A stretch of DNA of 28,848 nucleotides, taken from a virus. Numbering within the stretch: the stretch's first letter is position 1; each line of letters opens with the position of its first letter. Positions 1 through 28,848 of the stretch are shown here, one piece after another. Position numbers and translations under genes: made by a program. The notes below the pieces were generated by a model. It saw only the letters and a program-made list of their open reading frames with translations, made no database searches and was not told the origin of the DNA. The stretch lies in IMG/VR virus record IMGVR_UViG_3300002161_000598, positions 24,784 to 53,631 of that record. One strand, 5' to 3'.

Positions 1-270
1 TATCATAATTACTTATTACATAATTCTGGTCTAAAAGGAAAATACCAACCACTTGGAAATGGCGAAAAACTAAAAATGTATTTCTCTGTTGATAAATCAT
101 GTGAAGTATTCGCATATGCTCCAGGTGATTATCCTTATGAATTTGCACCACCTGTTGATTATGATACTCAATTTGAAAAAACAATACTAGATCCGATTAA
201 TCGTGTAATCACCGCAATGGGATTCAAAGGATTTAATCGAAATCTTATTTATACAACAAGTCTCTTTTAA
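1..270 (+). CDS. 43: DNA polymerase, C-terminal fragment (T4 gp43-like)
   Basis: The reading frame is open from the first base, so this is the last 89 codons of a gene cut by the window edge. The segment GEKLKMYFSVD, then a proline-rich stretch, then YDTQFEKTILDPINRVITAMGF, matches the end of the thumb domain of T4/RB69-type family B DNA polymerases, where a similar W/YDxxFxKxxxxPI pattern precedes the tail. The protein ends in TSLF; T4 gp43 ends in a related S-L-F-containing sliding-clamp peptide. It would be the replicative polymerase, working with the clamp loader encoded at 21574-22536. Catalytic residues lie outside the window. Sixteen bases separate it from the next gene. Family call from pattern memory, fairly sure because of the T4-like neighbours. 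Confidence 0.8.
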   Translation, partial: YHNYLLHNSGLKGKYQPLGNGEKLKMYFSVDKSCEVFAYAPGDYPYEFAPPVDYDTQFEKTILDPINRVITAMGFKGFNRNLIYTTSLF

Positions 271-285
271 AAAAAATAAATTATT

Positions 286-1482
286 ATGTCTAAGAAAAAA
301 GGTTTTAGAATTCACGTATTAGGTTTACCTCATACGAAAACAACAAAAGATTTTACTGCTTGTGCATACACACAAAAAGTATGGAAATTTTGTAAAATGA
401 TGGAAGGACGTGGTCATTACATCATGCACTATGGTCACGAAGATTCAAACCCTGCTGCTGATGAAAATGTTACAGTAATCACAAATGAAGTTTGGAGTAA
501 AGTGTATGGTAGTCATGATTATAAGACTCACTTATTTAAGTATGATACACAAGATGATGCGTATCAAACGTTTTATCGTAATGCAATCATTGAAATAGAA
601 AAACGAAAACAACCAGGTGATATTATTTTACCGTTTTGGGGATCAGGTGTTCGTCCTATTTGTGATGCTCATCCGGATCTTTGTATTATTGAACCGGGTA
701 TTGGTTATGCCGGTGGTATGTGGTCAGTATTTAAAATATTTGAATCTTACGCAATTTATCATGCATACTGTGGTTTAGGAAATGTTGGTATGTGTAAACA
801 AAGTTGGTATGATCAGGTTATTCCTAACTATTTTGATCTTGATGAATTTGAATATTCTGCTAAGAAAGATGATTACTTCCTTTATGTAGGTAGAGTATAT
901 GATGGTAAAGGTGTTAATATTGCAATCCAAGCAACACAAGCAATTGGGGCAAAATTAAAAATCGCAGGTCAAATTGGAGATGAGTTTTATGCAAAGACGC
1001 CTTGGCCAGATCACGTTGAATTTATTGGTTATGTAGGTTCTGAAGAAAGAAAGAATTTAATGAAAGGTGCAATCGCATCGTTTCTACCTTCAATGTATGT
1101 TGAACCATTTGGTGGAGTTCAAATTGAAAATCTTCTTTGTGGTACACCAACCATTACAACTGACTGGGGTGCATTTGCGGAAAATAATATCCACGGTATT
1201 ACAGGATATCGTTGCCGTACATTTGAAGACTTCGTAAAAGCTGCTCGTGATTGCCAAGCCGGTAAAATTAAATCTATTGATTGTAGAAGACAAGGTGAAA
1301 ACTTTTCATTAGAAGCTATCGCACCTAAATATGAAAAGTATTTTACCGAGGCATTACAAGTAAGCCAGGACAAAGGATGGTACACTATTCAAGATCCAAT
1401 GTTGTATACGACAGAGTGGTTATCTAAACAAGGATACAATTCTGACGGTACCTCTAAATTTGAGAAAAAAAAACAAAAATAG
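286..1482 (+). CDS. GT-B glycosyltransferase, GT4-like
   Basis: A 398-residue protein with the two-domain layout of family GT4 glycosyltransferases. The N-terminal Rossmann half starts at FRIHVLGLPHT. The C-terminal half starts at YFLYVGRVYDGKGVNIAIQA (about residues 200-218) and carries the nucleotide-sugar signature EPFGGVQIENLLCGTP, with the EX7E pair at E273 and E281. It should move a sugar from an activated donor to an unknown acceptor: phage DNA, a virion protein or a host surface glycan are all possible. It sits directly after the DNA polymerase gene. T4 also carries DNA glucosyltransferases, but no sequence likeness to T4 alpha-gt is apparent. The C-terminus is lysine-rich (FEKKKQK) and is encoded by a 9-A run from which a -1 shift leads into the next glycosyltransferase frame. 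Confidence 0.85.
   Translation: MSKKKGFRIHVLGLPHTKTTKDFTACAYTQKVWKFCKMMEGRGHYIMHYGHEDSNPAADENVTVITNEVWSKVYGSHDYKTHLFKYDTQDDAYQTFYRNAIIEIEKRKQPGDIILPFWGSGVRPICDAHPDLCIIEPGIGYAGGMWSVFKIFESYAIYHAYCGLGNVGMCKQSWYDQVIPNYFDLDEFEYSAKKDDYFLYVGRVYDGKGVNIAIQATQAIGAKLKIAGQIGDEFYAKTPWPDHVEFIGYVGSEERKNLMKGAIASFLPSMYVEPFGGVQIENLLCGTPTITTDWGAFAENNIHGITGYRCRTFEDFVKAARDCQAGKIKSIDCRRQGENFSLEAIAPKYEKYFTEALQVSQDKGWYTIQDPMLYTTEWLSKQGYNSDGTSKFEKKKQK
1465..1473 (+). other. A9 homopolymer, candidate -1 slippery site
   Basis: Nine consecutive A bases cover three in-frame AAA codons just before the stop (1480-1482) of the first glycosyltransferase. The last seven bases read A AAA AAA in the zero frame, a heptamer that allows both tRNAs to re-pair after a -1 slip. 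The -1 frame is open from 1464 and runs without a stop to 2363, encoding the second glycosyltransferase. A homopolymer sequencing error is the main alternative. Confidence 0.5.
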
Positions 1483-2363
1483 CGACATGGAATGAGCCCG
1501 GATGGGCAATTGGTAGAATTCATACTGGTCTAGGTAAATCATTATCTGACCAGTATGAATTTACTCATTATAATTGGTCTGATGCCAATGACAACCAAAA
1601 GCTATGGAATAATGGAGGTTGGAAAGACTTCGATATTATATTAGGTAACGGAACTTTATCAGGTTTAGAAAACTTACCTAAAGAAGCATACGAAAAAATG
1701 ATATGCGCATTATGGTCAATACCTAACTTAAGTAATCATTTTAAAGAAATCATTAATCCTATTGAAGGAATTACTTGGGTATCTGCGGGTGAAGATGTTA
1801 GTAAATATCTTAAGACAAATTACAACATCGATTCAAATCAAATAATCGCAGGAATTGATCCTACTTTATTTTATCCTACTAGAAAAATTACAAACATTAA
1901 GAGATTAGGAATCAACGGTGCTCCCTTTATTAATGATGAATGGGATAAGGTAAAAAGACCGCAAATGTTAGTTGACATCGCTAAAGGTATAAATGGTACT
2001 CCAACATTTATTCATGGTAAATCTTTAAACGATGGTGGTAAAATGTATAATGACATTGATATGTATATTTGTACTAGTACAAATGATCGTGGACCTTATG
2101 GAATAGCCGAAGCTGCTTTTTGTAAAATTCCGGTACTATCAACGAAAACTGGATTTGCATTAAAGTTTAAAAGTATAAAAACTTTTGATACTGTTGAAGA
2201 AGCTGTAAAAATCATAAATGAATTTAATAAAAATCCAGAAAAACTCAATTCCTATATAGAAGAAGTTTATAAAGAATTGACGGAAAACCTAAGCTGGGAT
2301 GCAGTTAATCAAAACTATTGGATCCCTGTATTTGAATACCATAAATCATTAAACAAAAGATAA
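1473..2363 (+). CDS. Second glycosyltransferase, no canonical start; likely frameshift product or AUA start
   Basis: The frame is open from 1464 to 2363, but the first in-frame ATG (1698) lies about 70 codons inside the conserved sequence. Before it the frame already encodes a typical glycosyltransferase beginning: KIATWNEPGWAIGRIHTGLG is the first Rossmann strand and loop. The C-terminal half contains FIHGKS and DRGPYGIAEAAFCKIPVL, resembling the donor-binding motif of GT-B enzymes with Asp in place of the first Glu of EX7E. Two readings fit: a -1 frameshift on the A9 run, giving a fusion of about 692 residues with the upstream enzyme, or coupled initiation at AUA (1479-1481), which overlaps the upstream TAG as ATAG. 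Starting at 1698 would remove the first half of the N-terminal domain. Coordinates given are those read after the slip. Enzyme class is likely; acceptor unknown. Confidence 0.65.
   Translation, partial: TKIATWNEPGWAIGRIHTGLGKSLSDQYEFTHYNWSDANDNQKLWNNGGWKDFDIILGNGTLSGLENLPKEAYEKMICALWSIPNLSNHFKEIINPIEGITWVSAGEDVSKYLKTNYNIDSNQIIAGIDPTLFYPTRKITNIKRLGINGAPFINDEWDKVKRPQMLVDIAKGINGTPTFIHGKSLNDGGKMYNDIDMYICTSTNDRGPYGIAEAAFCKIPVLSTKTGFALKFKSIKTFDTVEEAVKIINEFNKNPEKLNSYIEEVYKELTENLSWDAVNQNYWIPVFEYHKSLNKR
1517..1561 (+). other. Perfect 14-bp inverted repeat (hairpin) inside the second glycosyltransferase frame
   Basis: The arms aattcatactggtc (1517-1530) and gaccagtatgaatt (1548-1561) are exact reverse complements separated by a 17-base loop. 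A smaller GCCC/GGGC hairpin with a 4-base loop lies at 1496-1507. Both lie downstream of the A9 run and upstream of ATG 1698. There is no T-run after the stem, so it is not an intrinsic terminator. Confidence 0.7.
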
Positions 2364-2388
2364 AAAATCAATATAAAAATAAAAAAAT

Positions 2389-3591
2389 ATGAGTAAAGCA
2401 TTTTCATTCGACGATCTTAATAAAGAAATGGCGAAACACTCAACGTATGGCGATACGTTGGATAAATCAACTATATCTGAAATTGATCACTTCATCCCAA
2501 CTGGTAATTACAATCTTAATGCGTGCTTAACTGGATCCCTTTTTGGAGGCTATCCTAATAACCGCGCAGTTGCTATTGCTGGGCCATCTGGAACTGGTAA
2601 AACATTCCTACTTCTTAATGGAATTAAACGTGCACAGGATTTAGGATATAGCATTGTATTCTATGATTCTGAAAACGCAGTAGATCGTGACCTTATTGAA
2701 AAATTTGGAATTGATCCAACTAGATTCCGTTATGAACCATGTAATACGGTACAAGAATTCCGTAGTTCGGTAACTGCATTAACTGACCTTCTTATTGAAC
2801 AGAAGAATAAAGGAGTTGAATTACCTAAGATCCTTATCGCATTGGATTCTGCCGGTAACCTTGCAACACAAAAAGAAATTGATGATGCAAAGAGTGGATC
2901 TGATAAAGCAGATATGACTCGTGCTAAACTTCTTAAATCTGCGTTTCGTATCTTAATGACTAAATTAGGTATCTGTAAGATTCCTTTCTTATTTACAAAC
3001 CATACATACCAAACACAAGATCTATTTTCTCAAACTGTTTCAGGTGGTGGTACTGGTCCAGAATATGCTGCTTCAATTATCCTATTCTTAGGTAAGGCAA
3101 AATTAAAAGAAGGAACAGAACAGACAGGTATTATTGTATCTGCGAAACCTAATAAAAATCGTTTCGCTAAGCCTTCACCAATTAAATTCCACATTTCATT
3201 TAGTAAAGGTATGAATCCTTATATTGGTTTAGAAGAATACATTAGCTGGGATAACTGTGGTATTGAACGTGGCCGTTTTATTACTGAAGGTCAATATGAA
3301 AAACTAAACGAATCAGGTCAAGCTGAATGCCGCCAACATATTTACCAAAAAGACGGTAAGGATGTAACCGTATATTTTCAACCTGCGGCAACAGCCCGTA
3401 AAATGGCAGTAGCCCATTTAAATGACCTAGTTGATCTTAATGAATTATTTACACCTAAGGTTATTACCGACGATGTTCTACAAAGACTTGAGCCTATCAT
3501 TAATCAAAAATTCCGTTACGGCGCTGACGATTTAGACTTAGGTAATTTAACAGAGATCTTATCTGAAGAACATGCTGAAGAAAACGATTAA
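2389..3591 (+). CDS. uvsX: UvsX RecA-like recombinase
   Basis: A 400-residue strand-exchange ATPase, close to the length of T4 UvsX. The Walker A motif GPSGTGKT is at residues 65-72. It is followed by the Walker B-type region ILIALDSAGNLAT, then DMTRAKLLKSAFRI, the segment FLFTNHTYQTQDLFSQ and the loop VSGGGTGPEYAAS, all in the order seen in T4 UvsX (where the last reads VMGGGTGPMYSA). It forms filaments on single-stranded DNA and drives recombination-dependent replication and repair. The C-terminus is acidic (EEHAEEND), as in UvsX. The start at 2389 follows an A-rich leader with no Shine-Dalgarno. The next gene overlaps its end by 20 bases, suggesting translational coupling. The T4 order uvsX-(small gene)-41 is kept here. 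Confidence 0.95.
   Translation: MSKAFSFDDLNKEMAKHSTYGDTLDKSTISEIDHFIPTGNYNLNACLTGSLFGGYPNNRAVAIAGPSGTGKTFLLLNGIKRAQDLGYSIVFYDSENAVDRDLIEKFGIDPTRFRYEPCNTVQEFRSSVTALTDLLIEQKNKGVELPKILIALDSAGNLATQKEIDDAKSGSDKADMTRAKLLKSAFRILMTKLGICKIPFLFTNHTYQTQDLFSQTVSGGGTGPEYAASIILFLGKAKLKEGTEQTGIIVSAKPNKNRFAKPSPIKFHISFSKGMNPYIGLEEYISWDNCGIERGRFITEGQYEKLNESGQAECRQHIYQKDGKDVTVYFQPAATARKMAVAHLNDLVDLNELFTPKVITDDVLQRLEPIINQKFRYGADDLDLGNLTEILSEEHAEEND
2441..2460 (+). other. Hairpin in the early uvsX coding sequence
   Basis: caacgtat (2441-2448) and atacgttg (2453-2460) are exact reverse complements around a GGCG tetraloop. The stem begins 52 bases after the uvsX start codon. It could slow ribosomes or bind a regulator, or be chance within coding sequence. 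Confidence 0.4.
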
Positions 3592-3871
3592 TACATCAAG
3601 GCTTAAAGTTAAATATGTATTAGGTAATCATTCTTCTATCCCAGAATATCCTGATGCCGAAGATATCATATTTGAGCTTATCAGAGACTATTGCGGAAAA
3701 GTTGCAAAGGACATTAAATTTACTAATGTTTCTTTACAAAAGAAATACGAATTAACTGAAGATAAAACCTCGGCCATTATCGAAAGATTAGTGGCCGATG
3801 GTATTCTTACCGAGATTAATTCCAATTCTGCATATAAAACATACGAGGTTATAGTTAACCCGTATGAGTAA
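3572..3871 (+). CDS. Small protein with winged-helix-like C-terminal half
   Basis: A 99-residue ORF starting 20 bases inside the end of uvsX, in the gene position that T4 uses for gene 40 between uvsX and 41. I do not recognise the family. Residues about 50-99 (SLQKKYELTEDKTSAIIERL, then VADGILTEINSNSAYKTYEV) have the spacing of a winged helix-turn-helix: helix, turn, recognition helix, then a two-strand wing. No cysteines or catalytic motifs are seen. Overlap with uvsX argues for coupled translation and a role in recombination or replication, but this is inference from position. T4 gp40 similarity was not apparent. Confidence 0.6.
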   Translation: MLKKTINTSRLKVKYVLGNHSSIPEYPDAEDIIFELIRDYCGKVAKDIKFTNVSLQKKYELTEDKTSAIIERLVADGILTEINSNSAYKTYEVIVNPYE

Positions 3872-3905
3872 ACTAATTTCCAAAATGTCAATAAAAAAAT
3901 AAACT

Positions 3906-5192
3906 ATGTATTCAGGTATAGACCACGAAAAGATATTTTTTAATTTCTTCCTAAAGAAGCCACAATACTTAAAGAGTGTAGGTCCAGGTTTCTTTTCAAA
4001 CCGAGATGTAGATCATATTTCAAAACTAGCAAAATCCTTTTATGTAAAGTTTGGTGAATCACCATCCAAAGAACAAATGAAGGCTTTGGTAAAAGATGAT
4101 CCAAATGAAATCTCTGATGATATTGTTTCTGCGGTTTATAGTATAAACATAAATGAATATGATCAAGACTGGTTAAAGAGAACCGGTGAATCTTGGATTA
4201 AGTGGAAACATTTTGATAAACAATTGATTAAAACAATTGAATATGTAAAAACTCAAGATGTATCACCTGATAATGTTGAAGATATTGTTACACGAGCAAT
4301 CGGTATGATCTCAACTGAAGGGTCACTTAATTTTGATTCTGATGTAGGTTTAGACTTCTTTAATCCTGAACACCACATACAAAGAAAGAGTAAAAAATTA
4401 GAAACAGGATGGACCTTTATTGATAATGTATCAGGTGGCGGTTATGATCCTAAATCTCTTATTGTATATGCAGGTGAACAGAATGTAGGTAAATCTATTT
4501 GGTTGGCAAATGATGCTGCTAACTTTGTTCGTATGGGTCATAATGTAGTATTCATTACTGCTGAGATGTCGGCACAGAAGGTACTTAAAAGAATTGGTGC
4601 AAACCTTCTTGATATCAATATGATGGAATATGATCAAAAATCTGCAAACCGCGATTTTATTAAAAGAAAATTAGAAAGAATATCTAGGGGTTTATTACCA
4701 CCTGGTAAACTTTTTGTAAAGGAATTTCCAACTTCACAAGGTACTGTTCTTGATATTGAATCATACCTAAAGGATCTCGAAGAAGCACAAGATCATAAAG
4801 TTAATGTTTTAGTTGTTGACTACATTAATATCTTGGCTAATTATAGAAATCCTAATACTGAAAATACTTATATGAAGATTAAGCAAATTGCTGAAGATCT
4901 TAGAGCATTAGCAGTAAAAAGAGAAATGCTGGTAATATCTGCTACACAGATTAACCGTGGCGCATGGGATTCCACTGAAATCAAAATGGAAAACATTGCA
5001 GAATCTGCAGGTCTGGCGCATACTGCCGATGTTATGTATGCACTAATCCAAGATAGTATGATGCATGCCAATAGAGAATATTGGTTAAAAGTTTTAAAGA
5101 TTAGGGACGGGCAAGGTAAGGGCAGCCGTTGTAGATTTAACATTAACTATGACCTTATGCGATTGACAGAGACTGATGATATAACAAACTAA
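3906..5192 (+). CDS. 41: Replicative DNA helicase, DnaB/gp41 family
   Basis: A 428-residue protein of DnaB-family size for T4-like phages. An N-terminal helical domain of about 165 residues is followed by the RecA-like motor. Walker A is GEQNVGKS at about residues 190-197, preceded by the family hallmark ETGWTFIDNVSGGGYDPKSL. Further motifs are FITAEMSAQKVLKRIGANLL (helicase motif 1a), VNVLVVDYINILANY (Walker B) and MLVISATQINRGAW (motif 3, with the sensor glutamine). LKVLKIRDGQGKG near the C-terminus carries the arginine-finger region. It should unwind DNA 5'-3' at the fork as a hexamer, with a primase not seen in this window. It lies between two small unknown genes in what appears to be one operon running from uvsX to gene 46. 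Confidence 0.92.
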   Translation: MYSGIDHEKIFFNFFLKKPQYLKSVGPGFFSNRDVDHISKLAKSFYVKFGESPSKEQMKALVKDDPNEISDDIVSAVYSININEYDQDWLKRTGESWIKWKHFDKQLIKTIEYVKTQDVSPDNVEDIVTRAIGMISTEGSLNFDSDVGLDFFNPEHHIQRKSKKLETGWTFIDNVSGGGYDPKSLIVYAGEQNVGKSIWLANDAANFVRMGHNVVFITAEMSAQKVLKRIGANLLDINMMEYDQKSANRDFIKRKLERISRGLLPPGKLFVKEFPTSQGTVLDIESYLKDLEEAQDHKVNVLVVDYINILANYRNPNTENTYMKIKQIAEDLRALAVKREMLVISATQINRGAWDSTEIKMENIAESAGLAHTADVMYALIQDSMMHANREYWLKVLKIRDGQGKGSRCRFNINYDLMRLTETDDITN

Positions 5193-5196
5193 ATTT

Positions 5197-5631
5197 ATGC
5201 AAGAAGACAAAATATTCAATAACACATACGGCGAATCGGATCCAACAGAGAATCCCATATCGTTTGTTGTTTCACCAACCTTTGCTGATGATGCTGATCC
5301 TGATGACCGGATGCATTATGAATTACTAATAAAAAGAGTTGATGAATTAATTAAAGGTAGCGAATTTGAACACCTTAATGAAGTAACACAAGGTGGTGTT
5401 ATTAAGAAGCTAAATAAAGTTCAAATCAATAAAGTATTTTTTTACATTATTGAGAATTTAGGATCATCATATACAAGAGTAGATTTATTTAGTGTACTTT
5501 CAGATTATTTTGATGTTTTCCCTAATAAGTTCTACAATTCATTATCAAATAAATTTAAAGATGAATTGATTAGAGAACTTGATGATAAGTATAATATTTT
5601 AGAAAAACGAAAAATACGTAAGTTATTTTAA
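5197..5631 (+). CDS. Unknown acidic protein between helicase and gp47
   Basis: A 144-residue protein I do not recognise. The first 45 residues are acidic and look disordered (DPTENPIS, ADDADPDD). The rest is predicted helical (HYELLIKRVDELIKGSEFEH and onward). It ends with the basic tail RKIRKLF, an LF ending also seen at the ends of the polymerase and the gp4 homologue. It lies 4 bases after the helicase stop and 1 base before gene 47, so it is very likely co-translated with replication genes. A helicase-loading or fork accessory role is possible but unsupported by motif. Confidence 0.65.
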   Translation: MQEDKIFNNTYGESDPTENPISFVVSPTFADDADPDDRMHYELLIKRVDELIKGSEFEHLNEVTQGGVIKKLNKVQINKVFFYIIENLGSSYTRVDLFSVLSDYFDVFPNKFYNSLSNKFKDELIRELDDKYNILEKRKIRKLF

Positions 5632-5632
5632 T

Positions 5633-6721
5633 ATGAGTAGAATTTGGATGGTTAGTGATACGCACTTAGGCTGTAGGTCTAATTCCGTAATGTGGCTTAA
5701 TATTATTGAAGACTATTTCTTTAACTTTTTTATTCCTTTGGTTAAAAAGGAGTATAAGAAAGGTGATGTTCTTTTTCATTTAGGCGATGTTTTTGATAAT
5801 CGTCAAAGTATTAACTTAGCTGCGCAGGATTTAGGTATTAGAGTTTTTGAAGAACTATCAAAAATATTTCCTGAGGTTCATATCATTGTAGGTAACCATG
5901 ATATTATGAAAAAGAACTCAAATGATATTGCATCTGTTGACTGTCTTAAGTATATCCCAAATGTTACAGTACATAAAGAACCTAAAATTTTAACTTATTC
6001 CGATACTAAATGTTTACTTATGCCGTGGAGAAGGGATAGTACACATGAAAAGGAAACTCTTGCATCAATCAAAGATAACATTGATTATATGTTTTGTCAT
6101 ACCGAAACTCAAGGTGTACAGACAAGCCCAAGTACTCGACATTTGCATGAAGGTGGTAATGATCTAAATACGTTCAAACGATTTAAACGAGTTTATTCTG
6201 GTCATATTCATTATAGACAAGAAAAGGATAACTTTATACTTGTAGGTAATCCATATCAAATGACAAGGTCTGACCGTGGTAATCAAAAGGGTGTTTACTT
6301 ATTGGATTTATCTACTGGAGATCATCAGTTTATCCAGAATAAGAGATCTCCTATCTTTATTCGGTATTATATTAATGATATCTTAGAGAGGCGAATGGAG
6401 GATATATTAAACGAAATTGATGGTAATTTTGTAGATATTTTTATACCTTCAAACGTATTAGGAAAATACAATATAAATAAGTTTATGGATTTTCTCGATG
6501 GTCATGCAAAGAAACTTGAACCACGAATTTATGATGAAGAAAATCCAATTGAAACTGATGATGATGTTCAATCTTCTGATTTTACCGGAGAATTAAATTT
6601 AATGAATATTGCCGCAGATTTTATAAACGGTCTAAGTTATGATGAAGATCTTAAAGAAAGACTTATTAAATCTGTTTCGGATTTATATAAAGAAACATTA
6701 ACACCAACTTACGAAGACTAA
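5633..6721 (+). CDS. 47: gp47-like nuclease subunit (Mre11/SbcD metallophosphoesterase)
   Basis: A 362-residue calcineurin-type phosphoesterase, the nuclease half of the gp46/gp47 complex. The metal-binding motifs appear in order: SDTHLG (D9, H11), GDVFD (D52), GNHD (N88, H89), CHTE and SGHIH. The complex resects double-stranded ends to feed UvsX-driven recombination and helps degrade host DNA in T4. The C-terminal quarter, rich in Asp and Glu, would be the capping and gp46-binding region. Start at 5633 follows the previous stop by 1 base. Gene 46 begins 1 base after its stop, so the two subunits are tightly coupled. Confidence 0.93.
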   Translation: MSRIWMVSDTHLGCRSNSVMWLNIIEDYFFNFFIPLVKKEYKKGDVLFHLGDVFDNRQSINLAAQDLGIRVFEELSKIFPEVHIIVGNHDIMKKNSNDIASVDCLKYIPNVTVHKEPKILTYSDTKCLLMPWRRDSTHEKETLASIKDNIDYMFCHTETQGVQTSPSTRHLHEGGNDLNTFKRFKRVYSGHIHYRQEKDNFILVGNPYQMTRSDRGNQKGVYLLDLSTGDHQFIQNKRSPIFIRYYINDILERRMEDILNEIDGNFVDIFIPSNVLGKYNINKFMDFLDGHAKKLEPRIYDEENPIETDDDVQSSDFTGELNLMNIAADFINGLSYDEDLKERLIKSVSDLYKETLTPTYED

Positions 6722-6722
6722 T

Positions 6723-8390
6723 ATGCGTATAAACAAACTTGAATTTAAAAACTTTGCAAGCTACGGTAACCGTACACAGGTTATAGAGTTTAATAAAGAA
6801 AATAGTGATCTTTATCTTGTACTAGGTGGAAATGGTGCAGGGAAAAGTACATTAGCAAAGGTTATAACATTTATGTGTTACGGTAGAGTTGATGGTGCAA
6901 ATCTTAAAGACTTACCTAATCGTGTTAATGGAAATCTTTGGGGTAAAATATCTTTAGAAAGTAAAGGTAATCAAATTGAAATTGAAAGAGGTGTAAATCC
7001 AGGAATCTTTAAAGTTTCAATAAATGGAACCGATTATGATGTTGCCGGTAAATCAAATTTACAGGAATTCCTTGAATCTGAAATTTATGAAATCCCTTAT
7101 CACGTATTTAAGAATGTAATTATTCTATCAGTAAATGATTTTAAATCGTTTATCACAATGTCACCGTTTGATAAGAAACAAATCATTGATAGAATTTTTG
7201 GATTCACTGTAATCAATCAGATGAGAGAATTGGTTAAGAATAAGAGAAAGTTAGTAATTGATGAAATCAGAACATTTGACGATGAAATCAGAACTCTTGA
7301 TGAATCAATTCAATCTGTCTTATCAAAAATTAAACAATACGAGGAAGCTTCTAAAGAAAAGGGCGCAACTCAAATTGCAGAACTTAAAGGTAAGTTGGTA
7401 AAACTTAATGATGCCAGGAAGAAATTAAAAGAAGCTAATGATAAGACAAAGACTAGGATTGATGATAACGATAAAACTTATAGAACTAAGTCTAAAAAGG
7501 AATCTGAAATATTAGCACAAATTAATGAAGTTAAAAAAGGATTAGAACTTTACAATAATAATACTTGCCCTACCTGTAATTCACCATTGGATTCTGAATT
7601 CCATCAACATATTAAGAAAGAAAAAGAAGATTCATTAGAAAGTCTTCAAGAAAAGTATAATAAAATTAAAGAAGAAGTTTCTGATATTGATACTAAATTA
7701 GAAGAACTTAGGGAACAAGGAAGACAAATACATGTTAAAGTAGGACAACTTGAATCTCAAATGACTTCATTGAAAAATGAATTAGTTAAGTTATCCGAAA
7801 GTGATGATGAATCATCTAGCCATTTTAAAGAACTTATTGAAGAATTTGATAAAAGAAACGAAGAAAAGAAACAAGGCAAACTTAAAAGAGAAGGCGAAGA
7901 CTACTATTTGTCAATTCTTGAAACCTTAATGGGTGATGAAGGAATTAAGAATCTTGCAGTAAGGTCTATTCTTCCAACCTTTAATAATAATGTTCTACTT
8001 ATGGCAAAGGAAATGGGAATTCCGTTTGGCGTAAAATTTGATGATAAGTTTAACTGTAGCATCCACCATTTAGGACAAGAGGTCAGTCCTAAGACTCTAA
8101 GTACTGGAGAAAGGAAAAAGATTGATTTTGTAATTATCATGGCTTTAATCAAAATGATAAAGATTAGATTCTCTAGCCTAAATATATTATTCCTAGATGA
8201 AATCTTTTCTTCTATTGATTCTGATGGTGTTTATCATATCATAAATATCTTACATGAAACTATTCAGGATATCGGTTTAAATACATTTGTAATTAATCAT
8301 ACGGTTCTACCAAGTGAATACTTTGATAAGAAATTAGAAATTACTAAAGATGCTGGCTTTTCTGAGTTTACTATTGAAAGTATTAGATAG
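6723..8390 (+). CDS. 46: gp46-like ATPase subunit (Rad50/SbcC)
   Basis: A 555-residue ABC-type ATPase, nearly the length of T4 gp46. Walker A is GGNGAGKST (residues 35-43). A long coiled coil spans about residues 170-400, interrupted by the zinc hook CPTC (C282 and C285), which would dimerise two arms. The signature LSTGERKK (about residue 460) and Walker B ILFLDEIFSSID (about residue 489) complete the head domain. It partners the adjacent gp47 in DNA end processing. The coiled coil is short, as in phage versions, rather than the much longer cellular SbcC. It is the last gene of the uvsX-to-46 block. Confidence 0.95.
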   Translation: MRINKLEFKNFASYGNRTQVIEFNKENSDLYLVLGGNGAGKSTLAKVITFMCYGRVDGANLKDLPNRVNGNLWGKISLESKGNQIEIERGVNPGIFKVSINGTDYDVAGKSNLQEFLESEIYEIPYHVFKNVIILSVNDFKSFITMSPFDKKQIIDRIFGFTVINQMRELVKNKRKLVIDEIRTFDDEIRTLDESIQSVLSKIKQYEEASKEKGATQIAELKGKLVKLNDARKKLKEANDKTKTRIDDNDKTYRTKSKKESEILAQINEVKKGLELYNNNTCPTCNSPLDSEFHQHIKKEKEDSLESLQEKYNKIKEEVSDIDTKLEELREQGRQIHVKVGQLESQMTSLKNELVKLSESDDESSSHFKELIEEFDKRNEEKKQGKLKREGEDYYLSILETLMGDEGIKNLAVRSILPTFNNNVLLMAKEMGIPFGVKFDDKFNCSIHHLGQEVSPKTLSTGERKKIDFVIIMALIKMIKIRFSSLNILFLDEIFSSIDSDGVYHIINILHETIQDIGLNTFVINHTVLPSEYFDKKLEITKDAGFSEFTIESIR

Positions 8391-8422
8391 ATAAATATAT
8401 GGTAGCAAAATTAATTTTCTAA

Positions 8423-9370
8423 ATGTCAGCATACAATCAAGAGTTTAATAAAGACAACACTATCTTAAGATATGTAATAGTTGCAACCTTAGCCGAACTA
8501 AGAGATAAGGTCTTTTATTACAACAGAATAGATGAAGATACTTTACAACGTGTAAATGTACCATTCTATTACTCTGTTACCGGTAACGAAAGATTCCTAA
8601 TGGATAATTTTGTATATGATGCTATTGCTGATGGTAAGGCAGTTGGAGATTATGAAGTAGTACCTAGAGGAGTATTACAACTTTCTTCATTATCAATTGA
8701 CAGTGGCAGTCAAACAAATAAATTTATTAAAGGTGAGTTTGTTAGAGAAGTTTGTGGAAATTTAAGAGCCTTTTCATTAGATACAAACTTTTTGCCATTA
8801 AACATGACATTCGGTGTAACTGTTGTATGTTCAAATAATCTTGAAATGTTAAAGGTTACTGAGTCAATTCTTAGTAAATTATATAAGACTACCGTGTACA
8901 GTGTAGATTTAGGAATGTTTAGAGTTCAGGCAGGTATGGCTGTACCACAAGACTATAGCCAAGAAAAACTTTTTGAATTCGGTCTTAATGATAAAAAAGA
9001 ATTTAATGTTACTTTTGATATAGAAGTAACATCATTTGTTCCTGTATTTGAAAATGGTGTACTATTAACCGAGATTGATGAATTAATTAGAAAAGCCGAC
9101 TGTAATGCTGAAGGTATTGGTATGATACGAAGTAATGGCGCTGGGGAACTTGGAGTACAGTTCGGTGGCGTATTCCAAAAATTTGAATATACTGTTGATA
9201 ATATCAAAAAGGCGCCAATTGAAGGTACAGTATCAAATAAAGGATATATCAATCCTGATGAAATAAGAACTGGTGATCAATACTTATCTGCTGATATAGA
9301 TAGCGCACCAATTCAACCTGAACCACCAGAGAGTATAGAATACAGAAATGCAGAGGATAACGAAGGATAA
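8423..9370 (+). CDS. 15: Proximal tail-sheath stabiliser, gp15-like
   Basis: A 315-residue protein that I align by eye with T4 gp15 (272 residues), the ring capping the tail tube and sheath before head joining. Shared patterns are an N-terminal FNKDNTILRYVIVATLAELR helix, RVNVPFYYSVTGNERFLM, then LPLNMTFGVTVVCSNNLEML followed by a TESIL helix, and FNVTFDIEVTSFVPVF. The tail is proline-rich (IQPEPPES), as in T4 gp15 (TPPEPP). No late promoter copy of the strict consensus lies before it; the leader has only a weak taaatatat. It is the first structural gene after the replication block. Assignment rests on motif spacing, not on an alignment score. Confidence 0.65.
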   Translation: MSAYNQEFNKDNTILRYVIVATLAELRDKVFYYNRIDEDTLQRVNVPFYYSVTGNERFLMDNFVYDAIADGKAVGDYEVVPRGVLQLSSLSIDSGSQTNKFIKGEFVREVCGNLRAFSLDTNFLPLNMTFGVTVVCSNNLEMLKVTESILSKLYKTTVYSVDLGMFRVQAGMAVPQDYSQEKLFEFGLNDKKEFNVTFDIEVTSFVPVFENGVLLTEIDELIRKADCNAEGIGMIRSNGAGELGVQFGGVFQKFEYTVDNIKKAPIEGTVSNKGYINPDEIRTGDQYLSADIDSAPIQPEPPESIEYRNAEDNEG

Positions 9371-9386
9371 TAACTCTAAGATCTTA

Positions 9387-9397
9387 GAATATATAAA
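9387..9397 (+). promoter_or_regulatory. Predicted late promoter gaatatataaa
   Basis: One of seven copies of the gaATATATAAA element. It lies 20 bases before the ATG of the 624-residue virion-type gene. The element resembles the T4 late promoter core TATAAATA, and the window encodes a gp55-type late sigma factor. Confidence 0.65.
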
Positions 9398-9417
9398 ACA
9401 AATCAAAGTATTTCAAT

Positions 9418-11292
9418 ATGAATAATGAAATTAAAGAATCGAAACTAAATGAAGGTCAAACACAGGTTTATTCTGACGGCAGTGTTGTACCTCAATCTGG
9501 AGTAGATACTAATGCACCTTATTTAAACACCCCACCTCAACAATTACTTGATCTTACTGCACAGTTCTTTCAAGGTGGAAGATCTGAAAGCAAAGTATTG
9601 GCAATTCTGGTTGGTATGGGTATACCACAGCAATTAGCATTATCTAGTATCGCCGCTCACAGAGCCGCAATGGGAATGTATAACGAAAATCATAATAAAC
9701 AAAAAAATCATAACAAAATGAACTTTACACTTGCACAATTGTATGAAAATGTTATGAAGAGTATTGACACGCTAAAATTAATGGAATCCGATCAATCAAG
9801 GGTTTCATATTCGGCTAAGAATGCTCTCAACATTTTAGAAGAATCATTAGATATGTTCCCGCGCCAATTTTATCAATCTTTTGTCGCTGCACATAATAAT
9901 GAAAAAGGAGAATCCACTCCATTAAGTGAAAACCTTGAAGCTGGAATCAATCCTAATCTTAAATTTAAAATTGCAAAAACTTTACATAGAAATCTTGCAA
10001 TCCACGAATGGTTAGCTCCGGTTAGATCATTAATAGACTACATTGATGGTGTTTATAATAACACAAAATGGTCATTTAGAATCAGTGAAGCAATTGATAG
10101 AAACGAATCTCAAAAAGGTTCTTTATACGAAAGCTTAGTAAAAGATCTTACTGAAACTTTAGTAGAATCTGAATCTATTAAATCTAATCTTTCTAAAATT
10201 TCTACTAAGTACCCTTGGTCAAGAGATATCTTTGGTATTTTAAATGAAATGGCAATTGAAGATAAGAAAGCAGTATCAAATAACGGTGGTGTTGTAAGTT
10301 CAGTACTTTCTCCGGTTGTTGAAAATGAAAATGGATTAAACTTTTTCTTACATGGAAAAACTTATTCATTAAAAGATGGCAAAATTGCAGAATCAGTTGT
10401 TAATGATCAAAGATTCTTTAACGTATTAGAAGGATTAAAATTATTTAAGCATATTAACAATTCACTTGTTATTTTTGGTCAAAATGATAAATCATTAGAA
10501 TATAATTTAGCTGAAGGTAAATTAACTTTAGGTAAATCTGATCTTACTGAATTAAATCCTACACAGATTAAAGAATCATTACTTGCTACAAACTTCTTTG
10601 GTTACAAAAACTTCTCAAACGCTGACGTTGTTGCAAAATTCTTTGAAAGCGCAGAGTTACTTTATGAGATGGATAATTTTACAAACATCACTTCAAAAGA
10701 ATTCTTAGCATTGTATTTAACAATGATCGCTGTTGAGGAAGGTGTTTGGGTTAATAAAGTTAATACTGGTATGCAGCTGAATGAAATGACATTCATTCCT
10801 TCTGCAACAGAAGCAGTAAAAACAATTAAAGAATTTATTAATTACGATGCAACTACAATATTATCTGAGAAATTAATTTCTGAAGGTAATGAAGCTGTTA
10901 AACTTACTAAAAGAAGAAATGAAATCTCTGAAACTATTTCATTCCTTGAAGAAAAGAAAGTAAAGATATCTGAAGCAATTTCTAAAATTGGTAAGTCTGA
11001 GGAATTAGACGAAGCATTAGGTTTGATTAACGATGAAATCTCTAAGTTTGAAAAAGAACTACAAGAGACATATACTATCGTTGAAAAAAAAACTAGAAAC
11101 CAATATTTAGATCAAGGTTTTGTTGAAGCAACCATAGAAAATCCCGTATCAGGATTTAAACCGGATACAATGGTTTATGTTAATGCTGAAGAATATGCTT
11201 CTCTAGGAGATAAAGATATGTTAACCTTTATAGATCCTAAGAATGACAAAAGCTATATTGCTAAGAAACAAGATCTTAAAGTTAAGCTCTAA
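9418..11292 (+). CDS. Unknown 624-residue late protein, probably virion-associated
   Basis: I do not recognise the family. It has its own late promoter copy and is followed by an intrinsic terminator, so it is a self-contained late unit. The first 100 residues hold a hydrophobic helical stretch (AILVGMGIPQQLALSSIAAH). They are followed by an Asn/Lys-rich linker (YNENHNKQKNHNK) encoded by an A-rich stretch that looks like this phage's own gene leaders, then M101 NFTLAQLYENV. A charged coiled coil lies near residues 500-550. The C-terminus (FKPDTMVYVNAEEYASLGDK) looks like a small beta domain. Several (I/L)xE tripeptides such as LNE at 10-12 could be prohead protease sites. A head-internal or tail protein is possible. 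Confidence 0.75.
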   Translation: MNNEIKESKLNEGQTQVYSDGSVVPQSGVDTNAPYLNTPPQQLLDLTAQFFQGGRSESKVLAILVGMGIPQQLALSSIAAHRAAMGMYNENHNKQKNHNKMNFTLAQLYENVMKSIDTLKLMESDQSRVSYSAKNALNILEESLDMFPRQFYQSFVAAHNNEKGESTPLSENLEAGINPNLKFKIAKTLHRNLAIHEWLAPVRSLIDYIDGVYNNTKWSFRISEAIDRNESQKGSLYESLVKDLTETLVESESIKSNLSKISTKYPWSRDIFGILNEMAIEDKKAVSNNGGVVSSVLSPVVENENGLNFFLHGKTYSLKDGKIAESVVNDQRFFNVLEGLKLFKHINNSLVIFGQNDKSLEYNLAEGKLTLGKSDLTELNPTQIKESLLATNFFGYKNFSNADVVAKFFESAELLYEMDNFTNITSKEFLALYLTMIAVEEGVWVNKVNTGMQLNEMTFIPSATEAVKTIKEFINYDATTILSEKLISEGNEAVKLTKRRNEISETISFLEEKKVKISEAISKIGKSEELDEALGLINDEISKFEKELQETYTIVEKKTRNQYLDQGFVEATIENPVSGFKPDTMVYVNAEEYASLGDKDMLTFIDPKNDKSYIAKKQDLKVKL

Positions 11293-11310
11293 TTCTTAAA
11301 ACTCATATAA

Positions 11311-11341
11311 AAAGCTGACAGGTAAACTGTCGGCTTTTTTT
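11311..11341 (+). terminator. Intrinsic terminator after the 624-residue gene
   Basis: gctgacag (11314-11321) pairs with ctgtcggc (11327-11334) with one G-U wobble and a 5-base loop. The stem is flanked by AAA and followed by a run of seven T. It lies 18 bases after the stop codon and insulates the gp55 gene from the upstream late unit. Confidence 0.9.
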
Positions 11342-11369
11342 GCATATAATAATAAAATAAAAAAAGGTT

Positions 11370-11735
11370 ATGCCGAGAAAAAGGAATTACTTAAACAACA
11401 GGGATCTTTTAGATGAAATTAGAAAATCAAAAGAACTTGATGAATTAACACCAAAGGCTTTAGAATTTCTAATGTTACTTGCTGATAAATGTTCAACCAA
11501 ACTTACTTATAGAGATCCTCAAGATAGAGAAGACTGTATTGCATTTGCTTATATGGATCTTTATCGTTATTGGAGAAACTTTAATCCAGATAAAAGTGAA
11601 AATGCATTTGCATATTTTACAGAAATCGCAAAAAGAGGATTCGCAAAAGGTTGGAATAAATTACATCCTAAAAAATATGCAGGAACCGTTTCAATGGATG
11701 GCGGTTATGATAATGATGGGATCTATACAATTTAA
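11370..11735 (+). CDS. 55: Late-transcription sigma factor, gp55-like
   Basis: A 121-residue protein resembling the core of T4 gp55 (185 residues). Both begin with a YxNNxxLLxxI stretch (here NYLNNRDLLDEI). Both then have a helical block where a D-x-x-D/E pair precedes IAxAxxxLYRYWRNFNPDKS, then NAFAYFTEIAKRGFAKGWNK, the sigma region-2-like element that contacts the late promoter -10 box and RNA polymerase. The T4 protein continues into a C-terminal sliding-clamp-binding peptide (SLDFLYE); this one stops soon after KYAGTVSMDGG with no such peptide. It should direct host RNA polymerase to the AATATATAAA elements in this window. Its gene overlaps the gp4 start by one base (TAATG). Confidence 0.8.
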   Translation: MPRKRNYLNNRDLLDEIRKSKELDELTPKALEFLMLLADKCSTKLTYRDPQDREDCIAFAYMDLYRYWRNFNPDKSENAFAYFTEIAKRGFAKGWNKLHPKKYAGTVSMDGGYDNDGIYTI

Positions 11736-12211
11736 TGAATATAAAGAATGTAAAACCAACGTCAAAGTCAGGATTTAAACAGGGTTATTACAAACCTGTT
11801 TATCCTGAAAAATATATCGGTCCTATGCCTATCATATATCGTAGCTCATGGGAAAGAAAATTTTGTCATTGGTGTGATCATAATGTAGAAGTGATTGGTT
11901 GGGTATCAGAGCCGTTTTCAATTAAGTACTATAATATCTTGGATAAAAAGTTTCATAATTATTTTCCAGACTTTTATGTTAAGATAAAGAGAGATGGTTT
12001 AATAGAAGAATACTTAGTTGAAATAAAACCTAAGGCCCAATTAAAAAAACCAGAACCGCCAAAAAGAAAAACTGCAAAGGCAATGGAAAATTTCAAATAT
12101 GGATATGAAACCTATGTTAGAAATTTATGTAAGACCGATGCTCTTAACAAAGCTGCGGCTCAAAGAAATTATAAGGTTATGTTATTAACCGAGGATTCAA
12201 ACTTATTTTAA
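11735..12211 (+). CDS. 4: Head-completion nuclease, gp4-like
   Basis: A 158-residue protein matching the T4 gp4 (gp50/65) head-completion family. The hallmark IIYRSSWERKFCHWCDHN is followed by VIGWVSEPFSIKYYN, FHNYFPDFYVKIK and YLVEIKPKAQLKKP. The PDFYVK...VEIKPK arrangement is the PD-(D/E)XK-type nuclease core (D of PDF, E and K of EIKPK). PKRKTAKAMENF is also conserved. In T4 the protein finishes packaged heads before tail joining. It starts on the gp55 stop (TAATG), and the next ORF follows after 2 bases. It ends in SNLF. Confidence 0.88.
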   Translation: MNIKNVKPTSKSGFKQGYYKPVYPEKYIGPMPIIYRSSWERKFCHWCDHNVEVIGWVSEPFSIKYYNILDKKFHNYFPDFYVKIKRDGLIEEYLVEIKPKAQLKKPEPPKRKTAKAMENFKYGYETYVRNLCKTDALNKAAAQRNYKVMLLTEDSNLF

Positions 12212-12213
12212 AT

Positions 12214-12783
12214 ATGATAGTCGGTAATTTTAATGATGATTTAGATATATACCTGGCGGAAAACAAAGGGCGATCAGGGGCATCTAAAGCATCCAATATT
12301 GCATTAAAAAAGATTGGTATTCCTTCAAAGGGACCTTTAGATCAAGGAAGAATGTATTCTTTTAGATATTTTACTGAAGATGAAACATTTTATGATACAT
12401 ATCCAATAGTAATTGGTCTTGGTGCTGGAATTGGTCTCAATCAGTTAGGTATAAATTTACATTACATTCCTTATGAAGCACGTATCCCTTTTTTACAAGA
12501 TATTGTTAAATCATTTGAAAGCGTATTTGAATCACAACTAAAATTTGCAGGAAACCCAGGTAAACAGGTTTTTATGAAAGATTTTACTTACGATGCAGTA
12601 AAGCAAAGTTTAGGTAAAAAATACAATCTTACATACGCAATACGACAATATAGAATGGATAGAATGAAAAACCCAAGAGTACTTGGATATGAGGATTGGT
12701 ATATAGGCGCAGTTAATAATGAAAACTTCTATTTTGGTGGAAATATTAATCAGGCGCAAGCATTATATTACAAGAATATATAA
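12214..12783 (+). CDS. Unknown virion-type protein between gp4 and portal
   Basis: A 189-residue protein. The central pattern GRMYSFRYFTEDETFYDTYP followed by IVIGLG and INLHYIPYEARIPFL recalls a conserved uncharacterised family found near head and neck genes of T4-like marine phages (YDxFPLxF...GxNxHYL in those). I know no established function. It follows gp4 by 2 bases. Its final codons contain the predicted late promoter for the portal gene, so its 3' end is constrained by that element. It is probably structural or an assembly factor, from position only. Confidence 0.7.
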   Translation: MIVGNFNDDLDIYLAENKGRSGASKASNIALKKIGIPSKGPLDQGRMYSFRYFTEDETFYDTYPIVIGLGAGIGLNQLGINLHYIPYEARIPFLQDIVKSFESVFESQLKFAGNPGKQVFMKDFTYDAVKQSLGKKYNLTYAIRQYRMDRMKNPRVLGYEDWYIGAVNNENFYFGGNINQAQALYYKNI

Positions 12784-12784
12784 A
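12774..12784 (+). promoter_or_regulatory. Predicted late promoter gaatatataaa, overlapping a stop codon
   Basis: Copy of the late element, embedded in the last codons and TAA (12781-12783) of the upstream gene. It lies 19 bases before the portal ATG. Confidence 0.65.
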
Positions 12785-12803
12785 TAACAAAAAATAAAAA
12801 AAG

Positions 12804-14456
12804 ATGGCAGGTTTTACCGATAGAAAAGGACCGTTAACCGAGGGGAATCCGGTAAGGAAGATCCTTAAAGATCTTTCTACATTAGGAATGGCATATGATG
12901 ATATGATCATTCGTAATTCTCGCGCGGTTGGTTTTACTGAAAGTCAAATCGGATATGGTTTTATGAATCCTATGGGTTCTGATGCCGATGATATGTATGC
13001 TGCTTTTGCTGCATTATCATTAACCGATACAACTCTTAAAAAGAATATTTCTTATTTTGATAAGGATTATGTAAAGAAAAGAGATCAACTTAGAACATTT
13101 GCTGTACAAGACGAACTTGAAGATATCTTGGATATCATTACAGATGAAGCAATTGTATTTGACGAAAGTAATTATTTTGCATATTCAGATTTTAATGGTG
13201 AAATCAGTGTTACTATAGAAGAAGAAGTTGCCGATGTTTTCAATAATGTTTATACCTATTTTGGTTTTACTGATGCTATCCAACCTTGGAACTATTTTCG
13301 TAAATGGTTAGTAGATGGATATCTTGCGTTTGAAATAGTATATAACGATAAACAAACAGAGATTATTGGATTTAAGGAATTGGATCCAATTTCATTATTG
13401 CCAGGTATTGATACTGATACTGGTAAAAAAATGTGGGTACAATATAAAGGACAAGGCGTAAAAGAAAGAAAGCTTTGGGATTCTCAAATTATTTACCTTT
13501 CATATTCACAGGTTAATTCACCACAAAGAATATCATATGTTGAAAGACTTATCCGTTCTTTTAACTTATTAAGAGTTATGGAAACAACCAGAATTATCTG
13601 GGCCGTTTCAAATGCTTCGTTTAAAACTCAATTTATTATCCCAGTTGGTGGTAAATCAAAAACAAGAGCAAAACAATCACTTGCACAATTAATGAATTCA
13701 TACCGTGAGGTAGTTGACTTTAATTATGAAAGTGGAGAAATCCAAACAAACGGCAAACCAATGATGCCGTTTAATAAAGAATACTGGTTACCATCTAAAG
13801 ATGGCGAACAGCCAGAAATTAGTACAATCGGTGGAGACGGTCCTGATTTAGGAGATACTGAATCGTTAAAGTACTTCGCAGATAAACTTAAGCTTGCTTC
13901 AAAAATTCCGTTCTCACGATTTGATAAGGACGGTGGAAGTACATATGATATGGAAGCAAGTGGAATGCTAAGAGATGAAATCAAATTTTCAAAATTCGTT
14001 AATCGTTTACGATCTATATTCCAAGAAATCTTAGTTAAACCGGTATACCTTCAAATGTGTCTTAATCATCCTGAACTTGCAAACGATATTGCGTTTAAGG
14101 CTGGTTTAGGACTTAGTTTCGTTAAGGATAACCTATTTGAAGAAATGAAAGAAATGGATCTTCAAACAAAACGAGTTGACTTTATTGGTAATATGAAAAC
14201 TCAATTAAGTGTAATGGATGCAGAAATGACTGAAATACCATTCTTTGACTTAGGCTGGTTAATTAAACGCTACGGTGGATTTACCAGAGACGATCTTAAA
14301 GCTAACGAAAGAGCAAAAGAACGTACTAAATTAAAAGAAGAAGGTTTTGCAGATGAAGATATCGAAAAAATACTTCTAGGGGCTAAAAAGGAAGATTTTA
14401 AACCAGAAGATGGTGGTAATGAAATCGAGGAAGATCCATTAGCAGACCTTGGATAA
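12804..14456 (+). CDS. 20: Portal vertex protein, gp20-like
   Basis: A 550-residue portal protein, close to the T4 gp20 length. Supporting patterns are DELEDILDIITDEAIV near residue 105, PWNYFRKWLVDGYLAFEIVY, FKELDPISLLPG, ERLIRSFNLLRVMETTRIIW, and the FSRFD...DEIKFSKFVNRLRS segment near residues 375-405, all in portal order. The C-terminus is acidic (EIEEDPLADLG). It forms the dodecameric ring through which the terminase (16/17 genes at the window end) pumps DNA and on which the head core assembles. Start at 12804 follows an aaaaaataaaaaaag leader downstream of a late promoter. The downstream protease gene has its own promoter. Confidence 0.95.
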   Translation: MAGFTDRKGPLTEGNPVRKILKDLSTLGMAYDDMIIRNSRAVGFTESQIGYGFMNPMGSDADDMYAAFAALSLTDTTLKKNISYFDKDYVKKRDQLRTFAVQDELEDILDIITDEAIVFDESNYFAYSDFNGEISVTIEEEVADVFNNVYTYFGFTDAIQPWNYFRKWLVDGYLAFEIVYNDKQTEIIGFKELDPISLLPGIDTDTGKKMWVQYKGQGVKERKLWDSQIIYLSYSQVNSPQRISYVERLIRSFNLLRVMETTRIIWAVSNASFKTQFIIPVGGKSKTRAKQSLAQLMNSYREVVDFNYESGEIQTNGKPMMPFNKEYWLPSKDGEQPEISTIGGDGPDLGDTESLKYFADKLKLASKIPFSRFDKDGGSTYDMEASGMLRDEIKFSKFVNRLRSIFQEILVKPVYLQMCLNHPELANDIAFKAGLGLSFVKDNLFEEMKEMDLQTKRVDFIGNMKTQLSVMDAEMTEIPFFDLGWLIKRYGGFTRDDLKANERAKERTKLKEEGFADEDIEKILLGAKKEDFKPEDGGNEIEEDPLADLG

Positions 14457-14490
14457 AAACTTTACAAACTTTGTAATATATAAATCAAAT
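14451..14490 (+). promoter_or_regulatory. Predicted late promoter upstream of protease-scaffold gene (core 14474-14484)
   Basis: Core taatatataaa with an extended block (ggataaaaacttta ... aatatataaatcaaat) that is nearly identical to the block before the capsid gene at 16272-16310. The first bases coincide with the end and stop codon of the portal gene. The core lies 18 bases before the ATG at 14503. Confidence 0.7.
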
Positions 14491-14502
14491 AATATTTAAG
14501 AC

Positions 14503-16266
14503 ATGTCAGGAAAGAAACTTTTAATTCTTGAAAGATCCCAATCCAATTTGGCACAAAATACCACAGATGATGGTGCCATTGTGTTAGAGGGCGTTTTTAC
14601 CGAATTTGGGGTACGAAATAAGAATAACAGAATTTACGAGGAAAAAGAAGTTCTTCCTCACATCAATGAACTAAAAGAAAAAGTTAAAACTGGAAAGCTT
14701 TTAGGAGAATTGGATCACCCAAAAGATTTTGATATTAGTTTATCTAATGTATCTCACGTTGTTGAATCTTTGGATTACGATCCAGAAAAGAAACAAGTTA
14801 TTGGTAGAATTCGTTTACTTAATACTTCAAAAGGTAAAGAGGCACAATCATTAATTAAGGATGGTATTCCTCTTCATATTTCAAGTAGAGCTGCCGGTAC
14901 AGTTGATGAAAGTGGAAAGGTTAAGATTAAGAAATTCTTTACATATGATCTTGTAGCTGATCCAGGTTTTGAAAATGCCGAGCTATCAAGAGTAAACGAG
15001 TCTTATGGATTTGATAATGACGATACCCTAATCATTTATGAAATGAATGAAATAAAAAACACAGAAGATAAAAAAGAAGCCACAATGGAAAATCAAAACA
15101 ATTATGTAACCGTCGAGGATTTTCAAAAGTATACTGAATATGTAAAAGGCGTACTAAATAACGTTAAGGAATCCTCAAATTCAGATAGTACTGAAATCGT
15201 TGAAAAACTTGTAAAATATACTGAGCACGTTGCTGAAAAGGTTAACCAACTTAGCGATTATGCAGAGTATCTTTCAGAAAATCTAGACAAGAGTATTTCT
15301 TTCTCTGATTATTTAGCAGAAAATGTAAATCAAATCAAAAGTTATACTACTTATCTTGCAGAAGAATTGGATTCTACAATTCAATATGCTGAACATGTTG
15401 CTGAAAAAGCAGACCAAGGAATTCAATATTCTGAACATGTTGCTGAAAAAGCAGATCAAAGTATCCAATACGCAAATTATTTAAGAGAGAACTTAGAAAA
15501 AGGTATTGAATATTCTGAATACATTGCTGAGAAAGTAGACCAAGGAATCGCATATTCCGAGCATGTTGCTGAAGGTTTAAATAAAACTATCAAATATGCA
15601 GAATACATTGCAGAAAATGTAAACACTGAAGAATCAACTGCAATTAATGAAGATCGTTCTGAAGAGATTGAAGCTAAGATCTTAAAGTTAGGACAACCTA
15701 AAATGGCTGGAACTACTGGAGAGGAAGAAGAAAAATCTTATCAAGAAACTATCGAAGAAAAACTTAGTAAATTAATTGCTAAAGCAGAATCTAAAATTGT
15801 TTCTGAAATGCACTTTATGAACTTCCTTTCTGAATCTAAGAAAGGTGAATTTAATTCTTTAACTGAAGATAAACAAAAAATGATTGTTGAATCAATGAAT
15901 GCCAAACCAATTATGTCAACTGGGCAGGCTGAAAATGTTTGGGACAACTGTTTTATTGAAAAGAAAAGAGAATTAAACTTTGTTGATGATATGCCAGAAA
16001 AATATAAAGTTAAATGGGCTTCTCTTTCTGAGTCACGTCAACAACAAATTATTTCAGAATCTAAATTTCATAGTTTAAATACTCCTTATGCAATCAATAA
16101 CTTCTGGTCAACTAGAGATTTAAGACCATCTCAATTTGAATTAGAAAAACTTAATGAAAGTAAGACTGCTGCTGAACAAACAGAGGATGCTAAAAAAGAA
16201 CCTCTAGTAAATGAATCATTTGCAGCTGACTTAATCAGTAAGGTTAGATTTAATTTAGGAAGATAA
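14503..16266 (+). CDS. 21: Prohead protease fused to scaffold (gp21-gp22 type)
   Basis: A 587-residue two-part protein. Residues about 1-170 are a T4 gp21-type (S80) prohead protease: GVFTEFGVRNKNNRIY, LLGELDHP with the presumed catalytic His72, HISSRAAG with Ser127/Ser128, and YDLVADPGFENAEL. Residues about 195-375 form a helical scaffold section with ten tandem 14-residue repeats. The remainder is another helical region ending LISKVRFNLGR. In T4 the protease and scaffold are separate genes 21 and 22; here they are one frame. M195 (15085) follows an A-rich leader-like stretch and may start a scaffold-only product, as lambda Nu3 does within gene C. The protease should cleave after (I/L)xE, and such sites are abundant in its own scaffold part. 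Confidence 0.88.
   Translation: MSGKKLLILERSQSNLAQNTTDDGAIVLEGVFTEFGVRNKNNRIYEEKEVLPHINELKEKVKTGKLLGELDHPKDFDISLSNVSHVVESLDYDPEKKQVIGRIRLLNTSKGKEAQSLIKDGIPLHISSRAAGTVDESGKVKIKKFFTYDLVADPGFENAELSRVNESYGFDNDDTLIIYEMNEIKNTEDKKEATMENQNNYVTVEDFQKYTEYVKGVLNNVKESSNSDSTEIVEKLVKYTEHVAEKVNQLSDYAEYLSENLDKSISFSDYLAENVNQIKSYTTYLAEELDSTIQYAEHVAEKADQGIQYSEHVAEKADQSIQYANYLRENLEKGIEYSEYIAEKVDQGIAYSEHVAEGLNKTIKYAEYIAENVNTEESTAINEDRSEEIEAKILKLGQPKMAGTTGEEEEKSYQETIEEKLSKLIAKAESKIVSEMHFMNFLSESKKGEFNSLTEDKQKMIVESMNAKPIMSTGQAENVWDNCFIEKKRELNFVDDMPEKYKVKWASLSESRQQQIISESKFHSLNTPYAINNFWSTRDLRPSQFELEKLNESKTAAEQTEDAKKEPLVNESFAADLISKVRFNLGR
15055..15087 (+). promoter_or_regulatory. Candidate internal translation start for scaffold-only product
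   Basis: An A-rich stretch (aaaaaacacagaagataa, then aaaagaagccaca) precedes in-frame ATG 15085, codon 195 of the protease-scaffold gene. It resembles the A-rich leaders before annotated starts here. The encoded linker (KNTEDKKEAT) shows no domain character, as expected if it is a leader retained in frame. The product would have 393 residues. Confidence 0.4.
15208..15627 (+). repeat. Ten tandem 42-bp repeats (14 residues each) in the scaffold
   Basis: Ten consecutive 14-residue units without gaps follow the pattern x-I-x-Y-(S/A/T)-(E/D)-(H/Y)-(V/L/I)-A-E-(K/N)-(V/L/A)-(D/N)-(Q/K), for example TIQYAEHVAEKADQ and GIEYSEYIAEKVDQ. Fourteen residues equal two heptads, consistent with a continuous amphipathic helix or coiled coil. 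Six units contain a strict (I/L)xE tripeptide (LSE, LAE, LAE, LRE, IAE, IAE) and four contain VAE. Units five and six are the most alike at DNA level, suggesting recent duplication. Confidence 0.9.
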
Positions 16267-16271
16267 TTAAA

Positions 16272-16310
16272 GGATAAAAACTTTAAAGAACTATAATATA
16301 TAAATCAAAT
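16272..16310 (+). promoter_or_regulatory. Predicted late promoter of the major capsid gene (core 16294-16304)
   Basis: Core taatatataaa inside a 39-base block almost the same as that at 14451-14490. The core ends 80 bases before the capsid ATG, leaving the longest untranslated leader in the window. Confidence 0.7.
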
Positions 16311-16313
16311 TAA

Positions 16314-16347
16314 AATCTAATAGCTAAGAAGCAAAGAGCTACAGATT
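16314..16347 (+). promoter_or_regulatory. Hairpin in the 5' leader of the capsid mRNA
   Basis: AATCT (16314-16318) pairs with AGATT (16343-16347), and TAGCT (16321-16325) with AGCTA (16337-16341), around an 11-base loop, with a small internal loop. The remaining 37 bases to the ATG are almost only A with a few C and T. A 5' hairpin can protect an abundant mRNA from decay, and an A-rich unstructured stretch suits Shine-Dalgarno-independent initiation; both roles are inferred. Confidence 0.5.
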
Positions 16348-16384
16348 GATTAAATAAAAACAAAACAAAAAAACAAAAAGTAAA

Positions 16385-18103
16385 ATGTACGCAAATCAAT
16401 TAATTAACGAGGCCGAAGTACAAAAGACTTGGGCACCTATCATTGAGGAGGCTACTGGTATTACTGAAAAATCTAAGGTTTCTTGGATGTCTAAGTATTG
16501 CCACTACCATAACTTAAATGAAAGTGTTTACAATACTGTACACCTCAATCCAAACATGAACGTTCAATCAATGGGCGCTCCTACGTTCCCTGGCGATCCG
16601 TCGACAATGAACGCATTCTATTCACAAACTCCAGGTTCTGGTGATAGACCATTCTCTTTACTTCCACTTGCTATGCAAGTTGCTGCTCAAACTGTAGGTC
16701 TTGATTTAGTACCTGTTGTACCAATGCAAGGTCCTATGGGAGTTCTTACTTACCTAGACTTCGTATATGGTGGTGGTAGAAACACACAAGCTGGTGGCCT
16801 TAACGGTAACTCTGCGCCTTTGATGATCAAAGTTAACGCAACTGTTGCTACTGGTGCTGCTCTAGCTGTAAATGAAATCCTTTACGCTGGTACAGGTTCA
16901 TTCGCTGCATACGAATTAACTTACGTTGGTAAGTCTCGTATCGACGGTTATGCAATCTTCCGTGTAAGAGGTAAAGATAGCGATGTTGCTCAAGGAACTA
17001 ATCCTTTTGCACAAGGTGAATTAGGATACCAACCAATCTATACTGCAATCACTGCAGCTACTGATGGTTATTCTGACGATGCTTTAAATACTGTTAAAGT
17101 TAACTTTGATAGTACTCCTGAATTGGTAAAAGCTTTAGAAGATCATATCCCTGGATTCTCTGGTAATGCATTCGCGGTTAATAACCCTGCAACTGGTACT
17201 CCTACATTCGGTGTTGAATCTATCGACGGTACAAACCCTTATGAAAGAGGTGCTGGTGAATCTACTCCAGATAACATCATGGGTCTATCATTGTTCAACA
17301 AATCAGTTGCTGCTAAAACTTACCAAGTTGCTGCTGCTGTTACACGTGAACAAGTACAGGATCTTAAACAATTCGGTATCGACGCAGTTGCTCAAGTAGA
17401 GGCTGTATTGGTTAACGAATTAACTCAATCTATCAACAAATACATCTTAGATAGAATCTTTAAAAATGGTGTAACTAACGCTTACCAAGTATCTCAAGTA
17501 GACGGTACTGTTCTTTCAGCTGCATTTACTACAGGTGCTACTGGAGTTGTTACTATCCAACTTGGTACTGATAACACTGGTGTATCTCGTTCTGTAAACG
17601 TAAACTCTGTAGCAGTTAACACAGGTGGTGAAACTCAAGGTACTCTACAACGTAGAATCCTTACTAAAGTTCTTGCTGCTTCTAACTTAATCGCTACTCG
17701 TGGTCGTAGAGGTCCTGCTACATTCGCTGTAACAGGTGGTAAAATGGCATCTGCAATGCAAGACATCGCAGGTTTCGTACCTTACCCACTTTCTAACACT
17801 GTAAACCAAGCTGGTGGATCTCTTTATCCAATCGGTGCAATTGCAGGTGTTACTGTGTATGTAGATCCAAACAGAGACTTTAACGATGTTAAAATCGCTG
17901 TAGGACGTAAAGGTGATGGTAACTCTCCTGGTTTAGTATTCATGCCTTACTTAATGGCTGAATCTGTTGAGACAATCGCAGAAGGAACTATGGCTCCTAA
18001 AATCGCGGTTAAATCAAGATTCGATTTAGTAGACGCAGGTTTCCACCCTCAAACTATGTACTACACATTGAACTTCTCGTTCAACGGTGTTGATATCATC
18101 TAA
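16385..18103 (+). CDS. 23: Major capsid protein, gp23-like
   Basis: A 572-residue HK97-fold capsid protein of T4 gp23 type (521 residues in T4). Matches to gp23 include an N-terminal KTWAPIIEE helix (T4: NKWKPLLE), VPMQGPMGVLTYLDFVYGG (T4: VQPMNSPTGQVFALRAVYG), VAAAVTREQVQDLKQFGIDA, ELTQSINKYILDRIF, and the C-terminal GAIAGVTVYVDPN...VGRKGDG...VFMPYLM...KSRFDLV. The presumed propeptide ends at an (I/L)xE site; LNE46 is a good candidate (T4 cleaves after LTE65), with INE9 and ITE28 also present. Codons are more C-ending and GCT/GGT-rich than in neighbours, fitting very high expression. It has its own late promoter, a structured leader and a strong terminator. Confidence 0.95.
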   Translation: MYANQLINEAEVQKTWAPIIEEATGITEKSKVSWMSKYCHYHNLNESVYNTVHLNPNMNVQSMGAPTFPGDPSTMNAFYSQTPGSGDRPFSLLPLAMQVAAQTVGLDLVPVVPMQGPMGVLTYLDFVYGGGRNTQAGGLNGNSAPLMIKVNATVATGAALAVNEILYAGTGSFAAYELTYVGKSRIDGYAIFRVRGKDSDVAQGTNPFAQGELGYQPIYTAITAATDGYSDDALNTVKVNFDSTPELVKALEDHIPGFSGNAFAVNNPATGTPTFGVESIDGTNPYERGAGESTPDNIMGLSLFNKSVAAKTYQVAAAVTREQVQDLKQFGIDAVAQVEAVLVNELTQSINKYILDRIFKNGVTNAYQVSQVDGTVLSAAFTTGATGVVTIQLGTDNTGVSRSVNVNSVAVNTGGETQGTLQRRILTKVLAASNLIATRGRRGPATFAVTGGKMASAMQDIAGFVPYPLSNTVNQAGGSLYPIGAIAGVTVYVDPNRDFNDVKIAVGRKGDGNSPGLVFMPYLMAESVETIAEGTMAPKIAVKSRFDLVDAGFHPQTMYYTLNFSFNGVDII

Positions 18104-18125
18104 TCTTAGATAATACGCAATAGTT

Positions 18126-18155
18126 AAAAAGGTCCACTTCGGTGGACCTTTTTTT
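18126..18155 (+). terminator. Intrinsic terminator after the capsid gene
   Basis: ggtccac (18131-18137) and gtggacc (18142-18148) form a perfect stem closed by the very stable C(UUCG)G tetraloop. It is flanked by AAAAA and a 7-T run, 22 bases after the capsid stop. Confidence 0.95.
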
Positions 18156-18169
18156 ATCACAACTTTCTT

Positions 18170-18180
18170 GAATATATAAA
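18170..18180 (+). promoter_or_regulatory. Predicted late promoter gaatatataaa after the capsid terminator
   Basis: Copy of the late element placed between the terminator and the GTG start at 18194, restarting transcription for the two downstream head-type genes. Confidence 0.65.
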
Positions 18181-18193
18181 ATAAAGAACAACC

Positions 18194-18766
18194 GTGGATA
18201 AACTTCCAACATTTGAAAAATTTAATAATACAAGGTTTATTAAGGAAACTTACCACTTAGTGGAAGGACATATGTCATACGATGAGTATAACGAGTTAAT
18301 TGGAGAAGGCTTCTTTGATTTTTTAAAAGGACTTTTTACTAATCCATTACAAAAAAGAAAACTTGATAAACTAGGACAAGATCTTCTTAAAACTAAAATT
18401 GAGTTAATGAAACTTGAGATTGAGGAAGATGCTGTTAATTCCATTAAAGCACAACTTAATACAATGACTCGTGGACAATCTGACTATGAAGCTACTAATG
18501 TTAAGGTTGAGGTTGCAGACAGAGCAAAGGCAACTAAGATTACATCATTACAGGATCGTGAATTAGCTATAGTTGATCAAATGGATATAATTGGTAGTAC
18601 ATCAGATAAACTTCAAAAATACGTAGATAAAATTAAATTTGAGATTCGTATTAAAGCAAATGATGCAACTATTAGAATTGCCGACGGCGAAGTTGAACGT
18701 ATCTTAAGAGATCTTAAATCACAGGATATGAAAGCTGTAAAGGATTTAGATAAGGAATTAAAATAA
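18194..18766 (+). CDS. Candidate head-internal protein with targeting-like N-terminus (GTG start)
   Basis: A 190-residue protein of unknown family, starting with GTG 13 bases after the late element. The start is chosen because the first residues, DKLPTFEKFNNTRFIKE, resemble those of the next protein (NFEHFNIIKE) and T4's capsid targeting sequence (TYQEFIAE): aromatic-x-x-Phe followed by an (I/L)xE cleavage tripeptide (IKE, about residues 16-18). A hydrophobic patch GFFDFLKGLF lies near residues 38-47. The rest is a charged, helical, probably coiled-coil region (residues about 55-190). It may be co-assembled with the scaffold, trimmed by the prohead protease and kept in the head. A minor structural protein is the alternative. 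Confidence 0.7.
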   Translation: MDKLPTFEKFNNTRFIKETYHLVEGHMSYDEYNELIGEGFFDFLKGLFTNPLQKRKLDKLGQDLLKTKIELMKLEIEEDAVNSIKAQLNTMTRGQSDYEATNVKVEVADRAKATKITSLQDRELAIVDQMDIIGSTSDKLQKYVDKIKFEIRIKANDATIRIADGEVERILRDLKSQDMKAVKDLDKELK

Positions 18767-18783
18767 TAAAACATTACATACAA

Positions 18784-20211
18784 ATGAAAAAACAACTAGT
18801 TAACTTTGAACATTTTAATATCATTAAGGAAGCTGAAGAAAAATTAGATGCCTACTTAGATAACATTGCTGAATCTTTACTTATTGAAGCAAAAAAACCG
18901 AAATCATGGGATAGCATGTTTGCAATGAATGCTATTGCTGACTATGAAGCTGGTAAGTTTGATCCAGATAATGATGCTTCTCTTGCTAAATGGGAAAAAG
19001 ATTATAATGGCGGTGTAGCGCCAAAACCAGGATTTGAAACCTACGATATTATTGCTTATGCATTAACTACAGGTAAAAAGCCAGATGGTACACCTATTAA
19101 GGAATCTGTGATTAATGAAGCAGAACCTGCTAAAGCAAAAACCAGATTAGGTGCTGCATTAGGTAGTCCTGTTAAATTTATTAAGATTAAAAATAATGCT
19201 AAAAAATATCAACAGACTTTAGTACAAAAAGCTCTTAATAATCTGGATTACGAAAAGAAAAAACAAGCAGCTGGTGGGGAAGTAGATAAAGATAAAATGG
19301 AAGTACTTAAAGCTGCTAATACTGCAAAGAATCAGGCACTTACTGATAAGGGTACTGCGATTGCAGATAGAATGAAAGATCTTGCAACTAGTCCTGGTTT
19401 GGAAAAGGTAAAAACTCTTGCAATGTCAAAGGCTAAAGTTGCTGCGGCTGAAACTGCGCTTAAAGGTGCAGATGCTGAAGAATCAAAACAGCTTAAGATT
19501 AGGATTAAGGAATTAAATGCTAAAGCAGCTGAGGCTGAAAAGGCAATTAAAGATTATGAAAAGGATGAACCTCAACAACAGGAAGCTCCTCAACCACAGG
19601 AAGCTCCACAGCAGCAGGAAGCTCCTAAAGTAAAAGAAGATCCTAATAAAGAAGATAACACCGAAAAGATAGCTGCATTGGATTCTAAGATTGATGGTTT
19701 AAAACAGGATAAGAAAACTAAAGAAGACCAACTTAATTCAAAAAATCACCCTGATGTTTTAGCTGTTGAGGTTGCGATTAAATCTGCTGAATTAGAAAAA
19801 GCTAAATTAAGCGATAATACTGACTCTATTAAATCTGCTGAAGCCGCTCTTAAAACTGCAAAGGCTGACCAAAAAGAAGCGGTTGATGCCGAGGCTGAAA
19901 CGGAAGACACACCGCAGAATAATTCATATGAATATGTTAGTGAATCTGTTTCAGATAAGTTTAGAAGATTAATGACCGAGCAAATACTAAATGAAGGTGT
20001 ATATACCCCAATACGTTTAACAAACATGTTAATCGATGACATTATAGCAGGTAAGAGAGATGGGATACACCCTCCAGATGCAAATGAACTTAAGGAGTTA
20101 GCATTGAAAAGAATAGGACAAAAAAGGTTACAAAAACAAGACATAGATGCTGTGATTAGCAGCTGGGATAGTTCAATAAGCTACGCAAAAAAAACTAAAA
20201 GGTTAAAATAA
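18784..20211 (+). CDS. Candidate head-internal protein, long helical with QEAP repeats
   Basis: A 475-residue, highly charged Ala/Lys/Glu-rich protein of unknown family. The N-terminus MKKQLVNFEHFNIIKEAEE has the aromatic-x-x-Phe pattern followed by IKE, like T4 internal proteins (MKTYQEFIAEA). Further (I/L)xE tripeptides (LIE, INE, LNE) divide the chain. Residues about 35-80 look globular (PKSWDSMFAMNAIADYEAGK). A long helical stretch is broken by a Pro/Gln linker with three QEAP units (about 19567-19626) and followed by another coiled coil. The last 80 residues form a basic domain (RLTNMLIDDIIAGKRDGIHP to KKTKRLK). It lies 17 bases after the previous gene. The composition suits a DNA-associated packaged protein. 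Confidence 0.75.
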   Translation: MKKQLVNFEHFNIIKEAEEKLDAYLDNIAESLLIEAKKPKSWDSMFAMNAIADYEAGKFDPDNDASLAKWEKDYNGGVAPKPGFETYDIIAYALTTGKKPDGTPIKESVINEAEPAKAKTRLGAALGSPVKFIKIKNNAKKYQQTLVQKALNNLDYEKKKQAAGGEVDKDKMEVLKAANTAKNQALTDKGTAIADRMKDLATSPGLEKVKTLAMSKAKVAAAETALKGADAEESKQLKIRIKELNAKAAEAEKAIKDYEKDEPQQQEAPQPQEAPQQQEAPKVKEDPNKEDNTEKIAALDSKIDGLKQDKKTKEDQLNSKNHPDVLAVEVAIKSAELEKAKLSDNTDSIKSAEAALKTAKADQKEAVDAEAETEDTPQNNSYEYVSESVSDKFRRLMTEQILNEGVYTPIRLTNMLIDDIIAGKRDGIHPPDANELKELALKRIGQKRLQKQDIDAVISSWDSSISYAKKTKRLK

Positions 20212-20218
20212 TTATTGG

Positions 20219-20710
20219 ATGTACAAAGTTCGTAAAATAAACTTTGGTTGGTATAAAAGGAGGCATGGTATCTTATTGGAAAACCTGCCTCCTTTAAAGC
20301 AACGATTGCTTTTAGAAAACCATTTTATGAAATGGTTAGACTCAGATCCTCAAACCTTTGAAATAGTTTTTAAAATAGAGGACATGCATGAACATGAAAA
20401 GAATCCAAATAAAATCCTATGGAATCCTTTTAGAGAAACCTTTACTACAATTAAAGAAGTTGAGGCTGACTCAAATTTAGTAGATTGGACTTGCGCAATT
20501 TGCCCGTCAGAAATCAAAACTAGAATGGATTCTAAAAAGGTTGAAAATTTTGTTTGTAAGAAATGTTCAGAAGCTCATAACTCACGGAATAAAAGAGTTG
20601 ATCAAAGAATAATAGATTCGTCCATACGGTTTACTAAGCACTGTAAATCTCTGTTAAAAGGTGAACAAAGAGAGTTTTTAACCCATATCCGTAGATCATC
20701 TAAGGGATAG
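20219..20710 (+). CDS. Unknown protein with CxxC pair (zinc-ribbon-like)
   Basis: A 163-residue protein I do not recognise. Two cysteine pairs, CAIC and CKKC, about 22 residues apart near residues 97-122, would suit a zinc ribbon; other cysteine- or lysine-rich contexts (HNSRNKRVDQR) suggest nucleic-acid contact. The N-terminal half is basic and aromatic (KINFGWYKRRHG). It starts 7 bases after the previous gene and may share its late transcript. Its 3' end overlaps by 15 bases the 3' end of the only minus-strand gene. A strong hairpin lies early in its coding sequence (20256-20295). Confidence 0.7.
   Translation: MYKVRKINFGWYKRRHGILLENLPPLKQRLLLENHFMKWLDSDPQTFEIVFKIEDMHEHEKNPNKILWNPFRETFTTIKEVEADSNLVDWTCAICPSEIKTRMDSKKVENFVCKKCSEAHNSRNKRVDQRIIDSSIRFTKHCKSLLKGEQREFLTHIRRSSKG
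20256..20295 (+). other. 10-bp perfect hairpin with buried AGGAGG
   Basis: aaaggaggca (20256-20265) pairs exactly with tgcctccttt (20286-20295), extended by ggt/acc after a one-base bulge. The left arm holds the only AGGAGG I noticed as a Shine-Dalgarno-like string in the window, one base before an out-of-frame ATG that opens a 10-codon ORF. Confidence 0.55.
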
Positions 20711-21499
20711 CGCCTGTTCAAAACTAATCTTAGGCCAAACCTTTAGGGAACTTGTCATTGAAGCATTATAAACTTCCACTTTCTTTTGTTTTAAAAGATC
20801 TGCTAGTATTTGGAAGCCTGGTATAAATTGATCTCTATAGATATTATCTCCTGTTACTGGAACCGGATAGCCGTCATGATAATGACCTTTTTTACCATCA
20901 TTATGCATATCATATCCTAATAGGACTATTCTTTTGGCTCCCAATAGATAAGCTAAGTTTATTGCAGCATATCCGCTGTTATTACCATGACACAGCGCAT
21001 CTTTAGATTCTTCTAAACCAAACTTATTGCTTTTTCTTAAAACCTTAACATCTGCAGGATATGTCACATGATGTCTAATGGTGTATTTCGGTCCTTTGAA
21101 TTTGTCGATGTCTTGTTTATACCAACTATAAACTCTTGAATCGGTCCAATACATAACATCAGCCGATGGATATGATAGAATTGATTTGTTTATAGCAATT
21201 GTTCTTTTCCCAGCAAGACTATTCCAATTAAAGTTAGCCAATGAAGGACCACCGCCAATTACATAAACTGTTTCACCAGCCCATATAGGTTCAACCCTAG
21301 ATATTGTTTTATTGTCATGTCTTTGTAAATTTACATTAACATTTCGTCTGTGTACTGTTGGGATGTTTTCAGGAGCAACATTAATTTTACTTACCTTACT
21401 TGAATCATGACCTTTTTTGATAATAGTAACATCATTTGTTCTTTCCTTAATAATAGGGATTAATCTTTCGTTACCGAGTATCTTTCGTATTCTCCTCAT
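20696..21499 (-). CDS. GT42/DUF115-like sugar or nucleotide transferase, minus strand
   Basis: A 267-residue protein and the only convincing minus-strand gene. After a basic, probably disordered N-terminus of about 65 residues come VYVIGGGPSLANF (GGGPSL at 82-87), a nucleotide-binding loop; a middle TIAINKSI...DVMYWTDSRVYSWY; and SGYAAINLAYLLGAKRIVLLGYDMH. This arrangement occurs in GT42 sialyltransferases (GNGPSL...SGVxxxxxAxxLGYKEIYLxGxDxY) and in DUF115/MptE-like proteins. It could transfer a sugar from a CMP- or similar donor, but the substrate is unknown. It runs against every neighbour, overlaps the upstream plus-strand gene tail-to-tail, and starts 75 bases from the divergent clamp-loader gene. 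It looks like an acquired accessory gene. Confidence 0.75.
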   Translation of the reverse strand: MRRIRKILGNERLIPIIKERTNDVTIIKKGHDSSKVSKINVAPENIPTVHRRNVNVNLQRHDNKTISRVEPIWAGETVYVIGGGPSLANFNWNSLAGKRTIAINKSILSYPSADVMYWTDSRVYSWYKQDIDKFKGPKYTIRHHVTYPADVKVLRKSNKFGLEESKDALCHGNNSGYAAINLAYLLGAKRIVLLGYDMHNDGKKGHYHDGYPVPVTGDNIYRDQFIPGFQILADLLKQKKVEVYNASMTSSLKVWPKISFEQALSLR

Positions 21500-21573
21500 A
21501 ATAGGTTGATTTTTTTATTTATTTACATTAAACCATCGTATGATTCTACATATAAAAATAAACAATCTCAAAC

Positions 21574-22536
21574 ATGCGGAACATTCAAAACATCCTTCTT
21601 ACTGAGAAGTATCGTCCACAAAACCTGGATGATCTTATTACACCTAAAAGAGTAGGTGATAAGTTATCTAAAGGAGTTTATCAACATTTACTTTTGCACG
21701 GAAGTCCAGGAACTGGTAAAACATCTGCGGCTAAAGCATTAGTAAAACATTTTAAACATCCTTATCTTTACATTAATGCTTCAACTGATACTTCGGTTGA
21801 TGTTGTAAGAAATCGTATTACTGATTTTTGCGCAAACCGTTCCATTATGGATGAACCTGGCAAACTTAAGGTTATTATCTTAGATGAGATCGATGGTGTA
21901 TCTGACCAGTTCTTTAAAGCTCTTCGTGCTACGATGGATCAGTTTGCATCAAATGCAAGGTTTATTGCAACATGTAATTACATTAATAAAGTACCTGATC
22001 CAATTCAATCAAGATTTGAAATGATTGATTTTGATTTTACAAAGGAAGAGGAAACCGAAATCATGAAAGGTTACATTGTTAGAATCTTACAGATCTGTAA
22101 AGAAGAAGGTATTGGAATTGATAAACTTGCTGCAGTAGAATTAGTAAAACGTAAATTTCCAGATCTTCGTAATATGCTTAATCAATTACAAGGATTTAAA
22201 TCACAAGGTATTGAAAAAATAACGATTGAGGATATTAAGAAATTTAGTTCTGTTTACAAAGACGTATTTGATCTTATCATTGATAATACAGATCCTGTAA
22301 AAAATTATCAGTATATGTTATCAAATTATTCAAATAGAGTTGATGATGTACTATCCTCGCTTGGCGTTGAATTTATTCAATACTTACAACAGGAAAGACC
22401 TTCTTACATTAATTTTATTCCGCAAGTAGTTGTAACGGTTTCTAAATATCAGTCACAAAGGCAATTGGTAATTGATCCTGCGGTATCAATGTTGGCCTGT
22501 ATTTATGAATTACAATCAATCGTAAACGGAGCTTAG
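21574..22536 (+). CDS. 44: Clamp-loader ATPase, gp44-like
   Basis: A 320-residue AAA+ ATPase of T4 gp44 size. TEKYRPQNLDDLITP opens the protein. Walker A is GSPGTGKT (43-50), Walker B is LDEID (103-107), sensor 1 is ATCNYINKVPDP and the arginine-finger motif is SRF (146-148). The C-terminal collar is helical. With a gp62-type partner it loads the sliding clamp for the polymerase that ends at position 270. Here the polymerase gene is more than 21 kb away, unlike the T4 45-44-62-43 cluster; no sliding-clamp gene is seen in this window. Start at 21574 follows a 75-base divergent intergenic region. Confidence 0.93.
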   Translation: MRNIQNILLTEKYRPQNLDDLITPKRVGDKLSKGVYQHLLLHGSPGTGKTSAAKALVKHFKHPYLYINASTDTSVDVVRNRITDFCANRSIMDEPGKLKVIILDEIDGVSDQFFKALRATMDQFASNARFIATCNYINKVPDPIQSRFEMIDFDFTKEEETEIMKGYIVRILQICKEEGIGIDKLAAVELVKRKFPDLRNMLNQLQGFKSQGIEKITIEDIKKFSSVYKDVFDLIIDNTDPVKNYQYMLSNYSNRVDDVLSSLGVEFIQYLQQERPSYINFIPQVVVTVSKYQSQRQLVIDPAVSMLACIYELQSIVNGA

Positions 22537-22537
22537 T

Positions 22538-22723
22538 ATGACACCTGAATTTTTAGCCTTACTTGTTTTAAATTTGCCGAACAGTTATGAATTAGGCGAA
22601 ACTATTAGAAAGTTTCATTTCTTTTATGAAGATAATTCAAACACTATGACAATAGCGGAAATTGAAACGGCCTTTATTAAAAATCATCTTAAGAAAGGGA
22701 TTAACTTTCAGAAAGTAGGATAA
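22538..22723 (+). CDS. Small unknown ORF after clamp loader
   Basis: A 61-residue ORF starting 1 base after the clamp-loader stop (TAGTATG), so probably co-translated. Predicted helical, no motif recognised; acidic-aromatic centre KFHFFYEDNSN. In T4 gene 62 follows gene 44, but this ORF is far too short to be a full gp62. Confidence 0.55.
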   Translation: MTPEFLALLVLNLPNSYELGETIRKFHFFYEDNSNTMTIAEIETAFIKNHLKKGINFQKVG

Positions 22724-22753
22724 CATGTTATAATTTATTAAATAAGAAATATA

Positions 22754-23974
22754 ATGAGAAAAAATGGCAGACATACCCTAGTTATAGATGGAAACTATTT
22801 TCTATTTAGAACACTATATGTATTGCCTCATCGTAGTAAATCTAAATCTTTGCTAGAATCAAACGAAGAGGTACAATCTTTTATGTCAAAACTGGCAACA
22901 GATTTTTCATACCAGGTTAGATTATTCGAAGGTCTTATAGATAAGATCGTTTGGACAGTAGATTCACGCTCTTGGCGCAAGGATTTTTACCCAGAGGCAG
23001 ATTATAAAGGAAATCGTAAACAGGACAGCAGTATTAATTGGGAAAACTTTTCAAAAGTTTCAGATGACTTTATTAATATTCTTATCAGTAAGGGTGTAAT
23101 TACATCTAAGGTGGACGGTGCAGAAGGTGATGATTTAATGTATGCATGGAATACAGAATCGTTAGCCAACGATAAATCGGTAATTATGTTTACCGGTGAC
23201 CGTGATATTGTTCAACTTGTAAATAAATCACCTAACGGATCTCATACTATTCTGTTTTCACCAGCACATAAAAAACTATACACTTATCAAGGTTTTTCTG
23301 AATGGATGAATTCTGATGATGAGGTGGAGTCGACTGATATTTTTGATATGATGAAGGTATCTGTATCTCCAGAAAATCAAACCAAAAAACTTCTACAAGT
23401 TTTAGTAAAAAAGAAAAAGGTTTCAATATTAGAAGTTGATCCAGAAGAATTCCGTTTTGCCAAAGTACTAACCGGAGATTCTGGTGATAATGTATCACCT
23501 GCATATTGGTATGTACTAAATGGACGTAGATATGGAATTAGTGATAAAAAGGCATCAGAAATAATTTCTGAGTTTAAACAGAAACATGGTACTCTTTCTC
23601 ATATGTATTTATACAATACAGAACTAATAACAGATCTTGCTAACATAATCATTAGGGTTATGAAGGCAAAACATATGAGCAGAGAACAGATCATTGCTAA
23701 CATTAGATCAAATGTAAATCTAATGGTTCTTTCAGCAGAATCCATTCCAGACGGTATCCTAGATGAAATGTTCAGATTTGTTGAATCAAAAATGAATCTT
23801 AACGCGGTTGATCTAAAAGGAATTTCTTCAATGAAATCCTTATTGGAAGGAACTTCATATAAAGCCGATGAAGGCGGTATTTCAGTTTCATCTAAAATAT
23901 TTAAAGATGATGAAGATGATTCTACTGATTTTTCATTCATTAAGGATCGTAAATCACAAAACAAAATTTTCTAA
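22754..23974 (+). CDS. rnh: 5'-3' exonuclease / RNase H of FEN-1 type (T4 rnh-like)
   Basis: A 406-residue flap-nuclease family protein; T4 RNase H is 305 residues, so this one carries about 100 extra residues. Metal ligands appear in order: D12 (VIDGNYF), D70 (VDSRSW), E124/D126/D127 (EGDDLMY), D149/D151 (TGDRDIVQL) and D242/D245 (TGDSGDNVSP). The basic YKGNRK segment (84-89) corresponds to the helical arch. It should remove RNA primers from lagging-strand fragments. The last 50 residues are acidic and disordered and end QNKIF, a possible clamp- or SSB-binding tail. The insertion around residues 185-235 (MNSDDEV to ILEVDPEEFR) is lysine-rich and unlike T4. It lies 30 bases after the small ORF. 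Confidence 0.88.
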   Translation: MRKNGRHTLVIDGNYFLFRTLYVLPHRSKSKSLLESNEEVQSFMSKLATDFSYQVRLFEGLIDKIVWTVDSRSWRKDFYPEADYKGNRKQDSSINWENFSKVSDDFINILISKGVITSKVDGAEGDDLMYAWNTESLANDKSVIMFTGDRDIVQLVNKSPNGSHTILFSPAHKKLYTYQGFSEWMNSDDEVESTDIFDMMKVSVSPENQTKKLLQVLVKKKKVSILEVDPEEFRFAKVLTGDSGDNVSPAYWYVLNGRRYGISDKKASEIISEFKQKHGTLSHMYLYNTELITDLANIIIRVMKAKHMSREQIIANIRSNVNLMVLSAESIPDGILDEMFRFVESKMNLNAVDLKGISSMKSLLEGTSYKADEGGISVSSKIFKDDEDDSTDFSFIKDRKSQNKIF

Positions 23975-24030
23975 TAGGTTTTAAGGTTTTACTTTAAAAC
24001 AAAAAGGATTATTGTCTTATAAATATAAAA

Positions 24031-24444
24031 ATGCAACTATTCGATTATATCAAGGTTTTATTTGGGAAGGATGAACATTGGGATAAAGTTTCCAATTATG
24101 ATAAGTCCAGGAATTCATTTATGACAAATAGATTTATGGGAATTAAATTTCCGGTACAAGCAAATCTATTTAATACATTGAAAACTGACCCAGTAGGTCA
24201 AGCAGAAGCATGGAGAATGGTTGCTTCTAAATTTAATAAAGTTCCTGGCTTTATTTACACAAAGGTTAAAAAACAACCAAAAGAAAAAGAATGGATTCCT
24301 GAACCTAAAGCAGTTGAACTTTATATGAAGTTTAATGAAATAGGACACAGAGAATTTAAAGAAGCTATTCAATACAACCCATCTCAAGTTAAAGCCGCGA
24401 TAGATATTTTAGAAAAACAGATGGGCAATGATGCTAATAGATAA
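24031..24444 (+). CDS. 62: Probable clamp-loader small subunit, gp62-like
   Basis: A 137-residue protein. The N-terminal pattern LFDYIKVLFGKDEHWDKVS, followed by SFMTNRFMGIKFP, recalls the divergent phage clamp-loader A-subunit family (WDxxSxxDxxxFMxNRxLSM) found in phages of Bacteroidota, though T4 gp62 itself is hardly similar. The C-terminal part is helical. Its place just after the clamp loader and exonuclease genes supports this. It would bridge the gp44 subunits and contact the clamp. The next ORF overlaps its last 17 bases. Assignment is from memory of motif spacing and is tentative. Confidence 0.5.
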   Translation: MQLFDYIKVLFGKDEHWDKVSNYDKSRNSFMTNRFMGIKFPVQANLFNTLKTDPVGQAEAWRMVASKFNKVPGFIYTKVKKQPKEKEWIPEPKAVELYMKFNEIGHREFKEAIQYNPSQVKAAIDILEKQMGNDANR

Positions 24445-25096
24445 CACTTTTGAATTTGGGATTCCAACACATATTAGTTTTACTCTCTACAAGTTTGATT
24501 ACATAGATAGTATCATAATTTCTAGAGTCTTAAAGGAATGTAAGAATTGGAATACCACTAATGAAAACATATACACAGTTAAGGCAGAGTCTTTTAAATC
24601 TGCAATCATTGGTAGTAAAAGATTAAGGACCGAAATTCAAAAAACCGAAGTTCATGGCCTTTCTCCTACACCAGGACTTAAACCAAATTCCATTTCTTTC
24701 TTATGGGCTATTTTGGAAAGATTACCAAATTTAGATTGGTTGACGTTTGATATTTCGTATGATAAAAAATTCACAAGATTAATTAAGATTGAAAATAGGG
24801 AGGTTCAGAGTTTCTATTTTAGAATAGACGAAGGTATTTTTGATCTTACGAGAGTATTTGACAGGGAATCATTGGATACTATTAATCGTAAGATGATCCA
24901 GTTTGGTGTTATGCCAAATAAGTACCTTGAACGTCTGCCTTATTTTTATATGAAAGCTTCTCTTCTGTTTGAAGCATTAGGACAACTTGAAATGGAGGAG
25001 TCCTTAAATACATTTGAATTACTTGATCAAATAGATCCTAAACTCGAGGAAGACGATCCAATACTTTTAGTCATAACAGATTATACACCATACTAA
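24428..25096 (+). CDS. Unknown 222-residue protein
   Basis: I do not recognise this protein. It begins MMLIDNTFEFGIP (two adjacent ATG codons, 24428 and 24431) inside the end of the previous gene, so translation is likely coupled to it. It is mixed alpha/beta with many aromatic residues (PNLDWLTFDISYDKKF, RLPYFYMKASLLF), a short acidic region near the end and no signal peptide, membrane segment or catalytic motif. It closes the second replication block; the next gene has its own late promoter. A replication or regulatory role is a guess from position. Confidence 0.65.
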   Translation: MMLIDNTFEFGIPTHISFTLYKFDYIDSIIISRVLKECKNWNTTNENIYTVKAESFKSAIIGSKRLRTEIQKTEVHGLSPTPGLKPNSISFLWAILERLPNLDWLTFDISYDKKFTRLIKIENREVQSFYFRIDEGIFDLTRVFDRESLDTINRKMIQFGVMPNKYLERLPYFYMKASLLFEALGQLEMEESLNTFELLDQIDPKLEEDDPILLVITDYTPY

Positions 25097-25122
25097 GGGA
25101 ATATATAAACAAAAATATTCCC
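25097..25122 (+). promoter_or_regulatory. Late promoter copy (25099-25109) inside a perfect 8-bp inverted repeat
   Basis: The late element gaatatataaa is overlapped by gggaatat (25097-25104), which pairs exactly with atattccc (25115-25122) around a 10-base loop, ending 2 bases before the ATG at 25125. At DNA level it is an operator-like palindrome over the promoter. Confidence 0.6.
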
Positions 25123-25124
25123 CT

Positions 25125-25553
25125 ATGATTAGGTTTTTAAGAAGATGTTGTGAATCAAAGAGAGAATGCATTACATACCTGGTTGTTTTTCTTTGGGTCC
25201 TTGTAGGTATTGTTGCATCATATTTCAACACAAATTTTACTGATTTAGCTGCGTATTTCGTTTCATTGACTGGTTTCGTTGCTGCTTATATTTTTGGAGA
25301 AAGTGTAAGGAAAAGTACCAAAACATCCATATTTTTAGGAGGTCCTACTAGTAAAAGAGAAGCTATGATGTACATTACAATTGCATTATGGTTAATCGTT
25401 GGTGTTTGGGTTATTGCTAAAAATGCTGATTTAATGGGAATGAGCGCGTATTTTGCAGCATTAACACCGTTCGTAGGATCATACATTATTGGGGAAACAT
25501 TTAAAAAAGAAAACGGATCAGATGACTCTGATGTTGGACAAATAAATTCGTAA
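25125..25553 (+). CDS. Four-helix membrane protein made of two tandem copies
   Basis: A 142-residue integral membrane protein. Residues 11-64 and 76-129 align without a gap and share 22 of 54 residues by my count, including SKRE at each start, LW, AYF, LT-FV and YI-GE. Each copy has two predicted membrane helices (about 17-34 and 42-58; 81-98 and 105-122), giving four. There is no signal peptide and a short acidic C-terminal tail. It has its own late promoter, so it is probably made late; a holin, a membrane-anchoring or a superinfection-type role are all possible, with no motif to choose between them. The next gene begins 4 bases after its stop. Confidence 0.75.
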   Translation: MIRFLRRCCESKRECITYLVVFLWVLVGIVASYFNTNFTDLAAYFVSLTGFVAAYIFGESVRKSTKTSIFLGGPTSKREAMMYITIALWLIVGVWVIAKNADLMGMSAYFAALTPFVGSYIIGETFKKENGSDDSDVGQINS

Positions 25554-25557
25554 CTTA

Positions 25558-27513
25558 ATGGCCGTTAATGGATCACAAACAAATGAAAATGGCGATGCTA
25601 TTTTAATTAGTCTTCAAGAACCTTATAAAGATGTTGTTGAGGTATTAGGATTTTCTGATGAAACTTCTGGAGAATCTACATCTGTGTATTTTAATAAATC
25701 ATTTAGATGGGGTATAGATGGTGTCACATATTCTGATTGGATTCCTTTATCTAATGCGAGTCTAGAGGGTTTATTATTAGAACCGATAAATCCATTTTGG
25801 GTTCAGTATAAGTATGAACAGGTGGGCGATGGCACACTAGAATTTAAGTCTATCGCATTAGAAATAGTTACAGACGGCGGAGTTATTTGTAAAGTACCAC
25901 AAATTAATTGCTGTGATAGCAACTCTCAAACTGGTGCGCAAAACCTTGTGGTTGATTGTTGTGCAGGGTCATGGAATCCTTATGATATCTCTAGAGCTGT
26001 ACAAACATATAAACAACTTTCTGCGGTTGCATCAAATCTATTTGGATTCTGTGTTAAGTATTTTAAAACTTCAGCGGATCAACGAAGTAGAGATGTAATA
26101 CTTAAAGAATATTCTTTATTTAATGTTATTTCAACAGCTGAGGTTAAAGTATTATTCCCGGATAACCAATTACCAACGCAGGAGATATCTTTTAATCCAC
26201 TTATGATGGACTTTCCAGTATTATTTGAAATCCATATTGTTAAATCTGCATTTGAACAAGTGTTCGGTGTTGGAGCAAAACCTCAAATGAGAGACTATAT
26301 GTATTTTGAACAGTACCTAAATACAATGTATGAAGTTGATGCAGTTTCTGAAGCTGATGACTTTTTATATAGCGGTTCATACTGGAGAGTAAGTGTAACA
26401 CCGTATCAACAGAGAACAGCTGTTCTTTATCCTGATAAGAATATTGAAGAACTTAAAGATTCTCTAGTTAGTAGTGAAGATAAATTTGCCGAAGAAAGAA
26501 ATGCTGAATTTGATGATGTTAGAAAACCTAATCAGTATAACACAATAGGTACCTTAACCAATGATTATGTTAGAAGAATCCTTGATAAGAAATTATTAAT
26601 TAAGGAAGAAAACATTTATAATAACTGGACAATAGTATCAAAGTATAATTACCAACTAGGATCAATGCCTAAGTTTTCAGATGCAGTAGAATATCGATAT
26701 AATCAAGGATGGACTGATAAACAAGATCGTGCATTTACATTTTGGATAAGACCTAAATACATTAACCCAATTGGGTCAAATATTTCAATAACCAGTATCA
26801 GCGTTAGTAGTGGAAAAGTAAAACTTAATACTCCAGGTTTACCAACAGGAGGTTCTGCAATTAGTGTAGGTGATTGGATTAATGTTGCTGGTACAACTTC
26901 ATATAATGGAATTCATAAAGTTATTGCAATTGGAACAACATCAATTGATATTGATACAGCATATACAACAAATACGTTCCAAGGTACACCAAGATTTAAT
27001 AAAGAAGTAAGTAATCAATTTTTTGTATATGAAAATTCATTAATACCACCTTCTGCTGTTGTATCTTTTACTCATACTCCTAATTGGTTTATTGTTGAAA
27101 TAAACGGTACATATTTTAAGTTTAATCTAAAGGCACAAAATGTTACATTACTTAAAGATTCTTGGTATGGGATTGTAATTAATCTTAATAACATAGCAAG
27201 ACAATTAAGTTTATTTGTGTATGAAATTATAACACCATCTGGTGCGATTAATCCAAACATAAGTTCTACATTAAGTAACATATTTATTGAAACTAAGGAT
27301 TATACACCAGTTAATGTTATAAATTCAAATAAATGGAGATTATTAGGTTGTTCTATGGACATTACCAATATTCGTATTTGGAAAAAACCGATTGAAGAAG
27401 AATTACAAGATTTAATACTTTGTCAATATGTAGTAAAAGATACTCATCTAACAGAATTATTGGATAACGCTGCTCCGCAATTATTACTGCCTAATCAATC
27501 CAACCCTCGATAA
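25558..27513 (+). CDS. LamG/concanavalin-like virion protein
   Basis: A 651-residue protein. The first 120 residues are beta-rich and contain cysteines in two clusters (CKVPQINCC and VVDCC). Residues about 120-345 form a middle region of unknown fold (PYDISRAVQTYKQLSAVASN, FEQYLNTMYEVDAVSEADDF). Residues about 375-635 look like a concanavalin A/LamG sandwich: RAFTFWIRPKY near the start, WFIVEINGTYFKFN and SWYGIVINLN in the middle, and CSMDITNIRIWKKPI at the end. A small beta domain (SISVSSGKVKLNTPG to NTFQGTP, about residues 418-480) seems inserted in the sandwich, with the GDWINVAGTTSYNGIHKV pattern common in phage virion proteins. It lies between a late membrane protein and gp16. Likely a neck, whisker or fibre-type virion component; the exact role is unknown. 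Confidence 0.7.
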   Translation: MAVNGSQTNENGDAILISLQEPYKDVVEVLGFSDETSGESTSVYFNKSFRWGIDGVTYSDWIPLSNASLEGLLLEPINPFWVQYKYEQVGDGTLEFKSIALEIVTDGGVICKVPQINCCDSNSQTGAQNLVVDCCAGSWNPYDISRAVQTYKQLSAVASNLFGFCVKYFKTSADQRSRDVILKEYSLFNVISTAEVKVLFPDNQLPTQEISFNPLMMDFPVLFEIHIVKSAFEQVFGVGAKPQMRDYMYFEQYLNTMYEVDAVSEADDFLYSGSYWRVSVTPYQQRTAVLYPDKNIEELKDSLVSSEDKFAEERNAEFDDVRKPNQYNTIGTLTNDYVRRILDKKLLIKEENIYNNWTIVSKYNYQLGSMPKFSDAVEYRYNQGWTDKQDRAFTFWIRPKYINPIGSNISITSISVSSGKVKLNTPGLPTGGSAISVGDWINVAGTTSYNGIHKVIAIGTTSIDIDTAYTTNTFQGTPRFNKEVSNQFFVYENSLIPPSAVVSFTHTPNWFIVEINGTYFKFNLKAQNVTLLKDSWYGIVINLNNIARQLSLFVYEIITPSGAINPNISSTLSNIFIETKDYTPVNVINSNKWRLLGCSMDITNIRIWKKPIEEELQDLILCQYVVKDTHLTELLDNAAPQLLLPNQSNPR

Positions 27514-27516
27514 GTA

Positions 27517-27527
27517 GAATATATAAT
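27517..27527 (+). promoter_or_regulatory. Predicted late promoter gaatatataat before the terminase genes
   Basis: Copy of the late element with T in place of the last A, 15 bases before the gp16 start at 27543. Confidence 0.6.
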
Positions 27528-27542
27528 CTAAATTGATGGTTA

Positions 27543-28160
27543 ATGAAAGAAGATTCAAAAGAAAGATTTAGAGATACACTTGGTGATTTATTAAATGACT
27601 TACCTGATGAAGTTCCTGGTTTAGATGATATGCCTCAGCTTCCTAGGGTAAGAGCTGAAAATACACAAGTTGCTTTAACCGAAAAGGCAAAGAATAGAGC
27701 ACAGAGGGTTATGAATAACCTTCTTAAGTTTTATCTTAGCGAACAAATTATCGAAGAACACGAATACATTAAAGCAAAAGCAGAACTTGATGAATATGCT
27801 TTAAGTATGTTAATTCGCCAGATGCAGAACAGTGAATCTGCAATAGCTACCTTAATGGATACGATTAATGAAGGTGACACCTCTCCTAGAATGTTTGAGG
27901 TATTAAGTGATCTTCAACGAACTCTACTCGATATCATTAAGAGTCAAACTATGTACATGGTTGCAATTGAAGAAAATGCAAAAAAGATGTCTAGGGATAT
28001 CGATGTATATCATGGTGGTGGTGAAAGCCAATCTACTAAAAAATCAAACGGACAGAGCGGATTAAAAACAAGAGGTACTAAAGACCTTATGAGAGCTTTG
28101 CAAGATAGTATTAACGAAGACGAAATACAAGATGTCGATGGAGATCAAGATGAAGAATAA
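27543..28160 (+). CDS. 16: Terminase small subunit, gp16-like
   Basis: A 205-residue protein. The N-terminus is acidic with LNDLPDEVPGLDDMPQLP, like the DLPGIDG start of T4 gp16 (164 residues). A central helical hairpin follows. The segment SPRMFEVLSDLQRTLLDIIK corresponds to T4 [20 protein letters not shown]. The C-terminus is low-complexity, acidic and disordered. In T4 gp16 forms oligomeric rings that recognise DNA and stimulate gp17. It has its own late promoter and overlaps the next gene, with gp17 two genes on, matching the T4 16-17 order but with a co-chaperonin gene between. Confidence 0.82.
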   Translation: MKEDSKERFRDTLGDLLNDLPDEVPGLDDMPQLPRVRAENTQVALTEKAKNRAQRVMNNLLKFYLSEQIIEEHEYIKAKAELDEYALSMLIRQMQNSESAIATLMDTINEGDTSPRMFEVLSDLQRTLLDIIKSQTMYMVAIEENAKKMSRDIDVYHGGGESQSTKKSNGQSGLKTRGTKDLMRALQDSINEDEIQDVDGDQDEE

Positions 28161-28386
28161 AAATGTTCTTGTTAAAGAACTACAAGAAGAACAGGTTTCA
28201 CCTAGCGGTATTATACTTACTACTGAAAAATATAATCGTAAAGCGATTGTAATTAAATCTGCAACTGATGAAGTAAAAGTAGGAGATACCATTATTAAAA
28301 CTTTAGGAAAGGGAACCGTGTTTAAAATAAATGGCGAGGAATATGAAATTCTACACGAAGGACATATACTTGCAGTTATAGAATAA
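28150..28386 (+). CDS. GroES-like co-chaperonin (functional analogue of T4 gp31)
   Basis: A 78-residue protein matching the GroES fold along its length: VLVKELQEEQ as the first strand, a mobile loop SPSGIILTTEKYNRKAIV whose IIL corresponds to the GroEL-binding IVL of GroES (GGIVLT), then VGDTIIKTLGKGTVFKING, EEYEILHEGHILAVIE as the closing strands. T4 gp31 replaces host GroES so that GroEL can fold gp23; this protein probably does the same for the capsid protein at 16385. Start 28150 (MKNKNVLVKEL) is preferred because it gives the usual short N-terminus; ATG 28132 and 28138 in the same frame would add 6 or 4 residues. It overlaps the gp16 end by 11 bases and precedes gp17 by 2. Confidence 0.85.
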   Translation: MKNKNVLVKELQEEQVSPSGIILTTEKYNRKAIVIKSATDEVKVGDTIIKTLGKGTVFKINGEEYEILHEGHILAVIE

Positions 28387-28388
28387 CT

Positions 28389-28848
28389 ATGGCACAGAAA
28401 CCACAAGCACCTAGTGCAGGATTTGATTTTCAAATTGGAAAGGCCGAAGAAACCTTTTCGTGGACTAGCGAAAAAGTAGAGCAACTTATGCTTGCTTTAG
28501 AAGAAGGTTATAAACCTAAAGCAACTCCGTTCTATGAAGGTAATCCAAACTTAAGAAAAGGCAACATTGTTTTTAATTATACTCCACATGAAATAAGGGA
28601 GATTAAGAAATGTGCAACTGACATTGTGTACTTTGCAAATACATATTGTACAGTTATGACTGACCATGGTCTACAAACGATTGAATTGAGACCGTACCAG
28701 GAAGAAATGTTAAGACAATTTCAAGGAGAACGATTTAATGTTTGTTTAGCAAGTAGACAGATTGGTAAGACAATATGTTCTTCTATTTTTATTGCATGGT
28801 ACTCCTTATTTAATTATGATAAAAATTCTCTTGTTCTTTCAAACAAAG
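28389..28848 (+). CDS. 17: Terminase large subunit, N-terminal part (gp17-like)
   Basis: The first 153 residues of a gene cut by the window end. After a variable N-terminus come FNYTPHEIREIKKCATDIVY, IELRPYQEEMLRQF (T4: LRPYQRDML) and the Walker A-type motif ASRQIGKT (T4 gp17: SRQLGKT), encoded near 28750-28772, then the hydrophobic helix SSIFIAWYSLFNYDKNSL. This is the ATPase motor that drives DNA through the portal; the Walker B motif and nuclease domain lie outside the window. It starts 2 bases after the co-chaperonin stop. Confidence 0.93.
   Translation, partial: MAQKPQAPSAGFDFQIGKAEETFSWTSEKVEQLMLALEEGYKPKATPFYEGNPNLRKGNIVFNYTPHEIREIKKCATDIVYFANTYCTVMTDHGLQTIELRPYQEEMLRQFQGERFNVCLASRQIGKTICSSIFIAWYSLFNYDKNSLVLSNK

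Follow-up and report, generated by a model that had tools for sequence, protein, structure and literature searches.

A conserved A-run junction and probable programmed -1 recoding of a predicted glycosyltransferase gene pair in uncultured T4-like phages

Introduction

The described systems closest to the locus reported here are those in which slippage on a run of A residues joins two open reading frames. For transcriptional realignment, in which it is the RNA polymerase that slips, a threshold of at least eight A or T residues is given in PMC3711429, and accounts of IS elements report efficient slippage on runs of nine A, as well as homologous elements with either eight or nine (PMC5009743, PMC1088944). 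Our locus is like Thermus thermophilus dnaX and the IS elements with 9A transcriptional realignment in that a run of 8-10 A varies among relatives, and like the 9A systems in that two ORFs are joined only by slippage (PMC1088944, PMC5009743). It differs from them in that the two ORFs code for two complete predicted glycosyltransferases, in T4-like phages, with a -1 offset at all 14 distinct junctions and a slip that is deduced from the sequence. With ribosomal frameshifting on A_AAA_AAN (dnaX, IS elements) it shares an in-phase heptamer, a nearby stop codon and a conserved direction; here, however, the runs exceed the heptamer, A_AAA_AAG does not occur, and the junctions have in common neither a hairpin at 5-9 nt nor a Shine-Dalgarno (SD)-like motif. 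In phages, recoding is known mainly from tail-assembly chaperones.

The position of the locus, too, has parallels. The region between the DNA polymerase gene and uvsX is described as plastic, with a sugar module between the two genes in RB69 and, in T4, the beta-glucosyltransferase gene between the hydroxymethylase gene and uvsX (PMC6024577). The likeness lies in the placement of sugar-transfer genes between the polymerase gene and uvsX; both of the enzymes studied here, however, match general GT-B folds, and DNA modification is in our phages a possibility read from the genes. The first of the two ORFs has homologues in cyanophages (the phrog_3408 glycosyltransferases of S-CAM7 and ACG-2014f, about 62% identity over 91%), but a relative of the second does not come next there (no tblastn match in the phage collection): in S-CAM7 a hypothetical gene and, after it, one for a 2OG-Fe(II) oxygenase lie downstream of the phrog_3408 gene, and in the ACG-2014f records an oxygenase gene (PiuC) adjoins it.

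Results

Two predicted glycosyltransferases in overlapping frames

The phages analysed form a family of uncultured T4-like phages. The window is a stretch of 28,848 nt from the contig of one of them, itself partial and 53.6 kb long, and contains the following features (window coordinates):

1-270, + strand: end of a DNA polymerase gene (phrog_1918, E 5.6e-65 for the 371-aa ORF), directly upstream
286-1482, + strand: ORF1, coding for GT1, a predicted GT-B glycosyltransferase of 398 aa (the unfused product)
1464-2363, + strand: ORF2 (stop codon at 2361-2363), coding for GT2, a predicted GT-B glycosyltransferase without a start codon, in the -1 frame relative to ORF1
1465-1473, + strand: A9 run, the candidate slip site, with an in-phase A_AAA_AAA inside
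1480-1482, + strand: zero-frame TAG stop codon, two sense codons past the A run
286-2363, + strand: putative GT1-GT2 fusion of 692 aa, deduced from the frames and their conservation
2389-3591, + strand: gene for a UvsX-like recombinase (phrog_97, E 5.2e-64), directly downstream

ORF1 ends in GAG AAA AAA AAA CAA AAA TAG and the -1 frame is open from 1464, both as read in the initial annotation of this DNA. That frame comprises 299 sense codons, with no ATG, GTG or TTG among the first 30, which bears out the earlier remark that no usual start codon lies near the first strand of the second enzyme; the first ATG-type start, at 1698, falls within the enzyme. From the coordinates, a -1 slip would give 396 + 296 = 692 residues, so that the recount agrees with the fusion of about 692 residues proposed earlier next to an unfused form of 398. 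One extra A in the RNA would lead to the identical 692-residue protein.

Both ORFs are predicted to code for complete GT-B folds. ORF1 matches PF00534 (E 1e-18) and is assigned to phrog_3408 (E 1e-162); its AlphaFold model (pLDDT 82.8) matched GT-B enzymes in Foldseek, with 8x3q at the top (E 1.4e-20). For ORF2, Pfam gave a weak match to PF00534 (E 5.7e-5, under the family cut-off), NCBIfam no match and a sequence search of the PDB no meaningful match. Its AlphaFold model, built from a 16-row alignment, reaches a pLDDT of 91.9 and a pTM of 0.88, has its first predicted strand at residues 4-9 (TKIATW), and matched solved GT-B enzymes such as GlgM, PimA and BshA (best E 7.6e-10), in keeping with the full glycosyltransferase that had been proposed for this frame. 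Two Rossmann-like domains, as in GT-B enzymes of the GT4-like kind, are present in the models of both ORFs, and the superposition of each model on the solved enzymes over both domains is loose, with query TM-scores of about 0.42-0.75 among the 50 matches listed for each.

Long A runs are few in this contig. Its ORFs that start with ATG and reach 90 aa or more (54 ORFs, 49,560 bases) contain two A9 runs and one A8 run on the coding strand, the junction included. AAA makes up 971 of their 1409 lysine codons, and a single one of their ten KKK tripeptides, that at the junction, is spelled AAAAAAAAA. The second A9 run (11084-11092) lies within another ORF and a slip there runs into a stop codon; an A9 run is thus not by itself proof of recoding.

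The junction in related phages

The initial annotation had proposed a search for the same arrangement in related phages. Scans of viral contigs located it in 21 further contigs, all frameshift contigs being metagenomic, a recurrence that speaks against chance; together with the window these 22 contigs represent 14 distinct junctions (13 besides the window's own), counted as distinct when the sequence differs in the segment from 10 nt upstream to 40 nt downstream of the run. ORF2 is in the -1 frame at all 14. The run is A8 at one junction (L010), A9 at 11 and A10 at two (L026, L054), and it starts at codon position 1 in nine cases, at position 2 in two (L013, L028) and at position 3 in three (L026, L054, L119). 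The zero-frame stop codon comes 0-5 sense codons beyond the last codon that the run reaches. At six junctions (the window, L001, L010, L028, L050 and L051) the ORF2 frame opens within the run or at most 1 nt before it, and hence the crossing from ORF1 to ORF2 is possible only in the run. Between the run and the first strand lies a stretch of varying length in which the -1 frame is always open, and which ends in KPK or KPR (six junctions), TK or TR (six), IR (one) or PLK (one). Identity to the ORF2 of the window is 31-88% for the 13 others. In 12 of the 14 there is no ATG, GTG or TTG in the first 30 codons after the frame opens; L028, with a GTG, and L054, with two ATGs inside its conserved domain, are the exceptions. 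Because the frameshift junctions share descent, the 14 are not independent; it is safe to say that the run and the -1 offset have been kept across indels, three phases and several positions in the ORF1 tree.

As to the scope of the comparison, the best 80 of 84 ORF1 loci were kept; the junction was inspected for 24, 16 were contigs already among the matches of the other scans, and 40 (at most 43% identity) were compared by ORF1 length and end only. L118 and L133 fall short of the junction and were left out. In cultured phages, tblastn with three ORF2 queries returned no ORF2 relative, and none was present among the 51 pattern matches from a scan of bacterial genomes.

Relatives with an ATG-started second gene

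Seven distinct relatives, in nine contigs (L046-L048, L049, L137, L139, L140, L141 and L142), have an ATG-started second gene, with the ATG where the frameshift junctions have none. Within the 90 nt upstream of the ATG, A runs reach a maximum of 4-5 residues in six of the seven; L139 has an A9, but a TAA in the ORF2 frame separates it from the ATG. As read from these stretches, the seven are without a usable A run, and they show that an enzyme of the GT2 type need not be made as a fusion. The initial annotation named relatives with an ordinary start codon as evidence that would speak against recoding; such relatives do exist (the seven distinct ATG junctions and perhaps the GTG of L028), but the ATG-started genes belong to a different ORF2 subfamily.

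In the ORF2 tree, a fully supported branch separates 13 of the 14 frameshift junctions from the ATG-started genes, among which L054 falls, on a long branch of unsure placement. Well-supported branches force one change of the frameshift label, so that a single origin is compatible with ORF2. In the ORF1 tree (drawn without L137 and L063, and with L119 at half length) the label requires five changes, at least three of them being forced by well-supported branches; L050 and L051 branch off basally in the ATG group, and L054 groups with L053 (support 94/92). It follows that the frameshift state was gained or lost more than once, or that parts were exchanged. Two ORF1 relatives, L053 and L063, carry an in-frame methyltransferase domain at their C-terminal end (Pfam), and L055, L057 and L058 have the same ORF1 length and ending, which points to the C-terminal end of GT1 as a site that repeatedly receives a partner domain. 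In L045, GT1 is alone and is directly followed by a gene whose start resembles that of the window's UvsX.

A predicted hairpin downstream of the run

Downstream of the slip site the window contains one further feature:

1512-1566, + strand: predicted RNA hairpin of 55 nt, beginning 38 nt past the A run

At this distance, which is about one ribosome footprint, the hairpin lies too far away for a classical stimulator. It is confined to the window's subclade, seven of the 14 junctions (the window and the six nearest to it, L001, L002, L003, L005, L011 and L026), and in each of the seven none of 300 synonymous recodings was as stable (z -3.9 to -6.7); it is also more stable than dinucleotide shuffles. 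In the alignment 89.3% of the cells are paired, against 35-49% when it is slid. Covariation over the seven sequences is not above that of shuffles (two pairs have changes in both partners, a count that 134 of 500 shuffles reach), so that the support for the hairpin is its stability against synonymous recodings. No structure clearly beyond synonymous recodings was found for L010, L013, L050, L051 and L119, where 72, 184, 18, 276 and 244 of 300 recodings, respectively, were as stable; L028 and L054 have stems elsewhere, with one of 300 as stable in each. The stretch submitted to this test began at +23 in L028, at +16 in L119 and at +3 to +5 otherwise. Since the hairpin occurs at seven of the 14 junctions only, the slip in general does not need it, and as a general stimulator it was rejected, being absent outside the subclade, with five of the 14 junctions lacking clear structure. 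Within the subclade, a slipped ribosome stalled at the hairpin could hold the next one on the A run and so raise its chance of slipping, a queueing effect that we regard as improbable; were it true, the output of GT1-GT2 would depend on ribosome density.

Discussion

We consider the junction to be, with a probability of about 0.86, a conserved programmed -1 recoding site that yields GT1 and a GT1-GT2 fusion. Most transcripts or ribosomes would give GT1 alone (398 aa), terminated at the stop codon just past the A run, while a fraction would slip within the A9 and produce the 692-aa fusion, either through insertion of one A by RNA polymerase (an A10 mRNA) or through re-pairing of the ribosome in the -1 frame on A_AAA_AAA. 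The fusion would then be the sole way in which GT2 is made, and a fixed proportion of GT1 to GT1-GT2 would presumably serve a sugar transfer in two steps. The frames, their conservation, the alternation with ATG-started genes and the predicted GT-B fold of both halves are what the sequences show; a slip in the cell, and its rate, are inferred. The recurrence of the slip site in distant relatives argues for a deliberate gene-expression trick and against a sequencing error.

GT2 could instead be a separate product, begun by ribosomes that re-initiate at the AUA of the ATAG overlap once GT1 has terminated; a start at this AUA was the alternative raised in the initial annotation. ATA does overlap the TAG in the window and is the first-strand codon at eight of the 14 distinct junctions, and the ATG-started relatives have their start at the matching place. 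At the other six, however, this codon is GTA (L026, L051), GTT (L050), GTG (L028), CTA (L119) or ATT (L054); since the codon is not conserved, an AUA start is ruled out as the mechanism common to the family. In addition, ten window genes use ATA, an ordinary isoleucine codon, for 57 of their 378 isoleucines, no SD-like four-letter match lies 4-18 nt upstream of the ATG in any of 25 chosen window ORFs (a lack that also suggests a Bacteroidota-type host), and under AUA initiation an A run with an open frame across it would lack a reason for its retention. We therefore regard separate translation from AUA as very unlikely. The GTG of L028 is the sole usual start codon among the six, and there GT2 may start at its own in-frame GTG as a second route.

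The run could also act at the level of the DNA. Bacteria are well known to have phase-variable glycosyltransferases. Runs of A mutate readily, and phase variation at poly-A runs is described (PMC3711429), so that individual phages might carry either A9 (off) or A10 (fused). None of the 22 contigs has the in-frame version, however; six contigs that are identical around the junction (L005-L009, L014) all have A9, and both A10 junctions are in another phase, where the offset is again -1. Contigs are consensus sequences and would thus not reveal rare run-length variants; even so, we give slipped-strand phase variation very little credence. An error of sequencing or assembly, to which homopolymers are prone, or a broken second gene would have to account for an identical offset in 22 contigs with differing flanks and three phases, and for an ORF2 that stays open at 31-88% identity (13 junctions) and has a confident predicted fold, and its probability is close to negligible. 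With the in-frame run in 0 of 22 contigs, both phase variation and assembly error were set aside.

If the junction is a programmed recoding site, slippage by RNA polymerase is slightly favoured over slippage by the ribosome, and both may operate. The initial annotation correctly recognised A AAA AAA as a classical slippery heptamer, but the runs of 8-10 A go beyond what a heptamer needs, and slippage by RNA polymerase had not been considered. On the side of the polymerase, all 14 runs (A8-A10) reach the eight residues of transcriptional realignment, all are longer than the seven bases of the ribosomal site, and they occur in three codon phases; the absence of A_AAA_AAG from the 14 junctions is counted here too. 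At 13 of the 14 junctions the 60 nt that follow the run are no more stably folded than shuffles (z 0.7 to -1.4); L028 stands out, with a z of -3.65 and a stem that begins at +16. Short stems start at about +5 to +11 in L026, L010, L119, L001 and L054, with no stimulator about 5-9 nt downstream of the run common to the 14. Seven of the 14 have an SD-like four-letter match in the 25 nt upstream of the run, at varying distances, and no such motif is common to all. Stimulators are, however, not needed in all known cases, the account of one proven A_AAA_AAC case in an IS element giving no established stimulator (PMC4066793). On the side of the ribosome, an in-phase A_AAA_AAA or A_AAA_AAC lies in the ORF overlap at every one of the 14 junctions, and the direction is always -1, so that the use of both directions, looked for in transcriptional realignment, is not seen. 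Conserved direction is given as the mark of ribosomal frameshifting in section 10 of PMC3711429, where orthologues with transcriptional realignment "do not necessarily" keep it. The run of L010, moreover, is only A8, of the form A_AAA_AAC.

The neighbouring genes give some indication of what the two enzymes may do. Upstream on the same contig are genes for a PF02719 dehydratase, a hexapeptide acetyltransferase with a PglD_N match, a DegT aminotransferase, a family-2 glycosyltransferase, a weakly matched NTP-transferase and a C5 cytosine methylase. A divergent protein of the thymidylate-synthase family was found in three of ten records searched, none of them the window's partial contig. Profile libraries label it thymidylate synthase; the two that were translated have Asp where synthases have Asn, at what we take to be the nucleotide-specificity position, and the Asp variant would fit a dCMP hydroxymethylase. 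Position and neighbours together suggest that GT1 and GT2 may glycosylate the phage DNA or the virion.

Expression of genes through slippage is already known, and a phage glycosyltransferase pair is an unexpected gene for it; judged by their titles and abstract openings, the papers found in literature searches contain no earlier description of a frameshifted pair of this kind. Gene finders that depend on a start codon would truncate or miss GT2. The A8, A9 and A10 sites, the ATG-started relatives and the methyltransferase fusions form a natural series in which the question of polymerase versus ribosome can be tested. If our reading is true, recoding in the polymerase-uvsX region of these phages would determine how much of a single sugar-transfer enzyme is made relative to a fusion of two.

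Coding context of the two glycosyltransferase genes

The gene for the first glycosyltransferase, ORF1, carries an in-frame C-terminal extension in five of its relatives (L053, L055, L057, L058 and L063), and in the two of these that were tested, L053 and L063, the extension is a methyltransferase domain (Pfam); ORF1 of L059 and L060, near relatives of L057, stops short of it. A very stable hairpin lies at 1512-1566, within the coding sequence of the second glycosyltransferase, ORF2, and is limited to the subclade formed by the window and its six nearest sequences. The features considered below are:

11084-11092: second A9 run of the window, within a 624-aa ORF (9418-11292)
20696-21499, minus strand: 267-aa ORF, the longest among the minus-strand ORFs listed for the window
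L126:12480-19785 and L127:791-2050, on the window's own contig, 5' of the window: sugar-nucleotide gene cluster
L125:1465-2346 and L123:1330-2238, on two of the compared stretches: thymidylate-synthase-family protein

At the second A9 run, a -1 slip would read AAA AAA AAC TAG, ending the protein immediately; the 624-aa ORF has no Pfam or PHROG match at E 0.001. The 267-aa ORF matches the MptE-like family PF01973 slightly above the family cut-off (Pfam).

The upstream cluster comprises a dehydratase, a PglD-like acetyltransferase, a DegT aminotransferase, a family-2 glycosyltransferase and, by a weak match, an NTP-transferase, and the same region also holds a C5 cytosine methylase. Both thymidylate-synthase-family proteins read TDIA/TDVA where Asn is usual, and the gene adjoins thymidylate-kinase-like and guanylate-kinase-like genes (family search of L125 only); the protein is possibly a dCMP hydroxymethylase.

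What the first reader, a model, noticed from the sequence alone, without database searches (positions are those of the whole stretch)
15208..15627. Scaffold built from ten 14-residue repeats, each with a prohead-protease-like site
Seen: ten gapless units; six contain (I/L)xE and four VAE at the same position. Known: T4 gp21 cleaves after (I/L)xE and degrades scaffold gp22 to small peptides, some staying in the head. Inference: the array would be cut once per repeat into identical-length 14-mers, coupling core rigidity (two heptads per unit) to rapid disassembly. Copy number could tune scaffold length and so head size.
Basis: partly seen in the sequence, partly recalled or inferred. Interest (0 to 1): 0.72.

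Follow-up and report, generated by a model that had tools for sequence, protein, structure and literature searches.

The report
Repeat-rod scaffold fused to prohead protease
A large bacterial virus, related to the biggest phages known, fuses its head-maturation protease to a scaffold whose middle is a long helical rod of near-identical 14-residue pieces, each with a conserved possible cutting site; that the protease cuts there is likely but unproven, and there is no good evidence that the number of pieces sets head size.

Summary
The array is 140 residues of a 587-residue protein (14503-16266), a fused T4-gp21-type prohead protease and scaffold, between a gp20-type portal and a gp23-type capsid protein. 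AlphaFold makes the array one continuous helix. The repeat Glu is kept in 97-99% of distinct units in three relative sets, while the equivalent helical position seven residues later is the most variable. Tenacibaculum phage PTm1 has a different, 16-residue array with an [IL]xE in each of six units.

Against uniform cutting: two units have (nearly) fixed Val at P3 across close relatives; a 462-kb relative keeps the 14-residue period but has lost Glu in about half its units; the best-conserved cut-site candidates ([ILV]xE|S) lie outside the array, just before it, just after it and at the protease-scaffold junction.

Head-size tuning is not supported: 11-13 units at 634-735 kb, none in the 540-kb Lak phage.

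The layout (protease, junction site, conserved internal ATG, scaffold) resembles herpesvirus UL26/UL26.5. New variant of a known kind. Cleavage within the array: about 60%. Clean 14-mers: about 20%.

The parts
14503..16266 (+). Fused prohead protease-scaffold ORF, 587 aa
   Evidence: Pfam Peptidase_S77 4e-12 and S80 7e-7; PHROG 207 'head maturation protease' over aa 6-485, 3e-37
14551..14970 (+). Protease domain (about aa 17-156); H72 in ELDHP and S127/S128 in SSRAAG invariant
   Evidence: Foldseek to T4 gp21 5jbl 5e-10 and weakly to herpesvirus proteases; hmmsearch 5jbl 9e-5; motifs aligned with T4 gp21; invariant in A3
14992..15003 (+). Candidate self-cleavage site VNE166|S167 at the protease-scaffold junction
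   Evidence: [VL]NE|S with Ser invariant in 49 close and 46 huge-type sequences
15085..15087 (+). Conserved in-frame ATG (Met195): candidate internal start for a free scaffold protein
   Evidence: A Met at this place is near-invariant; all 86 cases extracted are ATG with A-rich upstream DNA and further cases show NMNKNEFVT or DMNKNEFVT. Use as a start is inferred
15163..15174 (+). Candidate site VKE223|S just before the array
   Evidence: VKE|S in all 49 distinct close sequences
15208..15627 (+). Array of ten 14-residue units (Tyr-phase 15217-15636)
   Evidence: one predicted helix aa 229-373
15643..15651 (+). INE383 directly after the array, candidate cleavage site
   Evidence: [IL]NE in 98% of 49 close sequences although the linker around it is the least conserved stretch (flank conservation 0.52); the same place in the huge-type set is [ILV]NE
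15652..16263 (+). C-terminal helical scaffold part with conserved [ILV]xE|S sites (E444, E463, E519, E552, E571)
   Evidence: helices
12804..14456 (+). gp20-type portal protein
   Evidence: Pfam Portal_T4 4e-72
16385..18103 (+). gp23-type major capsid protein; probable maturation cut LNE46|S at 16514-16522
   Evidence: Pfam Gp23 6e-29; E46 site IL 97%, P1' S in 54 of 61
9418..11292 (+). 624-aa protein, candidate second core protein and protease substrate
   Evidence: Highest [IL]xE[SAG] enrichment of 1,682 ORFs of three phages: 13 against 1.9 expected

Best explanation
The ORF makes a T4-type prohead protease joined to its scaffold. Shown: N-terminal gp21-fold domain, then the 14-residue array, then a helical C-terminal region, with a conserved in-frame ATG between protease and scaffold. 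Inferred: full-length and internally started chains co-assemble through the array, a 20-30 nm helical rod, into the prohead core under the gp23-type shell. After shell closure the protease frees itself at [VL]NE166|S, cuts the scaffold at conserved [ILV]xE|S-type sites flanking the array (E223, E383) and in the C-terminal part, and then cuts inside the rod at many, probably not all, of the once-per-repeat [IL]AE sites, so that the rod falls into small peptides that leave the head. The array changes length by 42-bp in-frame duplication or loss; its length is probably fixed by core architecture within a lineage rather than being a general head-size ruler.
For: Protease and scaffold identity; annotated counterpart in Tenacibaculum phage PTm1 'prohead core scaffolding protein and protease'. 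Rod: single helix 229-373 in the window protein and 236-449 in L119. Repeat Glu: 97% of 146, 98% of 40 and 99% of 104 distinct units with the motif positions masked when units were located; tree parsimony gives 4 aa changes against 36 silent in close relatives and 0 against 93 in huge-type, while position 14, the same helical face, has 43 and 36 aa changes; Asp in only 2 of 291 distinct units, whereas positions 3 and 10 swap E/D/N freely; on the exposed face, 165-169 degrees from the hydrophobic centre. Generality: [IL]xE is enriched in T4 gp22 (16 against 5.8 expected), Cr30 gp22, pT24 and PTm1, and T4 gp22 has five [IL]AE. PTm1 has 16-residue units with LSE|G, LSE|S, LCE|G, ITE|S, IQE|N. gp21 cuts after [LI]xE and reduces gp22 to peptides (PMC9026906, PMC9958956). 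Flanking sites and junction. Internal ATG.
Against: No cleavage data. P3 is Val in 23% (close) and 12-13% (huge) of units but almost never at the three conserved MCP propeptide sites (one V in 183 cells), though the junction site VNE|S suggests Val may be tolerated. P1' in the array (N, K, H, E) differs from the S/A of the conserved sites. LR756500 keeps the period with Glu in only 2 of 6 clear units. In the huge-type set Y1, E3 and Y4 are as invariant as E7, and the same module with its Glu occurs in a collagen-like, tail-fibre-like ORF (L203:1261-1881), so the Glu may be structural. Model confidence in the rod is modest (pLDDT about 47-77).
Confidence: 0.6

Rival explanations
1. The repeat Glu is structural, not a cut site: YxEYxAE is a lateral-contact surface of a helical bundle (perhaps trimeric), and the array is released whole by cuts at the flanking [ILV]xE|S sites.
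For: Y1, E3, Y4 and E7 are all invariant in huge-type arrays; the module recurs with its Glu in a collagen-like ORF and in an 83-aa ORF beside a head-tail adaptor; flanking sites E223|S and E383 are better conserved as cut-site candidates; V and I/L interchange freely at P3 (17 and 52 changes).
Against: E7 sits on the exposed f-like face and is the most constant polar residue in the close family, where E3 varies (15 changes against 4); an E7-K11 salt bridge cannot explain it, since 127 of 280 E7 units lack K/R at 11; PTm1 keeps an [IL]xE per unit with a different period and sequence.
Confidence: 0.3
2. One reading: every repeat is cut, giving uniform 14-mers, and repeat number tunes scaffold length and head size.
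For: One Glu per unit, 97-99% conserved; 13 units in the 735-kb phage against 11-12 at 634-642 kb and 9-10 in the window's group; copy number evolves by 42-bp steps.
Confidence: 0.1

Closest known systems
T4 gp21 prohead protease plus gp22 scaffold
   Same: gp21-fold protease; scaffold lies between protease and gp23-type MCP; scaffold rich in [IL]xE, [IL]AE in particular; MCP propeptide with [IL]xE sites
   Different: One fused chain; ordered 14-residue array in place of irregular gp22; no sequence match to the gp22 family (PHROG 237)
Fused protease-scaffold of Tenacibaculum phages PTm1 and pT24 (PHROG 207)
   Same: Same fusion, same protease family, strong [IL]xE[SAG] enrichment; PTm1 also has a repeat array
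   Different: PTm1 period is 16 with a WIKxDFTKELSEGIEK unit; pT24 shows no array; scaffold sequences do not resemble the 14-mers
Mahaphage protease-scaffold proteins (LR756501/04/02, LR745206; 634-735 kb)
   Same: Same protein with the same 14-residue array, 35-38% identity overall
   Different: More and more uniform units (11-13), longer acidic linker after the array; no description of the array found in the papers searched
Herpesvirus UL26/UL26.5 maturational protease-scaffold
   Same: N-terminal protease fused to scaffold, junction (R-like) site, in-frame internal start position, C-terminal tail site; related protease fold (weak Foldseek match)
   Different: Candidate sites end in Glu; internal start and tail cleavage are only inferred here

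Membership tests
S77/S80 prohead proteases (T4 gp21) | Sequence family match | tested here: met
   Peptidase_S77 46.5 bits (cut-off 27) and S80 29.1 bits (cut-off 23.4)
S77/S80 prohead proteases (T4 gp21) | gp21 fold and conserved His and Ser motifs | tested here: met
   5jbl 5e-10; DHP and SSRAAG aligned with T4 NHP and SSRGLG, invariant
S77/S80 prohead proteases (T4 gp21) | Cleaves after a short motif ending in Glu | not testable with these tools
   Only indirect: conserved [IL]xE in MCP propeptide and linkers
PHROG 207 fused head maturation protease | Match extending over protease and scaffold parts | tested here: met
   aa 6-485 to profile 15-486 of 519, 3e-37
T4 gp22 scaffold family (PHROG 237) | Sequence homology of the scaffold part | tested here: not met
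   No PHROG 237 match for P0001 although T4 gp22 matches it at 2e-92; gp22-like only in position and composition
T4 gp22-like protease substrate | Excess of [IL]xE over composition | tested here: met
   21 against 11.1 expected; T4 gp22 16 against 5.8
gp21-type cleavage site in every repeat | I or L at P3 and E at P1 in all units | tested here: not met
   6 of 10 in the window; 75% of distinct close units, 85-86% in huge phages
Canonical heptad coiled coil | Hydrophobic a and d in every heptad | tested here: inconclusive
   a=2/9, d=5/12: positions 5 and 9 hydrophobic, 2 and 12 small or polar, 6 and 13 hydrophobic; helix predicted
Herpesvirus UL26/UL26.5 layout | Internal in-frame start yielding free scaffold | tested here: inconclusive
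   Conserved Met195 codon ATG, A-rich upstream; no expression data

The most novel reading that the evidence does not exclude
The scaffold core of the largest phages is a modular, self-dismantling rod: each 14-residue module carries its own cut site for the protease fused to the same chain, and module number is set by, or sets, head dimensions within a lineage.
Probability: 0.12. Interest if true: 0.8.

Novelty: new variant of a known kind. Interest (0 to 1): 0.5.

Why it matters
How phages with 500-700 kb genomes build and then clear a scaffold is unknown; [quoted passage not shown] The array gives a concrete, testable scaffold element in the largest known phages and in many environmental relatives, and a natural contrast (LR756500, PTm1, Lak) for separating structural from proteolytic roles of the repeat Glu. 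The fused layout with a conserved internal ATG parallels herpesvirus UL26/UL26.5.

Tried and rejected
Relatives in 84,980 bacterial and archaeal genomes: none. Search by PTm1 sequence for further 16-residue arrays: only PTm1 itself. Idea that P1' Ser/Ala rules out array cleavage: weakened, because the huge phages' MCP site is also followed by Asn. Idea that E7 is held by an E7-K11 salt bridge: not sufficient. Placing the phage in the bS21 freshwater group: not supported, no S21 gene in the window's record. Copy number against genome size: too few complete relatives and phylogenetically confounded; no test attempted beyond listing. Literature: no paper found on a repeat-array prohead scaffold; absence from this library is weak evidence.

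Full report
What is there. The window is 28.8 kb of a 53.6-kb viral record. The ORF 14503-16266 encodes 587 residues. Its first ~156 residues match Peptidase_S77/S80 and, as a model, the T4 gp21 crystal structure 5jbl (Foldseek 5e-10, with herpesvirus proteases among the weak next matches; sequence 9e-5). PHROG 207, head maturation protease, covers residues 6-485, so a fused protease-scaffold is a known family. The gene lies between a gp20-type portal and a gp23-type capsid protein.

The array. Ten gapless 14-mers occupy exactly the stated coordinates, with six [IL]xE and four VAE. Lag-14 identity is 0.40 against a maximum of 0.23 in 20,000 shuffles. AlphaFold gives one helix, 229-373, at modest confidence (pLDDT about 47-72); in the relative L119 one helix of 214 residues, pLDDT 56-77 over the array. 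Hydrophobic residues fall at positions 5, 9 and 13, with 6 partly; in heptad terms a = 2/9, d = 5/12, e = 6/13, so alternate a/d layers are small or polar. 'Two heptads' is thus a fair but imperfect description.

Relatives. I collected 80 close relatives, 80 huge-type relatives, 22 matches to the LR756500 protein, and named records of 462-735 kb. The 634, 636, 642 and 735 kb genomes are described in PMC7162821 as complete and in the Mahaphage clade, which also holds Lak. Array copies: nine in 76 of 80 close relatives, ten in four; 11 in most huge-type relatives; 11, 11, 12 and 13 in the 634, 642, 636 and 735 kb phages. Lak has no array.

Is the Glu special? With the motif positions masked when units were located, Glu is present in 97%, 98% and 99% of distinct units of the three main sets, but in 2 of 6 in LR756500. 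On codon trees, position 7 shows 4 amino-acid changes against 36 silent in close relatives and 0 against 93 in the huge-type set; position 14, seven residues on and on the same exposed face, shows 43 and 36. Asp replaces it in 2 of 291 distinct units, whereas acidic positions 3 and 10 swap freely. That pattern suits a Glu-specific enzyme, but Y1, E3 and Y4 are just as fixed in the huge-type set, so a contact surface is a live rival.

Does it look like a cut site? T4 gp21 cuts after [LI]xE (PMC9026906). T4 gp22 is itself rich in such motifs (16 against 5.8 by composition), five of them [IL]AE, so the array looks like a regularised gp22. The conserved MCP propeptide sites are LINE|A, IIEE|A/S and LNE|S, with I/L almost always at P3. 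The array differs: V in 12-23% of units and N/K/H/E after the Glu. Unit 5 is V in all and unit 8 in 90% of close relatives. In the huge phages the corresponding MCP site is followed by N (INE|N, IHE|N), as in most of their array units, so P1' Asn is no bar there.

Stronger sites lie outside the array: E166|S at the protease-scaffold junction (Ser invariant), E223|S just before the array, E383 just after it in an otherwise hypervariable linker, and E444, E463, E519, E552 and E571 in the C-terminal part. I infer that these release and break up the scaffold first, and that array cuts follow.

An independent array. PTm1's fused protein has a 16-residue array (WIRTTFTKELSEGIEK and variants) with LSE|G, LSE|S, LCE|G, ITE|S or IQE|N in each of six units. 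Period, sequence and even the position of the motif differ, yet one [IL]xE per unit is kept. This is the best evidence for a proteolytic rather than a purely structural reason, though it rests on one phage lineage.

Layout. A Met codon at position 195, always ATG in the cases read out, lies in the variable linker between protease and scaffold in the relatives looked at. An internal start there would give free scaffold in excess over protease, as for herpesvirus UL26.5 (PMC12474303). T4 has about 580 gp22 to 55-100 gp21. This is inference.

Other places. A scan of two huge genomes finds the unit in a few other ORFs: three units in a 207-aa collagen-like ORF and up to four in an 83-aa ORF near a head-tail adaptor gene. 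So the unit is a portable helical module, and its Glu is kept where proteolysis is not obvious. This lowers my confidence in the cut-site reading.

Verdict. Observation confirmed. Interpretation partly supported: protease-scaffold and rod, yes; cleavage within the array, likely (about 0.6); uniform 14-mers, about 0.2; head-size tuning by copy number, about 0.1.

Noticed in passing
window 9418-11292 (+): 624-aa protein of no known family with the strongest [IL]xE[SAG] excess of 1,682 ORFs in three phages (13 against 1.9 expected; [IL]xE 28 against 9.5), many sites conserved in 32 distinct relatives: candidate second core protein cut by the prohead protease.
   Followed up: partly
window 18784-20211 (+): 475-aa protein with a run of [IL]xE[AS] sites near its N-terminus and an 18-bp tandem repeat (PQQQEA, 19570-19626): possible internal head protein with a propeptide. 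Only the window copy was available.
   Followed up: no
L007:4073-5767 (Tenacibaculum phage PTm1): Independent 16-residue repeat array with one [IL]xE per unit in the fused protease-scaffold; 16 [IL]xE[SAG] in the protein against 1.6 expected.
   Followed up: partly
L203:1261-1884 (735-kb phage): Three 14-residue units, Glu kept, after a collagen-like stretch in a 207-aa tail-fibre-like ORF; hints at a trimeric helical module.
   Followed up: partly
L202:1936-2187 (-) (634-kb phage): 83-aa ORF made almost wholly of the 14-residue units, close to a head-tail adaptor gene (PHROG 211).
   Followed up: partly
L204:1159-2077 (735-kb phage): Two adjacent ORFs with a YSDYVGE/YSEYVAS unit near the N-terminus and a C-terminal hydrophobic segment; possible membrane-anchored partners of the core.
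   Followed up: no
window 15085-15087: In-frame ATG conserved in relatives at the start of the scaffold part with A-rich upstream DNA; candidate internal translation start.
   Followed up: partly
records behind L003, L004, L005, L006: Each of the 634-735 kb phages encodes a ribosomal protein S21 homologue above the Pfam cut-off; LR756500 and the window's record do not.
   Followed up: no
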